From Pedobacter aquatilis (GTDB lineage: Bacteria > Bacteroidota > Bacteroidia > Sphingobacteriales > Sphingobacteriaceae), in NCBI RefSeq assembly GCF_030409415.1, contig NZ_JAUFPW010000030.1, forward strand, positions 62,001 through 126,000: 64,000 nucleotides of DNA, in the 5' to 3' direction. Shown in pieces: positions 1-64,000 of the stretch (position 1 is its first letter; each line of letters opens with the position of its first letter). Below the pieces are notes generated by a model. That model searched no databases and was not told the origin of the DNA. It saw nothing but the letters and a program-made list of their open reading frames with translations. A program made the position numbers and the translations under genes.

Positions 1-2495
1 ATTAACGTCAGCGGCGTTCTGAGTTCGTGAGAAATATTAGTAAAAAAATTAAGTTTCTTTTCATTCAAATCCTTCTCACGCTCCATTTTAAGGTTGGTAA
101 TCTCTACCTCGTGCTTTAAATTACGCTGTTTGTTTCTGTAGCGTTGAAATACGTAAAGTGCTACAGAAAAAATAATCAAATATAATGAATAAGCCCACCA
201 GGTTCTATACCATGGAGGCAAGATATTTATGATAACTATACGCTCATTGTTAGTCCAGTTGCCTTCGGTATCGGTACTTTTTATGTGGAGTTTGTATTCG
301 CCTTCATCAAGCCTTGAATAGTAAGCGGTAGAAATTTTATTAACATAATTCCAGGTTCTATCCCAACCTTCCAGATAATAGGCGTAAGATATTTGGTCTT
401 GAAATGAAAATTCGATGGCAGCATAATCTACAGAAATCACCGCTACATTATAAGGAATTGATATTTGTTGAAGATTTACAACCGATACATTTTTGTAAGC
501 AGAATCCTTATCAATGGGAATATTATTGATTCTGAAATCTGTTAATACAATTCTTGGTATTCTACGGTTTTGTTTTATTTTTTCGGGATAAAAAAGATTA
601 AATCCATCGATACCTCCGAATAATAATGCGCCATCTTTTAGTTTTAAACCTGCATTATAGTTAAACTGATTACTTTGCAAACCGTCAGAAGTGTAATAAT
701 TTTTAAAATTTCTGCTTTTTAAATTATACTGTGAAATGCCATTGTAAGTGCTGCACCATAGGTTGTTATTACCATCGGGTAGAATATTTAAAACCGAGCT
801 ACTTGGCAGGCCATCCTGTTGAGCATAACGTGTGAATTTTCCAGTTTGGGAATTGAAACACACTAACCCACCACCTTCAGTACCAATCCATAGCATATCT
901 TTAGCATCCTGGATGATGGACCGGATTGCCATATTCATATTAAAATAGGTATGTTTTTTATAAGTTCTGTCTATTTTAATAAGTTGAGTATAATTTCCAG
1001 CCCAAAGGTTTCCCTTATCATCTTCAAAGATGGCATGAATATCTTTCAGGCGATTATCAAACAGTTCGAATTTATCTGATAAATTATTATACAAATATAA
1101 AGCGCCTCCTCTTGTTGTACCAGCCCAAATGTTCTTCTTCTTATCTTGATATAACTTCCAGATATTTATATCATCAAAACCCTTTTCGGTATTGTGGCAG
1201 GCGTAATGTTTAAATTTGCCTAACTGCTTGTTAAACCGGTCGATACCTCCGCTAAAGCTACCTACCCAAATATTGCTATTATAATCGCAAAGAATGCTTG
1301 TGATAAAGTTGCTTTTCAGCGAACCTGCATCAGCAGTTTTATTATAATTTGTAAAGGTGTTGAGCTTTCTGTTCCATACACTTAAGCCGCCACCATCTGT
1401 ACCAATCCAAACATTTTGAGTGCTATCTTCGCTAAAAGAAAGCACGAAATTATTTATTAAAGAATTTTTGTTTAGCGGGTCTCTTTTAATGGTTTGAAAC
1501 TGCGCACTTTCCTGGTCTATAATGTTAACGCCGCCCCTAAGTGTTGCAATCCATTTTCTATTTTGATTATCTTGCACAACCTGCCCAATCGAATTACTGG
1601 TCATAAAGCCTTTCTCCCGACCAACGGGTAAACTTTTCAAAACATTGTTATTTGTATTTAATACCCTTAATCCATTCCCATCGGTAGATACCCAAAGCTT
1701 TCCTTCTGCATCTAGCATCAAACTCATAATATTATCTGCTAGCGAATAATGTGCTGCAGGTTTTAGAACCTTTGTAATTTTATTAAATTGATACAGTCCA
1801 TGTTCCGAACCGATCCACAGCCAATCATCTTTCCCTTTTATAATGCTGGTTGCGTTTCTAACAGTAGCATTAACCAAATTAATTTTATTAGTATGTAGAT
1901 TGTAGTTACACAAACCGTAATCTTTTGCAAAAAACCAAATCGTTTGTTGTTCATCAACACACAGTGCTTTTATAGAAAATGATTTTTTTGACTTGATAGT
2001 AACACTTTCTGCAACATCTTTCCCTTTTCTTAAAACAAAAACCCCATGCTCATCGGTTGCTATAAAAACATTTGCATGATTATCAACCGCGATGGCATTT
2101 ACAGAAAAAGAGAAATTTAAACTTTGGCCATTTGCCAGATATTTTAATGTATGAAATTTTGAATCTGAATAATTATAATATGAAACTCCCTTCTGCGTAC
2201 CAACCCAAACCTTGTTTTTATCACCATTAAGTGCGGTTATATGGTTGTTAACCAGCGAATTTTCGACTTCCCAATTATTTCTAAAAACCTTAAAATTGTA
2301 ACCATCGTAACGATTTAAGCCATCATATGTACCCATCCACATAAATCCAAAACGGTCAAGGTACAAGGAATTTACAATGTTATTGGATAGACCATTTTCT
2401 ATACTGATATACTTAACTGATGGAGCATTATTTTGAGCATAACTTTGTGCTGCATAAAATATCAGAAAAAGAAAAAAGAAAAAATTCTTTAACAT
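1..2495 (-). CDS. Reg_prop/Y_Y_Y sensor histidine kinase (hybrid two-component type), C-terminal part outside window
   Basis: The start codon is the ATG read from 2495, and the frame stays open to the window edge, giving 831 codons. The protein begins with a hydrophobic signal peptide (MLKNFFFFLFLIFYAAQSYA) and then has a long series of propeller repeats of the 'NGLSNNIVNSLYLDRFGFMW' and 'GTYDGLNRYDGY' kind. A Y_Y_Y-like domain follows ('YAYYLEGWDRTWNYV'), then one membrane helix near residues 760-780, and the start of a HisKA domain with the H-box NISHELRTPLTL at the very edge. This is the architecture of the periplasmic-sensing one-protein regulators that control polysaccharide use in Bacteroidota. 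The ATPase and any receiver or AraC output domains lie outside, so 'hybrid' is an inference. No glycan-degradation locus is visible beside it, so no ligand can be proposed. Confidence 0.9.
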   Translation of the reverse strand, partial: MLKNFFFFLFLIFYAAQSYAQNNAPSVKYISIENGLSNNIVNSLYLDRFGFMWMGTYDGLNRYDGYNFKVFRNNWEVENSLVNNHITALNGDKNKVWVGTQKGVSYYNYSDSKFHTLKYLANGQSLNFSFSVNAIAVDNHANVFIATDEHGVFVLRKGKDVAESVTIKSKKSFSIKALCVDEQQTIWFFAKDYGLCNYNLHTNKINLVNATVRNATSIIKGKDDWLWIGSEHGLYQFNKITKVLKPAAHYSLADNIMSLMLDAEGKLWVSTDGNGLRVLNTNNNVLKSLPVGREKGFMTSNSIGQVVQDNQNRKWIATLRGGVNIIDQESAQFQTIKRDPLNKNSLINNFVLSFSEDSTQNVWIGTDGGGLSVWNRKLNTFTNYNKTADAGSLKSNFITSILCDYNSNIWVGSFSGGIDRFNKQLGKFKHYACHNTEKGFDDINIWKLYQDKKKNIWAGTTRGGALYLYNNLSDKFELFDNRLKDIHAIFEDDKGNLWAGNYTQLIKIDRTYKKHTYFNMNMAIRSIIQDAKDMLWIGTEGGGLVCFNSQTGKFTRYAQQDGLPSSSVLNILPDGNNNLWCSTYNGISQYNLKSRNFKNYYTSDGLQSNQFNYNAGLKLKDGALLFGGIDGFNLFYPEKIKQNRRIPRIVLTDFRINNIPIDKDSAYKNVSVVNLQQISIPYNVAVISVDYAAIEFSFQDQISYAYYLEGWDRTWNYVNKISTAYYSRLDEGEYKLHIKSTDTEGNWTNNERIVIINILPPWYRTWWAYSLYLIIFSVALYVFQRYRNKQRNLKHEVEITNLKMEREKDLNEKKLNFFTNISHELRTPLTL

Positions 2496-2862
2496 TGGAT
2501 TTTGATAGAGGGATTCAAATTTGGCTAAAGTCGAAGATACAAAATAAATGCATCCCTTATTTGCAAACAACAGCAACAATTGGTTTTAGAAGGAGAATAT
2601 TATTGCTTAGATGGCCACTAAATTAACAATTTGATTTCCTAAATCATTTAACGTGACGGTATAGAATTATGAAGACATAAGAGTTAACACCACCAAAACC
2701 ACCACAATTCAAGAATATTCATTTGGTAAACTACAATGTAAGAGAACATAACTGGGGATTTTTCATAAACCAAGTTTGTGATACTGGACGCCGGAGGAAT
2801 TTCATCCATTAAGATGCTTAATTCCTTGGAGGCATTAAGATACAATTTCCAAACTGAAGGAA
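2496..2862. other. Intergenic stretch, no gene recognised
   Basis: This AT-rich stretch separates the sensor kinase start from the esterase remnant. No reading frame with family resemblance, RNA gene or repeat was recognised. It must contain the promoter of the kinase on the minus strand, but I could not point to a clear -7 box. Confidence 0.4.
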
Positions 2863-3120
2863 AATGTGGCCATTTATTATTTACACAATAGGACAGATTT
2901 TGCAGAAACGCCAGCGGGATTTACCAAAGAACATGGTCTCTCTGGGCATTTTAGTAATATACTTTCCTTTAGCAATGTTGCAAATTTACTTCCGTAGTTC
3001 ATAGAAGAATATAAACCGTAAGTAGTCTTGAAAAGATTTATTAAACCTAAACAAATCATTATTGGTGAGAGCCTAAACGGTTTGTCTGAAACAACAGGCA
3101 TCACAAGATATATTTTGTGA
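2863..3120 (+). pseudogene. Decayed esterase (alpha/beta hydrolase) remnant
   Basis: One frame on the plus strand reads DFAETPAGFTKEHGLSGHFS, then a stop, then FIEEYKP, another stop, then IIIGESLNGLSETTGI before the final TGA. The order 'RTxDF.TP...', 'SG.. F..FI.EE..P', 'IGxSxGGL' matches putative esterases of the IroE/esterase D type, in which IGHSxGGL carries the nucleophile serine. Here the phase is kept but two internal stops are present, no start is visible, and a Gly of the serine elbow reads Asn. It is best read as a dead gene fragment, and a database comparison is needed to confirm the family. The opposite-strand ORF over the same bases is ignored as its shadow. Confidence 0.45.
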
Positions 3121-3168
3121 AGCCTGTTAGATTATTTATGCTCTATTCCCTTAGAACTAAATATACAG

Positions 3169-3582
3169 CTACTTAAACTTGAGATTTAAGGAGATAATAT
3201 TTGATGTCAAGGCAGTAGATCGGGAATAATGCCCATATCGAAGCTCAAGCGTATTTAGTCGCTGCCAGCCGAAAACTCCTTTAGGCGGAGAAAATTTAAT
3301 GCCTGCACCATAGAAGTCGCTGGTTAGCGTAGATAGGTCATAATCACTGGTGAAATACTGTTCCGAAGCTTGATGCTGACCATAAGGCGCAAAGTATTTA
3401 GTGCCAACCTGATTATTATACCTGTAGAATGGACTTACTGAAAAGAAAGCATTAATCTTTATCGGAACTTCAAGTTCGGCTGTATGCGCTCGGATTCCCC
3501 AGTTATCCATGTAATACCTCCAAAAAGTACGTTCAATGCTATTTTGAAGGCTAAGTTCGTCTTCTACAAGGAGAATTTTCAT
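3169..3582 (-). pseudogene. Deletion scar: response-regulator N-terminus fused to DUF3570 barrel C-terminus
   Basis: The 137-codon ORF is a chimera. Residues 1-16 (MKILLVEDELSLQNSI) are the first strand of an OmpR-type receiver domain. From about residue 19 onward the sequence (RYYMDNWGIRAHTAELEVPI, YFAPYGQHQASEQYFTSDYD, PPKGVFG, LELRYGHY, SLNLKFK) has the look of the C-terminal strands of a DUF3570 outer-membrane barrel protein. There is no signal peptide ahead of the barrel part and no receiver core after the first strand, so neither half can work. The simplest explanation is an in-frame deletion that removed most of two genes. It could still be transcribed from the old regulator promoter. 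Confidence is high that it is chimeric and moderate on the DUF3570 name. Confidence 0.7.
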
Positions 3583-4100
3583 AATATCAAATATGTATTA
3601 AGATATTGAAGACAATTTTAAGTTTTGATGAAAATATTAAAAATTTAAAAAATAATCTGCAAAATGGTTTAACCTAAAATTGTCTTCAAAATTTGATGTT
3701 TCTTTAACAAAGAATCTAACCATGCTAAGTAGCTGCAATTTGGTTAATAATCCTAACGAATAACAAAAATAGGATTTGATTTTAGACTGATTTCTGACCG
3801 TTGATATCTATTTATTCGGGTTTTATGACTTGGGGTAAAATAATGCTAAATTTCAATAGCATGGATGATGATTGTTCCAAGATATGATAACCATTATTAT
3901 CCTTTCACATTTTTAAAATTTCGAGCCAAAGTATTTGCATAAAGCAGTATCTAGAAAATCTGGTCACATTAAGCCTTATAACCCCTTCTCCATAATTTAC
4001 TATTTCTGAAGTCAGAAACTTACAACAAACCTATTTTTGATGCTTGCTCAGAATGGACTGATTAACAACTTAAAATACTCCTTATAAAACAATAGAAAGA
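3583..4100. other. Gene-free AT-rich stretch in the decay zone
   Basis: No ORF, tRNA or clear hairpin was recognised in this half kilobase between two broken genes. It would include the ancestral promoter of the response regulator on the minus strand. It may hold further eroded coding sequence that cannot be recognised by eye. Confidence 0.4.
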
Positions 4101-4541
4101 TCAATGAACCCAATAAAATTCAAACAAGACTCCAAATGAAGGAATAATGTTCCCAGAATCGGGGTTAAGTTTTTTTGGAATGCCATTATTCCATTGGTTC
4201 GTAAAGGCTGCCCGTTGGTAGTCGCAAAGGCATAATTATCTTCAGTGCGTTAGAAAAGAAGCCAAAAAGGTCGTTTTTTTTTTGGAAAGCGGACCTTCAA
4301 GCGTCAATACAGATTCGGTTAAACTTAATAGTTTATAAGTACCTACAGGTATTGTTATTTTGAATTTCCCTGTCGAATCAGAACTGGCGCTAACAAGCGA
4401 ATCGTTTAAACTGATGGTTACCTTGCTTAAAAGTTCATTTGTTCTATCCTGAACTGTACCGATAATTACCCCAGTTCTTTGAGCAAAGAGATTTAAACTT
4501 ATTAACATCAGTAAACTGAAGAAGATATATGATACTTTCAC
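4101..4541 (-). pseudogene. Gutted outer-membrane receptor-like gene (N-terminal carboxypeptidase-regulatory domain plus short C-terminal piece)
   Basis: Reading from 4541, a signal peptide (MKVSYIFFSLLMLISLNLFA) is followed by a CarboxypepD_reg-like fold: TGVIIGTVQDRTNELLSKV, then DSTGKFKITIPVGTYKL, as found at the start of Bacteroidota TonB receptors. The frame ends at 4242 after 99 codons with no plug or barrel. Immediately beyond, another frame reads DNYAFATTNGQPLRTNGIMA then FQK. After a run of seven A residues a third frame reads LNPDSGNIIPSFGVLFEFYW and stops. One lost A in that run would join the last two. The middle of the gene appears deleted and the rest frameshifted. The family of the C-terminal piece is not certain. 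Confidence 0.5.
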
Positions 4542-4778
4542 TGAAAATGAGATTAGGTTATTTTTTGTCTTCCAAATCTAACTTCTGAGTGTATGATAAA
4601 CTGGCTTTTTATACCAAACCAGCGATTTATTATATTAATCCGTGTTAAGAACATACTAAATTTTTACATTGAAACTAAATATGCTGGATATTGAACTTGG
4701 TATAAACAGTTGGGCAGTTGATATGAAAATCGAAAATCATATAGATATTAATAATACTTTTATGCTGTTATAAGGAAT

Positions 4779-5843
4779 ATGATTATCAGCAACCAGGAAC
4801 ATTTAGACCAGATTTCTTCCCGATTGGATTTATTTACACACCGTAAATATAGCTATTACAGGCATATCGGTATATGGATAACTTACTGGCTGATTTTTAT
4901 CATAAGCTACGAAAGTCCGAATGCAGTTGAACCTTATGCCACTTATTTTAAAATCGGCATATCCTTTACCCTATTTATTCAGGCTTATTTAAATATGTAC
5001 TGGTTGGTGCCTGTTTATCTATTCAGGAAGAAATTTGTTATTTATCTGACCGTTCTTTTAGTCATGCTCATATCTTTCAGTTTAATTATTGGTCTGGCAG
5101 GATTTCTAATGCGTGAGCTCGAACTTAAATATGCCCCAAAACAACTGTTTGACCCAAAGCCAACAATGTATTTTGCATTTGCATTAGTTTTTGTGGCAGC
5201 ATCATCGGCTATAAAATTTTTCCAACGCTGGATTGAAGACACGCGTGAAATCACGGAACTTACCCAGGTTAACATCCGTTCAGAACTGGAACAGCTTAAA
5301 AATCAGGTAAACCCACATTTTTTGTTCAACATGCTAAATAATGCAAATGTGCTGATTGGCAAAGATCCTCATAAAGCATCGCAGGTATTGATGAGTTTGA
5401 GCGATTTGTTACGTTACCAGTTGTATGATAGCGCAAGGCCTGAGGTATTGCTAACTTCAGATATCAATTTTTTAAATGACTGTTTAAATCTGGAAATGAT
5501 CCGAAGGGATCATTTTGATTTTATCATTTCTAAAGAAGGAAATCTGAGTGGTATTCAAATTCCGCCGTTTTTGTTTATTACATTTGTAGAAAATGCCATC
5601 AAACACAGTCAGGATGCCGATAAACCTTCTTATGTGCAAGTTTATTTCGATACAACAGATGGCTGGATTAATTTCAAATGTGTCAATTCTAAACCTATAA
5701 ATTTGATAAGCAACAATAATGCTGGTGGCTTGGGACTGGTGAATGTAAGGCGTCGTCTTGAGCTTATTTTTGGTGCACATCATAAGCTTAAAATTTCTGA
5801 AACCAAAGATATATACACGGTTAAACTTGCTATTAAATTATGA
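4779..5843 (+). CDS. LytS-type sensor histidine kinase
   Basis: This 354-residue membrane kinase has about four N-terminal transmembrane helices (residues 25-150, e.g. HIGIWITYWLIFIISY) and then the His_kinase (PF06580) core. The phosphoacceptor region reads LKNQVNPHFLFNMLNNANVL, with the His near residue 183. The N-box is FVENAIKHS and the late glycine box is GGLGLVNVRRRLELIFG. Such kinases sense signals through the membrane helices and phosphorylate a LytTR partner. The stop overlaps the start of the downstream regulator (ATGA, 4840-series bases 5840-5843), so the two are translationally coupled. The signal is unknown. Confidence 0.95.
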   Translation: MIISNQEHLDQISSRLDLFTHRKYSYYRHIGIWITYWLIFIISYESPNAVEPYATYFKIGISFTLFIQAYLNMYWLVPVYLFRKKFVIYLTVLLVMLISFSLIIGLAGFLMRELELKYAPKQLFDPKPTMYFAFALVFVAASSAIKFFQRWIEDTREITELTQVNIRSELEQLKNQVNPHFLFNMLNNANVLIGKDPHKASQVLMSLSDLLRYQLYDSARPEVLLTSDINFLNDCLNLEMIRRDHFDFIISKEGNLSGIQIPPFLFITFVENAIKHSQDADKPSYVQVYFDTTDGWINFKCVNSKPINLISNNNAGGLGLVNVRRRLELIFGAHHKLKISETKDIYTVKLAIKL

Positions 5844-6553
5844 AATGTATAGTTGTTGATGATGAACCTTTGGCCAGGGAAGCGATTAAGCAGCTCATAG
5901 CCAACATTCCTGTGCTCCAGTTTGAAGCTGAATTTTCCCATGCGGAAACTGCAGGAAGCTATTTAAAAGCCCATACTATTGATCTCATTTTTTTAGATAT
6001 ACAAATGCCTGGAGCGGATGGACTTTCCTTTGCCCGTTCGATTAGCGGTGAAACCCAGATTATTTTTACAACAGCCTTTAGTCAATATGCACTGGAAAGT
6101 TATGAGCTTGATGCAGTAGATTATTTGCTTAAGCCCATTAAACCCGAAAGATTTAAAAAGGCGGTAGAAAAGTCCATATCCTATCAAAACCTTTTAAAAA
6201 GCGATGCAGCCCAGGTTGATCAGATAAATCAGGAATATTGCTTCATCAGATCTGAAAAAAGGATAATGAAGGTTTCCTTTGCTGATGTTCTTTTCGTTGA
6301 AGGATTAAAAGATTACGTTATCATGCACACGAAATCACAAAAAATTATAACGGCGATGAATATCAAAACCATACAAGGTCAATTGCCGAAAGATATTTTC
6401 ATCAGAATAAGTAAATCTTATCTAATCAATAAAGGAAATATTGATTATTTTGACAACAATACGGTTTACATAGAGCAACATGAGATTCCGATAGGAAATT
6501 CTTATCGCGAATTCTTTTTTGACATTATTAAAAAGGATTTGCTGAGTAGATAA
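5840..6553 (+). CDS. LytTR-family response regulator
   Basis: The 237-residue protein has a receiver domain (IVVDDEPLAREAI at the start, phosphoacceptor Asp in LIFLDIQMPGADG near residue 54, and YLLKPIKP with the conserved Lys) followed by a LytTR DNA-binding domain from about residue 140 (FIRSEKRIMKVSFADVLFVE, IRISKSYLIN). It is the cognate partner of the overlapping LytS-like kinase. LytTR regulators bind paired direct repeats near promoters, and its targets cannot be read from this window. The gene is convergent with the phytoene/squalene synthase gene, with only about 20 bp between stops. Confidence 0.95.
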   Translation: MKCIVVDDEPLAREAIKQLIANIPVLQFEAEFSHAETAGSYLKAHTIDLIFLDIQMPGADGLSFARSISGETQIIFTTAFSQYALESYELDAVDYLLKPIKPERFKKAVEKSISYQNLLKSDAAQVDQINQEYCFIRSEKRIMKVSFADVLFVEGLKDYVIMHTKSQKIITAMNIKTIQGQLPKDIFIRISKSYLINKGNIDYFDNNTVYIEQHEIPIGNSYREFFFDIIKKDLLSR

Positions 6554-6574
6554 ATTACAAAACAAATAGCTTTT

Positions 6575-7417
6575 TTAAAATATTTTGATAGAATAACGGA
6601 TGCGGGCTTCCACCATCAGTAATAATTTTTTCCAGTTAGAAATCCTGATTCTTCTTGATAATAGTTGATCTGGCTTTTCCTTTTTTATCAACAAAAATAA
6701 TTTGAGGTAATAGATATAGGCCAGATAAACGCCCATACCAGAAGATACTGGCAAAGCCTTTATTCCTTTTAAAGCGGCATCAAATTCAGTTTCAATTTCC
6801 CTTTCTATATTTAGCTTGTCTGCTTTGTTTAACTGTGCCGAATTTATTGCTGGAAAATATGAACGGTTCAATTGCTGATAATCTGCGTTTAAATCTCGCA
6901 GGAAATTTACTTTTTGAAAAGCAGAACCAAGCAGCATCGCCGATGGCTTGAGCTGCTCGTATCGATTATTATTCCCATTGATAAAAACCTTTAAACACAT
7001 CAAACCCACAACCTGTGCAGATCCAAGAATGTATTGATCGTATTGACTTTCATTGAAATTAACTGGAGAAAGATCCATTTCCATGCTATTTAGAAAACAT
7101 TCGATTAACTCATAGTCGATATTATATTCGTTAACTGTTTTTTGAAAAGCATTTAGAATGGGATTTGAACTGATCTTTCGTTCGATTGCTTTATAACAAT
7201 CCTTTCTGAATTCAGACAATAATGCTGATTGCTCAAAGCCATCAAAACTATCAACAATCTCGTCTGCCAGCCTCACAAAACCATAAATATTGTAAATGGG
7301 TTGCCTTAATGATTTATCAATGAATTTTATTCCCAGAGAAAAACTGGTACTGTAAAGCCTTGTTGTATTTTTACTGGTGATTTCTGAAAGTTTATCAAAA
7401 ATGGCTTTATTTATCAT
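6575..7417 (-). CDS. crtB: Phytoene/squalene synthase family protein
   Basis: This 280-residue trans-isoprenyl diphosphate synthase has the two Asp-rich motifs DEIVD (near residue 53) and FLRDLNADYQQLNRSYFP (near residue 175), which bind Mg-diphosphate. SFSLGIKFIDKSLRQPIYNI at the N-terminus and GSAQVVGLMCLKVF in the middle are typical of CrtB. The family condenses two GGPP (to phytoene) or two FPP (to squalene-type products), and motifs alone do not settle which. No desaturase, cyclase or hydroxylase gene adjoins it here, unlike usual carotenoid clusters. The symbol is therefore tentative. Confidence 0.85.
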   Translation of the reverse strand: MINKAIFDKLSEITSKNTTRLYSTSFSLGIKFIDKSLRQPIYNIYGFVRLADEIVDSFDGFEQSALLSEFRKDCYKAIERKISSNPILNAFQKTVNEYNIDYELIECFLNSMEMDLSPVNFNESQYDQYILGSAQVVGLMCLKVFINGNNNRYEQLKPSAMLLGSAFQKVNFLRDLNADYQQLNRSYFPAINSAQLNKADKLNIEREIETEFDAALKGIKALPVSSGMGVYLAYIYYLKLFLLIKKEKPDQLLSRRIRISNWKKLLLMVEARIRYSIKIF

Positions 7418-7858
7418 TCGTTATAACAAAAATTAGTCCTGATTCTCTTTTTAAAATCCTATTAAAACAATAAAAAGTACAGTCATCATCTCAAATATAT
7501 GCCTATCCAAACAAAATCTATAGCAATTTATACCAAATTGCCTGTACATTATACCAATGAGAATCTTGTACATATAAATAAATTTTGGTTTTCAAGTTTA
7601 TTTATATCGACAGTACCTTACTGACAATCGGCATAATGCTGAGAAGGGAAAAAGCGATAGAAATTTCTTAACCATTTTGAACTGGCCTTATCTGTAAAGA
7701 TGCAGGTAGGCCTAACCTTGGATTCGAAAACTAAAATTAAAAATGGACGGTATATGAAAGTATGGTAACGGGCCTTTAAAAAAGCTATGAATGAAAGAAA
7801 CAATAAAAGAATGTTAGGATATAAGTGATTATAGTACTAACCTGTGAAACCAAGCAAA
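7418..7858. other. Intergenic stretch without a recognised gene
   Basis: The promoter of the phytoene/squalene synthase should lie near 7430-7560 on the minus strand. A 61-codon minus-strand ORF at 7618-7803 has no family resemblance and is not called. The plus strand between 7700 and 7830 has a peptide-like run broken by a stop (KTKIKNGRYMKVW, stop, RAFKKAMNERNNKR), which could be an eroded gene but cannot be identified. Confidence 0.4.
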
Positions 7859-7888
7859 AACAGGCTTCCAAGTTAATGGAAGCCTGTT
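7859..7888 (-). terminator. Rho-independent terminator after the CsbD gene
   Basis: The inverted repeat AACAGGCTTCCA / TGGAAGCCTGTT has a perfect 12-bp stem and a 6-nt loop. On the minus strand it is followed by a T-run. It lies just beyond the CsbD stop, so it likely ends the envelope/stress gene cluster. Confidence 0.8.
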
Positions 7889-7897
7889 AATTACTCT

Positions 7898-8083
7898 CTA
7901 CAATGATTTTAACCAATCGGTAATCTGCTCACGGGTTTTACCTGTTTTTTGCTGGAGTTTGCCGTAAAGCTCATCCTCTTTACCATCTTCATACTTCAAA
8001 TCATCATCAGTTAAATCTGCGTAAGCTTGTTTTACTTTTCCTTTAAGCTCATTCCAAGCGCCTTTTAATTCTAATTTGTCCAT
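7898..8083 (-). CDS. CsbD family stress-response protein
   Basis: The protein has 61 residues: [20 protein letters not shown] at the start, then a [19 protein letters not shown] segment and a C-terminal [10 protein letters not shown]. This is the CsbD fold, a small helical protein induced by general stress in many bacteria, whose biochemical role is not established. It is the last gene of a minus-strand cluster of membrane and OMP genes and is followed at once by a strong terminator. Its small size and charge are typical of the family. Confidence 0.93.
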
Positions 8084-8136
8084 TGTTTTTTTATTTTAGG
8101 TTGAATATTTTTCGTTAGCTTATTAAATTCTAAATA

Positions 8137-8523
8137 TTATTTCGGAATATCTTTAGAAGCGTAAACACTGTCTACAACATATCTGCTGAAACCTCGCCAT
8201 GGCAAGTTATTTTTATATTCCTTGTAGTGCAATTCGTAAAATTTTCCGCTATTGCCCATCATCTGCTGCGCTATATTTTCATCCGAAACAGAGAATTCAA
8301 ATTCGTTATTTTCCAAGGTGCCGGTTTGCCTGGAGCGGATTCCACTTTGGATAAGCTTTCCCTCATTAGTTTTGAAGATATAACCCTTTTTAACAATGTA
8401 ATTTAGTTCACCGGCTTTTACGCCTTCACCAAAAACAAAGAAGTATTTGTAGTAGATTATGAATCCAATTACCAGCAGCGCTATTACTGCGAAAATGCTT
8501 CCAATTTTTTTTCCTCTGGTCAT
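8137..8523 (-). CDS. Conserved small membrane-anchored protein of unknown function
   Basis: The 128-residue protein has one N-terminal membrane helix (SIFAVIALLVIGFIIYYKYF) and a soluble domain with FGEGVKAGELNYIVKKGYIF and KTNEGKLIQSGI. It ends with a YVVDSVYAS segment. I recognise the 'FGEGVKxGELNYxxKKGYxFKTxEGKL' pattern as one shared by Bacteroidota proteins of unknown role, some of which I recall carrying unsupported enzyme names. No catalytic residues can be pointed out. It lies between the CsbD gene and the helical membrane protein on the same strand, so a role in the envelope stress cluster is plausible but inferred. Confidence 0.75.
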   Translation of the reverse strand: MTRGKKIGSIFAVIALLVIGFIIYYKYFFVFGEGVKAGELNYIVKKGYIFKTNEGKLIQSGIRSRQTGTLENNEFEFSVSDENIAQQMMGNSGKFYELHYKEYKNNLPWRGFSRYVVDSVYASKDIPK

Positions 8524-8547
8524 AATTAAAATTTAAGATTTAAGGTT

Positions 8548-9561
8548 TTATATGCTTTCTTTTGGTATTTCTTGAACAATTGTAAGCCTCTTATTTGAAG
8601 CAACGATGGCCCCGAAACTTGCACTTACCGCTCCTAACAGCATTCCGAATAAAGAGAATAATGCAAATTTTGAAAGTGCCGACGCCATCTCATCACCAAC
8701 TTCTCTGGCTTTTGCCTCTGCCTGCACCTTAACTTCCTGAACCTTTTCTCTGGCAGTTTTAATTGTAGTTATCCAGTTACCTACGATTTGTTCAGATTCA
8801 GCCTCGCTTTTTCCAGTTCTATTTTTCACGATATTTACCAAAGCCTCTTTATCTGCTGCTTCAAATGTAGAATCATTCTGAGAAAACAGTTTCGAAAACA
8901 ATGCATCTACTCGCTGCTCTGCTTCCTGTGGATTTTCCAAGATAGCTTTTCCTGTAGATTTGCCTTGACCTGAGGCCCGATCTAATTTTTTATCCAAATT
9001 GGCAGGTTGTAATTCTTTCTTTTCAGTCTGCTTCAATAAAAGTTCAGCTTCTCTTTTCATTTTTCCGAAAGTACTTTCATCTACACCCAATTGGTCTTTA
9101 ATCATATTACCAGCTTCTGGTGCTACCGCTTTTATGCCCTCTCCTGCAAGCGAAAGCCCTTTAGTGATTACAGAGCCAGCGCCACCTATAATTTTTCCTA
9201 CTGATGAGGTGATTAAATACATGTTTAGAAAGGTAAGCAAGCACCATGTTAGTAAGCCATGAAGCACTAAATCAGTTTTTTGGATATGGTTTGAAAACCA
9301 TCCTGCAACCCAACCTCCTGTAAAAACAGAGATTAGCATACTTACAATCCACCAGATTAATGCGCCAATGCCTAATCCGCTAAACGGCTTCGCCTCATCC
9401 ATTGGGTTAATACTTCCAAAACCAATACCCAGGCCTAAAAAGCTTAACAAAATTTGAACTGCAATTGCTATGAATACACCTGCAATTATTGCTCCCCACG
9501 AAAGACGATTGATAAATCCCAATACAGATCTGTCTTCTGTAGTACGAATATTTTTTTCCAT
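8548..9561 (-). CDS. YrzE/PhnA-like polytopic membrane protein
   Basis: From the ATG at 9561 the product has 337 residues. The N-terminal part has three membrane helices (WGAIIAGVFIAIAVQILLSF, IGALIWWIVSMLISVFTGGW, HGLLTWCLLTFLNMYLIT). A long charged, helix-forming segment follows (about residues 140-305, rich in K, E and Q), and a last membrane helix (FALFSLFGMLLGAVSASFGA). The N-terminus resembles proteins labelled YrzE or PhnA-like in Bacteroidota, whose function is unknown. The longer ORF start at 9624 is rejected because it lies inside the terminator hairpin of the upstream gene. The gene sits in a minus-strand cluster with CsbD and OMP genes. Confidence 0.75.
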   Translation of the reverse strand: MEKNIRTTEDRSVLGFINRLSWGAIIAGVFIAIAVQILLSFLGLGIGFGSINPMDEAKPFSGLGIGALIWWIVSMLISVFTGGWVAGWFSNHIQKTDLVLHGLLTWCLLTFLNMYLITSSVGKIIGGAGSVITKGLSLAGEGIKAVAPEAGNMIKDQLGVDESTFGKMKREAELLLKQTEKKELQPANLDKKLDRASGQGKSTGKAILENPQEAEQRVDALFSKLFSQNDSTFEAADKEALVNIVKNRTGKSEAESEQIVGNWITTIKTAREKVQEVKVQAEAKAREVGDEMASALSKFALFSLFGMLLGAVSASFGAIVASNKRLTIVQEIPKESI

Positions 9562-9611
9562 TTTATTATAATTGGTTAGGTAATGATGAATGTAAAATTT
9601 CTCTTTCAAGA

Positions 9612-9635
9612 AAGCTGCTCCCATAGAAGCAGCTT
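9612..9635 (-). terminator. Hairpin after the OMP barrel gene
   Basis: AAGCTGCT / AGCAGCTT forms an 8-bp stem with an 8-nt loop directly downstream of the barrel gene stop. The following T-run is short (TTCTT), so it may attenuate rather than fully stop transcription into the next genes of the cluster. Confidence 0.45.
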
Positions 9636-9649
9636 ATTAAATTTTTATA

Positions 9650-10231
9650 TTAGTTATTGATGTCACTCTTAACTTTGTTGGCAGTTCTTTGGCCTGGTAA
9701 ATAAATTTGAAATCCGAATGATAGATTAAGATTGTTTTGCGTGGTTGAACTACCAAAACCTACCAAACCATTGTATTTCAATAAGGTTTCTAAACCGATA
9801 TTTGGTGTAATGAAGTACGCAAAACCTGGCCCAACGCTTAGGTTTAGACCATTGGTATTACCACCGCCTTTGCTTACATTAACACCACCAATACCAACCG
9901 TTGCTTCTGCGAACAGGCGACCATGGCGAAGTACTTCAACATCTTTTCCGGTGTAATAACGACCTAATGCACCTACCCCATAACTGGTTGTTGTGTTAGA
10001 GTTTTTTGCAGTTTCTAAGCCGAAATTTACATAACCACCCAATGCTACGTTATCTTGTATAAACCAGGCAGCTTTTGGAGTAATGTCTACACTGAAAATT
10101 TTTGGATCATCTAATCCTAGATTAATGTTGGTTAGGTTTCCACCCACCATTACATTTCCTTTTTGTATTTGGGCATTAGCTGCAAGAATTGTTGTTGCAG
10201 ATATAATAACTGTTGCTAAAAACTTTTTCAT
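9650..10231 (-). CDS. Outer-membrane beta-barrel protein (porin-like family)
   Basis: The 193-residue protein begins with a signal peptide (MKKFLATVIISATTILAANA, cleaved before QIQKG). The rest is alternating strand-type sequence with many glycines and aromatic girdles: GNVMVGGNLTNINLGLDD, WFIQDNVALGGYVNFGLE, YGVGALGRYYTG, FGFQIYLPGQ. It fits an eight-strand OMP_b-brl fold. Ligand and role are unknown. It directly follows the OmpA-family gene (17 bp between the two genes), suggesting co-transcription. Confidence 0.85.
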   Translation of the reverse strand: MKKFLATVIISATTILAANAQIQKGNVMVGGNLTNINLGLDDPKIFSVDITPKAAWFIQDNVALGGYVNFGLETAKNSNTTTSYGVGALGRYYTGKDVEVLRHGRLFAEATVGIGGVNVSKGGGNTNGLNLSVGPGFAYFITPNIGLETLLKYNGLVGFGSSTTQNNLNLSFGFQIYLPGQRTANKVKSDINN

Positions 10232-10247
10232 GATTGATGATTATTGA

Positions 10248-11528
10248 TTAGTATAAAGTGAATTCTACACGGCGATTTTCTTGTCTGCCAATTGCAGTTT
10301 TATTTGAAGAAATTGGTTGATCTGGCCCGTAGCCAGTTGTTTCTACTCTTGATGCATTTACACCCTGAGATACAAGATATGTTTTAACTGATTCTGCTCT
10401 TTCTTTCGATAAACGTAAGTTCAGTTCTCTTCCGCCCGTATTATCTGTATGACCAGCTAGTTTAAGACTAAAATTTTTCTCGATTAATAGCGATGCAACC
10501 CTGTTTAATGTTGCGTATGACTTAGCACGAATTGTTGATTTGCCAAGGTCGAATTCCAGATTCGAAATTGCATCTTTTACAATTTTACGGTCGGCCTCGG
10601 TTACTACTGTTGTTTCTTTTAAAATGGTTTGAGTAACTGTTAATGGACAACCTGAACCATCAACAACAGTTGCAGTCGGAGTTCCAGGGCACTTATCAAA
10701 CTTATTTGCTACTCCATCATTATCATCATCGGCAAGATCTTTAGCATATTGTTCACGGTCTCTGGCAGCGTTTTGCTCAGCTGTAGATAAAGCATTTCTC
10801 AACTCGGCACTTTCTTCAGCACTTTGTTTGCGCAAATCTGCTACAGCGCTATAGTTTTGTAGTTGAGAATTCTCTTTATTTCCAAGAGAAAATTCAAGTC
10901 CTGCATGTGCATAAGAAAATCTGCTTTCGTGGTAAACATTTTTAACCGTTGGTGAAGACTTTATAAAGTTGATATCGTAACCAAGATCGATATTGATTCC
11001 CTTAGCTACACCAAACTTAAAACCAACACCTGTTGGAATAAACCATCCTTCTCTTTCAGTGAAAACATCAACGTTAGCTAATTTGGAATCTGATGACATA
11101 TAGCCTGCACCAGCTTTTAAGTAAGGTATAAGCACGGCATTTTCAGTATTTAAGCTAAAGTTTGCAATATTTAAAACCGCTGTTAAAGAGCCCGACCAGT
11201 TAATTTTATTTCTTTGCTCAATTGTACTGGTTGTATTCAATGTTTTGATTTCTCCGCGAAGAAAATCGGCTTGAAGACCCAATGCTGGTAAAATTTGCTT
11301 TTTAATAAAACCTCCATACCCAATGCTTTTAAATTCATCGGCCTTTACACTTCCCCCACCCAAAAAGGTATTCTGACTTAATATACCACCATGTGCACCA
11401 ATACTCCACGTTCTTAAAGATTGCTTGCCAAACCTACCTGCTGCGTTAGGCTCATCTTGTGCAAACAACTGGCTTGAAAGGCTTAAAAAGCCAATAGCCA
11501 TCATCGATTTTGTAAAATTCATATTCAT
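10248..11528 (-). CDS. OmpA family protein with barrel, Ca-binding repeat and peptidoglycan-binding domain
   Basis: The 426-residue protein has a signal peptide (SMMAIGFLSLSSQLFA), an outer-membrane barrel to about residue 215, and an Ala/Glu-rich linker. A thrombospondin type 3-like calcium motif follows (DDDNDGVANKFDKCPGTP), then an OmpA C-terminal domain from about residue 315 (FDLGKSTIRAKSYATLNRVA, LAGHTDNTGGRELNLRLSKE, RVETTGYGPDQPI, RQENRRVEFTLY). The last part binds peptidoglycan and so tethers the outer membrane to the wall. The second Met, at 11522, is an equally good start. As the first gene of the 11.5-7.9 kb cluster it likely defines an envelope-stability role. Confidence 0.93.
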   Translation of the reverse strand: MNMNFTKSMMAIGFLSLSSQLFAQDEPNAAGRFGKQSLRTWSIGAHGGILSQNTFLGGGSVKADEFKSIGYGGFIKKQILPALGLQADFLRGEIKTLNTTSTIEQRNKINWSGSLTAVLNIANFSLNTENAVLIPYLKAGAGYMSSDSKLANVDVFTEREGWFIPTGVGFKFGVAKGINIDLGYDINFIKSSPTVKNVYHESRFSYAHAGLEFSLGNKENSQLQNYSAVADLRKQSAEESAELRNALSTAEQNAARDREQYAKDLADDDNDGVANKFDKCPGTPTATVVDGSGCPLTVTQTILKETTVVTEADRKIVKDAISNLEFDLGKSTIRAKSYATLNRVASLLIEKNFSLKLAGHTDNTGGRELNLRLSKERAESVKTYLVSQGVNASRVETTGYGPDQPISSNKTAIGRQENRRVEFTLY

Positions 11529-11822
11529 TTTATTTTTCTTTGTTAATTATTATTTGCGTCTAAAACTTAAAGGTTTAATACCTTTTAAAATTGCCAAGTG
11601 AACAATCCGTATCATGGCGCACTCAATGGCAATATTTTTTATTAAATTAATGCTGCAAAAGATAGCCTATCAGCATTTTCATTTTTGATAAACCATCGCA
11701 TTGCTAAATAATAATGACCAAAGAAAAGAATAAGGATTATGGTCGGGAAATGGGTTCGACAGAAAGCCCAATCCATCCGACAGAAGGTTGATTTTAATCG
11801 TTAAGAGAAAAGTTGAATTAGC

Positions 11823-12542
11823 TTAGAGCCAGGTTTTGAAATGCGATCTGAATTGCGGTCTGTATTGGCTGGATACTGGAATAATGGCTTTTCCGATTTT
11901 AACCGTATAGTGCTGGATAGCATCAATTTTATCTAACGCGACAATAAAAGATCTATGAATGCGCATGAAACGATTTGCAGGCAAAAGACTTTCCATCGTT
12001 TTCATAGTAGATAAGGCTGTAATCATTTTACCCTCTTTTGTAAAAACCCTAATGTAATCTTTTTGACTCTCGCCATAAAGAATTTCATTAAATGGAACAC
12101 GGATAAGCTCATGTTCTACTTTGAGAAAAACAAATTCTTCTGTACCCTGCTTTTGACTAATTGCTGATGAGTGATTTTTAGCTTTGAAAGCAGCCTTAAA
12201 AAAATCCTCGTAGGTAAAGGGCTTTAAAAGATAATCTATAGCATCAACTTTATAGCCTTCAGTTGCATAATCGCCAGAGCCACTAATGAAAATTATTCTT
12301 GGCATGTCCTTTCCATATTGGTCATAGAGAGATTTGGCGAAACTCATCCCATCAATGCCAGGAAGATTAATATCTAGTATGATAAGATCAATACTTAGTT
12401 TTCCGATTAAATCAATGGTTTCGACAGGATTGCTGTGGACAGATAAAAGCTCGAGAAAAGATGTTTCCCGAACGAAATCAGCTACATAATTACTAACCTC
12501 CGGGTCATCATCAATGATTATACAATTTAATTTAGTCCTCAT
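11823..12542 (-). CDS. LytTR-family response regulator
   Basis: The 239-residue regulator has a receiver domain (CIIIDDDPEVSNYV, phosphoacceptor Asp in LIILDINLPGIDGMSFA, IIFISGSGDYA, YLLKPFTYEDFF) and a LytTR domain from about residue 140 (VFLKVEHELIRVPFNEILYG, MRIHRSFIVALDKIDAI). It lies downstream of the HisKA-type kinase gene on the same strand, with about 270 bp between. It is also upstream of the OmpA cluster on that strand. Both neighbours are plausible partners or targets, but nothing in the sequence proves either link. Confidence 0.93.
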   Translation of the reverse strand: MRTKLNCIIIDDDPEVSNYVADFVRETSFLELLSVHSNPVETIDLIGKLSIDLIILDINLPGIDGMSFAKSLYDQYGKDMPRIIFISGSGDYATEGYKVDAIDYLLKPFTYEDFFKAAFKAKNHSSAISQKQGTEEFVFLKVEHELIRVPFNEILYGESQKDYIRVFTKEGKMITALSTMKTMESLLPANRFMRIHRSFIVALDKIDAIQHYTVKIGKAIIPVSSQYRPQFRSHFKTWL

Positions 12543-12812
12543 AATATTGCTGGACTAGATGAAGTTGTTGGATTTGGTTTGTAACTGAGCATTAAGGGAT
12601 TTATTATGCCTCAAAGGTAACTTTATCTTTGGAAATTAAAAATCTGAATACCTATTTTACTAATTGCGTGGCGATGTATATACGATTATTTACCATGCTG
12701 ATTATTGGCAAGACCATGCTATTTCCCAATGTATTGAAAATAAAAGCTAAAATCGTTTTACAAAAAAATCTCTTCAATTATTCAATTTTTTATTTGCAAA
12801 ATTCTCGAAAAT

Positions 12813-14453
12813 CTATTTATAGGGAATGAAGAAACTTACTGTGCAACCCTCGCCTTCATCACTTTCAAGGGCTATACTACCACCTTGCTGATTAATAAGT
12901 TGACGGCATAGATAGAGTCCTAATCCAGTGCCTGGTTTTTTACCACCCGCCTGATAAAATTGCGTAAATAATTTCCCTTGCTTGCTCTTAGAAATACCTA
13001 ATCCGGTATCTTTAACGACTACACTTAACAGAGGAAGATTATTTTCTTGTTGAATTTTAGCATATAAATCAATTGAGCCTTTATCTGTATATTTTATTGC
13101 ATTACTTAATAAATTAATAAGTATTTGCTTAAGTCGCAAACTATCACCCTGAACTTGTATTATATCATTTCCTTCAAATTTGAAATTTAATTCAAGATTT
13201 TTTCGCTCTGCCATAAATCGCATGGCTTCTACAGAATCACTAATTGCTTCATATGGAGAAAATATAGATAAGTTAGCTTCATCTGGGTTTTGCTCAAACT
13301 TACTTACATCGAGTACGTTATTTACTGTTTCCAATAATAAAGATGAAGCTAAATTAATGGAAGTAACCTTATTTTCTTGGTCTTCTTTTAATTGGGTCCT
13401 TTTAAGCATAAAAACTGCACCATTAATTGCCATAAGTTTGTTTCGTATTTCGTGGCTCATAATAGCTAATATTTCAGATCGCTGACCAGCCAATCGAACC
13501 GCCCTTAAGTTTTCTCTGATATATCTTCTTTCTGCTAATGCAGCCTTGCGAATGTAGATAAGCAATAAAATGATAAATAGTAATACAAAAGCTGTTGCAA
13601 CTGCGGTATAAATATTTAAGTCTCGTGAAGTTGATTTATATTCGTCAAGAATTTTTTCCCGACTTTGTTCGAAAGCCATACGATCTATAGCCTGTAAGTC
13701 TAACAGTACTTGTCTCAACTGGGTTAATAGGCTTAAGTTAGCCAAGATTAATTCCTGATTCGAATGCATCAGCCGACCGTATTGCTGCCCAAGTTGCTTA
13801 ACCGATGCAGGATCTTCAGCATTAACTCTATTTTGCTCCTGTTGAGTACGTATGGTTACAACTTTAACTTTGGATTTGTTCTGTACGGCATCTTTAAGTC
13901 GTTCTATAAGGCCACTCTTAGCAGATTCTTTTCGCACAGATACAGCTGTATCTGCAGCAATAGTTGCTGAAGGATTGGAGGCATAATCTCTTATTGTATT
14001 AACGTTTGTTCTATTAAGCAAAAATGTAAACCTTTTTTGCAGATCAAACAACTGCTGAGAAACTTTAAGTTTTTGCTGCAGCGCATAAGCAATTTGTGCC
14101 TTGCTTTGCGAATTATCATTATTATCATTTGGTTTGTAATGATTTATAATGACGCCCATTTTAGAGAAAATTGAGTCAAGCTGTTGCTTATAAGCTATTA
14201 ACTCACTCTCATTTCCATTAGAACTGGCTTGCCTAAAACTGTTTTCTGATAAATTTAAATCAAATAATAATTTGCTGATTTTAGGTTGATAACCAGGGTT
14301 ACTGAGTTGGCCACTAAGTCTGTTTAATTTTAGATTTATAGTATGACGTAAAATATATGATCCACCGGCAATAATAAATGTAAAAACCAGAAAGATCATC
14401 AGCAATTTCCTGATTATTTGGGTGAAACTATTAGATTTTCGGTTGTCAACCAT
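12813..14453 (-). CDS. HisKA-type sensor histidine kinase with atypical H-box
   Basis: The 546-residue protein has a membrane helix at about 15-32 (LLMIFLVFTFIIAGGSYIL), a long helical extracytoplasmic domain (33-275), a second membrane helix (YTAVATAFVLLFIILLLIYI), and a HisKA/HATPase_c core. The N-box is INLLSNAIKYTDKG, the G1 box is VVKDTGLGISKSKQGKLF and the G2 box GTGLGLYLC. The H-box reads MSHEIRNKLMAING where SHELRTPL is usual: Asn replaces Thr at H+4 and Lys replaces the conserved Pro. The extracytoplasmic domain resembles helical four-bundle sensors. The next gene downstream on the strand is a LytTR regulator, an unusual partner for a HisKA kinase. Confidence 0.92.
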   Translation of the reverse strand: MVDNRKSNSFTQIIRKLLMIFLVFTFIIAGGSYILRHTINLKLNRLSGQLSNPGYQPKISKLLFDLNLSENSFRQASSNGNESELIAYKQQLDSIFSKMGVIINHYKPNDNNDNSQSKAQIAYALQQKLKVSQQLFDLQKRFTFLLNRTNVNTIRDYASNPSATIAADTAVSVRKESAKSGLIERLKDAVQNKSKVKVVTIRTQQEQNRVNAEDPASVKQLGQQYGRLMHSNQELILANLSLLTQLRQVLLDLQAIDRMAFEQSREKILDEYKSTSRDLNIYTAVATAFVLLFIILLLIYIRKAALAERRYIRENLRAVRLAGQRSEILAIMSHEIRNKLMAINGAVFMLKRTQLKEDQENKVTSINLASSLLLETVNNVLDVSKFEQNPDEANLSIFSPYEAISDSVEAMRFMAERKNLELNFKFEGNDIIQVQGDSLRLKQILINLLSNAIKYTDKGSIDLYAKIQQENNLPLLSVVVKDTGLGISKSKQGKLFTQFYQAGGKKPGTGLGLYLCRQLINQQGGSIALESDEGEGCTVSFFIPYK

Positions 14454-14892
14454 ATTTTGTTGTGTTCATTTAATTAGCACTACTAACAACTATCTATAAA
14501 AAATAGTTTCAAAATTTAGTGCTGTTAAATTAAAGTATAAGTTTATTCTAAGTAGATTATACTCGATTCTCCTATGTTCCCCCGGCGAAAACCCAATGCT
14601 CATTATGAAATAGCATTATGTAGTAACAAAATATCTTTTAATTCTGTCAAGGATATTGGCAGTATTCTTTTGCAACAAAAGATAAAGCGGGTAGCCTGCC
14701 TTGAAAGAGACAGCATCAATATTTATACAATGAAAACGCTAAATTAGTGAAGCTGTATTTCTTAATATTCAAAATATCCTTAACGGAAGAAAAGTGATGA
14801 GTCAACAAATATCAATAACTGTAGCACTAATCCTAAGAGGACTTATAAAATATCCAAAATGGGATCTAACAAAGAATTAGGAACAAAAAAAA
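14454..14892. other. Intergenic stretch between kinase start and tRNA-His terminator
   Basis: No gene was recognised here. The minus-strand promoter of the kinase should lie in the first 150 bases. The rest is AT-rich without ORFs, long repeats or RNA-like structure visible by eye. Confidence 0.4.
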
Positions 14893-14925
14893 TGGTCCAA
14901 AGTCTTCGAAAAAGACTTTGGACCA
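14893..14925 (-). terminator. Strong terminator of tRNA-His
   Basis: TGGTCCAAAGTCTT / AAGACTTTGGACCA is a perfect 14-bp stem around a 5-nt loop. On the minus strand it is followed by a run of nine T. It lies just 3' of the tRNA, so it ends that transcript. Confidence 0.9.
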
Positions 14926-14931
14926 ACAGGG

Positions 14932-15006
14932 GGTGGCTGATGGGGCTCGAACCCACGACCCTCGGTACCACAAACCAATACTCTAACCAACTGAGCTACA
15001 GCCACC
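14932..15006 (-). tRNA. tRNA-His (GTG anticodon)
   Basis: On the minus strand the sequence folds as a cloverleaf. The acceptor GTGGCTG pairs with CAGCCAC. The D-arm contains AGCTCAGTTGGTTAGAG. The anticodon stem TTGGT/ACCGA holds the loop TTGTGGT, giving anticodon GTG. The T-arm contains GGGTTCGAGCCCC. An extra 5' G (G-1, at 15006) can pair with the discriminator C, the identity mark of tRNA-His. CCA is not encoded. Confidence 0.95.
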
Positions 15007-15164
15007 GTATTTTTTAGTGTCACAAAAGTACGACTTTAAATAATTTTTGCAAATATTTTTTTCGAAAGAATTAAAACGATCAATTAAATAACTAATAATC
15101 AATTAATTTAATTTTAAAACATAATTCCAAAACACTTTAAACTCATAAATTAGCACTAAAAACC

Positions 15165-15172
15165 TACCTTTA
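15165..15172 (+). promoter_or_regulatory. Possible -7 box of rnhA
   Basis: TACCTTTA differs by one base from the Bacteroidota -7 consensus TAnnTTTG and ends 8 bases before the rnhA start. A transcript from here would have almost no leader. Confidence 0.35.
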
Positions 15173-15180
15173 TACTGTTT

Positions 15181-15654
15181 ATGATTGAAATTTACACAGA
15201 CGGAGCAGCAAGCGGAAATCCCGGCCCTGGAGGTTACGGAACCATTTTAAGGGCTGGACAGCATTACAAGGAACTAAGCGGTGGTTTCAGAATGACAACC
15301 AACAATCGCATGGAATTGCTTGCCGTAATAAAGGGTTTGGAAGCGCTCAAAAGTTTAAATCAACAGGTAACAGTATATTCTGATTCTAAATATGTTGTAG
15401 ACGCAGTCGAAAAAAAATGGGTATTTGGTTGGGTAGCAAAGAACTTTAAGGATAAGAAAAATAAAGACCTGTGGTTGCGTTTTCTAGAACTCTACAAATT
15501 ACATAAAGTAAAATTTATTTGGATAAAGGGCCACAACGACCATCCTGAAAATGAACGTTGCGACCGTTTGGCTGTGGCGGCTTCGCATGATAAGCAAAAC
15601 CTGGCTATAGACACCTTTTTTGAAGTAGAGCGAAATAAGGCTACCCTGCTATAA
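15181..15654 (+). CDS. rnhA: Ribonuclease HI
   Basis: The 157-residue enzyme cleaves the RNA strand of RNA-DNA hybrids. All catalytic motifs are visible: [17 protein letters not shown] (first Asp at residue 6), [16 protein letters not shown] (catalytic Glu), [20 protein letters not shown] (second Asp) and [18 protein letters not shown] (His and last Asp). Length is normal for RNase HI. It is divergent from the tRNA-His gene, and its stop is separated from the convergent fbp stop by a single base. Confidence 0.97.
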
Positions 15655-15655
15655 T

Positions 15656-16735
15656 TTAATCAATACCTCCAACTATTCCTAAGTTTTCAAGCTTTACATC
15701 CACAGTATATTTTTCTGTAGAAGACGGATTTGTATATACTAACATCATTTCTTCAGCCTTCTCAACCATATTTTTCGAACCAATAAAAATGGGCACACGT
15801 TGATGTAATTCAGTTGGAATAATATCCAAAATACGATCAAAACCAGTAGTAGCCTTTCCTCCTGCCTGTTCAATAATAAAAGCCATAGGATTACACTCAT
15901 AAAGTAATCTTAGCTTTCCATTTGGAGAACGTGATGTAGTTGGATAAATATAAATCCCGCCTTTAATTAAGTTTCTATGAATATCGCCTACCATCGAACC
16001 AATATACCTTGAAGTATAAGGTCTTTTGGTGGCTTCATCTTCTACCTGACAATATTTAATGTATTTTTTCACACCATCAGGAAAATGCACATAATTTCCT
16101 TCATTAACAGAATACATATAACCGCACTCTGGAATACGCATATTTGGGTGCGACAAGCAAAATTCACCAATAGAAGGATCTAGAGTAAAGCCATTAACAC
16201 CTTTGCCAGTTGTATAAACTAACATGGTTGATGAACCATAAATAATATATCCTGCCGCAACCTGCTCAGTTCCTTTTTGAAGGACATCTTCTAAACCAGC
16301 TCGTCCATCTATAGTTTTTCGGCGATAAATCGAAAAGATAGTCCCAACTGCTACATTAACATCTGTATTAGAAGAGCCATCTAATGGGTCGATACAAACA
16401 ATATATTTGGCATTTTGAGAAACAGGAGATTCAATATGTATGATTTCATCCTCTTCTTCAGTGGCCACGATGCAGCATTCGCCGCCACTGGTTAGGGCCG
16501 CAATAAACTGTTCATTTGCATAAACATCCAGTTTTTTTTGTTCTTCTCCTTGAATATTTGTGGTTCCAACATCGCCCAGAATATCTACCAAACCAGCCTT
16601 ATTAACCTCTCGGTTTACAATTTTGGCAGCGATGCCAATATCCCTTAATAATCGGGATAATTCTCCCTTGGCATATGGGAAATCCGACTGTTTTTCAATG
16701 ATAAATTGCCCTAGTGTTTTAACGCCACAAACCAT
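15656..16735 (-). CDS. fbp: Class 1 fructose-1,6-bisphosphatase
   Basis: This 359-residue gluconeogenic enzyme hydrolyses fructose 1,6-bisphosphate to fructose 6-phosphate. The metal-binding signature [20 protein letters not shown] is intact, as are ATEEEDE ahead of it, [20 protein letters not shown] and [20 protein letters not shown] for substrate binding, and QRVPIFIGS near the end. Length is normal for the class 1 family. It lies downstream of the phosphoesterase gene on the same strand, about 20 bp away, so the two may share a transcript. Confidence 0.97.
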
Positions 16736-16754
16736 ACTTAGTGTACTTTTTACA

Positions 16755-17246
16755 TTATCTACCCGATAACTCTATAACCTCTAAGGTATGAATATTTTCA
16801 TCAGTAACGCAAAAACGAATCAAAGTTCTCACTTTATGCCAGCCATGTTTACCTGCTGCACCGGGGTTTATATGCAAGCATTTTAACTTTTCATCGAACA
16901 TAACTTTTAAAATATGAGAGTGTCCGGCAATAAATAAATTTGGAGGGTTAGTGTATATTTCTTTTTTTATGTATGACGAATATCGACCAGGATAACCACC
17001 AATATGCGTCATTAAGACGTTTATTCCCTCGCAACTAAATCGATTTTGCTCAGGATACTGAGATCTAATCTCTGAATCATCAATATTTCCAAACACCCCC
17101 CTTAGTGGCTTAAAAGCTTCAAGCGGTTCCACAACATTCGGCCCAAAATCGCCTGCATGCCAAATTTCATCTACCGCATCGAAGTGCTTAAAAACTGCAT
17201 CATCTAAATACCCATGTGTGTCAGAAATTAATCCTATTTTTTTCAT
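16755..17246 (-). CDS. YfcE/MJ0936-type metallophosphoesterase
   Basis: The 163-residue protein carries the calcineurin-like metal-ligand series DTHG (residue 9), [19 protein letters not shown] and AGHSH, followed by INPGA. This is the small YfcE-type phosphodiesterase fold, which uses two metal ions. The natural substrate of these proteins is generally unknown. It sits between trmN6 and fbp on the minus strand with short gaps, suggesting a housekeeping operon. Confidence 0.93.
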
Positions 17247-17285
17247 TATTTATTTTTCATTCCTTATACATTTATACTAAATCGT

Positions 17286-18002
17286 TTAAAAAGCCAGAAA
17301 AAAAGGCTTTAATAATTTTTTGTACTCATCGGTATGTTCTTTTAAACTCTTGTAGATATAAAAATCAGATTCTTCCAAAATATTTATTTCAAATGAAAGA
17401 CAAATGATTACCCTAAACGTTTCTTTATTTTTATCAGAATGAAGATTTATTATTTCACAAATGTTTAAACTGTATTTTTTAGCAGTCTCGATAACCATAT
17501 TTGCCTGCTTAACTGGAAGAATAAAGTAGATTTTACCAAACGGCTTTAAATTAAGTGCAGATTTAGCAACAAGCATTTCGAAAAATTCAATACTTGCGTG
17601 TCGGGCTAAGCCTTTCCGCTGTTCTTCATTTTTTAAATCATTGATGAAATACGGAGGATTAGAAACAATCAAATCATATTTATCCTTCGTTTCAAAATTT
17701 TCAATTGATGTATGGGCACAAGTTAATCTGTTGTTAAACTTGGAGTTTTTAAAATTCTTGCTCGCTGTAAGTGATGCCTGCTCATCAATTTCTATTGCAT
17801 AAATCTGAGCTTCTGGAAAACGCTGCGCAAGCATCAGGGCAATCACTCCAGTACCAGTGCCTATATCTAATATCGAATTTGGACTTTCATGCTGAACCAT
17901 TGCCCCAAGTAATACACCATCCGTATTAATTTTCATGGCACAATCCGTTTGATCAACCTCAAAAGATTTAAACTTAAAAACCTGCGATTTATCTCTACTC
18001 AA
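17286..18002 (-). CDS. trmN6: tRNA1(Val) (adenine(37)-N6)-methyltransferase
   Basis: This 238-residue SAM-dependent methyltransferase has motif I ILDIGTGTGVIALMLAQRFP and the catalytic VSNPPYFIN motif of N6-adenine methylases. The N-terminal FKFKSFEVDQTDCAMKINTD and GVLLGAM match the TrmN6/YfiC family, which methylates A37 of tRNA-Val. The assignment to this family rather than a general small-molecule methylase rests on the spacing of these motifs. The gene is first in a possible run trmN6, phosphoesterase, fbp. Confidence 0.9.
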   Translation of the reverse strand: MSRDKSQVFKFKSFEVDQTDCAMKINTDGVLLGAMVQHESPNSILDIGTGTGVIALMLAQRFPEAQIYAIEIDEQASLTASKNFKNSKFNNRLTCAHTSIENFETKDKYDLIVSNPPYFINDLKNEEQRKGLARHASIEFFEMLVAKSALNLKPFGKIYFILPVKQANMVIETAKKYSLNICEIINLHSDKNKETFRVIICLSFEINILEESDFYIYKSLKEHTDEYKKLLKPFFLAF

Positions 18003-18250
18003 AATACTTATCTAAAAAAATATAAATTTTATCCACATAAAAAAATATAATAAGAACCTATAAATCAATAATTTAAACAAAAATAAATATGATCATCAGA
18101 TCATTTGATTATCCTGTTAATAAATACATCAAACGTTTGTTTTACTTGATGAACTGCAAATTATAAGTTTGCACTAGCAATTTGAATGAACCGAGTTTCG
18201 ACCGGGCTTTGAATTGTTAAAACAAAAGAATACTCGATCGGTATCTAAGT

Positions 18251-18273
18251 AGCCAACAACCAAATTGTTGGCT
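18251..18273 (-). terminator. Hairpin after the glyoxalase-like gene
   Basis: AGCCAACAA / TTGTTGGCT is a perfect 9-bp stem with a 5-nt loop just past the stop of the VOC gene. The minus strand lacks a good T-run after it, so it is only a candidate terminator. Confidence 0.4.
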
Positions 18274-18285
18274 ATTTTGCTTTTA

Positions 18286-18669
18286 TTACTTTTCGTAAAG
18301 TTCCAATGGCAAACCATCAGGATCCGTAAAAAAGGTAAAGCGCTTATCCGTAAATTCATCAACTCTAATCGCCTCTGTTTCAATACCAAAACCATTCAAT
18401 CTTTTTATTTCCAATTCAACATCATCAACTTCAAAAGCCAAATGCCTTAAACCCTGTGCTTCCGGTCTTGATGGCCTTGCCGGAGGATTTTCGAATGAAA
18501 ATAATTCAATCTGGTAATTATTATCTATCGCCAAATCTAATTTATAAGATTTCCGTTCGGCTCTATAAACCTCACTTAAAACCTTAAATCCTAATTTATT
18601 TACGTAAAAATCCTTCGACTTTTCGTAATCAGAACAGATAATTGCGATGTGGTGAATTCTGTTAAACAT
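18286..18669 (-). CDS. VOC family protein of the YaeR/SMU1112c glyoxalase-like group
   Basis: The 127-residue protein has a single vicinal-oxygen-chelate module pair: HHIAIICSDYEKSKDFYVNK at the start, LRHLAFEVDD in the middle, and FFTDPDGLPLELYE with the last metal-ligand Glu at the end. His 6 or 7, His 75 or so, and that Glu are the likely metal ligands. Although called glyoxalase-like, the activity of this group is not established. It stands alone, with hairpins and low-complexity DNA on both sides. Confidence 0.9.
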   Translation of the reverse strand: MFNRIHHIAIICSDYEKSKDFYVNKLGFKVLSEVYRAERKSYKLDLAIDNNYQIELFSFENPPARPSRPEAQGLRHLAFEVDDVELEIKRLNGFGIETEAIRVDEFTDKRFTFFTDPDGLPLELYEK

Positions 18670-18702
18670 CTTTTAACTTATGATTTTAGATTTACGAATT
18701 AT

Positions 18703-18815
18703 GATTAAACACCCCAAATATCCACTAACTTTCCAACATTCCAACCTTTCGGTTTTCAACATTCACTCATTCAACATTCAATCATTCACTCATTCAAAAT
18801 CAATCATTATTTCTT
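18703..18815. repeat. CATTCA-rich low-complexity tract
   Basis: The stretch repeats CATTCA and ACATTC units many times with small changes (ATTCACTCATTCAACATTCA and similar). Tracts of this kind recur in several gaps of the window. It lies directly ahead of the purL promoter. Confidence 0.6.
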
Positions 18816-18838
18816 TCTATCATTAAAATTAAAAAAGC

Positions 18839-18846
18839 TAAATTTG
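18839..18846 (+). promoter_or_regulatory. -7 promoter box of purL
   Basis: TAAATTTG matches the Bacteroidota -7 consensus TAnnTTTG exactly. It overlaps the TTG at 18844 that a longer ORF would need, so translation must begin at the ATG at 18865. Confidence 0.7.
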
Positions 18847-18864
18847 CATCTTCAAAAAAAAAGC

Positions 18865-21800
18865 ATGATTCATTTCTTCTTAAATCAATCCGATACGGTT
18901 TTTGTTTTACAGACAGACCATCCCATATCTTCAACTGATGTTACAAAACTTGAATGGTTATTTGGCGGTGCCAAACTACAAAATGAGACTGCGCTAAGCG
19001 GTTTTTTTGTTGGTCCACGAGCTGCAATGATAACACCTTGGAGCACAAATGCGGTAGAGATTACCCAAAACATGGATATTCAGGGGATTATAAGAATTGA
19101 AGAATTTAAAAAGGTTGCGGCAGATTTTTCTGATTTCGACCCTATGCTTTCACAAAAGTATGAGGCCCTTAATCAAGAGGTTTACACGATAAATATTCAA
19201 CCTGAACCGATTTTAGAAATTACGGATATTGCAGCCTACAACAAACAAGAAGGTTTATCTTTAAGTGATGATGAGGTGGATTACTTGATTAAGCTTGCTG
19301 ATAGACTGGAAAGACCTTTAACGGATTCGGAAGTTTTTGGCTTTTCACAAGTAAATTCAGAGCATTGCCGCCACAAAATATTCAATGGTACATTTGTTAT
19401 CGATGGAGAAGAGAAACCGACATCACTTTTTAAACTTATCCGTAAAACTTCAGAAGAAAATCCGAACGATATTGTTTCGGCCTATAAAGATAACGTAGCT
19501 TTTATTAAAGGTCCGGTGGTACAGCAATTTGCGCCAAAACGTGCAGATGAGCCTGATTATTACGCAACAAGTGATTTTGAATCGGTAATATCAATAAAAG
19601 CAGAAACACACAATTTCCCAACAACTGTAGAACCTTTTAATGGTGCAGCAACAGGTTCTGGAGGAGAAATTAGAGATAGATTAGCGGGTGGACAAGGCTC
19701 ATTACCTTTAGCCGGAACAGCAGTTTACATGACTGCATTATCGCGTTTGGAAGAAAATAGAGCATGGGAAAAGGGTGTTGAAGAAAGGGCATGGCTTTAT
19801 CAAACACCAATGGATATTTTAATCAAAGCATCTAACGGGGCTACTGATTTTGGCAATAAATTCGGTCAGCCATTAATTACCGGTTCTGTTTTAACTTTCG
19901 AGCACGAAGAAGACAACCGTAAGTTAGGTTTTGATAAAGTGATTATGCTTGCCGGTGGCGTAGGTTATGGAAAAGCAAGTCAGGCTAAAAAACAAAAACC
20001 ACAAGAAGGCGACAATATAGTAGTTTTAGGTGGTGAAAATTATAGAATCGGAATGGGCGGTGCTGCTGTTTCATCGGCAGATACTGGTGCATTTGGAACT
20101 GGCATTGAATTAAACGCCATCCAGCGTTCCAACCCTGAAATGCAAAAAAGAGCTGCTAATGCTGTTCGCGGAATGGTAGAAAGTGAGTACAACACCATCA
20201 TATCTATACATGATCATGGTGCTGGCGGACACTTAAACTGCTTATCAGAACTGGTGGAAGAAAATGGTGGTTTAATCAATTTGGACAAACTTCCAGTAGG
20301 CGACCCTACCCTATCGGCAAAGGAAATTATCGGTAATGAATCTCAGGAACGCATGGGATTGGTTATTGGAAATGAGCACATCGAAACTTTGCAAAAAATT
20401 GCAGATAGAGAACGTGCTCCAATGTATACGGTTGGTAAGGTAACAGGCGACCATCGTTTTACTTTCAAATCTGAAACCACAGGTGCAAAACCAATGGATT
20501 TCGAATTGAACGATATGTTTGGCAGCTCGCCAAAAGTGGTGATGGAAGATAAAACCATCGACAGAAAATATGAAGAATTAAGCTACCATGCAGAAAAATT
20601 AGGTGAATATTTAAATCAAGTGCTTCAATTAGAGGCAGTAGCTTCTAAAGATTGGTTAACAAATAAAGTAGATAGATGTGTTGGTGGTCGCGTTGCAAAA
20701 CAACAAACTACCGGACCATTACAGTTACCTTTAAATAACTGTGGCGTAATGGCTTTAGATTTTCTTGGAAAAGAAGGTATTGCTACATCGGTTGGTCACG
20801 CACCTATTTCTGCATTAATCGACCCCGCTGCCGGAAGCAGAAATGCAATTGCAGAATCGCTTTCGAATATCGTTTGGGCTCCATTAAAAGATGGCCTAAA
20901 AAGTGTTTCATTATCTGCAAACTGGATGTGGGCTTGTAAAAACGAGGGTGAAGATGCCCGTTTGTATAATGCAGTTAAAGCTTGTTCAGATTTTGCTATT
21001 GATTTAGGCATCAATATCCCAACGGGAAAAGATTCTTTATCAATGAAACAAAAATATAAGGATGGCGATGTAATTGCGCCTGGTACAGTTATTATTTCGG
21101 CTGGTGGCAATTGCGATGATATTACTAAAGTTGTAGAACCAGTGCTGCAAAAAAACGGTGGTTCAATTTATTACATCAATCTTTCTAATGATGAATATAA
21201 ATTGGGTGGCTCATCTTTCGCACAGATTTTAAATAAAATCGGAACGGAAACACCTGATGTTAAAAACGCTGAGGCATTTAAAATTGCTTTCAACACGATT
21301 CAGCAATTAATTAAAGAAGGTAAAATCCAGGCTGGACATGATATAGGTAGTGGTGGTTTAATTACCACATTATTAGAGATGTGTTTTGCAGATAATGATT
21401 TGGCAGCAAACATTAATCTGGAAAAAATAAAAGAAAGTGATTTAGTTAAACTTCTTTTCGCAGAGAATATTGGTGTTGTTTTCCAGGCAGATGCTTCAGT
21501 AGAAGAAACTTTAAAAGCGAATGGTGTTGAATTTTTCAACATTGGAAGTGTTATTGATGGAAACATTCTGCAAATTAACCACAATGATACTGCTTACAAT
21601 TTTAACATTAGCGAATTACGCGATACTTGGTTTAAAACATCTTACTTATTAGATAAAAAACAAAGTGGCGATGTTAAAGCCAAAGAGCGTTTTGATAATT
21701 ATAAAAACCAGCCTTTAAAATATAACTTCCCAACACAATTTGATGGTAAAAAACCTGTTATCGACAACAGTAAACCAAGACCAAAAGCTGCAATTATCCG

Positions 21801-22524
21801 CGAAAAGGGAAGTAATTCTGAACGTGAATTAGCTAATGCAATGTATTTGGCCGGATTTGATGTTAAAGATGTACACATGACTGATTTAATTACCGGACGT
21901 GAAACTTTGGAAGATATTCAGTTTATCGGAGCTGTTGGCGGTTTCTCAAACTCTGATGTTTTGGGTTCGGCTAAAGGTTGGGCTGGTGCATTTATGTACA
22001 ACGATAAAGCCAGAATTGCTTTAGAAAAATTCTTTAATAGAGCAGATACTTTATCTGTCGGGATTTGCAATGGTTGTCAGTTATTTATTGAGCTTGGCCT
22101 GATTAACAAGGACCATGAAGAAAAACCAAAAATGTTGCATAACGATAGCCATAAACATGAAAGTATTTTCACCTCATTAACCATTGCCAAAAACAAATCG
22201 GTAATGCTTTCTACACTTGAAGGCGCAACTTTAGGTGTTTGGGTATCGCATGGCGAAGGAAAATTTAGCTTACCATATACAGAGGATAAATACCAGATTG
22301 TATCTAAGTATGCTTATGAGCAATATCCTGCAAGTCCGAACGGTTCTGATTACAATACAGCGATGATGTGTGATGAAACCGGCCGCCATTTAGTAATGAT
22401 GCCACACATTGAACGTTCATTGTTCCAATGGCACTGGGCAAATTATCCGAAAGGAAGAAAAGACGAAGTTTCGCCATGGATGGAAGCTTTCGTAAACGCA
22501 AGAAAATGGATAGAGAACATGTAA
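18865..22524 (+). CDS. purL: Phosphoribosylformylglycinamidine synthase, large single-chain form
   Basis: This 1219-residue enzyme converts FGAR, ATP and glutamine to FGAM, step four of purine synthesis. It has the N-terminal PurS-like region, two AIR-synthase-like ATP domains (SQVNSEHCRHKIFNGTF and IKAETHNFPTTVEPFNGAAT in the first half), and a C-terminal glutaminase with the nucleophile Cys in SVGICNGCQLFIEL near residue 1070 and catalytic His in VSHGEGKF. This is the long type of proteobacteria and eukaryotes, as opposed to separate PurL, PurQ and PurS. The ATG at 18865 is preferred to the TTG at 18844, which lies in the promoter box. purM and a glutamine synthetase lie within 6 kb. Confidence 0.98.
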   Translation: MIHFFLNQSDTVFVLQTDHPISSTDVTKLEWLFGGAKLQNETALSGFFVGPRAAMITPWSTNAVEITQNMDIQGIIRIEEFKKVAADFSDFDPMLSQKYEALNQEVYTINIQPEPILEITDIAAYNKQEGLSLSDDEVDYLIKLADRLERPLTDSEVFGFSQVNSEHCRHKIFNGTFVIDGEEKPTSLFKLIRKTSEENPNDIVSAYKDNVAFIKGPVVQQFAPKRADEPDYYATSDFESVISIKAETHNFPTTVEPFNGAATGSGGEIRDRLAGGQGSLPLAGTAVYMTALSRLEENRAWEKGVEERAWLYQTPMDILIKASNGATDFGNKFGQPLITGSVLTFEHEEDNRKLGFDKVIMLAGGVGYGKASQAKKQKPQEGDNIVVLGGENYRIGMGGAAVSSADTGAFGTGIELNAIQRSNPEMQKRAANAVRGMVESEYNTIISIHDHGAGGHLNCLSELVEENGGLINLDKLPVGDPTLSAKEIIGNESQERMGLVIGNEHIETLQKIADRERAPMYTVGKVTGDHRFTFKSETTGAKPMDFELNDMFGSSPKVVMEDKTIDRKYEELSYHAEKLGEYLNQVLQLEAVASKDWLTNKVDRCVGGRVAKQQTTGPLQLPLNNCGVMALDFLGKEGIATSVGHAPISALIDPAAGSRNAIAESLSNIVWAPLKDGLKSVSLSANWMWACKNEGEDARLYNAVKACSDFAIDLGINIPTGKDSLSMKQKYKDGDVIAPGTVIISAGGNCDDITKVVEPVLQKNGGSIYYINLSNDEYKLGGSSFAQILNKIGTETPDVKNAEAFKIAFNTIQQLIKEGKIQAGHDIGSGGLITTLLEMCFADNDLAANINLEKIKESDLVKLLFAENIGVVFQADASVEETLKANGVEFFNIGSVIDGNILQINHNDTAYNFNISELRDTWFKTSYLLDKKQSGDVKAKERFDNYKNQPLKYNFPTQFDGKKPVIDNSKPRPKAAIIREKGSNSERELANAMYLAGFDVKDVHMTDLITGRETLEDIQFIGAVGGFSNSDVLGSAKGWAGAFMYNDKARIALEKFFNRADTLSVGICNGCQLFIELGLINKDHEEKPKMLHNDSHKHESIFTSLTIAKNKSVMLSTLEGATLGVWVSHGEGKFSLPYTEDKYQIVSKYAYEQYPASPNGSDYNTAMMCDETGRHLVMMPHIERSLFQWHWANYPKGRKDEVSPWMEAFVNARKWIENM

Positions 22525-22591
22525 AAAAATAATGGATAATGTAAGATGGAAAATTGAATTCATTTCCCTCCATTCTACATTTAATTCATAA

Positions 22592-22624
22592 AAAACGGCT
22601 TGAGCAAATGCTTAAGCCGTTTTC
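22592..22624 (+). terminator. Terminator of purL
   Basis: AAAACGGCTTGAGC / GCTTAAGCCGTTTT forms a 14-bp stem with one G-T pair and a 4-nt loop about 70 bases after the purL stop. The T-run is part of the stem end. It is symmetric enough to act on both strands. Confidence 0.8.
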
Positions 22625-22748
22625 AATTTACCGTCTAAAAAAAATCATGACCAATGGTTAATAGAATTCCTCTACACCCCTTATTCACTCGATCTTACCT
22701 TTTACTTTTCACATTTTCCATCATTCCTTCAACGTGAATTAAGAGGTG

Positions 22749-22770
22749 TTTCTACAAGCTCAACCTGACA
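22749..22770 (+). repeat. Dispersed repeat TTTCnACAAGCTCAACCTGACA, copy 1
   Basis: TTTCTACAAGCTCAACCTGA, then CA, lies between purL and the FEKKY gene and matches units at 41119 and 62580. Confidence 0.55.
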
Positions 22771-22850
22771 ATTTCACTTTAAGCTATAACATCACAAACC
22801 GGTGGGTTTTTCCATCATCATTTAACTTCTTCAATCTCACACTTCCCCTC

Positions 22851-23216
22851 TCACATCCTAAATCTCACATCTTCCATCACCACATCATTCCTTACTTCCT
22901 TTCGCCATCCCTTACCATATTTACCATCCATATAATTAGCTACAACCTTATTATAATGTACAATTGAAATAGAGGCGGGTAAAACGCAACCATACTGATA
23001 ATACTTAATACCATATTTCTTTGCGAAAAGATTTTCTCCCTTATAATGTTTTGGCGCAAAGCCTCCCATAATTAAAAATTTAATATTTCCTTTCTTAATA
23101 TCAGATTGAGCCAGTTTAATACTATGGCTTATAGTGGTATCAGCATTTACAACATCAGCAGCTTTTAACTGATTTGTAAAAAGGAAGCTTAGTAAAATGA
23201 TTGTTATGGCTTTCAT
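22851..23216 (-). CDS. Secreted FEKKY-domain protein
   Basis: From the ATG at 23216 the product has 121 residues with a signal peptide (MKAITIILLSFLFTNQLKAA). The mature part has FLIMGGFAPKHYKGENLFAK, the KYGIKYYQYGC signature and KYGKGWRKEVRNDVV. This matches the FEKKY-domain family known from Bacteroidota, which has no assigned function. An upstream TTG at 23225 would add three residues and is less likely. The gene starts 10 bases after the stop of the TonB gene on the same strand, so they are probably co-transcribed. Confidence 0.75.
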   Translation of the reverse strand: MKAITIILLSFLFTNQLKAADVVNADTTISHSIKLAQSDIKKGNIKFLIMGGFAPKHYKGENLFAKKYGIKYYQYGCVLPASISIVHYNKVVANYMDGKYGKGWRKEVRNDVVMEDVRFRM

Positions 23217-23226
23217 AGGAAGCAAT

Positions 23227-24063
23227 TTAATTATTTAAAGTGAAAGTTATAGGCAAGTTAAAGCGAACGCGAACTGGGTTCCCTTTATTTTTACCCGCAT
23301 TCCAAGCTGGAGATTTCTTAATTACTTTTATCGCTTCTTCATCGCAACCAAATCCAATACCCTTTATTAAATTGACATTGCTTATCGAACCATCTTTTTC
23401 TACCACAAAGCTAATATACACCTTGCCTTGTGTACCTGCTTCTTGCGCTTGGTATGGGTATCTTAAATTACGCTGAATGTATTTCGCCCAGGCTTTCATT
23501 CCACCCTCAAATTCAGGATATTCATCAACGCCTGAAATATCAGTAATTGCATTTCCATCTGGCATATCTCCATCAACCTTAGTTCCGTTTCCATTGCCCT
23601 CATCTATTTTAGCTGGCAAAACAATGTTTGGATTTATATCTCCATCCTGAGTGATGTTACTAATCACCGCATCATTAGTATCGTCTATCGTTGGCGCTGG
23701 TTTTGCTATTGCATCATTCACAACCTCAATTTTTGAAGGCATATTAATGCTTTTCACTTTAGCAGGTTCTTCTTTCTTCATTTCCTCTTTCTTCTCTGGC
23801 TTAGGTTCTTCGATTTTAAAAATCTTATCGTCAGGGATATTTACAGGAATGCCGGTTTCTACTATCTCTGCAGGTTTTAACTTGTTATAAATTAATGGCG
23901 ATACACTTAAAAGTATAAAAACGCCGCCTGCAGCAAATAAGGATTTAGTTAAAGTTGATGACGATTGTGCCCTTAATGTGTAAGCACCATAATTTTTGTT
24001 TCTTCCAGAAAATACAAGATCGAGCCACTCGGTTTTGTAAATGTTAAATGATGAGTTGAACAT
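23227..24063 (-). CDS. Energy transducer TonB
   Basis: From the ATG at 24063 the protein has 278 residues. The N-terminus (MFNSSFNIYKTEWLDLVFSG, then RNKNYGAYTLR) is the usual start of Bacteroidota TonB proteins. It is followed by a membrane helix (SLFAAGGVFILLSVSPLIY), a Pro/Glu/Lys-rich periplasmic spacer and a TonB C-terminal domain (NLRYPYQAQEAGTQGKVYIS, FVVEKDGSISNVNLIKGIG). It passes proton-motive energy to outer-membrane receptors. The ORF could begin seven codons earlier at 24084. The FEKKY gene follows directly. Confidence 0.92.
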   Translation of the reverse strand: MFNSSFNIYKTEWLDLVFSGRNKNYGAYTLRAQSSSTLTKSLFAAGGVFILLSVSPLIYNKLKPAEIVETGIPVNIPDDKIFKIEEPKPEKKEEMKKEEPAKVKSINMPSKIEVVNDAIAKPAPTIDDTNDAVISNITQDGDINPNIVLPAKIDEGNGNGTKVDGDMPDGNAITDISGVDEYPEFEGGMKAWAKYIQRNLRYPYQAQEAGTQGKVYISFVVEKDGSISNVNLIKGIGFGCDEEAIKVIKKSPAWNAGKNKGNPVRVRFNLPITFTLNN

Positions 24064-24237
24064 AGTTTTGAGTTTTAGTAGCATGATGTGATAAAACCAT
24101 CAATTCCATAAAACTTTAAAAAATCTAAATTATTTGCTAAAAATGAAATTTTCAATCATAAAATCATTTTTATATTTCATTTTCGATAAAATTGAGATAT
24201 TTCTAACAATTGTTTCATAAAAATTAATAAAATATAC

Positions 24238-24245
24238 TATTTTTG
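24238..24245 (+). promoter_or_regulatory. -7 promoter box of glnN
   Basis: TATTTTTG fits TAnnTTTG exactly and lies 20 bases before the start codon of the type III glutamine synthetase. Confidence 0.6.
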
Positions 24246-24265
24246 ACAAAAAACATAACAAATTA

Positions 24266-26440
24266 ATGAAAAGCTTAAGAACCATCGCATTAAAAGAGGC
24301 TCAAAACAGAATTTCACCAGAAGTTAAATCACCATCTACAAAAATTTCTGACTTTTTTGGCGCTAATGTATTTGATAAGAAAAAAATGAGAGATTTCTTA
24401 TCTAAAGACGTGTATGAAAAATTAATTTCATCTATCAACCAAGGTGAATTAATCAACACTGAGGACGCAAACCAGATTGCAACAGCTATGAAAGCTTGGG
24501 CAATGAGTGCTGGCGCAACTCACTACACACACTGGTTCCAGCCTTTAACAGGTACAACGGCAGAAAAACATGATTCATTTTTTGAGCCAAGTGGCGAAGG
24601 TGCTATTGAAAAATTCGCAGGTAGCGCATTAGTTCAACAAGAGCCAGATGCATCTAGTTTCCCTAACGGCGGTATTCGTAATACTTTCGAAGCGCGTGGT
24701 TACACCGCTTGGGATCCATCTTCTCCGGCTTTCATTATGGAAAGCAAAGCTGGTAAAACACTTTGTATTCCGACTGTATTTGTTTCTTACACTGGCGAGG
24801 CATTAGATTATAAAGCACCATTATTAAAAGCATTAGCTGCATTAGATAAAGCTGCTGTTGATGTTTGCCAATATTTCGATAAAAGCATTACTAAAGTAAA
24901 TGCATCATTAGGTATCGAACAAGAATATTTCCTTGTTGATGAATCCTTATTCAACGCTCGTCCGGATTTATTATTAACTGGTCGTGCTTTATTCGGACAC
25001 ATGTCTGCTAAAGGCCAGCAATTAGAAGATCATTATTTTGGTTCTATTCCTGAGCGTGTTTTCACTTACATGGTAGATTTCGAAAACGAAGCTTTAAAAT
25101 TAGGCATTCCTTTAAAAACCCGTCATAATGAGGTTGCACCATCTCAGTTTGAGTGTGCGCCTATTTACGAAGAAATCAACTTAGCAATCGATCACAATCA
25201 ATTATTGATGGATTTGATGGAAAAAGTTGCTCGTCGCCACCATTTCCGTGTTTTATTACACGAAAAACCATATGCAGGCATCAACGGTTCTGGTAAACAT
25301 AATAACTGGAGCTTAATTACAGATACTGGTAAAAACTTATTGGCACCAGGCAAAACGCCAAAAAACAACTTAATGTTCTTAGCTTTCTTTGTTAACACAA
25401 TTAAAGCAGTTAGCGAACATGCAGATTTATTACGCGCAAGTATTGCATCTGTAAGCAACGACCACCGTTTAGGTGCTAACGAAGCTCCGCCAGCAATCAT
25501 TTCAATCTTCTTAGGTTCTCAGTTGAACGATGTATTAGATGAAATTGAGCACTCACGAATCAGCAAAAAAATTAAAGAAGATAACGCACTTTGGTTAGGT
25601 ATTCCTAAAATTCCACAAATTTTATTAGATAACACCGACCGTAACCGTACATCTCCATTTGCATTCACCGGTAATAAATTTGAGTTAAGAGCAGTTGGTT
25701 CATCAGCAAACTCTTCAGCACCAATGACCATCCTAAATGCTATCATGGCAGAGCAGTTGGTTAAATTTAAAGCTGAAGTTGATAAACTAATCAAGAAAGG
25801 TGATAAAAAAGATATCGCATTATTAACAGTAATCAAGAAATACATCAAAGAATCTAAATCGATTCGTTTTGAAGGTAATGGTTATAGTCAAGAGTGGGAA
25901 GATGAAGCTGCAGCACGCGGTTTATCAAACATCAAAACTACACCTAAGGCTTTGGATGCTTATTTAACTGAAAAATCTGCTGATTTATTTGCAGCGACTA
26001 ACATTTACAGCAAACGCGAAATCCATGCCCGTCATGAGATTATGTTAGAGAATTTCTACAAAAAATTACAAATCGAGGCTCGTGTAATGGGTGAAGTTGC
26101 TAACACGGCAATTATTCCTGCTGCAATTGCTTACCAAAATTCTTTAATCGCTAACGTAAAAGGATTAAAAGAAATTGGTGTAGATAGTAAATCATCATTA
26201 GAGATCGTTAAAAAATTATCTGAGCACTTGGATATCGTTAAGACGAATATTGATGCGATGCTTGAAGAACGTAAGGTGACTAATAAAATCGAAGATACTC
26301 GCGAAAAAGCAATTGCTTACGATGAGAAAGTTAAATCTTACTTCGATACCATTCGTTACCATGCTGATAAATTAGAGCAAATTGTTGACGATAGCGTTTG
26401 GCCTTTACCAAAATTCAGAGAATTATTGTTCATGAAATAG
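24266..26440 (+). CDS. glnN: Type III glutamine synthetase
   Basis: This 724-residue enzyme makes glutamine from glutamate, ammonia and ATP. Type III (GlnN) enzymes are about 730 residues and start with a GSIII-specific N-terminal domain, seen here in ISDFFGANVFDKKKMRDFLS and THYTHWFQPLTGTTAEKHDS. The catalytic part has SLGIEQEYFLVD, ETRH-like TRHNEVAPSQFE, GINGSGKHNNWSL and ASVSNDHRLGANEAPPAIIS. The C-terminal helical domain is complete. It lies between purL and purM, both purine genes, and purL is a large glutamine consumer. A good terminator follows. Confidence 0.97.
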   Translation: MKSLRTIALKEAQNRISPEVKSPSTKISDFFGANVFDKKKMRDFLSKDVYEKLISSINQGELINTEDANQIATAMKAWAMSAGATHYTHWFQPLTGTTAEKHDSFFEPSGEGAIEKFAGSALVQQEPDASSFPNGGIRNTFEARGYTAWDPSSPAFIMESKAGKTLCIPTVFVSYTGEALDYKAPLLKALAALDKAAVDVCQYFDKSITKVNASLGIEQEYFLVDESLFNARPDLLLTGRALFGHMSAKGQQLEDHYFGSIPERVFTYMVDFENEALKLGIPLKTRHNEVAPSQFECAPIYEEINLAIDHNQLLMDLMEKVARRHHFRVLLHEKPYAGINGSGKHNNWSLITDTGKNLLAPGKTPKNNLMFLAFFVNTIKAVSEHADLLRASIASVSNDHRLGANEAPPAIISIFLGSQLNDVLDEIEHSRISKKIKEDNALWLGIPKIPQILLDNTDRNRTSPFAFTGNKFELRAVGSSANSSAPMTILNAIMAEQLVKFKAEVDKLIKKGDKKDIALLTVIKKYIKESKSIRFEGNGYSQEWEDEAAARGLSNIKTTPKALDAYLTEKSADLFAATNIYSKREIHARHEIMLENFYKKLQIEARVMGEVANTAIIPAAIAYQNSLIANVKGLKEIGVDSKSSLEIVKKLSEHLDIVKTNIDAMLEERKVTNKIEDTREKAIAYDEKVKSYFDTIRYHADKLEQIVDDSVWPLPKFRELLFMK

Positions 26441-26467
26441 ATTTTAAGCCGCGAGGTTTAAGTTATA

Positions 26468-26502
26468 GGGCGTAAGGTTTTTAACTTTACGCCCTTTTTT
26501 TG
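26468..26502 (+). terminator. Terminator of glnN
   Basis: GGGCGTAAGGTT / AACTTTACGCCC forms a 12-bp stem with one G-T pair, a 3-nt loop and a long T-run, about 28 bases after the stop. Confidence 0.9.
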
Positions 26503-26723
26503 TAGCAGGGTTTTTAGGATTTAAAAATTGTCGGGATTCGAACGTACGATGAAAATTGTTATTTGATAATTGATTCTTGATAATGCCATTTATAAGTTGA
26601 AATTGTTATTTGAAATATGGTTATTAAATAACTTTCTACCTTCACCTTTTTACAGCTCATTTCTACTCATTATGCACTAAACCTTTTGGCTTCTGTCTAC
26701 TAATTCCCCACTTTTTACTCAAT

Positions 26724-26762
26724 ACTAAAAACCTTTTACCTTTTACCTTTTACCTTCTACCT
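26724..26762. repeat. CCTTTTA short tandem tract
   Basis: Several near-perfect units of ACCTTTT in a row sit just before the purM promoter. Similar pyrimidine-rich tracts on the same strand occur in other gaps of this window. Confidence 0.6.
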
Positions 26763-26770
26763 CTAATCAT

Positions 26771-26778
26771 TATCTTTG
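26771..26778 (+). promoter_or_regulatory. -7 promoter box of purM
   Basis: TATCTTTG is an exact TAnnTTTG match ending only seven bases before the purM ATG. Transcription from it would begin within about two bases of the start codon, giving a nearly leaderless mRNA. Confidence 0.65.
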
Positions 26779-26785
26779 CGCCAAC

Positions 26786-27967
26786 ATGAGTGATAACAGG
26801 TACAATCAAAGGGGTGTTTCTGCCTCAAAAGAAGATGTGCATAATGCCATCAAAAACATTGATAAAGGAATTTTCCCGAAAGCATTTTGTAAAATCATTC
26901 CAGATATTTTAGGAGCTGATGAAGAATATTGTAACATCATGCATGCAGATGGTGCCGGAACGAAATCTTCCTTAGCTTATGTTTATTGGAAAGAAACCAA
27001 CGATTTATCTGTTTGGAAAGGCATTGCACAAGATGCAATCATTATGAATATTGATGATTTAATCTGTGTTGGTGCAACTGACAATATTCTTTTATCCTCT
27101 ACTATCGGTCGTAATAAAAATTTAATTCCTGGTGAAGTGCTTGCCGAAATTATTAATGGAACGGAAGAAATTTTAGCTGATTTACGTGAACAAGGAATTT
27201 CTATATATTCTACAGGTGGCGAAACCGCCGATGTTGGCGATTTAGTAAGAACCATAATTGTAGATTCTACTGTAACTTGCCGCTTAAAGCGTAAAGATAT
27301 CATCAGCAATGATAACATAAAGCCAGGCGATGTTGTAGTAGGCTTAGCTTCTTACGGACAAGCAACTTATGAAACGGAATACAATGGCGGTATGGGTTCA
27401 AACGGATTAACTTCTGCTCGTCACGATGTTTTTGATAAATATATCGCCAACAATTACCCCGAAAGTTTTGACCCGGCTGTTCCTTTTGATTTAGTATTTT
27501 CTGGAAACCAGAAATTGACAGATGAAATTGAAATTGAAGGCTTTGGCAAAATCACAGCAGGCAAATTGGTGTTATCTCCTACCCGTACTTATGCACCTGT
27601 AATTAAAAAAATTCTTGAGCAGCACAGAAACAAAATTAACGGCATTGTACACTGCAGCGGTGGCGCACAAACTAAAGTGCTTCATTTCGTTAACGATGAT
27701 GTGCATGTAATTAAAGATAACCTGTTTCCTGTACCACCACTATTTAAACTGATTCAGGAAGAATCTGGAACGGACTGGAAGGAAATGTATAAGGTATTTA
27801 ATATGGGACATAGAATGGAACTATACGTGCCACAGGAAATTGCTGATGATATTATTGCAATTTCAAAAAGCTTTAACATTGATGCACAAATTATTGGTCG
27901 TGTAGAAAAGAGCGATAAAAAACAAGTAACCATCAACAGCGAAAAAGGAACTTTTATATATAATTAG
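26786..27967 (+). CDS. purM: Phosphoribosylformylglycinamidine cyclo-ligase (AIR synthase)
   Basis: The 393-residue enzyme closes FGAM to AIR with ATP, the step after PurL. Diagnostic sequences are YNQRGVSASKEDVHNAI, HADGAGTKSSLAYVYW, IIMNIDDLICVGATDNILLS, STGGETADVGDLVRTII and IVHCSGGAQTKVLHF. It is longer than E. coli PurM, as is usual for the Bacteroidota form. It has its own promoter box, and no terminator was found directly after it. Instead a pair of interspersed repeats follows. Confidence 0.95.
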   Translation: MSDNRYNQRGVSASKEDVHNAIKNIDKGIFPKAFCKIIPDILGADEEYCNIMHADGAGTKSSLAYVYWKETNDLSVWKGIAQDAIIMNIDDLICVGATDNILLSSTIGRNKNLIPGEVLAEIINGTEEILADLREQGISIYSTGGETADVGDLVRTIIVDSTVTCRLKRKDIISNDNIKPGDVVVGLASYGQATYETEYNGGMGSNGLTSARHDVFDKYIANNYPESFDPAVPFDLVFSGNQKLTDEIEIEGFGKITAGKLVLSPTRTYAPVIKKILEQHRNKINGIVHCSGGAQTKVLHFVNDDVHVIKDNLFPVPPLFKLIQEESGTDWKEMYKVFNMGHRMELYVPQEIADDIIAISKSFNIDAQIIGRVEKSDKKQVTINSEKGTFIYN

Positions 27968-27974
27968 TTCCACT

Positions 27975-27998
27975 CCGTCATTTCGAGCGAAGGCGAGA
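27975..27998 (+). repeat. Interspersed repeat, CGTCATTTCGAG family, copy 1
   Basis: The 24 bases start CCGTCATTTCGAGCGAAG and differ from copy 2 at one position only. A related copy lies after lpdA. Confidence 0.75.
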
Positions 27999-28040
27999 AC
28001 AAAGATTGCTCAACATATCTGTAATTAAAACAATTGTCAA

Positions 28041-28071
28041 CCGTCATTTCGAGCGAAGCCGAGAAATCTTT
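28041..28071 (+). repeat. Interspersed repeat, CGTCATTTCGAG family, copy 2
   Basis: Starts CCGTCATTTCGAGCGAAG and continues with GCCGAGAAATCTTT in slightly varied form; same orientation as copy 1, 66 bases away. Confidence 0.75.
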
Positions 28072-28410
28072 GTAATTTGAAAAGCAAGGATTTCTCTGTT
28101 TACAAACTTACATCTTTAGGCAATACGGGTGCATTTACAAGAATGCGTTGAAGATGCTTTCTCATATCCCAGCTTTCTTTCTTCTTACAAAAATAGCAAA
28201 TGCATCACCGCATAATTTCCGCTCTTTAACTGTGACACACAACTTTTCAACTAACCAATATTACAGCTGACCAACTAGCTCATCCCACTAAATAGATGAA
28301 GTATAGTTCAAGTATAGATTGGTGTATTGTATTAGTACTAAATTGTATATTAGATTCTAGTTACCCAATTCAGATTATCAATTATATAACCAAAAACCTT
28401 ATATAAACAA

Positions 28411-28438
28411 AAAAGTCCCGATTTGCATCGGGACTTTT
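28411..28438. terminator. Terminator of the TonB-dependent receptor gene
   Basis: AAAAGTCCCGAT / ATCGGGACTTTT is a perfect 12-bp stem with a 4-nt loop and A/T runs on both sides. It lies 20 bases past the minus-strand receptor stop and could also end purM transcripts. Confidence 0.85.
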
Positions 28439-28458
28439 CATTTATACTAAATTAAGTA

Positions 28459-31400
28459 TTAATTAAAGTTATAACGTACACCAAACTGCATGTAATAAGT
28501 AGAAGAAATTGTTTGAGAAGTACCAAACGTTTCTCTTACAATATCGCCAGATGCATTAGCAACTCTAAATGTTGGTCTGGTAGTTGCGTTAATTGAATTA
28601 ACATTTTGAGGAACCAAAACTTGAGAATTATTAACAAAGTTTACATTACCCCAGTTACGGTTTAATAAGTTACCTACGTTAAAGATGTCAACAGTAAATT
28701 GGAAAGAGTTTTTAGTTTTACCAAAATCTTTAAAAACTTCCTGAGTTAATCTGAAATCAAATTGGTTTCTCCAAGGAGATACACCACCGTTACGTTCTGC
28801 AACTTTACCTCTATTTTTGCTTAAATATTTATCCTGAGCGATGAACGCTTCGAAAATATCAGCTTGCTCTTGCGCACTATATGCTCTTAAATAGTTGGTA
28901 GTATTTGCTGGAATTGCAACAAACGAAGCTGCGGTTAACTCACCTTGATTAGGTATATAGATCAAATCGTTTCCAGAAACACCATCACGGTTGAAGTCAC
29001 CATTGTAAACATATGAGAATCTACCTTGCTGAGCACCTTCATAGAATAATGAGAATGAAGTAGCTAAATTACCAAAGTAAGCTTTTTTATATGATACGTT
29101 AGCAACAATTCTATCAGGATTTAAGTTGCTAGAATAACTTAAAGTTGGAATGTTAGCAATATTTTGAGTTTGTGGAGCATTCCATAAACCAGCTAATTGG
29201 TCACCACTTTGATCACCATAGTTACGTTGATCAGAACGTGTATATGCAATCATAGCTGAAATACCATTGCTAAATTGTTTTGTTAATTGAGCTGTAGCCA
29301 TCCAGTTGTAACCACCTTTAACATTTTCCATTTGGATTGCGTTGAAGCCTGTTACTGTACCATTAGCGCCACCACTTGGAGTACCATTAGCAACTGGCAG
29401 ACCAGAGCCATTAATTGGATTGATATATTTGTCAGTATTGTTTACAGGATAAAAGAATCTACCATCTGGATAGCCAGTAATCTGAACAGTTGGATTAATT
29501 AAGTTTAAGTTCTTAGCAACTGCAACATTTAAATCACGTCCATAAATACCTTCTAAAGTACCTACTATACCACCTGGTAATTTAACATCAAAGGCTAAGC
29601 TTGATTTCCAGGTTTGAGGAAACCTCAAGTTTGGCGCCATCACACTAATACCAGATGAAGGAATTGAAGTTCCGGCAGCAGGAGCAGCAGTTGATAATTG
29701 TGGTGCTATTGATGGATTGAATAATGGTACAGCGGTACCTGTGTAACTTTGAGTATATTGAATTAAACCAGCATCACCTGATTGTGAAACAATCCAAACA
29801 AATGGAATACGGCCAGTAAAAATACCTGAACCACCACGCACTTGGAATGAACGATCACCCATTACATCCCAGTTAAAACCAAAACGCGGAGAGAATGAAA
29901 TTTTGTTTTCTGGTAAAACGCCAGTATTAATTTTTTGTCCACCAAAATTTAAGCCCGCAACCAATGGGTGTGTTCTAACTTCAGTAACATCAGGATATGT
30001 AGCTTGTTCTACACGTAAACCAGCAGTTAATTTTAAACGGTCAGTTACTGTAAATTCATCTTGCAAATATGCTGAGTATTGGTTGAATTTGAAGCTAGGA
30101 TAAGCTTGTGAACCATCAGCAGTTAATGGGTATGTAACAGTATATTGAAGTGCTCTCTGATTGTTAATGAAATCACTCCAGGTTCTGAAAGTATAAAAAC
30201 CTGTTCCGAAACGTTGGAAACCATTTTTAGTTGTACTGAATTCACCTTGAACACCTAAAGTTAAATTATGCTTGCCTAAAGCTATACTCAAATCATCACT
30301 ATAAGTATAAGTTTTAACATCTCTTAAGTTACCGTAAGAAAATGGTTCATAACCAAAAGTTGTTAAAACACTACCAAAGTTGTTACCAGTCGGAACACCA
30401 TCTAAGATATCAACTAATGGGAAAGGATTTCCGTCACTTGTACGAGGATCGTTTTGGTGAGAGTAAGTCGCTCTTAAAACATTAGTAACTTTACTACCAA
30501 AGTTTGAGTTTAATTCAGCAACACCTGAATAAAGATTTGCTGCTTGGTAGTAATTTGAGTTGAAGAATGGTAAACCAGAAGTTCTTGCCGTTCCAGATCT
30601 TAAGTTTGCATATGCAAATCCAGTAATCGAACCGATTGGAGAACCCGTAGTTGAAGTACTAGCTGGTGATGGAGATTTACTCTCAACCTGATTGTAGCGA
30701 ACACTAAAACGGTGATTTTTATTGATGTTCCAGTCTAAACGGGCGAACATTTTTTCGTTATCACTTCTATTTTGGTATCCTTGGTAAGGGCCAGTTGAAT
30801 AATTATATCTATTTAACAGATAAGAACTCACTTCGTTTAAGAAACTTTCTGATGCTTGAACAACATTTGGATTTGCAACCGAATAAAGGGTTGCAGGAGT
30901 TGAAGCAATTCTTTGTGTACCTGGAGCAATAGTTAATTTCTTCTCATAGTTAACAAAGAAGAATAATTTATCTTTAATAATCGGACCACCTAAACTGAAA
31001 CCGTAGTTTTTCTCATCCAATTTTTGAAGTGTACCAATTCTGAAATCACCAATTCTTTTTCCTTGTTGCTCTTCGCCACGCATCGTATAAAAAGCATTAC
31101 CAGAAAAAGTATTCGTTCCTGAACGAGTAACAGCACTTACCGAACCACCTGTAAAACCAGTCTGACGAGCATCATAAGGCGTTACATTGATAGAGATTTG
31201 CTCCAATGCATCAATTGAAATTGGAGAACCACCAGCAGGAATGTTACCACCAATACCAAATTGGTTGTTAAAGTTAGCACCATCTACCGTAAAGTTGTTC
31301 GAACGGTAGTTACCACCACCAATTGAAGTACCGTTAGCTTGTGGCGTTAAACGCGTTAAATCGTTTACACTACGCGTAATGGTTGGTAATGATTGGATTT

Positions 31401-31839
31401 GAGCCTTGTTAATAACAGTTGAAGTTCCGTTTTTATTTGAATTTAAAATTGTACTTGTACCAGTACCAACGATTTTAACCTCAGATAAAGTAGAGCTGTT
31501 ATCAACCATTGTAGTGTTTACTACATAAGGCTCACCAAGTTTTAAGTAAACCTCAGTTTGTTTTGCAGGGTTGTAACCAACAAAACTAATCTCGATGGTG
31601 TATGGTCCACCAACACGCATACCGCCAATCGTAAAACGACCGTCGTTGTTGGTTGATACACTGTAAACAGTTCCTGTAGGCGTATGCGTAGCTTTTACAC
31701 TAGCACCAGGAAGCGCACCCTGGTTATCCTTAATTGTTCCTGTCATTGACGATGTGGTTACCTGTGCATTAGCACCAAAAGTAATACCCACAAAAGCCAC
31801 AACAACGAGTACTAATCTTAAAAGTAAAGATTTCTTCAT
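28459..31839 (-). CDS. Oar-like TonB-dependent receptor
   Basis: The 1126-residue outer-membrane protein has a signal peptide (LLLRLVLVVVAFVGITFGAN), a carboxypeptidase-regulatory domain at about 30-115 (TGTIKDNQGALPGASVKATH, FTIGGMRVGGPYTIEISFVG), a plug region, and a long barrel. The stretch ISINVTPYDARQTGFTGGSV followed by SAVTRSGTNTFSGNAFYTMR is typical of the Oar-like group, where the family name comes from Myxococcus. The C-terminus ends YYMQFGVRYNFN. Energy would come from a TonB protein such as the one at 23.2-24.1 kb. No SusD partner follows, so a glycan SusC role is unlikely, and the substrate is unknown. Confidence 0.93.
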   Translation of the reverse strand: MKKSLLLRLVLVVVAFVGITFGANAQVTTSSMTGTIKDNQGALPGASVKATHTPTGTVYSVSTNNDGRFTIGGMRVGGPYTIEISFVGYNPAKQTEVYLKLGEPYVVNTTMVDNSSTLSEVKIVGTGTSTILNSNKNGTSTVINKAQIQSLPTITRSVNDLTRLTPQANGTSIGGGNYRSNNFTVDGANFNNQFGIGGNIPAGGSPISIDALEQISINVTPYDARQTGFTGGSVSAVTRSGTNTFSGNAFYTMRGEEQQGKRIGDFRIGTLQKLDEKNYGFSLGGPIIKDKLFFFVNYEKKLTIAPGTQRIASTPATLYSVANPNVVQASESFLNEVSSYLLNRYNYSTGPYQGYQNRSDNEKMFARLDWNINKNHRFSVRYNQVESKSPSPASTSTTGSPIGSITGFAYANLRSGTARTSGLPFFNSNYYQAANLYSGVAELNSNFGSKVTNVLRATYSHQNDPRTSDGNPFPLVDILDGVPTGNNFGSVLTTFGYEPFSYGNLRDVKTYTYSDDLSIALGKHNLTLGVQGEFSTTKNGFQRFGTGFYTFRTWSDFINNQRALQYTVTYPLTADGSQAYPSFKFNQYSAYLQDEFTVTDRLKLTAGLRVEQATYPDVTEVRTHPLVAGLNFGGQKINTGVLPENKISFSPRFGFNWDVMGDRSFQVRGGSGIFTGRIPFVWIVSQSGDAGLIQYTQSYTGTAVPLFNPSIAPQLSTAAPAAGTSIPSSGISVMAPNLRFPQTWKSSLAFDVKLPGGIVGTLEGIYGRDLNVAVAKNLNLINPTVQITGYPDGRFFYPVNNTDKYINPINGSGLPVANGTPSGGANGTVTGFNAIQMENVKGGYNWMATAQLTKQFSNGISAMIAYTRSDQRNYGDQSGDQLAGLWNAPQTQNIANIPTLSYSSNLNPDRIVANVSYKKAYFGNLATSFSLFYEGAQQGRFSYVYNGDFNRDGVSGNDLIYIPNQGELTAASFVAIPANTTNYLRAYSAQEQADIFEAFIAQDKYLSKNRGKVAERNGGVSPWRNQFDFRLTQEVFKDFGKTKNSFQFTVDIFNVGNLLNRNWGNVNFVNNSQVLVPQNVNSINATTRPTFRVANASGDIVRETFGTSQTISSTYYMQFGVRYNFN

Positions 31840-32384
31840 ACTTTGTTTTTTAAATTTGTTTTTTGTTGAATAATAAATCGGGGAAAGATTTTATGGCGCA
31901 AATGTAATTATTAATTTTTAACACATTTTAACATCCAATGTTAAATTATTATTAATTATGTCAAAACTTTTCAACAATTAACTTCAATCTTTAATATTTA
32001 ACTTTCACTTTATCAATAACTTGATAGCAATTAAATACATTTCGTAAATAATGCAGTTTCAAATGATTGTATTTATGTCATTATAAACTTATTGTAACGA
32101 ATTTTTCAATAGTCGTTTATTAACAAACATTTTTTTAGTTTTGGCATTGAAAGGGAACTAACATCCCCTTAAAGTGTAATGCTAATGCAGCAATCCTGCA
32201 AAGCGAGGGAAATCTTCTCATAAGAGCCTCCTCCGATTCGGAGCTTACCAAAAAATATAGAACAACTAAAAAGCAAAAGCTATTTGAAATAGATGTGAAA
32301 CAACTTTAGTTATCCCTTCATCTTATTGATGACATTAGTTATAGTATGCACAATCTGGCAGATAGAATATAAATATAAAAACAG
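31840..32384. other. Divergent intergenic region between receptor and lpdA
   Basis: It holds the receptor promoter (annotated) and must hold that of lpdA. About 200 bases of very AT-rich DNA are followed near 32150-32260 by a more GC-rich stretch with no coding or RNA signature that I could recognise. Confidence 0.4.
31899..31906 (-). promoter_or_regulatory. -7 promoter box of the TonB-dependent receptor
   Basis: On the minus strand this reads TACATTTG, an exact TAnnTTTG match, 59 bases before the receptor start codon. Confidence 0.6.
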
Positions 32385-33773
32385 ATGAATTACGACGTTA
32401 TTGTTTTAGGCAGCGGCCCAGGTGGCTATGTAGCTGCAATTAGAGCTTCACAATTAGGAATGAAAGTTGCAATTGTAGAGCGTGAATCTTTAGGTGGTAT
32501 TTGTTTAAACTGGGGTTGTATCCCTACTAAAGCGCTTTTAAAAAGTGCGCAGGTTTTCGAATATATTAACCACGCTGCCGATTACGGAATTACAACTACC
32601 GAAGCAACTGCCGATTTTGCTGCAGTAGTAAAACGTAGCCGTGGTGTTGCAGATGGCATGAGTAAAGGCGTTCAATTCTTGATGAAAAAGAATAAGATTG
32701 ACGTAATCATGGGCACTGGCAAAGTTAAACCTGGTAACAAATTAGAGGTTAAAGGTGCTGATGGATCTCAAAAAGAATTAACCGCTAAAAATATTATTAT
32801 TGCAACTGGTGCTCGCTCTAGAGAGTTACCGAACCTAAAACAAGACGGTAAAAAAATCATCGGTTACCGCCAGGCAATGGTTTTACCAGAATTACCAAAA
32901 AGCATGGTTGTTGTTGGTTCTGGAGCAATTGGAGTTGAATTTGCATATTTCTACGCAACAATGGGTACAAAAGTGACGATTGTAGAATTTATGGAAAATG
33001 TAGTTCCGGTTGAAGATGAAGATGTATCGAAACAATTGTTACGCAGTTTGAAAAAAGTTGGTATCGATGTAATGACATCTGCTTCTGTTGAATCTGTTGA
33101 CACAAGCGGCGCAGGTTGCAAAGTTTCGGTAAAAACGGCTTCAGGTATGCAAACCATCGAAGCCGATATCGTGCTTTCTGCGGCTGGTATTGTTGCAAAC
33201 ATCGAAAACATTGGTTTAGAGGAAACTGGTATCAAAACTGAAAAAGGTAAAATTGTTACGGATGAGTTTTACAACACATCGGTAAAAGGATATTACGCAA
33301 TTGGTGATGTTGTTGGCGGACAAGCTTTGGCGCACGTTGCATCTGCAGAAGGTATTATTTGTGTAGAGAAAATTGCTGGTCAACATGCTGAACCACTGGA
33401 TTACAATAACATTCCGGGTTGTACGTATTGCACACCAGAAATTGCATCTGTTGGTTACACCGAAAAAGCAGCTAAAGCAGCGGGTTACGAATTAAAAATT
33501 GGTAAGTTCCCATTCTCAGCATCAGGTAAAGCAAGTGCAGCAGGTGCAAAAGATGGTTTCATTAAATTAATCTTTGATGCTAAATACGGAGAGTTGTTAG
33601 GTGCACACATGATTGGTGCAAACGTTACAGAAATGATTGCAGAAATTGTAGTTGCCCGTAAATTAGAAACCACAGGTCATGAAATGATTAAATCAGTTCA
33701 CCCTCACCCAACCATGAGCGAAGCCATTATGGAAGCTGCTGCTGATGCTTACGGAGAAGTGATTCACTTGTAA
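32385..33773 (+). CDS. lpdA: Dihydrolipoyl dehydrogenase
   Basis: This 462-residue flavoprotein (E3) reoxidises lipoamide in 2-oxoacid dehydrogenase complexes with NAD. It has the FAD-binding GSGPGGYVAAIRASQLG, the redox disulfide in GGICLNWGCIPTKALL (Cys near 39 and 44), the NAD site VVGSGAIGVEFAYFYATMG, and the C-terminal catalytic HPHPTMSEAIMEAAADAY. Length is normal. No E1 or E2 gene adjoins it in this window, so it stands alone, followed by a good terminator. Confidence 0.98.
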   Translation: MNYDVIVLGSGPGGYVAAIRASQLGMKVAIVERESLGGICLNWGCIPTKALLKSAQVFEYINHAADYGITTTEATADFAAVVKRSRGVADGMSKGVQFLMKKNKIDVIMGTGKVKPGNKLEVKGADGSQKELTAKNIIIATGARSRELPNLKQDGKKIIGYRQAMVLPELPKSMVVVGSGAIGVEFAYFYATMGTKVTIVEFMENVVPVEDEDVSKQLLRSLKKVGIDVMTSASVESVDTSGAGCKVSVKTASGMQTIEADIVLSAAGIVANIENIGLEETGIKTEKGKIVTDEFYNTSVKGYYAIGDVVGGQALAHVASAEGIICVEKIAGQHAEPLDYNNIPGCTYCTPEIASVGYTEKAAKAAGYELKIGKFPFSASGKASAAGAKDGFIKLIFDAKYGELLGAHMIGANVTEMIAEIVVARKLETTGHEMIKSVHPHPTMSEAIMEAAADAYGEVIHL

Positions 33774-33796
33774 CATTTCATCTCATTAATATTGAG

Positions 33797-33827
33797 AAGG
33801 AAGTTCAGTTAATGAACTTCCTTTTTT
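33797..33827 (+). terminator. Terminator of lpdA
   Basis: AAGGAAGTTCA / TGAACTTCCTT is a perfect 11-bp stem with a 5-nt loop and T-run, 24 bases past the stop. Confidence 0.9.
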
Positions 33828-33841
33828 GTTTATAGACATTA

Positions 33842-33872
33842 CCGTCATTTCGACCGTAGTGGAGAAATCTTT
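33842..33872 (+). repeat. Interspersed repeat, CGTCATTTCGAG family, diverged copy
   Basis: CCGTCATTTCGACCGTAGTG, then GAGAAATCTTT, is the same unit as the copies after purM with a few changes. Confidence 0.65.
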
Positions 33873-33964
33873 TACAAAGAGAAATTGCTTACTAGAATTA
33901 TTGGTACAAGCAGTATTGCGCAATAACGAAAAATACCATTCGAATGAAGCTGAGAATATTTTGT

Positions 33965-34007
33965 AGCGCAAAACCTGTGCTCTTCACTTACAGCAGGCCC
34001 GCCAATA
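33965..34007 (-). repeat. Dispersed repeat TGGCGGG...CACAGGTTTTGCGC, copy 1
   Basis: On the minus strand it reads TTGGCGGGCCTG and, after about 18 bases, CACAGGTTTTGCGCTA. The same two blocks with similar spacing occur on the plus strand at 52066-52109. Confidence 0.65.
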
Positions 34008-34416
34008 CTACAATCTTTTGGTTTTAAAACTTACGAAGAGTGATTATAAAGTATAGTTCTTAAGTTTTACCAAAAGGATTTTCGTTATGCCGGGTCTATT
34101 TTACTTAATTCAGTAACCATTTTGAGGGGTAATCAGCTCACAAACCATTGTATCTAAACCCGACAAAAACGAACACGAATCCCGATTTTTCTTCGGGATG
34201 AGTAAAGTGATTGGCGGGACTGGAAGCCGCCATTACAAACTGAACATTCATTTTCAAATAACTATATATCATTGAAATTAAATTAGCTACAGCGCCATTG
34301 CTTCGCGGTTCCTAATGACGTAATACATAAACTATAGGCCGCTTTCTAGATTATTCCTGAAACATTTAGCGGTGCAATCTGTTCGATAATTAACTAACAA
34401 AATTTTCATTAAAAAC

Positions 34417-34422
34417 AAGGAG
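34417..34422 (+). promoter_or_regulatory. Strong Shine-Dalgarno site of the SMR gene
   Basis: AAGGAG lies six bases before the ATG at 34429. Most genes in this window lack such a site, so this one is unusual and firmly fixes the start. Confidence 0.7.
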
Positions 34423-34428
34423 CACGTT

Positions 34429-34758
34429 ATGCATTGGATTTTACTAATTATTGCCGGACTTTTCGAGGTTGGATTTACTACATCATTAAAATTATCAGAA
34501 GGTTTTACAAATTGGAAGTGGGCTACAGGTTTTGTGGTTTGCGTTATCATTAGTTTTGTTTTTTTAACTAAGGCTATTGAACAAATTCCACTTGGAACCG
34601 CTTACGCAATTTGGTCGGGTATTGGTGCAGTTGGAACGGTTTTAGTTGGAATACTCTATTTTAAAGAAGATGCCAATTTCTGGCGTATTTTCTTTATCGG
34701 ATTACTAATTCTATCTATTGTTGGATTAAAAATGGTTACGCCAGATAAATCTGCTTAA
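34429..34758 (+). CDS. SMR family small exporter (SugE/Gdx-like)
   Basis: The 109-residue protein has four membrane helices and the conserved Glu of SMR transporters near residue 13 (LIIAGLFEVGFTTSLKLSEG). AYAIWSGIGAVGTVLVGILYF in the third helix region carries the family's YxxW-like motif. The LKLSEGF loop resembles the SugE/Gdx subgroup, which exports guanidinium, more than the EmrE drug exporters. This sub-assignment is tentative. It is encoded singly, so it would act as a dual-topology homodimer. Confidence 0.88.
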   Translation: MHWILLIIAGLFEVGFTTSLKLSEGFTNWKWATGFVVCVIISFVFLTKAIEQIPLGTAYAIWSGIGAVGTVLVGILYFKEDANFWRIFFIGLLILSIVGLKMVTPDKSA

Positions 34759-34874
34759 TCAAATAGAATTTTGCTCATCGCTTAAAACATTTTAAATTTG
34801 ATCGGTTGAGCGGATTTAACGTCACACCACTCAGCATTAAACGAAATGATGAGCAACGACTAACGAGCAAAGCG

Positions 34875-35714
34875 ATGAAATTACACACAATAGATACAGG
34901 TTTATTTAAATTAGATGGTGGCGCTATGTTTGGCGTAGTACCCAAAGCAATTTGGCAAAAAACCAATCCTGCGGATATAAATAATCTTTGTACCTGGGCA
35001 ATGCGCTGCCTCTTAATAGAAAACGATAATAAACTTACTTTAATTGATACGGGGATTGGCAATAAGCAAGATGATAAGTTTTTTAGTCATTATTATTTGC
35101 ATGGTAATGATTCAATGGAAAAATCACTCGCTTCCTTAGGCTTTAGCAGTGCGGATATCACCGATGTATTTTTAACGCATTTACATTTCGACCATGTTGG
35201 TGGTGCAATTGTTCGTGATGGAGAAAAACTAGTTCCGGCTTTTAGAAATGCCAATTACTGGAGCAACGAAAAACATTGGCAATGGGCTATTGAACCAAAT
35301 CAAAGAGAAAAAGCATCTTTTTTAAAAGAAAATATTTTGCCTATACATGAAAGTGGTCAGCTTCAATTTGTAAAAGAGCAAGAAAATATCGCATTTCAGC
35401 CTGACATTAACATCAGCTTTGCTTACGGGCATACAGATGCGATGATGCTACCAAAAATTAATTATAATGGCAGCACGATTGTTTACATGGCTGATTTACT
35501 TCCATCAGTAGGACATCTCCCTCTACCCTATGTTATGGCTTATGATATGTTTCCATTGAAAACTTTAACAGAAAAACAGGCCTTTTTAGAAGAAGCTGTA
35601 AACAATAATTACATTCTGTTCTTAGAGCATGACCCGATAAATGAATGTTGCACCTTACGGAGAACCGAAAAAGGAATTCGGGTTAATGAAACATTTAAGT
35701 TAAGTGAAATTTAG
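34875..35714 (+). CDS. MBL-fold metallohydrolase
   Basis: From the ATG at 34875 the protein has 279 residues. It has LTLIDTGIGNK, the zinc-binding TDVFLTHLHFDHVGGAIV, GHTDAMMLPKI and MADLLPSVGHLP, and EHDP near the end. This is the beta-lactamase fold used by lactonases and many other hydrolases, and the substrate cannot be inferred. The longer ORF from a TTG at 34806 adds 23 residues without similarity to the family and is rejected. Confidence 0.9.
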   Translation: MKLHTIDTGLFKLDGGAMFGVVPKAIWQKTNPADINNLCTWAMRCLLIENDNKLTLIDTGIGNKQDDKFFSHYYLHGNDSMEKSLASLGFSSADITDVFLTHLHFDHVGGAIVRDGEKLVPAFRNANYWSNEKHWQWAIEPNQREKASFLKENILPIHESGQLQFVKEQENIAFQPDINISFAYGHTDAMMLPKINYNGSTIVYMADLLPSVGHLPLPYVMAYDMFPLKTLTEKQAFLEEAVNNNYILFLEHDPINECCTLRRTEKGIRVNETFKLSEI

Positions 35715-35889
35715 GGCGAGAGAATTTCAAATTTTAATTATCAATTAGCAATTCATAAATTCAAACAATTCACCAGTTTCAACAATTCAACAATACTAAC
35801 AATCCTCCTCAACCAATAAATACCAAATTCTGACAATTTATTTTAGATTTTATTTGTATTTAATCTAAATAATAGCAACTTTTGTATCA

Positions 35890-36249
35890 ATGGAAAAAGC
35901 GTGTGTTGATATTAACGAACTGGTTAACGTATTCTCAAATAATTATGGCTCTGTTTATCAATCAGATAAATTGAACTGTTTTTATGTTGATTTTGGTGGA
36001 AAGTTTGCACGCTACAATTGCCTGTCCCTTCAGAAATTAAAAAAGGTTGTAGAGGATATTGATATTGAATCACTTCTTTTGAATACTAAAAAGGCCGATT
36101 TCGAATTAGTAACCTTTAATGGCTGCGAACATATTTATCTATTAAGCGCATTAGAAATTATTGCTTTGAAAGATTTATTACAAGGTACTTTTACCATGTT
36201 TAAGTTAAATCACCTGATTAGCGACTGCCTTTATCGTTTGGTTTATTAA
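35890..36249 (+). CDS. Hypothetical protein upstream of ferritin
   Basis: This 119-residue soluble protein has no signal peptide, membrane helix or motif that I recognise. It starts MEKACVDINELVNVFSNNYG. Its middle is hydrophobic and regular (FYVDFGGKFARYNCLSLQKL, KKADFELVTFNGCEHIYLLS), and it has four or more Cys, including YNC and FNGCEH. Its shape recalls small Bacteroidota proteins that read 'C..Y.L.FNN.....', but I cannot name the family with confidence. It is in the same orientation as ferritin, 286 bases upstream, in what may be an iron-related locus. Confidence 0.65.
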   Translation: MEKACVDINELVNVFSNNYGSVYQSDKLNCFYVDFGGKFARYNCLSLQKLKKVVEDIDIESLLLNTKKADFELVTFNGCEHIYLLSALEIIALKDLLQGTFTMFKLNHLISDCLYRLVY

Positions 36250-36503
36250 TTTTTTAGTTGTTTGGTTTTTTAGTTCATTAGGCTAATCAAAACCAATTGC
36301 AAGGTATTTTCACTCAAAATCTCCTCCTATCTAATTAACTTTCAATAAGTATCCGTTTAACGTTGATCGAACCCATTCCACATTTTACATCTTCCATTTT
36401 ACATCTTCTTGTCATTATTTAAACTCATTACAAATAACTAATTATCAGCAATTTAGACTAATTTCATATAGCAAATAATTTATTTAGCTAAACAAATACA
36501 TAC

Positions 36504-36511
36504 TACATTTG
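36504..36511 (+). promoter_or_regulatory. -7 promoter box of ferritin
   Basis: TACATTTG is an exact TAnnTTTG match 24 bases before the ferritin start, indicating that ftnA has its own promoter. Confidence 0.65.
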
Positions 36512-36535
36512 TATAGTTATTAAAGCACAGAAATT

Positions 36536-37063
36536 ATGAAAGATTTAATGCGTATTAAATGTTTAATATCTCAAGATATAGAAACACTTTTAAATCAGCA
36601 GATAAAAAAAGAAGCTCACTCTTCATCACTATATTTAGCAATGTCATCCTGGTGTGACCAAAATGGATTTGACTTTTCTGCAGATTACTTCTTAAAACAA
36701 TCTGAAGAAGAAAGGATGCACCAATTAAAACTATTCAAATATGTTTTAGATATGGGCGGAAATGCAATTTCACCTGAAGTTACTGGAGTTAAAACTGATT
36801 TTGCAGGTTTTAGAGAGGTTTTTGAAGATGCACTTGAAGCAGAAATCGCTATTACACAAAGTTTCAAAAATTTAGCTTCTAAATGCCATAAAGAACAAGA
36901 TTTTGTTACAATGGAATTTTTAAACTGGTTCTTGAAAGAACAACGTGAAGAAGAATACAAAGCCCGTCGTGCATTAGAATTATTTGAGGTAATTGGCGAA
37001 GAAGGTACAGGAAGATGGGAAATTGATAAGCACGTTAATAAAATCACTTACTCTGAAGATTAA
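36536..37063 (+). CDS. ftnA: Ferritin
   Basis: The 175-residue iron-storage protein forms a four-helix bundle that assembles into a 24-mer cage. Ferroxidase ligands are visible: the Glu in NQQIKKEAHSSSLYLAMSSW, the EExxH motif in QSEEERMHQLKLFKYVL, and Glu residues in EDALEAEIAITQSFKNLA and FLNWFLKEQREEEYKARRAL. No heme-ligand Met of bacterioferritins is evident. It has its own promoter and three terminator-like hairpins in a row behind it. Confidence 0.96.
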   Translation: MKDLMRIKCLISQDIETLLNQQIKKEAHSSSLYLAMSSWCDQNGFDFSADYFLKQSEEERMHQLKLFKYVLDMGGNAISPEVTGVKTDFAGFREVFEDALEAEIAITQSFKNLASKCHKEQDFVTMEFLNWFLKEQREEEYKARRALELFEVIGEEGTGRWEIDKHVNKITYSED

Positions 37064-37093
37064 ATCAGAACACATTTAACAAAACAAATATAG

Positions 37094-37122
37094 AAGCTGC
37101 CCTTTGGGTAGCTTTTTTTTTT
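37094..37122 (+). terminator. Terminator 1 after ferritin
   Basis: AAGCTGCCC / GGGTAGCTT with a 3-nt loop and a run of T follows the ferritin stop by 30 bases. Confidence 0.85.
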
Positions 37123-37144
37123 GCAAATAATCAATCATAAATAA

Positions 37145-37181
37145 GAAAGCTTCCGATATTTCTAAAGGAAGCTTCTTTTTT
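37145..37181 (+). terminator. Terminator-like hairpin 2 after ferritin
   Basis: AAGCTTCC / GGAAGCTT with a 12-nt loop and T-run, second of three in tandem. Confidence 0.7.
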
Positions 37182-37230
37182 GTTTAGTTTGTTTGGTTTA
37201 TGTTGATTATGGATAAGCTTTTTTTTTGTA

Positions 37231-37259
37231 AAAAAAGCGCCGTTACCAGCGCTTTTTTT
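37231..37259. terminator. Terminator-like hairpin 3 after ferritin
   Basis: AAAAAAGCGC / GCGCTTTTTT with an 8-nt loop. A and T runs on both sides would let it work in either direction. Confidence 0.7.
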
Positions 37260-37791
37260 AAACCAAATATATAATAATAATTAACGAGCATTACAAATGT
37301 ACGAACATTTCACACATTTACAAATAAAAGTGTCATTTATTTAGTATTTTTTATTTAAAAAATCATAACATTCTATATTTCAACACGAATAATTAAATAT
37401 AATTGAAAATAAATTATAAAATAATAAGGTTTTATATAAAATAAGTTAATTTATATTCTTAAAAATCATCAATAATTGAAAATTTAAGTTAAACTATATT
37501 ATATTTTAAATATAATTACACAAATAATCCAAAAATAAGGTGAAATCTTATTTCTATGGTGATAATTTCATAAATTACTATACAAAATTCATTAAAAACT
37601 TCTCAAAAGAATCTTTCGAGAACTTAAACAAAAAGGAAGAGCTGGCTAAAAAACTTTTCATTTAGTAAAAGTATTATAAATGTCTATTGTGTTTATAAGA
37701 CAAGATTTATTAGAACAAAATGATACTAATAATTCAACCGAATAAGATTTATTATTTATTTTCATAATTTTCGTTTTATAAAATAAACATT
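37260..37791. other. Very AT-rich gene-free stretch
   Basis: Half a kilobase with extreme AT content and stops in all frames. No ORF or RNA was recognised. The promoter of the M28 peptidase should lie in its last part, but no clean -7 box could be chosen. Confidence 0.45.
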
Positions 37792-39438
37792 ATGAAAATT
37801 TTAAATGCTTGCTTATCTATGGCATTAGCCATTTTTACATTAACTGCATGTAGGCAAAACGATAAAGCCACCAAACTTGGGCCAATATTGCCAGAAGAAA
37901 TTAAATCTCACATAGCCGTATTAGCCAATGATTCACTTCAGGGCAGACGTCCTTTTACCATTGGAGAAACGAAAACCGTGAATTATATTGCCACCGAATT
38001 AAAAAATGCCGGTGTAGAACCTGGCAATGCAGATTCATATATACAAGAAGTGCCAATGATGGAAGTAACCACAACCCCATCAGAAAACATGGAAATATCT
38101 GGCGGCAAAGAGCAATTAAATTTTAAAGCCGTAAAAGAATTTGTAGCATTTAGTAGAAGAGCCCAAAATACTATCCAAATAAAAAATTCACCAATTGTGT
38201 TTGCAGGCTATGGAATTGTTGCGCCAGACTTTAAGTGGAACGATTACAAAGATTTAGATGTAAAAGGTAAAACAGTTGTGGTTTTAATCAGCGACCCTGG
38301 TTTCAAATCAAAAGATAAAACTGTTTTTAGAGGTGATACGATGACTTACTACGGTAGATGGACTTACAAATACGAAGAAGCTGCCCGACAAGGTGCAGCT
38401 GCCGTGATTATTGTGCACCAAACTGAGCCTGCAAGTTATGGCTGGTCGGTTATTACAAACAGTAATACCGGAGCAAGGTTGTATTTGCAAGCTGAAGACA
38501 AATATGTATCGAGGTGCAAACTAGAAGGCTGGATGACAGAAGATGCAGCGACAAAACTTTTGGCAAATGCAGGTATCACCGGCGACATAAGAGAATATGC
38601 CCGCAAAAAAGATTTTAAAGCAGTGCCCTTAAAACAATCCTTAACGGTAAGCCTGAGCAATAGAATAAAATATTCCACATCAAAAAATGTTATCGGCATT
38701 ATTAAAGGCAGTAAACGACCAGATGAAACAATTATTTATACTGCACATTGGGATCATTTTGGTATCGGACCAAAAATAAATGGAGATTCTATTTACAATG
38801 GTGCTGTAGATAATGCAAGTGGAGTTGCTGCAATGCTTTCCATTGCTAAAGCTTTCCAAAATACGAAGGAGAAACCAGAGCGTTCTATTGTGTTTCTAGC
38901 GGTTACTGGAGAAGAACAAGGTTTACTGGGTTCTGAATATTATGCCTTAAACCCAATATACCCGCTAAACAAAACCGTTGCTAACCTGAATATGGATGCA
39001 TTGGGTTTTTATGGTGCAACGAAAGATATTTCTGTTAAAGGAAAAGGCCAAAATGATGTAGAAGATTACATCTTGAAGGTTTTAGCGGATAATAAATTAG
39101 AGGCCGTTGGCGATACAAGACCAAGTGCAGGAAGTTATTATCGTTCAGACCACTTTAATTTTGCAAAAGTTGGCGTACCAGCAATCGATATTGTTAACGG
39201 TTTAGCAAGTGTAGAACATGGGGCTGATTGGGGACAAAAACAGAAAAAAGAGTATAACGAAAAGCAATATCACCAACCATCTGATGAATATAATAAAAAT
39301 ATGAATGCGGATGGAATCACTCAAATCGCTAACATACTATTTACGGTTGGATATAAGCTAAGTAATGAAACGACATTTCCCGGATGGAAAAATGGTTCGG
39401 AGTTTAAAACGGCAAGAGACAAATCTATGCAGAAATAA
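37792..39438 (+). CDS. M28 family lipoprotein metallopeptidase
   Basis: The 548-residue protein has a lipobox (LAIFTLTAC, lipidated Cys near residue 20), a PA (protease-associated) insert at about 130-270, and an M28 catalytic core. Zinc ligands are visible in YTAHWDHFGIG, NGAVDNASGVAAML, LAVTGEEQGLLGSEYY (catalytic Glu pair), NLNMDALGFYG and YRSDHFNFAKVGVPAID. Members are aminopeptidases or glutaminyl-cyclase-like enzymes on the cell surface or periplasmic side. It is followed by asnS with its own promoter. Confidence 0.95.
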   Translation: MKILNACLSMALAIFTLTACRQNDKATKLGPILPEEIKSHIAVLANDSLQGRRPFTIGETKTVNYIATELKNAGVEPGNADSYIQEVPMMEVTTTPSENMEISGGKEQLNFKAVKEFVAFSRRAQNTIQIKNSPIVFAGYGIVAPDFKWNDYKDLDVKGKTVVVLISDPGFKSKDKTVFRGDTMTYYGRWTYKYEEAARQGAAAVIIVHQTEPASYGWSVITNSNTGARLYLQAEDKYVSRCKLEGWMTEDAATKLLANAGITGDIREYARKKDFKAVPLKQSLTVSLSNRIKYSTSKNVIGIIKGSKRPDETIIYTAHWDHFGIGPKINGDSIYNGAVDNASGVAAMLSIAKAFQNTKEKPERSIVFLAVTGEEQGLLGSEYYALNPIYPLNKTVANLNMDALGFYGATKDISVKGKGQNDVEDYILKVLADNKLEAVGDTRPSAGSYYRSDHFNFAKVGVPAIDIVNGLASVEHGADWGQKQKKEYNEKQYHQPSDEYNKNMNADGITQIANILFTVGYKLSNETTFPGWKNGSEFKTARDKSMQK

Positions 39439-39534
39439 ATGAATGGTAAATTTTATAAATTCAATAAGCCAAAGCTTACAGTGAAACAATTTAAACAATT
39501 AAGCAAATCCAATATTTAACCTCAATTTTTTTCC

Positions 39535-39542
39535 TAAATTTG
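39535..39542 (+). promoter_or_regulatory. -7 promoter box of asnS
   Basis: TAAATTTG is an exact TAnnTTTG match 20 bases before the asnS start. Confidence 0.65.
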
Positions 39543-39562
39543 CGCCTTTTACAAATAACAAT

Positions 39563-41011
39563 ATGATTAAGAGACAGCAAATTAGAGATTTATTAAAATC
39601 GACTGCATTTAACACAGAAGTAACGGTTATGGGATGGGTAAGAACTTTCCGTAATAATCAGTTTATTGCATTAAATGATGGGAGTTGCATGAGCAACATC
39701 CAGGTGGTGTTAGATTTCAATAATTTACCAGAGGAGCTGTTAAAAAGAATTACTACAGGTGCAGCAATTTCTGCAACGGGTAAGCTGGTAGAGTCTTTGG
39801 GTAAAGGTCAATCTGTAGAAATTAAAGCTACAACAGTTGAGATTTTAGGTGATAGCGACCCGGAGAAATTTCCTTTACAACCTAAAAAACACAGTTTAGA
39901 GTTTTTACGTGAAATTGCACACTTGCGTTTCCGTACCAACACTTTTAATGCAGTTTTTAAAGTTCGTCATGCATTGGCATTTGCAATACACCAGTTTTAC
40001 AACGAGCGTGGCTTTGTCTATATGCATACACCAGTAATTACAGCAAGTGATGCGGAAGGTGCAGGCGAAATGTTTAAAGTTACAGCACTTGATTTTGACA
40101 ACACCCCACGCACTGATGATGGGAAAGTTGATTTTTCTCAAGATTTCTTCGGAAGGGCAACAAACTTAACAGTTTCAGGGCAATTGGAAGGTGAATTAGC
40201 AGCTATGGCTTTCGGACAGATTTACACATTTGGACCAACTTTCAGAGCTGAAAATTCAAATACAACACGCCATTTAGCTGAGTTTTGGATGATTGAGCCT
40301 GAAGTTGCATTTGCAGATTTAGAAGATAACATGCAGCTTGCAGAAGATATGATGAAGTATGTAATTAAATATGCTTTAGACAACTGTAAAGATGAATTGG
40401 AATTCCTAAATACACGTTTAGCAGAAGAAGACAAACAGAAACCACAAAATGAACGTAGTGAATTTACGCTGATTGAGAAATTAGATTTCTGTTTAGCGAA
40501 CGATTTTGAGCGTTTAACTTATACAGAAGCCATCAAAATTTTAAAGTCTTCTAAACCAAATCAGAAAAAACAATTTAAATATTTAATTGATGAGTGGGGT
40601 GCAGATTTACAGAGTGAGCACGAACGGTATCTGGTAGAGAAACACTTTAAAAAACCAGTTATTCTAACTGATTATCCGGCAGATATTAAATCTTTCTACA
40701 TGCGCCAGAATGAGCCAGATGCAGAAGGTAGACAAACTGTTGCAGCGATGGATATTTTATTTCCAGGTATTGGCGAAATGATTGGTGGCTCGCAACGTGA
40801 AGAGCGTTTAGATCGCTTAACAAAACGTATGGAAGATTTAGATATACCACAGGATGAACTTTGGTGGTATTTAGATACCCGTCGTTTCGGTTCTGCGCCA
40901 CATGCAGGCTTTGGCTTAGGTTTCGAACGCTTAGTTTTATTCGTAACTGGCATGACCAATATCCGTGATGTTATTGCTTTCCCTCGATTCCCTAAAAACG
41001 CAGAGTTTTAA
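39563..41011 (+). CDS. asnS: Asparaginyl-tRNA synthetase
   Basis: This 482-residue class II enzyme charges tRNA-Asn. It has an OB-fold anticodon-binding domain at the N-terminus ([20 protein letters not shown]), class II motif 2 ([20 protein letters not shown]) and motif 3 ([20 protein letters not shown]). Length and motifs match AsnRS rather than AspRS, the [11 protein letters not shown] run being typical. It is monocistronic, with its own promoter and terminator. Confidence 0.98.
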
Positions 41012-41042
41012 TTAGGGTTTAGGGTAAACAACTTACAATATT

Positions 41043-41080
41043 AAAAAGGTCAGGTTTTAAAAAAAATCTGACCTTTTTTT
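41043..41080 (+). terminator. Terminator of asnS
   Basis: AAAAAGGTCAG / CTGACCTTTTT with an A/T-rich loop and T-run follows the stop by about 30 bases. Confidence 0.85.
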
Positions 41081-41118
41081 TCTTATTATGAGTTTCTGCC
41101 CAAGAAGATCGGCTTGCA

Positions 41119-41139
41119 TTTCGATAAGCTCAATATGAC
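41119..41139 (+). repeat. Dispersed repeat TTTCGAnAAGCTCA..TGAC, copy 2
   Basis: TTTCGATAAGCTCAATATGA is the same unit as at 22749-22770 and, with an inserted palindrome, at 62580-62623. Confidence 0.55.
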
Positions 41140-41412
41140 TACTTAGCCACAGATTCGCAGATTAAAGACAATAGTTTGGTTACCCTTTCAACAACTCAGC
41201 AATTACCAGTTAATCAGTTACACAATTAATCAATTCAACAATCATACAGGTATCTAATGGTTCAAACAATTAACTAAACACTCTCTTTTTTCATCCAGCT
41301 AAGCCAAACCACTCAATCTCCGTTCAACTTTTTAATCGGCATGGTCTAGATTTTGGGATGCACTAACTAGCCTTACCTCTTACTTCAATAGAAATCTAGC
41401 GAGCCGGCAATT

Positions 41413-41450
41413 TTGTTTCTTTTGTTGTCAAAAGAAACAAGCCTGTCCGG
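41413..41450 (+). repeat. Palindromic repeat TTGTTTCTTTTG, copy 1
   Basis: A perfect 12-bp inverted repeat, TTGTTTCTTTTG / CAAAAGAAACAA, is followed by GCCTGTCCGG and preceded by GCCGGC. The same arrangement recurs at 54469-54512 between trpF and trpB. Confidence 0.7.
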
Positions 41451-41616
41451 TAAGGACGATATATGGAGCATTCCAAAAATTCTTCAAACGAAAGTCAGAA
41501 TAAATTAACTGAAACAAAAAAGTTGTAACCAAAGGCTACGACTTCTAAACTTCTCTTGCAAAGCTTGAATTATCCTCTTAATAAACTATTTACGCTTAAA
41601 CAATTAACCAGCTAAC

Positions 41617-43281
41617 TTACAACCTACCATCATCGTGTATCGTATCGTTAAACGGATTTGCGTGTGCATAATCCACTGCAGAAACTTTATAATCAGTTGG
41701 TGCAAAACTTGCCGAGCTACTTAAAGCCATTCCCAATTCAAAACGTGTAGGATAAGGGGTTTGCAATAAACTTCCGGCAGGGATATAAGGGAAACTTTCT
41801 AAATAACTTTGAATTAAATTTGAACTAACCCTTCTATTTATATATGCTCTACTCAATTGATGAGGTTCTCTCAATCCCGCAGCACCCAAAAGCTCAACCG
41901 CACTGGCAACCGTTAGATTGTGGAAATTCTTAACCCTAACTTTTTTATCATCAACTACAAGTCCTTTCATTAAACTTTGGTCTTGCGTAGCCACACCTGT
42001 CGGACAAGTATTGCTATTACATTCTAAGGCTTGAATACAGCCTAAAGCGAACATCATACCACGAGCCGTATTACACATATCTGCTCCAAGTGCTATATTT
42101 TTAACTAAATCGAAGCCTGTTGCTACCTTACCAGAAGCAATAATTTTAATATGTTTTTTCAGGTCGAAACCATTTAAAACATCGTAAACAAAAGCAACAC
42201 CCTCACGCAATGGCATCCCTACTGAGTTTGAAAACTCTTGTGGAGCAGCACCAGTTCCACCTTCACCCCCATCCACAGTAATAAAGTCGGGATAGATTTT
42301 GGTCTCAATCATCGCTTTGCAAATGGCGTAAAATTCACTTCTTCTACCAATACAAAGTTTAAAACCAACCGGTTTACCGCCAGATAAATCTCTTAATTTC
42401 TTTATAAATTCCAATAAACCTATCGGCGTGCTGAAAGCAGAATGTGCCGGGGGCGATAAAATATCTTTCCCTTGCGGAACCAAGCGAATACGAGCAACCT
42501 CAGGTGTAACCTTTTTCGCGGGTAACATACCTCCATGACCTGGTTTAGCACCTTGCGATAACTTAATTTCAATCATTTTAACCTGTTCTCCAACTGCTCG
42601 TTCTGCGTAAGCATCAAAATTAAACGTACCATCATTATTTCTACAACCAAAATAACCGGTACCAATTTGCCAGATCAAATCGCCTCCTGGCTCACGGTGA
42701 TAATCACTTATACCACCCTCGCCGGTATTGTGTGCAAAATTACCGAGTTTGGCACCACCATTTAAAGCTAAAATTGCATTCTGACTTAGAGAGCCAAAGC
42801 TCATAGCCGAAATATTATAAATACTCGAAGAATAAGGCTTTTTACAGTCCGGCCCACCAACTAAAACACGAGGATCTAAATTTAGTTCATGGTGAGAAAT
42901 AGCCGAAATGCTATGACTTAACCACTCATATCCATTTTCGTAAACATTCAACTGTGTTCCGAAAGGAATAGTATCGTTATCAGTTTTAGCACGTTGGTAA
43001 ATTAACGAACGATTTAATCGGTTATATGGCGTTCCATTGGTATCACTTTCTACGAAATACTGATATACTTTTGGCCGTAATTCTTCCATAAAATACCGCA
43101 ATCGACCAAAAACAGGATAATTTCTGACAATACTATGCTTAGGTTGATATAAATCATAAATACCTAAAATTACAAATGGGCCTGTGAAGAGGAATGTCCA
43201 CCATAAAAATGGATGATACAGACCTAACATGATGGTAAGGGCAACTAAAAATGCGGCAATTGCGACGAAAGCTTTTCTCAT
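41617..43281 (-). CDS. FMN-binding glutamate synthase-like protein
   Basis: The 554-residue protein starts with two membrane helices (AFVAIAAFLVALTIMLGLYH, PFLWWTFLFTGPFVILGIY) and then has the FMN barrel of GltB: ISAMSFGSLSQNAILALNGG, HNTGEGGIS, IKLSQGAKPGHGGMLPAKKV, FITVDGGEGGTGAAPQEFSN. The Cys cluster GCIQALECNSNTCPTGVATQ keeps the C-x5-C-x4-C spacing of the 3Fe-4S ligand loop. The glutamine amidotransferase domain and GltD partner are absent, so it is not a full glutamate synthase. Proteins of this shape are widespread, and their electron donor and true substrate are unsettled. It is divergent from the tsaC-like gene. Confidence 0.9.
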   Translation of the reverse strand: MRKAFVAIAAFLVALTIMLGLYHPFLWWTFLFTGPFVILGIYDLYQPKHSIVRNYPVFGRLRYFMEELRPKVYQYFVESDTNGTPYNRLNRSLIYQRAKTDNDTIPFGTQLNVYENGYEWLSHSISAISHHELNLDPRVLVGGPDCKKPYSSSIYNISAMSFGSLSQNAILALNGGAKLGNFAHNTGEGGISDYHREPGGDLIWQIGTGYFGCRNNDGTFNFDAYAERAVGEQVKMIEIKLSQGAKPGHGGMLPAKKVTPEVARIRLVPQGKDILSPPAHSAFSTPIGLLEFIKKLRDLSGGKPVGFKLCIGRRSEFYAICKAMIETKIYPDFITVDGGEGGTGAAPQEFSNSVGMPLREGVAFVYDVLNGFDLKKHIKIIASGKVATGFDLVKNIALGADMCNTARGMMFALGCIQALECNSNTCPTGVATQDQSLMKGLVVDDKKVRVKNFHNLTVASAVELLGAAGLREPHQLSRAYINRRVSSNLIQSYLESFPYIPAGSLLQTPYPTRFELGMALSSSASFAPTDYKVSAVDYAHANPFNDTIHDDGRL

Positions 43282-43366
43282 ATTAAATGGGTTAGCGTTA
43301 TGTTTTGTTAGTACAAAGATTAGGATTATTAAACAACTGACACTAATAAATTGTTATTTTTACGCT

Positions 43367-43987
43367 ATGCTTATCAAGATTTATCCAGAAAACCCAAATG
43401 AAAAGGCAATTGAACAAGTTGTTGAAGTTTTAAAAAAAGGCGGTTTAATCATATATCCAACGGATACGGTGTATGGTTTGGGCTGCGATATTACCAATCC
43501 GAAAGCTATTGAAAAAATTGCCCGAATTCGCGGAATAAAACCTGAAAAAGCTAACTTTTCCTTTATTTGCCACGATTTAAGTCACATTGCAGATTACATT
43601 AAACCAATCGACAATACAACTTTTCGAATTTTGAAAAAAGCCTTACCTGGTCCTTTTACATTTATCTTCAATGCAAATAATAATGTACCAAAATTATTAA
43701 GTTCAAATAAAAAAACAGTCGGTATTCGTGTACCTGATAATAACATCGCTCGTTGCATTGTTAAAGAACTCGGTAACCCGATTCTATCAACTTCAATTAA
43801 AGATGATGACGAACTTATAGAATATTCTACTGACCCGGAGTTGATTTACGAAAAATACCAGGAATTAGTTGATTTAGTTATTGACGGCGGTTACGGTGAT
43901 AACGAAGCATCAACTGTTATAGATTGCACAACTGGTGAGTTTGAAATTATTCGTGAGGGTAAGGGTAATATTGAAGATTTTTTGTAA
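43367..43987 (+). CDS. L-threonylcarbamoyl-AMP synthase (Sua5/YwlC/TsaC family)
   Basis: From the ATG at 43367 the product has 206 residues. It has GGLIIYPTDTVYGLGCDITN, KPEKANFSFICHDLSHIADY, GPFTFIF, KTVGIRVPDNNIARCIV and GEASTV-like NEASTVIDCTTGEFEIIREG. The enzyme makes threonylcarbamoyl-AMP for the t6A37 modification of ANN-decoding tRNAs. The ORF extends upstream to 43229, but that part overlaps the divergent glutamate-synthase-like gene and lacks similarity to the family. It lacks the C-terminal Sua5 domain, so it is the short form. Confidence 0.95.
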   Translation: MLIKIYPENPNEKAIEQVVEVLKKGGLIIYPTDTVYGLGCDITNPKAIEKIARIRGIKPEKANFSFICHDLSHIADYIKPIDNTTFRILKKALPGPFTFIFNANNNVPKLLSSNKKTVGIRVPDNNIARCIVKELGNPILSTSIKDDDELIEYSTDPELIYEKYQELVDLVIDGGYGDNEASTVIDCTTGEFEIIREGKGNIEDFL

Positions 43988-44030
43988 TAAAACTTTAAGC
44001 GCTTCAACAAATACATTTCAAGGAGAATTG

Positions 44031-44108
44031 ATGCACAGATTATGTAAAACTAAAAACCATATAAGACTACTAAATCTACGTATAAGCCAAAAGCTTAAAT
44101 ATTATTAG
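44031..44108 (+). CDS. Possible 25-codon small ORF with a good ribosome-binding site
   Basis: AAGGAG lies five bases before an ATG that opens MHRLCKTKNHIRLLNLRISQ and ends at TAG after 25 codons. The site is striking because few genes here have one. There is no resemblance to known families, and it may be chance. It lies just after the threonylcarbamoyl-AMP synthase stop. Confidence 0.2.
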   Translation: MHRLCKTKNHIRLLNLRISQKLKYY

Positions 44109-44139
44109 CATTCTTATATGGTTAATGTAGGTTAAAAAC

Positions 44140-45549
44140 TTAATTCCAACCCCCGCCCAATGAGCGATACAAACCAACAACGGCATTAAGTTGTTCGGTT
44201 TTTATGGTAGTTAATTCTAATTCACTTTGTAATAAATTACCTTGCGCCGTAATGACTTCTAAATAATTTGCCATACCGCTTTTGAATAATAAGCTGGCAT
44301 TTTTAGAGGCTTGCTGTAAAGTTTGTGCTCTTTTTTCAGCGATGCTGTACTGCGTTTTTAATTTTTCAACTTTGGTTAATTCATCAGATACTTCGCCTAC
44401 GGCATTAATAACAGACTGACGAAATGTTATAACTGTTTTTTCTCTGTCTATTTTTGCTAGTTCTAAATTAGATTTTAGCTGTCCTCTTTGGAAAATAGGT
44501 TGTGTAATCCCTCCAGAAACTAAACCAAATAAAGAAGCTGGAACGTTAAACCAATTACTGGCTTTGAATGAATTAATACCGCCACTGGCCGTAATTACCA
44601 AAGATGGATACAAACTTGCTTTAGCCACACCAACCTTGGCATTTGCCACATTAAGCGCTAATTCTGCCGATTTAATATCTGGCCGTCTGCTTAATAATGA
44701 CGATGGAAAACCAGCATTCAAATCCTGAGGAATAGCCATTTTATCTAAGCGGCTTGACCTATTAATCGCCTTTGGCAAGGTACCAATTAAAACACTCAAA
44801 GCATTTTCTTGAATCGTAACATTTTGCTCCAAACGTGGGATTAACTGCGATGCATTTAACTGTTGCGCTTCGGCCTGTTGTATTGCCAAAGATGTAACCT
44901 GACCAGCATCAAACTGCAAATTGATAATTCTCAGCGTGCTATCATTCAGTTTGAGGTTTTTTCTGGCGATTTCCAATTGCGCATCCAACATCAATAAATT
45001 ATAATAACCCTGTGCTACATTGGCAACTAAACGGGTTTGAACCGCTTTACGAGCCTCCTCGGTTTGTAAAAAACTAGCTAAAGCGCCTGCTTTTTGATTG
45101 CGGATTTTACCCCAGATATCGGCTTCCCAAAATACGCCAAGGTTGGCATTATAATCTTCTATATGGGTAGAACCTGTAAATTGGTTCAGGCTCAACCCGT
45201 TTAAACTGTTATCAGATGGGCGACTTGAACTTGCCGCCACCTGTAATTTTAATTCTGGCAAATAACCTAATTTCGATTGCTTGAAAAGTACTTCGGCAGC
45301 ATCTATATTTTTTAATGCAATTTGCATATCGTAATTGCGAACCAAAGCTGTATCGATTAAATTTTGTACAGTTAAGTCATTAATAAAGTTCTTCAAGGGC
45401 AAATCGCCAATGCTCGAAGAATCTGTTGGTGCAGTGTTTCTAAACATTTTTGGCGCTAAACTTTGTGGTAAAGCTAAATTTTTAGATACTGAACATCCGC
45501 TCCAGATTAATGCAAGGAGCAGAATGCTTAAAATATTAAACCGTTTCAT
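44140..45549 (-). CDS. RND efflux outer-membrane channel lipoprotein (NodT/OprM type)
   Basis: The 469-residue TolC-like protein has a lipobox (LLLALIWSGC, Cys near residue 19) and two outer-membrane-efflux repeats: VSKNLALP then LVQNLIDTALVRNYDMQIAL, ELKLQVAASSSRPSDNSLNG, LLSRRPDIKSAELALNVANA and GKVGVAKASLYPSLVITAS-like text in the second half. It forms the trimeric outer-membrane duct. Its start overlaps the stop of the pump gene by 14 bases, so it is the last gene of the tetR-adaptor-pump-channel operon. Confidence 0.95.
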   Translation of the reverse strand: MKRFNILSILLLALIWSGCSVSKNLALPQSLAPKMFRNTAPTDSSSIGDLPLKNFINDLTVQNLIDTALVRNYDMQIALKNIDAAEVLFKQSKLGYLPELKLQVAASSSRPSDNSLNGLSLNQFTGSTHIEDYNANLGVFWEADIWGKIRNQKAGALASFLQTEEARKAVQTRLVANVAQGYYNLLMLDAQLEIARKNLKLNDSTLRIINLQFDAGQVTSLAIQQAEAQQLNASQLIPRLEQNVTIQENALSVLIGTLPKAINRSSRLDKMAIPQDLNAGFPSSLLSRRPDIKSAELALNVANAKVGVAKASLYPSLVITASGGINSFKASNWFNVPASLFGLVSGGITQPIFQRGQLKSNLELAKIDREKTVITFRQSVINAVGEVSDELTKVEKLKTQYSIAEKRAQTLQQASKNASLLFKSGMANYLEVITAQGNLLQSELELTTIKTEQLNAVVGLYRSLGGGWN

Positions 45550-48500
45550 AAACTACATGATTTAAAGGTTTTTCTTCATGGTAATGAACAACCTCGTTAG
45601 ATTTTCTTGAAATTTTTTCTTGTAATGCCTGGAAGATGACAAAGAGTACCGGAATGATGAACAAACCTAAAATTACGCCTGAAATCATCCCTCCTGCTGC
45701 GCCAATACTGATGGAGTGATTACCTTGTGCTGATGGACCCGTTGCACTCATCATCGGGATTAACCCGACGATAAAAGCTAAAGAAGTCATAATAATCGGA
45801 CGTAACCTCGATTTTGCAGCTTCTAATGCTGAAGCCACCAATGGCTGTCCACTTCTTCTTCGCTGAACGGCAAATTCTACAATCAGAATCGCATTTTTCG
45901 CCAGCAAACCAATGAGCATAATCAGCGCAACTTGTACATAAATATTATTTTGAATACCTGTTAAACCAATGGCTACAAATACACCAAATATTCCGGCAGG
46001 GATTGATAAAATAACTGCTAAAGGCAGAATGTAGCTTTCATATTGAGCTGACAAAAGGAAGTAAATAAATACCAGACACAGTAAGAATATCACGGTAGAT
46101 TGCCCACCTGAAGAAATTTCCTCACGCGTTTGTCCAGAAAATTCATAACTGTAGCCTGATGGCAATTGTTTTTCAGCCACTTCTTCAATTGCTTTAATGG
46201 CCTGCCCCGAACTAAAACCCGGTTTAGGAATTGCATTTATAGAGATAGAATTGAATAGATTGTATCTCGAAGCCGTTTCTGAACCATAAATACGGCTCAA
46301 TTTTACCAGTGTATTAATCGGCACCATTTCGCCACGATTGCTTTTCACAAAAACACGGTCGATTGATGATGGGTCTGCCCTATCTTGCACATCGGCTTGA
46401 ACAACAACACGATAATATTTACCAAAACGATTAAAATCCGACGCTTGTGCACTACCAAAATAAGTTTGCATGGTTTGCAAAATATCTTTCACATTAACGC
46501 CTAGCTGGTCAGCTTTTTCATCGTTAATATCCAGTTGCAATTGCGGATAATCGGCTTTGAAACTTGTAAAAGCAACGGCAATTTCCGGGCGTTTCATTAA
46601 CTCGCCAATGAACTGTTGCGATACACCACTAAACTTATCCAGCTTTCCACCTGTTTTATCTTGAAGTACCATATCCAGAGCCTCAACATTACTAAAACCC
46701 GGAACTGTAGGAAAGCTAAACACAAAGAAACTACCACCCGAAATGGCCCCTAATGTACCGCGAACCTGATTCATGATTTCTTCGATGTTTTTAACCGCAC
46801 CACGTTCTTCATTTGGTTTCAAGAGTACGAAAACCACCGCCGAAGATGGACTTGTTGAATTGGTTAACAGGTTAAAACCCGATATCGCCGTCACATCTCT
46901 TGAAGCATCTAGTTTGCTTAATACACTTTCAGCTTCCGTCATTACTTTCTGAGTGCCTTCTAATGATGTACCCGATGGTGTATTTACTGCAATGGCGATA
47001 AACCCTTGGTCTTCAGTAGGAATAAATCCTGCTGGAGTAGTTTTTACCATGAAAACTGTAGCCAAGGTAATCAACACTAAACCACCCATGCTTAACCATT
47101 TATGGCGAACCAAAAACTTCAAACCACCGACATAGCGATTAGTAAGGGAATTGAAACTGTGATTAAATCCGTCAAAAAATCTTTGTTTAAAATTTGGTTT
47201 AACCGTTGGTTTATCGCCATGCGTTGCATGATTATCTTTTAAGAATAAAGCAGCCAAAGCAGGACTTAAAGTTAATGCGTTAATTGCTGAAATTACGATT
47301 GCAATAGCCATGGTAAAGGCAAACTGCCGATAGAAAACACCTGTGGAACCTTCCATAAAACCTACCGGTAAAAACACGGCCGCCATAACCAAAGTGATGG
47401 AAATAATTGCTCCGGTAATTTCATGCATGGCCTCATGCGTAGCCGCTTTCGGACCCAAGCCTTTATGCTCCATCTTTGCATGCACCGCCTCAACGACCAC
47501 AATCGCATCATCCACAACAATACCAATGGCTAAAATCAGGGCGAAAAGAGTTAACAAGTTTATCGAGAAACCGAATAACTGCATAAAGAAAAATGTGCCC
47601 AAAATAGCAACTGGAACAGCAATTGCTGGTATTAAGGTCGACCTGAAATCTTGCAGGAACAAAAACACCACAATAAAAACGAGAATAAAAGCTTCAACCA
47701 AAGTATGTTCTACCTGCTCTATCGATTGGTCTAAAGCTACTTTTGTACTGTAGAAAATATTCTTTTTTATCCCTGCCGGAAAACTCTTTTCAGATTTTTC
47801 CATCAGCTTATTAATGGCCACCTGAATATCATTCGAATTAGAGCCCGCCAATTGAATAATACCAATTACAATAGCTTTTTTACCATTAATACGCGTAATG
47901 CTATTGTAAGAATATGCGCCTAATTCTACCCTCGCTACATCTTTCAAATGTAGAATAGAACCATCCGCATTGGCACGTATAGCTATATTTTCATACTCTT
48001 CGGGTTTGGTTAATTTACCTTTGTACTTAATTACGTATTCAAAAACCTCTTTACTTTTCTCGCCAAATTTACCAGGTGCAGCCTCTAAACTCTTATCTTG
48101 GATGGCTTTCATTACTTCATTTGGGGTAACTTTATAAGTAGTCATTTGCGTTGGATTTAACCAAACACGCATTGAATAATCTTTCACACCGCCAAAAATA
48201 GCCGCCGAACCAACACCGGGAATACGTTTAATCTCTGGAATAATATTGATTTGTGCATAATTGGCCACGAAAGTCTGGTCGTACTTCGATTCATCATCCG
48301 TATACATACCAATTGCCATGATGAAACTGTTTTGTTGCTTTGCCGTAGTTACGCCTTGTTGCACAACCTCGGCAGGCAATTGACTGGTTGCCTGTGCCAC
48401 GCGATTTTGAACGTTAACCGCGGCCTGGTCTGCATTGGTACCTAACTTAAAGAAAACCGTAATCGCCAATGAGCCATCATTACTGGCGGTAGAACTCATG

Positions 48501-48730
48501 TATGTCATGTTTTCTACGCCGTTTATTGATTCTTCGAGTGATGGCGCAACCGAACGTAAAACCGTTTCGGCATTTGCACCAGGATAAACCGCGGTAACCA
48601 AAACCGACGGTGGTGCTATATCAGGAAACTGTTGTAAAGGCAGTTTCGTTAGGCCAAGTACACCCAATATTACCAATAAAATTGAGATAACGGTTGCCAA
48701 TACAGGCCTTTGTATAAATATCTTGAACAT
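45536..48730 (-). CDS. RND multidrug efflux pump, HAE1 family inner-membrane subunit
   Basis: This 1064-residue proton-driven pump has twelve helices in two repeats with two large periplasmic domains. Diagnostic stretches are IFIQRPVLATVISILLVILG, QQFPDIAPPSVLVTAVYPGA, LILAIGIVVDDAIVVVEAVH with the proton-relay Asp pair in helix 4, GFIPTEDQGFIAIAVNTPSG, and MTSLAFIVGLIPMMSATGPS near the end. It is the AcrB/MexB kind and partners with the adaptor upstream and the channel downstream. The substrate range cannot be read from the sequence. Confidence 0.97.
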   Translation of the reverse strand: MFKIFIQRPVLATVISILLVILGVLGLTKLPLQQFPDIAPPSVLVTAVYPGANAETVLRSVAPSLEESINGVENMTYMSSTASNDGSLAITVFFKLGTNADQAAVNVQNRVAQATSQLPAEVVQQGVTTAKQQNSFIMAIGMYTDDESKYDQTFVANYAQINIIPEIKRIPGVGSAAIFGGVKDYSMRVWLNPTQMTTYKVTPNEVMKAIQDKSLEAAPGKFGEKSKEVFEYVIKYKGKLTKPEEYENIAIRANADGSILHLKDVARVELGAYSYNSITRINGKKAIVIGIIQLAGSNSNDIQVAINKLMEKSEKSFPAGIKKNIFYSTKVALDQSIEQVEHTLVEAFILVFIVVFLFLQDFRSTLIPAIAVPVAILGTFFFMQLFGFSINLLTLFALILAIGIVVDDAIVVVEAVHAKMEHKGLGPKAATHEAMHEITGAIISITLVMAAVFLPVGFMEGSTGVFYRQFAFTMAIAIVISAINALTLSPALAALFLKDNHATHGDKPTVKPNFKQRFFDGFNHSFNSLTNRYVGGLKFLVRHKWLSMGGLVLITLATVFMVKTTPAGFIPTEDQGFIAIAVNTPSGTSLEGTQKVMTEAESVLSKLDASRDVTAISGFNLLTNSTSPSSAVVFVLLKPNEERGAVKNIEEIMNQVRGTLGAISGGSFFVFSFPTVPGFSNVEALDMVLQDKTGGKLDKFSGVSQQFIGELMKRPEIAVAFTSFKADYPQLQLDINDEKADQLGVNVKDILQTMQTYFGSAQASDFNRFGKYYRVVVQADVQDRADPSSIDRVFVKSNRGEMVPINTLVKLSRIYGSETASRYNLFNSISINAIPKPGFSSGQAIKAIEEVAEKQLPSGYSYEFSGQTREEISSGGQSTVIFLLCLVFIYFLLSAQYESYILPLAVILSIPAGIFGVFVAIGLTGIQNNIYVQVALIMLIGLLAKNAILIVEFAVQRRRSGQPLVASALEAAKSRLRPIIMTSLAFIVGLIPMMSATGPSAQGNHSISIGAAGGMISGVILGLFIIPVLFVIFQALQEKISRKSNEVVHYHEEKPLNHVVYETV

Positions 48731-48889
48731 TTTTTCTATTATTTTATTTTTGTGCTTTAGGTTTTCACCATATAAGGCATTGAGAATATTTTGGCTATTT
48801 GCTTTAAGCTTTAGTTTTTCAACTTTTGACTCCCAACTTCGGTCCTCAGACTAACCCAACTTTCAGCTTTCTACTTTAGTCTTTCAGCT
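48731..48889. other. Spacer between adaptor and pump genes with pyrimidine-rich tract
   Basis: The 159-base spacer holds a repeated CTTTCAGCTTT-like tract on the plus strand and no hairpin terminator, so read-through from the adaptor gene is likely. Confidence 0.4.
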
Positions 48890-50089
48890 TTAATCTTTCT
48901 TCAAACTCGCTGCTTTATCTGTTCCTTTCTCAGGCGTAATTACTTGTCCTTCTTGTAAACGATCTAAACCGCTTAATACAATTTGGTCGCCAGATTTTAC
49001 ACCATTTTTTACTAAGTAATTGCTACCGCTTTTACCTATTACAGTGATTGGCAATTTGCTTACTTTATTATCTTTATTTACTGAAAAAACGAAGACTTTA
49101 TCCTGCATTTCTACAGTAGCAGCCTGTGGAATCAAAATTGCATCATCATGCTGTAAGCCTAAACGAACCTTGCCCGTATTTCCTGAACGTAACACGCCAT
49201 TAGCATTTGGGAAACTTGCCCTTAGAGTTATAGCACCAGTATTTTTGTCAAACTGACCATCAATCATATCGATTTTTCCTTTAACGGGATAGGTCGTATT
49301 ATCCGATAAAAGCAATTCAACTGCTGGCAAATGTTTAATTCTATCAGCGGGTGATTTGCCAGGATAGTTTGCATTGAAACTATTGAAATCGTTCTCCGCT
49401 AGAGAAAAATAAACATGTACTTCGTGGATATCTGACAATTGGGTTAACGCATCCTGGTCGGTTGGTGCTACCAAACTTCCCTGTTTTTTAGGAATACGGC
49501 CGATGTAGCCACTTACCGTTGCCTTAACATTGGTATAGCCTAGATTAATTTTGGCCGAAGCAACACTGGCTTTTGCCTGCTCGGCATTTGCCTGGGCAAT
49601 TTTATAAGCCGTTTTTGCAGTTTTTAACTGAAATTCAGATACGACTTTGTTTTGCACTAGTGGTGTTAACTTATCTACTTCTAACTGAGCATTTAAAATA
49701 GCGGCTTCGGCCGCATGTAAACTTGCCTTTGCATTATTTAAAGCTTCGCGATAAGGATTTTCGTTGATTTTAAAAAGTGTTTGTCCGGCAGTTACATAAG
49801 CACCCTCGTTAACCAAAACGCTCTGCAAATATCCGCTAACCTGCGGACGAACATCAATATCTACCGCACCTTGTATAGCAGCAGGATAATCGATATAAGT
49901 GGTTTGCGTGCTTTCGTTAACCATACTCACGGGTAAAACTGGCGGTGGCGGTGCTGCAGCAGATTGCTCTGGAGCCGATTTACAGCTGGCAAGGATAATA
50001 GAAATCGAAGAAATTAGAATCAGTGAGTTAACACTATTAAATTTCTTAACAGTGTTAAGTAAAATAAACAAGCGGTGGATAGCATTCAT
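48890..50089 (-). CDS. RND efflux periplasmic adaptor lipoprotein
   Basis: The 399-residue membrane-fusion protein has a lipobox (SISIILASC, Cys near residue 36). A barrel-sandwich hybrid domain follows (DIDVRPQVSGYLQSVLVNEG, AYVTAGQTLFKINENPY), with a helical hairpin, NLGYTNVKATVSGYIGRIPK, and an adjacent beta-barrel region (ILIPQAATVEMQDKVFVFSV). It links pump and channel. The 35 residues before the lipid Cys are longer than usual, and a TetR-type palindrome lies within these first codons (50045-50059). No other ATG, GTG or TTG offers a clearly better start, so the start is kept with caution. Confidence 0.93.
   Translation of the reverse strand: MNAIHRLFILLNTVKKFNSVNSLILISSISIILASCKSAPEQSAAAPPPPVLPVSMVNESTQTTYIDYPAAIQGAVDIDVRPQVSGYLQSVLVNEGAYVTAGQTLFKINENPYREALNNAKASLHAAEAAILNAQLEVDKLTPLVQNKVVSEFQLKTAKTAYKIAQANAEQAKASVASAKINLGYTNVKATVSGYIGRIPKKQGSLVAPTDQDALTQLSDIHEVHVYFSLAENDFNSFNANYPGKSPADRIKHLPAVELLLSDNTTYPVKGKIDMIDGQFDKNTGAITLRASFPNANGVLRSGNTGKVRLGLQHDDAILIPQAATVEMQDKVFVFSVNKDNKVSKLPITVIGKSGSNYLVKNGVKSGDQIVLSGLDRLQEGQVITPEKGTDKAASLKKD
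50045..50059. promoter_or_regulatory. TetR-type operator palindrome 1 (inside the adaptor gene start)
   Basis: CTTAACAGTGTTAAG is a perfect 15-base palindrome around a central base. The same core occurs at 50131 and 50794. Confidence 0.7.
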
Positions 50090-50130
50090 ATGATTAAAAA
50101 TTATAGTGGATTTAAAGTGTATAAATAATC

Positions 50131-50141
50131 TAACAGTGTTA
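50131..50141. promoter_or_regulatory. TetR-type operator palindrome 2 (tetR-adaptor gap)
   Basis: TAACAGTGTTA is an 11-base perfect palindrome, the core of copies 1 and 3, lying in the 71-base gap between the repressor stop and adaptor start. Confidence 0.7.
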
Positions 50142-50160
50142 AATTACTTTGTAAAAAAAA

Positions 50161-50766
50161 TTAATTGTTTATTGATAATGTGATGCCCTTAATAGCATCT
50201 TTTAAAATTTGTTGGTTTAATTCATCAGTGGTTCTACCATTTGGCCTTACTAGGTTTATCGAAATCAAACCATGAATAATCGACCAATAAGTATAATATT
50301 TCATGCAAATATCATCATCTGATACCGGCTTTTTAACAAATAAAGATTCAATTACATCGCCAAGCATATTTGAAACCTGTTCTGCTTCCTGCATGGAATT
50401 TTTAACAGTGCAACAAACCATGTCTACCCCATACATTAATTGGTAAAACTCTTTATGTGAGAAAGCAAAGTTCCAATAGGCAACCCACATGGCTTCCATT
50501 TTATCCTCAGCGTTTTCGTGTTTATCGCGGGCCTCGCGAATATCTTTGCCTAAAATTTGGTAACCTCTTCTGGTCAACTCCAACAAAATGCCTTCTTTAT
50601 TCGAAAAGTATTCGTAAATAATTGGAGCAGTATATTCAATCTGGTCAGCAATTTTACGCATACTTAAAGCCTGCCAACCCTCCGTTTGAACAATGTTCAA
50701 GGCCGCATCCAGAATACTTGTTCTGGTTTCTTCTTTTAAGCGTAAAATTCTTTCTTTGCTTCCCAT
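50161..50766 (-). CDS. TetR family transcriptional regulator of the RND operon
   Basis: The 201-residue repressor has an N-terminal helix-turn-helix (TRTSILDAALNIVQTEGWQA, LSMRKIADQIEYTAPIIYEY, FSNKEGIL) and a C-terminal ligand domain (MEAMWVAYWNFAFSHKEFYQ). It is the first gene of the minus-strand run to the adaptor, pump and channel genes. A repeated palindrome occurs just before it, just after it and within the adaptor start. By analogy with AcrR and MtrR-type systems it should repress itself and the pump until a ligand binds. The ligand is unknown. Confidence 0.93.
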   Translation of the reverse strand: MGSKERILRLKEETRTSILDAALNIVQTEGWQALSMRKIADQIEYTAPIIYEYFSNKEGILLELTRRGYQILGKDIREARDKHENAEDKMEAMWVAYWNFAFSHKEFYQLMYGVDMVCCTVKNSMQEAEQVSNMLGDVIESLFVKKPVSDDDICMKYYTYWSIIHGLISINLVRPNGRTTDELNQQILKDAIKGITLSINN

Positions 50767-50793
50767 GATGTGGAATATTTAGTGATAAATAAT

Positions 50794-50806
50794 TTAACAC
50801 TGTTAA
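50794..50806. promoter_or_regulatory. TetR-type operator palindrome 3 (upstream of tetR)
   Basis: TTAACACTGTTAA is a perfect 13-base palindrome 28 bases upstream of the repressor start, well placed for autoregulation. Confidence 0.75.
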
Positions 50807-51198
50807 GCAAATGTATAACCAATTCCGAAATCAACAATCATTTTATTGTCAAATAGAATTTAGCGAGCAAAAAACACACTTTAAAGCTATTTGAAAGCCA
50901 TGATTACATCGGGTTATTTTTTCTCTGAAAGCTAAAACCTAACAAGCTAACATTTTTAAGATTTTGGAAAGCAAAATTTGTAGTCCTTTTGAAACAGCAG
51001 CCCCGCCCTTTATTGCAATCTTTTTTACGGCAACTGTAATGCTGATGAACCAATGTTCTGCAAATAAAAAAGTATTTCCATTTCGGTCGGGTTTAGGTGG
51101 CTTGGTTTAGAATATAAAAATGGAATGTTAAAACTACAAACTATCATATCGCCAGCCATTCCCGCGTTTAACCGATAAACAAAGAAAACCACCCCCAA

Positions 51199-51222
51199 CC
51201 CCTCCTTGAAAATAAGGAGGGG
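51199..51222. repeat. CCCCTCCTT / AAGGAGGGG palindrome
   Basis: A perfect 9-bp inverted repeat with a 6-nt loop, far from any stop codon. A related CCCCCTCAAAAGGGT stretch lies near 54539. Confidence 0.6.
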
Positions 51223-51320
51223 AGCTGACCATCAAAGTTTGCTAAGCAATTTGCGAATCTTCTCTTTTATAGTGGCTTAGGTAATGTGAGATCTAACAAT
51301 AAATTTCATATTCAGGACGG

Positions 51321-51361
51321 TCGTCTTTTCGAATGCAGCGCAAAGGAACTGAGAAATCTTT
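51321..51361 (+). repeat. Interspersed repeat, CGTCATTTCGAG family, diverged copy
   Basis: TCGTCTTTTCGAATGCAGCG and GAGAAATCTTTG match the ends of the copies after purM, with a longer centre. Confidence 0.45.
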
Positions 51362-51454
51362 GAACCTAACTAAATTATTTTAGCCTCACTGAGCAATAGA
51401 GGTTCTCACTCCTATCGAAATGGCGAAATATTTAAATAAACTTTATATTCGTAT

Positions 51455-51889
51455 ATGATTTATCGCGAAGCAAAAATATCAGACATACCACAAATCCAAA
51501 TTGTTAGGCATACTGTTAAGGAAAATACCCTATCCAATCCGGCATTAGTTACAGATGCAGATTGCGAAGAATTTATCACCAAAAAAGGCAAAGGTTGGGT
51601 TTGCGAAATTGATAATCAAATTGTCGGCTTTTCTATTGTCGATTTAGAAGAAAGCAACATTTGGGCGCTTTTTCTCCGTCCAGAATTTGAAGGAAAGGGC
51701 ATAGGAAAAGAATTACATCGGTTGATGATAGATTGGTATTTCATTCAAACGAAGCAAACGGTTTGGTTAGGTACTGCTCCAAATACAAGAGCAGAACAAT
51801 TTTACACCCAACAAGGCTGGAAGAATGTTGGAATGGTAAACAAAGGTGAAGTAAAGTTTGAGATGTGTTATGAGGATTGGGTGAAGTAG
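51455..51889 (+). CDS. GNAT family N-acetyltransferase
   Basis: The 144-residue protein has the GNAT fold: IYREAKISDIPQIQIVRHTV at the start, GWVCEIDNQIVGFSIVDLEE in the middle, and the acetyl-CoA site LFLRPEFEGKGIGKELHRLM. The substrate cannot be named. It stands alone between two repeat-rich gaps and has a possible TATATTCG box just upstream of its start. Confidence 0.92.
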   Translation: MIYREAKISDIPQIQIVRHTVKENTLSNPALVTDADCEEFITKKGKGWVCEIDNQIVGFSIVDLEESNIWALFLRPEFEGKGIGKELHRLMIDWYFIQTKQTVWLGTAPNTRAEQFYTQQGWKNVGMVNKGEVKFEMCYEDWVK

Positions 51890-51940
51890 TTCATTCACTC
51901 ATTACAAGGCACGAAGCCAACGCTTAACATGTTTCCAATT

Positions 51941-51966
51941 AGATTGCTTCATGCCTCGCAATGATG
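51941..51966 (-). repeat. Interspersed repeat ATTGCGAGGCA.GAAGCAATC, copy 1
   Basis: On the minus strand it reads ATTGCGAGGCATGAAGCAAT. Close copies lie at 53028-53053 and, diverged, at 52155-52201. Confidence 0.7.
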
Positions 51967-52065
51967 AACACTTTTTCGCTTTACAAATTTGCACAGTTTT
52001 AAATTAAGTAGCCCCGACAAAGCGGAAAGCCCACAATGTAGCGCAGCGAAATGAGGACTTGAAGC

Positions 52066-52109
52066 GGTGGCGGGACTGTCGCAACCCAAAATACACAGGT
52101 TTTGCGCTT
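52066..52109 (+). repeat. Dispersed repeat TGGCGGG...CACAGGTTTTGCGC, copy 2
   Basis: Has GGTGGCGGGACTG and, after about 15 bases, CACAGGTTTTGCGCTT, matching the minus-strand unit at 33965-34007. A lone TGGCGGGACTG is also present at 34212. Confidence 0.65.
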
Positions 52110-52154
52110 CAATAATTTTTAAAATCAAAAGGCACAAAGCAATCTGTCATTTTT

Positions 52155-52201
52155 AGATTGCTTATCCTATATCGGAGCGAGCTGCACCACGCAATGACGA
52201 G
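52155..52201 (-). repeat. Interspersed repeat, ATTGCGAGG family, diverged copy
   Basis: AGATTGCTT at one end and CGCAATGACGAG at the other match the family ends, with a longer, changed centre. Confidence 0.45.
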
Positions 52202-52209
52202 CGCCCTAA

Positions 52210-52977
52210 CTAACCCTTGAATTCTTTCATAAAACTACTCACACTTTCTTCTAAATTTCCATCAGCAATTGCCTTAACAAAAGCAGTTCCGATAATGGCT
52301 CCGTTAGCATAAGTACAAGCCTTATCGAAAGTTTTCTTATCACTAATGCCAAAACCAATCATGGTTGGGTTTTTCAGATTCATATTTTGAATGCGGCTGA
52401 AATATGTTTCCGTTGTATCGCCTACCTCCAGATTTTTACCAGTTGTAGCTGATGATGACAGTAAATAAATAAATCCATTTGTTAAACCATCAATTTTATG
52501 AATACGTTCTTCGGCCGTTTGTGGCGTAATTAGAAACACGTTGCTTAAATTATGTTCCTCAAAACATGTCTGGTAAAATTCTTCGTACTCAACCATTGGC
52601 AAATCGGGCACGATGCAGCCATCTACCCCTACTTCTGCACAAGCTTTGCAAAAATTTTCTACACCAAATTGCAAAACCGGATTTACATAACCCATCAATA
52701 AAACAGGTATGGTAACGTTTTTACGCAAATCTTTTAACTGCTCAAAAAGCAATTTTAAGTTCATGCCTTGGTCTAAAGATTTCTTGCTGCTGGCCTGTAT
52801 CACAGGACCATCGGCAACTGGGTCTGAATATGGAAAACCAATCTCAAGCATATCTGCACCCGACTTTTCCAAAGCTTCTGCAATTTGAATGGTATCGCCT
52901 AAGTTAGGATAACCAGCGGTGTAATAAATCGATAATATATTTTTCTTCTGTTGGAAAAGTTGTTTAATTCTGTTCAT
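52210..52977 (-). CDS. trpA: Tryptophan synthase alpha chain
   Basis: This 255-residue TIM barrel cleaves indole-glycerol-phosphate to indole and glyceraldehyde-3-phosphate. The signature LEIGFPYSDPVADGPVIQAS holds the catalytic Glu and Asp. VDGCIVPDLPMVEYEEF and the phosphate loop GFGISDKKTFDKA are intact. It is the last gene of the trpD-trpF-trpB-trpA run, separated from trpB by about 80 bases that carry an interspersed repeat. Indole would pass directly to TrpB in the complex. Confidence 0.97.
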   Translation of the reverse strand: MNRIKQLFQQKKNILSIYYTAGYPNLGDTIQIAEALEKSGADMLEIGFPYSDPVADGPVIQASSKKSLDQGMNLKLLFEQLKDLRKNVTIPVLLMGYVNPVLQFGVENFCKACAEVGVDGCIVPDLPMVEYEEFYQTCFEEHNLSNVFLITPQTAEERIHKIDGLTNGFIYLLSSSATTGKNLEVGDTTETYFSRIQNMNLKNPTMIGFGISDKKTFDKACTYANGAIIGTAFVKAIADGNLEESVSSFMKEFKG

Positions 52978-52997
52978 AAAACCTCAATCATTCCATC

Positions 52998-53053
52998 ACT
53001 GCGAGTTACGAAGCAATATTCATACAGAGATTGCTTCGTGCCTCGCAATGACG
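52998..53053 (-). repeat. Inverted interspersed repeat between trpB and trpA
   Basis: CACTGCGAGTTACGAAGCAA faces AGATTGCTTCGTGCCTCGCA, forming an imperfect hairpin of about 19 bp. This is a full palindromic copy of the ATTGCGAGG family and lies inside the trp operon. Confidence 0.75.
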
Positions 53054-53060
53054 ACTTTAA

Positions 53061-54242
53061 TTATAAATTAAAATATTTAATGTAAGTATCTAAATCTTTA
53101 TCGCCTCTGCCAGAAAGGCAAATCACTACATTTTCGCCGCCTTTAAATTCCATTTTCTCTAGATAAGCCAAAGCGTGTGCACTTTCAATTGCCGGAATGA
53201 TACCTTCTAATTGAGTAAGCAATAAGCCTGCATCCAAACTTTCCTCATCGGTAATGGAAACATATTTTCCACGGCCTGTTTTAAATAAATGCGCATGTTG
53301 CGGACCAATGCCAGGATAATCCAAACCAGCTGAAACAGAGTGTGGCTCTACCACTTGCCCGTCTTCGGTTTGCATTAAAATACTTCTACTACCATGTAAA
53401 ACGCCTTCTTTACCTAAATAAGTTGTGGCCGCAGAAAAGCCACTTGATACGCCCTTGCCAGCAGCTTCTATAGCAACAAGTTTTACATTTTCATCTTCCA
53501 TAAAATGATAAAACATACCCATTGCATTACTTCCACCACCTACACAAGCCAAAACATAATCGGGTTGGTCGTTTCCGGTTTGCTCAATTAATTGTTTTTT
53601 AGTTTCTTCTGAAATGATGGATTGAAAAATCGCCACCATATCCGGATAAGGATGTGGACCAACCACCGAACCAATGATGTAATGCGTATCTACCGGATTG
53701 TTAATCCAATCACGCATAGCTTCGTTGGTTGCATCTTTTAAAGTTTTACTACCAGAACTTGCCGGAACAACCTTTGCGCCCAACATTTTCATACGGGCAA
53801 CATTTGGCGCTTGTCGCTCGATATCTACCTCGCCCATGTAAATTACACATTCCAGGTTACGTAAGGCACAAACGGTTGCGGTTGCAACACCATGCTGACC
53901 TGCACCGGTTTCGGCAATGATTCTCTTTTTACCTAACTTTTCTGCCAGTAAAATCTGGCCGATTGTATTGTTAATTTTATGTGCACCGGTATGGTTTAAG
54001 TCTTCCCTTTTGAGGAAAATATTAGCGCCATATTTTTCTGATAACCTGTTTGCCAAATACAATGGCGAAGGGCGACCAACGTAATCTTTTAGTAACTGAT
54101 GAAATTCCTTTTGAAAATCGGCATCATCAATAATCTTAAAGTAGTTTTGACGCAATTCCTCTACGTTCGGGTACAGCATCTCCGGGATGTATGCTCCACC
54201 AAAATCTCCGTAATATCCTTTTTCGTTTACTTTGTATTTCAT
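53061..54242 (-). CDS. trpB: Tryptophan synthase beta chain
   Basis: The 393-residue PLP enzyme joins indole and serine to tryptophan. It has [20 protein letters not shown] at the start, the PLP lysine in [20 protein letters not shown] (near residue 87), [20 protein letters not shown], the phosphate-binding [15 protein letters not shown], and [14 protein letters not shown]. It is the standard TrpB1 type. It follows trpF after a 330-base spacer with three hairpins, so its link to the trpD-trpF transcript depends on read-through. Confidence 0.98.
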
Positions 54243-54257
54243 ATTTTTTTAATTATC

Positions 54258-54309
54258 CATTGGTTGAAGCCAATGGCCGTTTTATTTACCCATGATTGAA
54301 ATCATGGGT
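54258..54309. repeat. Pair of adjacent palindromes ahead of trpB
   Basis: CCATTGGTTGAAGCCAATGG and ACCCATGATTGAAATCATGG (one more T closes it) are two hairpins ten bases apart. Their twin structure is like REP-type units moved by Y1 transposases, but no such gene is in the window. Confidence 0.55.
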
Positions 54310-54468
54310 TATTTTTCAACCAATATTTCGCCACTTAAAATTCCATCCTGCTAAGCCTTACCACAAAATCTTCGTTCTACTCAAATCCGGCCTAATAAAT
54401 TTTTCGGAAAACACTGTCCGAGCCAAAGTACAAACTTCAAAAGAAAAATTTTCAGCCGGTGTTTTTTG

Positions 54469-54512
54469 TTTCTTTTTGACATCAAAAAGAAAGAAGCCAG
54501 TCCGGCCAGGAC
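54469..54512 (+). repeat. Palindromic repeat TTTCTTTTTG, copy 2
   Basis: TTTCTTTTTG / CAAAAAGAAA with a 4-nt loop is followed by GAAGCCAGTCCGG and preceded by GCCGG, the same layout as 41413-41450. Confidence 0.7.
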
Positions 54513-54572
54513 AAAACAAAATCTAAATCCTCTCCCTACCCCCTCAAAAGGGTGATGGCATGATTGCAGAAA

Positions 54573-55208
54573 CTATCTTCTAATTTCCTTTACAAACTCT
54601 ATAACCTTTTCCACATTTTTAAAACCAGGTTCAATTTCAAATCGGCTATTAATATCTAAAGCATACAATCGCTCATCTTTAATTTCATTTATTGAAGCAG
54701 CATGTTCCAAATCAATGCCTCCACTTAAAAAGTAAGATTTATCTAAGCGATATTGTTTTAAAATTTGCCAATCGAAAGTTTTACCCGAACCACCATGTGC
54801 TTTTGTTTTAGTATCGAATAAAAAGTAATCAACTGCTGCTACATAAACATCCAAAATGCTGAAATCAAAATCTTCATCGAGTCCAAAAGCTTTAATCACT
54901 TCCAAATCATTGAAATTATCTTTCAATTGCTGGCAATAATCTGGTGTTTCATTTCCATGCAACTGAACAGCTTTTAGCTGATGAAATTTTACCTTTTGCT
55001 TAACGGTTTCCAAATCCTCATTCACAAAAACACCAACCGTTTTAATTTCTGCCGGAATATATTTTATCAGCTCTGCTGAAACATCACTTATAAAACGTGG
55101 CGATTTATCATAAAATATAAAGCCTAAATAATCGGGTTGCAGCTCAGCAATTGCTGCAATATTCGCTGCGAATTTCATCCCACAAATTTTTAATTTTAAC
55201 TGATTCAT
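54573..55208 (-). CDS. trpF: Phosphoribosylanthranilate isomerase
   Basis: This 211-residue TIM barrel isomerises PRA to CdRP in tryptophan synthesis. KLKICGMKFAANIAAIAELQ carries the catalytic Cys, PDYLGFIFYDKSPRFI follows, and FLFDTKTKAHGGSGKTFDW has the catalytic Asp and phosphate-binding Gly run. FLSGGIDLEHA and ALDINSRFE close the barrel. Its ATG overlaps the trpD stop by one base (TAATG), so it is translationally coupled to trpD. No trpC lies between them, unlike many trp operons. Confidence 0.97.
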   Translation of the reverse strand: MNQLKLKICGMKFAANIAAIAELQPDYLGFIFYDKSPRFISDVSAELIKYIPAEIKTVGVFVNEDLETVKQKVKFHQLKAVQLHGNETPDYCQQLKDNFNDLEVIKAFGLDEDFDFSILDVYVAAVDYFLFDTKTKAHGGSGKTFDWQILKQYRLDKSYFLSGGIDLEHAASINEIKDERLYALDINSRFEIEPGFKNVEKVIEFVKEIRR

Positions 55209-56194
55209 TAAGCCACCAATTTTTTAAAGCTTTCCAAGGCTTTTTTACTTACTAAAGATTCTTCTGCTTCGTAAAAACAATCGGCAAATGTGGCCGTTGG
55301 CTTAATGGTTTTTATGGCCAAAGCAGAATTACACAACACTACATTATTCTGCACATCAGTTGCTTCGCCATTTAAAACATCCATAAATATTTTTGCTGAT
55401 GATTCTACGGTATCGCCTCCTTTAATTTCGTTAACCGAAACCCTTTCAAAACCCATATCATTTAAGGTTAAAATGCTTTCTCCTTTGTTATTAAAGGTTT
55501 TTACATCGCAGGTTAACGATATTTCATCATAACCCTCAAGCGCATGTACAATGGTATAATTCTTTGTTGTATCCTGATATAAATAATTATAAAGACGTGC
55601 CAACTCTAAACTGAAAACACCTACCATTTGATATTTAGGTTGAGAAGGATTTACCATCGGACCCAACATATTAAAAAAGGTTTTTATACCTAAATCTTTA
55701 CGGATTGGCGCTACAATTTTCATTGCCGGATTAAACAATGGCGCATGCAAAAAGCAAATTCCTGCATCATCCAAATTACTTTTCAAAATACTTTGGTCGT
55801 TTGTAAAATTATAACCCAAATATTCCATCACATTAGAAGAACCACAACCCGAAGAAACGCCATAGTTACCATGTTTAGCCACTTTATGTCCGGTGCCAGC
55901 AACCACAAAAGATGAAAGTGTAGAAATATTAAATGTATCCTTTCCATCGCCGCCCGTACCGCAAAGGTCGATTAATTCGTAATCTGCAAAATCAGTTTTG
56001 ATACCCAAATCCAACATCGCGTCTCTAAAACCTTGCAATTCATCAACCGTAATATTACGCATGGCATAGGCGGTAATAAATGCGGCAATTTGCGATGAAT
56101 TAAATTCGCCCTGCGTGATAGAAATAAGGATGTTTTTTGCTTCTTCCCTGCTAAAACTCTTATTTTCAAATAAATGGTTTAATATCTTTTTCAT
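55208..56194 (-). CDS. trpD: Anthranilate phosphoribosyltransferase
   Basis: From the ATG at 56194 the product has 328 residues. It transfers ribose-5-phosphate from PRPP to anthranilate. LIDLCGTGGDGKDTFNISTL has the PRPP-binding GTGGDG motif, HGNYGVSSGCGSSNVMEYLG follows, and GICFLHAPLFNPAMKIVAPI then RKDLGIKTFFNMLGPMVNPS complete the core. The ORF can be extended upstream to 56320, but that part reads through the terminator of the leader and is rejected. It is the first structural gene after the attenuator, and trpE and trpG are not in the window. Confidence 0.97.
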   Translation of the reverse strand: MKKILNHLFENKSFSREEAKNILISITQGEFNSSQIAAFITAYAMRNITVDELQGFRDAMLDLGIKTDFADYELIDLCGTGGDGKDTFNISTLSSFVVAGTGHKVAKHGNYGVSSGCGSSNVMEYLGYNFTNDQSILKSNLDDAGICFLHAPLFNPAMKIVAPIRKDLGIKTFFNMLGPMVNPSQPKYQMVGVFSLELARLYNYLYQDTTKNYTIVHALEGYDEISLTCDVKTFNNKGESILTLNDMGFERVSVNEIKGGDTVESSAKIFMDVLNGEATDVQNNVVLCNSALAIKTIKPTATFADCFYEAEESLVSKKALESFKKLVA

Positions 56195-56207
56195 TTTAAT
56201 GTTTATC

Positions 56208-56277
56208 ATTCCGTTTCGTGAGGACACGAACCGAGGCGTTGATATAAGTTGATGCTGAAATAAATTCAGCATGACAA
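56208..56277. repeat. Two small palindromes between attenuator and trpD
   Basis: TTCGTGAGGACACGAA and ATGCTGAAATAAATTCAGCA (closing with one more T) form two hairpins in the mRNA between the attenuator terminator and the trpD start. They resemble dispersed repeats elsewhere in the window and could affect read-through or translation. Confidence 0.5.
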
Positions 56278-56285
56278 TTGCGCAT

Positions 56286-56317
56286 AAAAAAAGGATTGCT
56301 TTTTGGGCAATCCTTTT
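56286..56317 (-). terminator. Attenuator terminator of the trpDFBA transcript
   Basis: On the minus strand AAAAGGATTGC / GCAATCCTTTT forms a perfect 11-bp stem with loop CCAAAAA and a T-run of seven, about 90 bases ahead of trpD. No minus-strand gene precedes it other than the trp leader ORF, so it is a premature terminator within the trp leader. Confidence 0.85.
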
Positions 56318-56353
56318 CATCGTTTATAAAATATTTTAAAATATATAACAATA

Positions 56354-56362
56354 GAATTTGCC
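56354..56362 (-). promoter_or_regulatory. Putative antiterminator strand of the trp leader
   Basis: GGCAAATTC on the minus strand begins at the last base of the leader stop codon. It can pair with GGATTGCC of the terminator 5' arm (8 bp with one bulged A), which would prevent the terminator from forming. A ribosome at the leader stop codon would cover it. Confidence 0.6.
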
Positions 56363-56415
56363 TAACGAATTTCGTTATGCCACCACCAATTGTTATTTAA
56401 GTTTTTAATTATCAT
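56362..56415 (-). CDS. trpL: trp leader peptide with three consecutive Trp codons
   Basis: The ATG at 56415 opens a 17-codon frame ending in TAG: MIIKNLNNNWWWHNEIR. The three TGG codons (56380-56388) are consecutive, and Trp is otherwise rare. They are placed 5' of a 7-bp hairpin (56363-56377), an antiterminator strand and a terminator ahead of trpD. This is the arrangement of ribosome-mediated attenuation known from the enterobacterial trp operon: stalling on the Trp codons when charged tRNA-Trp is scarce would free the antiterminator strand, while quick reading to the stop codon lets the terminator form. The ORF is too short to stand on length alone, and its confidence comes from the Trp run together with the RNA layout. 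No clear Shine-Dalgarno is seen, as is common in this group. Confidence 0.8.
   Translation of the reverse strand: MIIKNLNNNWWWHNEIR
56363..56377 (-). promoter_or_regulatory. Leader hairpin (1:2 type) directly after the Trp codons
   Basis: The 15 bases form a perfect palindrome with 7-bp arms, TAACGAA and TTCGTTA. The 5' arm begins three bases after the third Trp codon, so a ribosome stalled there would melt it. Confidence 0.6.
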
Positions 56416-56426
56416 GTTTGTATTAA

Positions 56427-56434
56427 CAAATATT
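56427..56434 (-). promoter_or_regulatory. Candidate -7 box for the trp leader transcript
   Basis: On the minus strand AATATTTG has one mismatch to TAnnTTTG, and a TTG lies about 20 bases upstream. It would start transcription very near the leader ATG. The divergent KirBac gene starts 40 bases away. Confidence 0.3.
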
Positions 56435-56474
56435 GATATAGTTTTTTATAATTCCAAAATCTTTCTAAAAATAT

Positions 56475-57416
56475 ATGGCTTTCTTTAAAAGAAAAGTACA
56501 ATTTAATGATGATTTAGGTTTCGGCTCTGTACCCGTTATCAAAAATCAACGCGTTTTAAATACAGATGGCTCTCCAAATATTGAACGTACAGGCTTGCCC
56601 TGGTTTAAATTTGATGATACTTACACCCGTTTGGTTACTATGAGTTGGCCACGTTTTTTCGCCGTAATATTAATTGCATACCTTATTGTTAATACACTTT
56701 TTGCAATTGCGTATAATATTATTGGCATCGAAAATTTAAATGGCGCAAATGGTTTAACCCTCCGCGACCAGTTTTTCGACGCCTTTTTCTTTTCGGCCCA
56801 AACCATTTCTACAGTTGGTTATGGCCATATTTCTCCCCAAGGCTTTATTACCAGTGTACTTGCTGCTTTTGAAAGTATGTTGGGCTTGTTGGCCTTTGCC
56901 TTAGCTACAGGATTACTTTATGGTCGTTTCAGCAGGCCAACATCGAAGGTATCTTTCAGTAAAAAAATGGTTATTGCACCTTATAAAAATCAAACAGGGT
57001 TAATGTGCAGGCTGGTTAATTTAAGACGAAATTCGCTTATTGATATTGAAGTACAAATGTTTATGACCTTTAACGAAACTGTTGATGGCCAACTCAAACG
57101 CAGCTTCTATCCACTTGTTTTGGAAAGAGATAAAATCAGTGTACTCTCTTTAAACTGGACGCTTGTGCACCCCATAACCGAAGATAGTCCACTTTTTGAA
57201 AAAAGCTTAGCAGAGCTAAAAGTTGCTGAAGTAGAGGTTTTTGTAATTTTAAAGGCTTTCGACGATACCTTTGCCCAAACAATACATGCCCGAACCAGTT
57301 ATCAGGATGAAGATATTGAGCGAAATGCCAAATTCGAAATTATGCATTACCATAACGAACAGGGTAAAACTGTGCTGGATTATAGTTTATTGGATAAAAC
57401 CAAACCCACGAATTAA
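56475..57416 (+). CDS. Inward-rectifier potassium channel (KirBac type)
   Basis: The 313-residue channel has two membrane helices (WPRFFAVILIAYLIVNTLFA and FESMLGLLAFALATGLLYGR) around a pore loop with the K-selectivity filter TVGYG in FFSAQTISTVGYGHISPQGF. The C-terminal half is the immunoglobulin-like cytoplasmic domain of Kir channels (MFMTFNETVDGQLKRSFYPL, WTLVHPITEDSPLFEKSLAE). It passes K+ ions, and prokaryotic relatives respond to lipids and pH. It is divergent from the trp leader, with the two transcripts starting within about 60 bases. Confidence 0.93.
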   Translation: MAFFKRKVQFNDDLGFGSVPVIKNQRVLNTDGSPNIERTGLPWFKFDDTYTRLVTMSWPRFFAVILIAYLIVNTLFAIAYNIIGIENLNGANGLTLRDQFFDAFFFSAQTISTVGYGHISPQGFITSVLAAFESMLGLLAFALATGLLYGRFSRPTSKVSFSKKMVIAPYKNQTGLMCRLVNLRRNSLIDIEVQMFMTFNETVDGQLKRSFYPLVLERDKISVLSLNWTLVHPITEDSPLFEKSLAELKVAEVEVFVILKAFDDTFAQTIHARTSYQDEDIERNAKFEIMHYHNEQGKTVLDYSLLDKTKPTN

Positions 57417-57586
57417 ATTTTGGAAAGCAATTTCAATGCTTATCGATTCCGATAGACCCGCTTTTTGTTTCTGCCGAAGAAAAATCGGCATTCACGTCAA
57501 TCGGGTTTAATTTACTTTTTGCAATGCTACTATTAAAGTATGTTTAGCAAATTGGCCTATAAAAATGGCTATGCAATCGATAAATC

Positions 57587-58438
57587 CTACTTATTAATAA
57601 AAGCCACAATCTCCTTGTACAAATCATTCCCTCCAAATATCATCTGACTAATCATCGGCACATGGCTTTTTCCCTTAATTTCCATTATCTCTACCGGGAC
57701 ATGGTTTGCTTTTAATTTTTCGTATAATCTTGGTGTTTGAATGCGAATAGCACCATAGGTTTTACCCCCATACAAAAGTAAATGTGGATTCTTTACATTA
57801 TTAACATAATCCATTGGTGAGGCTAGTTTCCAAACTTCAGGCTTAGTGGTAAAGGTCCTGATAAAGTCGAAATAAAAATTATCCTTTTCTGCAGTGGTTA
57901 AATATTCATAAAGGTCTAAGCCAAAGGGGTCGTTTAAAATTACGCCTTTAATTGGATTTGCAATGCCAACCTTTTTAAAGTACTGCGGGTCGGCATTAAT
58001 TAGCTCACCTAAATGTGCCCCTGCAGAATGCCCCATTACAAATAATTTATCGCCACTGGCTTGGTAGCTGCCGATGTTTTCCTTCACCCATTTTACTGCC
58101 AAAGCACAATCTTCTGCCATTTTACCGTATTGCACATCTGGCGCTAAAGTATAATTAATGATTACCGTAACAATACCTTTTTTAGCAAAATTCCTGCCCA
58201 ACCACCAATAAGTTTCCTTTTTTCCACTGCTCCACGAGCCACCATGAATAAAAACCAGCACAGGCTTATCGGCTATTCCATCATTTTTGTAAAAAATATT
58301 GAGGGTATTTTTAACTTCAGTATTGCCAGCGTAATTAATATTTTTAGCCGTTTTTACCTGAGCAGATGAAATGATGGTTTGAAACAAAAGCATTATTAGA
58401 AATAGGTTTCTGAACATAAAAAAGATTTTTCTTTTCAA
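57587..58438 (-). CDS. Secreted alpha/beta-hydrolase (BD-FAE/esterase type)
   Basis: The 283-residue protein begins with a signal peptide (MFRNLFLIMLLFQTIISSAQ, from an inner Met at 58417 or from 58438). It has the oxyanion motif VLVFIHGGSWSSGKKETYWW, the nucleophile elbow KLFVMGHSAGAHLGEL, and a late His in IKGKSHVPMIS. This is the hormone-sensitive-lipase/BD-FAE kind of carboxylesterase, and the substrate is unknown. It lies downstream of the lldD-like gene on the same strand but beyond that gene's terminator. Confidence 0.9.
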   Translation of the reverse strand: MKRKIFFMFRNLFLIMLLFQTIISSAQVKTAKNINYAGNTEVKNTLNIFYKNDGIADKPVLVFIHGGSWSSGKKETYWWLGRNFAKKGIVTVIINYTLAPDVQYGKMAEDCALAVKWVKENIGSYQASGDKLFVMGHSAGAHLGELINADPQYFKKVGIANPIKGVILNDPFGLDLYEYLTTAEKDNFYFDFIRTFTTKPEVWKLASPMDYVNNVKNPHLLLYGGKTYGAIRIQTPRLYEKLKANHVPVEIMEIKGKSHVPMISQMIFGGNDLYKEIVAFINK

Positions 58439-58485
58439 CAGTAAATTAACGAAATAGTTGGCGAAGTAGATTCATACTACACAAA

Positions 58486-58517
58486 AGATGCCCATTCTAT
58501 TACGAAATGGGCATCTA
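58486..58517 (-). terminator. Terminator of the rhamnose/lactate operon
   Basis: AGATGCCCATT / AATGGGCATCT with a short loop follows the lldD-like stop on the minus strand and is followed by TTTTG. Confidence 0.75.
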
Positions 58518-58544
58518 ATCAGATATTTATAAACCTTAAAAACG

Positions 58545-59690
58545 CTATGATAAATGTTGATGTAAATCTTCAACACGCTCACAGCCTACCTGATCCATAA
58601 CTTGTTTTAGCTGCGTTTTAAGCATACCAATTGTGTGGTTTCCACCTTCGCTACCTAAAGCGCCAACTCCATACATAAAACTTCTACCTAGGAAGGTAAA
58701 ATCTGCGCCTGCGGCGATACTGCGGGCAATATCCGGACCAGAGCGAAGGCCGCTATCCATCATCACCGTTAATTTATCCTTGTATTTTGGCGCAATTTGT
58801 ACCAATGGTTTTATCGAAGACTGACCCGCATCTAACTGCCTGCCGCCATGATTGGAAACAATAATTCCATCCAGACCAAGTTGAACAGCCAATTGCGCAT
58901 CTTCATCCGTAGCAACCCCTTTTAGAACCAATTTACCTTTCCATTTATCGCGAATAGCAGAAATTCTATCGGCATTTAATCTGCCAGAAAAAGTTTTGTT
59001 CATATATAAACCCAACTGTTTCATATTTAAACCTTTTGGCATATAAGGTTTCATGGTTTCGAAAGCCGGTTGTCCATGGAATAATGTTCTTAGTGCCCAT
59101 TCTGGTCTGCCCATAATTTGAAGCATATTTCTCACCGACATTTTAGGCGGCATTGCCAAACCATTACGAATGTCTCTCGGTCTGAAACCAAAACTTGGAA
59201 CATCGCAAAGGATAACTAGAACTTTACAACCAGAAGCTTCTGCCCTATTAATAATGTCGTCCTTTATTAATTCTTCAGCTGGATGATAAAGCTGATACCA
59301 GGCATTTCCTTCGGTAATTTGCATGATTCTTTCTATTGATGAAGTACTTACTGTACTCAAAATAAAAGGAATATTATGTTCGAAAGATGCCTTCGCTAAA
59401 ATTTCTGGTGCATTTGGCCAAATCAAACCTTGTAAACCTACTGGTGCAATTCCAAAAGGCGCATCGTAAGTATGTCCGAAAAGGTTTGTTTTTAAGGATG
59501 CTTCTTTAAAATCGCGGATGTAAAAAGGCAAAAGTTCCAATGCCCTTATGTCATCTGTATTGCGAAAAAGGTTAACATCTTCATTGCAGCCCCCATCCAG
59601 ATATTCAAAGGCAAATCTCGGTATTTTAGATTTTGCTTTATTTCTTAAATCATCAACTGATGGATAATCAGCATTGTATTTCCAGCTCAT
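58545..59690 (-). CDS. lldD: FMN-dependent alpha-hydroxy-acid oxidase (L-lactate dehydrogenase type)
   Basis: This 381-residue TIM-barrel flavoprotein oxidises 2-hydroxy acids such as L-lactate to keto acids. PFGIAPVGLQGLIWPNAPEI, YQLYHP, KGVATDEDAQLAVQLGLDGI and the catalytic His motif VSNHGGRQLDAG are intact, and GLRSGPDIARSIAAGADFTF then LGRSFMYG bind FMN phosphate. It ends an operon for L-rhamnose use whose aldolase/dehydrogenase would form L-lactate, so lactate is the likely substrate. The gene symbol is tentative. Confidence 0.88.
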   Translation of the reverse strand: MSWKYNADYPSVDDLRNKAKSKIPRFAFEYLDGGCNEDVNLFRNTDDIRALELLPFYIRDFKEASLKTNLFGHTYDAPFGIAPVGLQGLIWPNAPEILAKASFEHNIPFILSTVSTSSIERIMQITEGNAWYQLYHPAEELIKDDIINRAEASGCKVLVILCDVPSFGFRPRDIRNGLAMPPKMSVRNMLQIMGRPEWALRTLFHGQPAFETMKPYMPKGLNMKQLGLYMNKTFSGRLNADRISAIRDKWKGKLVLKGVATDEDAQLAVQLGLDGIIVSNHGGRQLDAGQSSIKPLVQIAPKYKDKLTVMMDSGLRSGPDIARSIAAGADFTFLGRSFMYGVGALGSEGGNHTIGMLKTQLKQVMDQVGCERVEDLHQHLS

Positions 59691-59702
59691 TGTAATTGTA
59701 TT

Positions 59703-61088
59703 TTAGAATTGCATACTGCGTTGTATTGCAGAATAATATTTTAATTGAATGATATCGCTTGGTGGCGGATTTGGGTTCCATGAATCGTGGATTGCCAGCG
59801 CCGTACCAATTGCAGTTGCCTGAGATACAGAAGATGCGTAAACTTCAATATCAGGAATGGAAGTTGCAAGTAGATTCATGTAAATGGCGTTTTTCCCGAA
59901 ACCACCATCCACAAAAATTCTTTTCACGCCTTCGTTAAGCACTAATTTTAAAGAATATAGTTGTTGCTTTACCAAATCAAATATTAATTGATGATAAGCT
60001 TCTTCAGCGGTTTGAAATAGATTCAAATCTCGTTCAGAAAAAGCAGATTTTTCATAAAAACCATTCTGTGGAAATTGATTTTCGGGAACTTTATTCGCTA
60101 GTTTTAAAATCATGCCAGGGTTAAACTGCAGATGCTTAAACAAATAAGCTGCCCTGTCGAAATGTTCGGCAATTCTTTTTAATTGCATTTCGTGTTCATA
60201 ACCTGCAAAAATCCGCGATGCTTTTACTGCCTTGCCTTTAAAATGCATGTAGCAAAGGCAATCTTGTTTCAATTCTTCTTCAGTTAATACTTCCTGATTA
60301 AACGGATTTAAACTGATGCACCAGGTTCCTGTAGACAATAAAACAAATGGCACAGAAAAATTTGCCAAATAAGGAATTAATGCTGCAGAACTATCATGCA
60401 AACCTACGCCAACTTCAAAATTTCTGCCTTCAAATTTGGCATCAATTACCGAATCTGCTGGTGTAAAAGCGCCGAATTTTTCTTCCAAACCTTCTTCTGC
60501 AACCCATTTATGGTATTCGTTTTTGCTAAAATCCCATAATTGTGTATGGCAGCCAATACTGGTAATATCGGCCACCGCTTTGTTAGAAATCAGGTAACTT
60601 AAATATTGTGGTAAATGTAGGGCGTACTTTATTTTTGCAAATATTTCGGGTTTTTCCTTTTTTAGGCGATACAATTGCATCCCTGAATTTAAGCTACCTA
60701 AAATCGGCGATGCGGTTTCTAATGAAATTTTTGCTTCGCCTCCATATTTAGCATAAAATTCTTTTTTTAAATCTTCGGGATATTCTTTTAGGTAATTGTA
60801 AAGTGGCGTTAAAGGCGTTCCTTTTTCATCTAGATAAACAAAACTTGCGCCGTATGATGAAAAATTAATGGCTTTAATATCGTATTCCTTTAATTGCATA
60901 ACCTGATTCAGGGAATCGAAAACCGATGAACGAAGGCTTTCCAGATTTTCGCAAACCTCGCCATCTTCATCTTTTGTTTCTACAAAACGAGCCGAACGCT
61001 CGTAAACGATGTTGTAATTTTCATCAATGAGAAACAATTTTTTATTCGTTTTACCTACATCAAATATGGCTGCAACAGTTTTTGGCAT
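59703..61088 (-). CDS. rhaB: FGGY-family carbohydrate kinase, probable L-rhamnulokinase
   Basis: The 461-residue kinase has the N-terminal nucleotide-binding part VAAIFDVGKTNKKLFLIDEN and INFSSYGASFVYLDEKGTPL. Its central part has GVGLHDSSAALIPYL and VLLSTGTWCISLNPF, and the C-terminal FGGY domain carries RIFVDGGFGKNAIYMNLLAT. Context (isomerase directly upstream, 13 bases away, and aldolase further upstream) makes L-rhamnulose the likely substrate. Closely related kinases for fuculose or xylulose cannot be excluded from sequence alone. Confidence 0.85.
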   Translation of the reverse strand: MPKTVAAIFDVGKTNKKLFLIDENYNIVYERSARFVETKDEDGEVCENLESLRSSVFDSLNQVMQLKEYDIKAINFSSYGASFVYLDEKGTPLTPLYNYLKEYPEDLKKEFYAKYGGEAKISLETASPILGSLNSGMQLYRLKKEKPEIFAKIKYALHLPQYLSYLISNKAVADITSIGCHTQLWDFSKNEYHKWVAEEGLEEKFGAFTPADSVIDAKFEGRNFEVGVGLHDSSAALIPYLANFSVPFVLLSTGTWCISLNPFNQEVLTEEELKQDCLCYMHFKGKAVKASRIFAGYEHEMQLKRIAEHFDRAAYLFKHLQFNPGMILKLANKVPENQFPQNGFYEKSAFSERDLNLFQTAEEAYHQLIFDLVKQQLYSLKLVLNEGVKRIFVDGGFGKNAIYMNLLATSIPDIEVYASSVSQATAIGTALAIHDSWNPNPPPSDIIQLKYYSAIQRSMQF

Positions 61089-61101
61089 TTCTATTCTCCT
61101 C

Positions 61102-62385
61102 TTATAATCCTGTTGCTACGGTTTCTAAACCACGATATTTAACTAAATTTTCTCTTACCTTAAGGTCGCGGTATAAGCCAATTGGCGATAATGCCGCATT
61201 TGCTCTTAATCTCGCTTCGGCAACCAAGGCTCTAAAATCGCTACGGAAAGTATTTTGTAAAATTTCCTGCGCAGCAGCTACATCATTATTATCCTGTGCA
61301 GCATTTAAAACCTTTCTATCGACCAATAAAGCCTGAGCGTAAGCAATCATAATGGCTTCTACCGATTGTAATAAATCTTCTAACGGGTCTTTCACATTGT
61401 GAGATGCATCAATCATCCAACCTAAATCTTTAGCATGATTCATGCCCTTTGCATCCATACCTTCAACCAGTTCGTTAAAAATTAAGAACAATTGATAAGG
61501 TTTAATGCTGCCTGCTGTTAAATCATCATCGCCGTATTTAGAATCATTGAAGTGGAAGCCGCCCAATTTACCTTCCATTAAAAGCAGGGCAACAATTTGT
61601 TCGATGTTTGCATTTGGTAAGTGGTGACCTAAATCAACCAGCGTGTAAGCCTTTCTTCCTAATTTACTCGCATAAAGTAACGATTGTCCCCAATCGCCAA
61701 CGGTTGTTGAATAGAAGTTCGGCTCGAAAGCTTTATATTCTACAAACATTTTCCAGTCTTCAGGCAAAGCCGAATAAATTTCTTGTAAACTCTCTAAAGT
61801 ATTTTCAAAAGCTTTACGGAAATTTAACTGACCTGGAAAACAAGAACCATCTGCCAACCAAACGGTTAAGGCATTAGAACCTAAAGCAACTCCTTGTTTA
61901 ATTACTTCGATATTATGCTCAATCGCCTGTTTACGAACTGCTTTATTTACGTTTTGAAGCGAACCAAATTTATAGCTGTGCGCACTTCCAGCCTGGTCTT
62001 GAAAAGTATTTGAGTTCATGGCATCGAATGTTAAGCCATAGCTACTTGCAAGGCTTTTCAACGCTTCTGCATTTTGTGGAATATCCCAAGGAATATGTAA
62101 TGAAATTGCTCCACTTGCACCGTTTAAAGCATGTAATAAACCAACATCTTCAATTTTTTCTTCGATGGTACGTGGCTCGCCACCAGTAATTGCAAAACGG
62201 CCGAAACGTGTTCCACCAGTGCCTAATGCCCAACTCGGTATTGCAATCTGGAAATCAACCAGTTTTTGGATTACGCTTTCTAAATCAACATGGCTCCATT
62301 CTTCTTTTAAAAAATTAAGCTTACGATGATGTGAAGTTATAAGTGCATCGTTGTGTTTTTCTATATGGTTCTGCTCAATATTCAT
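61102..62385 (-). CDS. rhaI: Sugar isomerase, L-rhamnose catabolism (RhaI type)
   Basis: The 427-residue protein is a TIM-barrel metal isomerase. Conserved parts are FQIAIPSWALGTGGTRFGRF, ISLHIPWDIPQNAEALKSLA, the metal-ligand stretches FVEYKAFEPNFYSTTVGDWG and YTLVDLGHHLPNANIEQIVA, GGFHFNDSKYGDDDLTAGSI and DASHNVKDPLEDLL. It matches the RhaI group, which turns L-rhamnose into L-rhamnulose, rather than E. coli RhaA. It lies between the aldolase/dehydrogenase and the kinase on the same strand. Confidence 0.93.
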   Translation of the reverse strand: MNIEQNHIEKHNDALITSHHRKLNFLKEEWSHVDLESVIQKLVDFQIAIPSWALGTGGTRFGRFAITGGEPRTIEEKIEDVGLLHALNGASGAISLHIPWDIPQNAEALKSLASSYGLTFDAMNSNTFQDQAGSAHSYKFGSLQNVNKAVRKQAIEHNIEVIKQGVALGSNALTVWLADGSCFPGQLNFRKAFENTLESLQEIYSALPEDWKMFVEYKAFEPNFYSTTVGDWGQSLLYASKLGRKAYTLVDLGHHLPNANIEQIVALLLMEGKLGGFHFNDSKYGDDDLTAGSIKPYQLFLIFNELVEGMDAKGMNHAKDLGWMIDASHNVKDPLEDLLQSVEAIMIAYAQALLVDRKVLNAAQDNNDVAAAQEILQNTFRSDFRALVAEARLRANAALSPIGLYRDLKVRENLVKYRGLETVATGL

Positions 62386-62660
62386 TATTTTATTCGGTTA
62401 TACAGTTTAAAAAACTGAGGTTAGGTTATGATATTATTTTATTTTACCTCGTGGTGAAAATTAATCATTTTAAAAGTTATTTCGGCCCGCAATGAGCTAC
62501 GGGCACTTGAAACAACTTACTAAAACTAAATTTAAAACTTTTCTATTGTCTGTGAAAACACAGGTCAATGTATAAAGGTCTTCGACAACTTGTCCCGATA
62601 TTTCGGGAAGCTCAGACTGACAGCATAATCATGGTTTAGTCTGCTTATCAAGCAAAAATC
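62386..62660. other. Spacer within the rhamnose operon
   Basis: The 275-base spacer holds one long copy of a dispersed repeat with an internal palindrome (62580-62623) and otherwise nothing recognised. No strong terminator is visible, so read-through is likely. Confidence 0.45.
62580..62623 (+). repeat. Dispersed repeat TTCGACAA...AAGCTCAGACTGACAG with inner palindrome
   Basis: CTTCGACAACTTG and GAAGCTCAGACTGACAG flank TCCCGATATTTCGGGA, a perfect 7-bp hairpin. Related units without the insert lie at 22749 and 41119. Confidence 0.6.
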
Positions 62661-64000
62661 TTATCTCACAAATGCCATTGCAACGCCGCCATCAACATTT
62701 AAAACATTTCCTGTTGATTTTTGAAGCAAACCGCCAACAAAAGCGAAACATGCATTTGCAATATCATCTGGTAAGATAATTTGATTTAACAAGGTACGTT
62801 TTGCGTAATAAGCAGGCAACTCGGCAACGGTAACGCCATAAGCTTTTGCTCTGCCTTCGGCCCATCCGCCTGCCCAAATGTTACTATCACTAATCACCGC
62901 ATCTGGATTTACAACATTAACGCGAATGTTATCTGCACCTAATTCTGCCGCGTTTAATCTGCTTAAGTGAAGTTGAGCCGCTTTAGCACTTCCATAACCA
63001 GCGTTATTTGGTCCGCTAACCAATGCATTTTTACTTACAATATTAATGATGTCGCCACCAATATTTTGTTTTTGCATGGTATTTGTTGCAGCCTGCGTAA
63101 TAAAGAATTGGCCTTTTACCAAAACATCATAAAGCAAATCCCAATCTTTTTCGGTGTGGTCGCCAATTGTTTTTGAAATAGATAAGCCCGCGTTGTTTAC
63201 AATAATATCTACACCACCAAAAGCCAATGCAGCAGCATCAAAAGCCGCATTAATATCTTCCTGACTGGTTACATTTAGAATTGCTGTAGCGTAAGAATCT
63301 TTACCGAATTGTGCTTTAAATTCTTCGCCTGCGGCTTCTAAACGTTCAGCATTCATGTCGTTTAAAATTACAACGCCACCCTCTGCAACAAACTTTTTAG
63401 CAATTGCTTTACCAATACCACCACCACTGCCCGTAATTAAGGCAATTTTACCTGTTAAAGGTTTAGGTTTAGGCATACGTTGCAATTTAGCTTCTTCCAA
63501 CAACCAATATTCGATGTTAAAAGCTTCCTGATGAGGCAATGAAGTATATTCTGAAACGGCTTCTGCACCTTTCATTACATTAATTGCGTTGATGTAAAAT
63601 TCTGCCGCAACCCTTGCAGTTTGTTTATCCTTTGAAAAAGTAAACATTCCAATTCCTGGATATAAAATTACAACAGGGTTGGTATCACGAATGGCAGGAC
63701 TATTTGAATGCTTGCAGTTTTCGTAATATTCGGTGTACATTTTACGGTAAGCCTCAAATGCCGGCTCTAAAGTTTCTTTTAAAGCTTTTGTATCCGATAA
63801 ATCGGCATCAGCAGCTAAAGTTAAAACTAAAGGACTGATTTTCGTTCTCAAAAAGTGGTCTGGACAACTTGTGCCCATTGGTGCAAGACGAGCCAAATCA
63901 TTTGAGTTTATAAATTCTAAAACACGGCTATCATCTGTAAAGTGACCAATCATGTGTTGTTTTGAAGAACACAATCCACGTAAAACTGGCGCTAAAGCTG
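62661..64000 (-). CDS. Bifunctional rhamnulose-1-phosphate aldolase/short-chain dehydrogenase (RhaEW type), N-terminal part outside window
   Basis: The frame is open from the window edge, giving 446 codons. The first part (HMIGHFTDDSRVLEFINSND, LAPMGTSCPDHFLRTKISPL) is the end of a class II aldolase domain. From about residue 185 a complete short-chain dehydrogenase follows: NAD site KIALITGSGGGIGKAIAKKF, IVNNAGLSIS, catalytic YGSAKAAQLHL. The C-terminus GNVLNVDGGVAMAFVR is typical of SDRs. Such fusions split L-rhamnulose-1-phosphate into DHAP and L-lactaldehyde and oxidise the latter to L-lactate. A TTG at 63974 is not taken as a start because coding sequence continues to the edge. Confidence 0.92.
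   Translation of the reverse strand, partial: ALAPVLRGLCSSKQHMIGHFTDDSRVLEFINSNDLARLAPMGTSCPDHFLRTKISPLVLTLAADADLSDTKALKETLEPAFEAYRKMYTEYYENCKHSNSPAIRDTNPVVILYPGIGMFTFSKDKQTARVAAEFYINAINVMKGAEAVSEYTSLPHQEAFNIEYWLLEEAKLQRMPKPKPLTGKIALITGSGGGIGKAIAKKFVAEGGVVILNDMNAERLEAAGEEFKAQFGKDSYATAILNVTSQEDINAAFDAAALAFGGVDIIVNNAGLSISKTIGDHTEKDWDLLYDVLVKGQFFITQAATNTMQKQNIGGDIINIVSKNALVSGPNNAGYGSAKAAQLHLSRLNAAELGADNIRVNVVNPDAVISDSNIWAGGWAEGRAKAYGVTVAELPAYYAKRTLLNQIILPDDIANACFAFVGGLLQKSTGNVLNVDGGVAMAFVR

Follow-up and report, generated by a model that had tools for sequence, protein, structure and literature searches.

Upstream of trpD, in a genome that resembles Pedobacter, lies a short stretch in which a run of Trp codons is followed by two hairpins. 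This raises the question of whether the trp genes here are controlled through a ribosome translating the leader and, if so, whether such a switch was already known for this lineage. We argue that the leader is very probably a ribosome-mediated transcription attenuator of trpDFBA, a reading based on its parts, their conservation and covariation, and folding under simulated ribosome positions.

Leader parts and gene layout

The window, i.e. the whole 64,000-nucleotide stretch that was analysed, belongs to a 99.5%-complete Pedobacter-like genome (G000; 4.63 Mb, 36 contigs), and its TrpD is 96% identical to the nearest TrpD from a named Pedobacter species. The features of the locus are as follows.

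56427–56459 (minus strand): predicted sigma-A-type promoter, TTTTG at 56459–56455 and −7 box AATATTTG at 56434–56427 with a 20-base spacer (sequence, conservation, published consensus)
56362–56415 (minus): leader ORF of 17 codons, MIIKNLNNNWWWHNEIR, ATG at 56415, stop TAG at 56364–56362 (sequence; a WWW ORF is shared by the window and 79 of 80 related loci)
56380–56388 (minus): three Trp codons, the control codons (sequence; nine columns invariant in 48 aligned leaders)
56363–56377 (minus): hairpin 1:2, TAACGAAATTCGTTA, 6 bp with a 3-base loop (folding, alignment)
56354–56362 (minus): antiterminator strand GGCAAATTC, whose first base is the last base of the stop codon (sequence, covariation, folding)
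56286–56318 (minus): intrinsic terminator AAAAGGATTGC-CCAAAAA-GCAATCCTTTT with a T tail (sequence, conservation, folding)
56251–56275 (minus): imperfect palindrome GTCATGCTGAATTTATTTCAGCATC after the terminator and ahead of trpD, a dispersed repeat (the stretch around it has 18 more partial matches in the genome)
55208–56194 (minus): trpD, anthranilate phosphoribosyltransferase, ATG at 56194 (TIGR01245, 294 bits, cut-off 199)
54573–55208 (minus): trpF, phosphoribosylanthranilate isomerase (NF002298, 168 bits, under its own cut-off of 215)
53061–54242 (minus): trpB (TIGR00263, 586 bits, cut-off 392)
52210–52977 (minus): trpA (TIGR00262, 230 bits, cut-off 102)

The genes thus follow the leader in the order trpD-trpF-trpB-trpA, and we infer that the four are co-transcribed; for trpF, TrpF or TrpF fusions make up all 13 of the families matched. 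The trpF–trpB gap (54243–54572) is 330 bases long, holds two neighbouring palindromes (CCCATGATTTCAATCATGGG and CCATTGGCTTCAACCAATGG) and has no ORF of at least 80 aa. Upstream of its start, the trpD frame runs on without a stop to a further ATG, at the terminator's foot (370-aa ORF, 55208–56320), and a gene caller choosing that ATG would blur the leader. The dispersed repeat at 56251–56275 probably lies outside the switch.

The 17-codon WWW ORF, the strand at the stop codon, the terminator and the trpD start all lie on the minus strand where the original prediction had placed them; its first hairpin, given there as 7 bp, folds as 6 bp around a 3-base loop. The terminator stem consists of 11 Watson–Crick pairs and one G-U, followed by the U tail, and its 5′ arm, GGATTGCC, is also able to pair with the antiterminator strand. 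This pairing had been proposed and is indeed possible: the GGCAAATTC/GGATTGCC duplex is worth −7.3 kcal/mol, as against −15.6 between the terminator arms. The parts do not look like products of chance. The leader folds at −33.3 kcal/mol, compared with −19.9 (SD 3.3) in dinucleotide shuffles, i.e. 4.1 SD lower, with none of 200 shuffles as low. A short ATG ORF with TGGTGGTGG occurs once in the window, with the terminator behind it, while 200 first-order Markov windows yielded three such ORFs, none of them with a terminator.

Conservation and covariation

TrpD relatives gave 389 loci, the best 80 of which were used; we term these the Pedobacter group, though three (L065, L071, L074) carry other names. 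A WWW ORF precedes trpD in 79 of the 80, and the exception (L010, from the same MAG as L020) is a contig cut: the contig begins 204 bases before trpD, with Trp codons and terminator there and the ORF start missing. By a strict rule, 78 of the 80 loci have the terminator, L068 and L074 being missed; by a looser one, it is present in all 79 loci with a leader and in the window. The residues flanking the Trp run split into two groups, a NLNNNWWWHNEIR type and a NGLNNWWWHNAIA type. Terminator and trpD are separated by anything from ~5 to ~400 bases across the Pedobacter group (L002–L081), a spread perhaps due to repeat insertions.

The leader extends well beyond the genus. A covariance model built from 48 leaders (R1) has matches at E 0.01 in 130 of the family's 151 genomes. 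We fetched 40 matches, mostly the best per genus plus weaker second matches. Thirty are leaders immediately ahead of trpD-trpF that have two or more Trp codons in a stretch of three, and 24 of these carry WWW; they come from 18 genera besides Pedobacter. Six more lie before trpE, and the remaining four (L156, L175, L179 and L180, with L179 on the genome's own contig C18) were rejected as bare terminators without a leader. The raw R1 tally of 21 out of 25 genera overstates this distribution, as 18 genera besides Pedobacter were checked; the fetched match of genus g11 is false, and that of genus g3 (E 0.008) was left unfetched.

Covariation was read from an alignment (A1) of 48 of the 80 leaders, picked by eye with near-identical ones dropped. 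The terminator core pairs in all 48 rows. Columns 67, 115 and 134 read T-A-T in 19 rows, C-G-C in 25 and T-G-C in four, and column 115 (A in the window's group, G in the other) is the partner both of column 134, in the terminator 3′ arm, and of column 67, in the antiterminator; this one base thus pairs in the antiterminator or the terminator by turns. Among the 29 rows of the second group, the His codon is CAT in 12 and CAC in 17, and the base opposite its third position in the hairpin (A or G) changes with it, so that amino acid and pair are both kept; the change is synonymous. Over the antiterminator as a whole, the covariation score is 0.286, compared with 0.212 (SD 0.011) after shuffling, with none of 500 shuffles as high, and 88.5% of its cells are paired, as against 17–54% after sliding by one to three columns. 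Against this, one slid control has three pairs with two-sided changes where the real antiterminator has two, and the covariation events that are independent of each other are few, mostly one between-group difference. The antiterminator register of the two groups also differs by one base in the upper part (the bulged A in the window's group), so that the two top pairs are scored as unpaired in 16–18 rows of that group; read in their own register, they are paired in 19 of 19.

The same genome carries trpE, trpG and trpC on another contig (C22), apart from trpD; the best model for TrpE, trpE_most, scores 422 bits, under its own cut-off of 518, while TrpG and TrpC each pass a cut-off. Upstream of trpE (L084:2468–2615) lies a second leader, MIKNTHTWLWQGNSKQNCAGCV, with a GC-rich terminator and a fold z of −5.7. 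A W-x-W leader precedes trpE in all 30 Pedobacter trpE loci (the best 30 of 60 genomes), 29 of which have a terminator by rule, and WWW is found before trpE in the six loci from other genera. In an alignment of trpE leaders (A2), 26 taken from 30 that are non-identical, one (L104) has a change compensated in both alternative helices, at a position where the antiterminator of another (L112) has a mismatch. R1 has no match on the trpE leader of this genome, L084, and so gives no support for the idea that duplication produced the two leaders, although it did match trpE leaders in some other genera.

The predicted promoter is conserved along with the leaders. Of the 80 Pedobacter-group trpD leaders (window included), 78 have TTTG at a distance of 5–17 bases upstream of the leader ATG, as do all 30 from other genera; the remaining two of the 80 (L075, L076) have no box at the set distance. 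A TTG 17–20 bases farther upstream accompanies the box in 78 Pedobacter-group and 28 other-genus leaders. Where the consensus −7 box opens with T, the trpD leaders have C or A and, rarely, G. The Pedobacter trpE leaders have the box 6–7 bases before the ATG in 30 of 30, and 24 of the 30 have no TTG at the set spacing. In Flavobacterium johnsoniae the −7 element covers positions −12 to −5 according to the accessible part of PMC6847099, and this spacing gives a predicted 5′ UTR of ~7 bases for the leader ORF in the window and of 1–13 bases overall. Transcription would be expected to start near 56422, ~7 bases before the leader ATG, and the leader ORFs of both trpD and trpE probably begin very close to the mRNA 5′ end. 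For comparison, leaderless cases make up 5.5% of 890 in F. psychrophilum (PMC9723704), and Bacteroides thetaiotaomicron has fewer than 10 bases in ~3.7% of its 5′ UTRs (PMC7366714), as far as the accessible text of both sources goes.

Aligning Pedobacter and its relatives had been put forward as a check, and it supports the original prediction: the Trp codon run is conserved (79 of 80) and the hairpins covary. The pattern that was to speak against the prediction, a terminator kept where Trp codons or ORF are lost, was not seen, as relatives keep the Trp codons; nor was a trpD promoter downstream of 56286, the conserved box being predicted upstream of the leader ORF.

These observations bear on one alternative, that the terminator is constitutive and unregulated, insulating trpD from upstream transcription, with the short ORF there by coincidence. 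T-tailed terminators are common between genes, and the four bare terminators among the R1 matches show that such elements do occur without a leader. The gene upstream of the leader (56475–57416) is divergent, however, so that no upstream unit ends at the leader; relatives keep the WWW ORF and the alternative pairing jointly (79 of 80 loci), with covariation; and the chance control produced the combination of ORF and terminator in none of 200 windows. We regard simple insulation as very unlikely.

Folding with simulated ribosomes

If the leader is an attenuator, it would work as follows. A ribosome would translate the 17-codon peptide while RNA polymerase transcribes the leader. With charged tRNA-Trp scarce, the ribosome would stall on the Trp codons and cover the 5′ arm of hairpin 1:2; GGCAAATTC would then be free to pair with the emerging GGATTGCC, no terminator would form, and trpD would be transcribed. 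With Trp plentiful, the ribosome would reach the stop codon and cover GGCAAATTC, leaving the terminator to form and transcription to end. The separate leader before trpE-trpG-trpC would work by the same logic.

We modelled the ribosome as a 13-base footprint on an RNA ending just past the terminator 5′ arm. In the window, the antiterminator has a probability of 0.97 when a ribosome occupies a Trp codon, whichever of the three it is, 0.00 when the ribosome is at the stop codon and 0.27 without a ribosome. Mean pairing over the full terminator 5′ arm has these values in the leader sets:

Pedobacter-group trpD (80 of 80 scored): 0.26 free, 0.78 stalled, 0.24 at the stop, 0.46 stalled with the middle shuffled
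other-genus trpD (29 of 30 scored): 0.24 free, 0.82 stalled, 0.29 at the stop, 0.44 stalled with the middle shuffled
Pedobacter trpE (29 of 30 scored): 0.36 free, 0.61 stalled, 0.05 at the stop, 0.34 stalled with the middle shuffled
other-genus trpE (6 of 6 scored): 0.39 free, 0.73 stalled, 0.04 at the stop, 0.31 stalled with the middle shuffled

Stalled pairing exceeds that at the stop in all 144 scored leaders; the two of 146 left unscored (L165, L116) have no terminator by the rule, though by eye each has one, displaced or mismatched. The leader thus combines a tandem-Trp ORF ahead of trp genes with an antiterminator and a terminator that exclude each other through one shared strand, and in silico a ribosome on the Trp codons frees the antiterminator while one at the stop masks it, incompletely in many leaders.

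Several results count against the model. Real stalled pairing is equalled by no more than one of 25 shuffles in just 40 of 80 Pedobacter-group and 20 of 29 other-genus trpD leaders, and in just 13 of 29 Pedobacter and four of six other-genus trpE leaders; for the window, stalled pairing over the full arm is 0.66 against a shuffle mean of 0.44, with two of 25 shuffles as high. Residual antiterminator at the stop falls below 0.2 in 46 of 80 Pedobacter-group and nine of 29 other-genus trpD leaders, and the means of 0.24 and 0.29 indicate that masking in trpD leaders is imperfect with a 13-base footprint. In several leaders, including most Pedobacter trpE leaders, ribosome-free pairing is about as high as stalled pairing (0.63 and 0.62 in the trpE leader of this genome). 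Finally, once the full terminator of the window is present, it wins at equilibrium whatever the state of the ribosome, so the model needs kinetic control, as E. coli attenuation likewise does.

Two further explanations would give the ribosome, or the Trp codons, another role. TRAP-like attenuation by a tryptophan-binding protein and repression by TrpR are classical means of trp regulation elsewhere, and with either of them the ORF would be incidental; we consider this highly improbable, as the TrpR and TRAP families (PF01371, PF02081) have no match at E 0.001 in this genome, where controls matched, and the conserved Trp codons would be left unexplained. Equally improbable is a nascent-peptide arrest switch of the tnaC kind, in which the stall would come from the peptide together with Trp and not from a shortage of charged tRNA: the WWWHN core is well conserved in the Pedobacter group, yet the residues flanking Trp vary across genera (WWWHNE, WWWLNE, WWWRCI, WWWQMF, LWWQML, WRWHL), while every one of the 30 other-genus trpD leaders keeps two or more Trp codons in a stretch of three.

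Known attenuators and the split pathway

The reading of the leader as a classical ribosome-mediated attenuator thus agrees with part order, conservation, covariation and ribosome-blocked folding. The original prediction knew of no description for this lineage, and here it fell short: Bacteroid-trp (RF01692) is listed as a probable, non-riboswitch cis-regulatory RNA of Bacteroidetes (Table 1 of Weinberg et al., 2010, PMC2864571, in its accessible part), and the accessible part of a 2019 paper names Bacteroid-Trp ahead of the trp operon of F. psychrophilum (PMC6414381).

At the gathering score, Rfam matches only a tRNA in the window. In a relaxed scan RF01692 matches 56435–56306 with 41.1 bits (E 0.0013 over 351 bases), short of its gathering cut-off of 49 bits, and the leader is therefore filed not as a formal member of the family but as a close relative. 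On the genome as a whole RF01692 finds nothing at E 0.001, a result that, taken alone, would have kept the known family hidden. A match to STnc370 (30 bits, cut-off 54), covering mainly the terminator stretch, was rejected. With Infernal's stricter filters, three of 60 Pedobacter genomes match RF01692 at E 0.001 and none passes the cut-off; across the phylum, 29 of 296 genomes match at that threshold and 27 pass. Of the 29 matched genomes, 27 belong to one single family, and none is from that of the window. A Trp-rich leader is present at each of the 29 sites; the next gene is trpE at 28 and, at the other one, trpB followed by trpE. In the reverse search R1 finds 29 of the 29 sites (E ≤ 0.019), so that similarity in sequence and structure shows in both directions. 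Against this, RF01692 at E 1 finds one of four other-genus trpD loci and none of seven trpE loci in the window's family.

The window leader resembles RF01692 in having an ORF of consecutive Trp codons, a hairpin and a terminator ahead of trp genes in Bacteroidota; it differs in preceding trpD of a split pathway rather than trpE, and the Rfam model stops inside the terminator 5′ arm. It shares the logic of the E. coli trp leader, with Trp codons, a 1:2 hairpin, a 2:3 antiterminator and a 3:4 terminator, although the sequence is not recognisably the same (RF00513 Trp_leader gives 20.4 bits, E 0.043, under a cut-off of 41); in E. coli the operon begins with trpE and has a longer 5′ UTR with a Shine–Dalgarno site.

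For F. psychrophilum there are also reported hints that leader-peptide attenuators precede amino-acid operons (PMC9723704). Those attenuators are likewise of the leader-peptide type in Bacteroidota, but from another lineage, and neither a split pathway nor antiterminator anatomy is described in the accessible parts of PMC9723704 and PMC6414381. Those of PMC4833913, PMC7366714 and PMC8305728 hold nothing on a Bacteroidota trp attenuator. Our literature search found no trp attenuator for Pedobacter or Sphingobacteriaceae, which is weak evidence of absence with subscription journals mostly uncovered. The kind of mechanism is thus already known, classical and catalogued for the phylum, the Pedobacter leader being a relative of RF01692 below its cut-off. 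We found no earlier description of a leader that stays under this cut-off in all 60 Pedobacter genomes, of a split pathway with a second Trp attenuator, or of leader ORFs so near the 5′ end. A catalogued but lightly described Bacteroidota attenuator is hereby extended to a family whose leaders score below the cut-off of the curated model; the antiterminator and terminator anatomy, with its covariation, could be used to widen RF01692; and the split trp pathway has a two-switch arrangement in a genome without a TrpR or TRAP match (E 0.001).

Between the antiterminator strand and the terminator of the trpE leaders, a linker, TCAACCTAAACC (TCAACCAAAACC in some genera), is conserved (e.g. L091, L115, L176; A2), and it lies outside what the attenuator model explains. 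One speculative and rather doubtful scenario is that, when the pathway split, each half (trpE-G-C and trpD-F-B-A) kept or gained its own Trp attenuator, separately tunable through differing Trp spacing (W-x-W and WWW), terminator strength and linker. In this scenario, with both ORFs 1–13 bases from the predicted 5′ end, the control ribosome would load on a near-leaderless mRNA, unusual for a phylum with mostly longer mapped 5′ UTRs, and the conserved C/A-rich trpE linker would be an additional, unrecognised layer. A different palindrome lies between the trpE leader and trpE.
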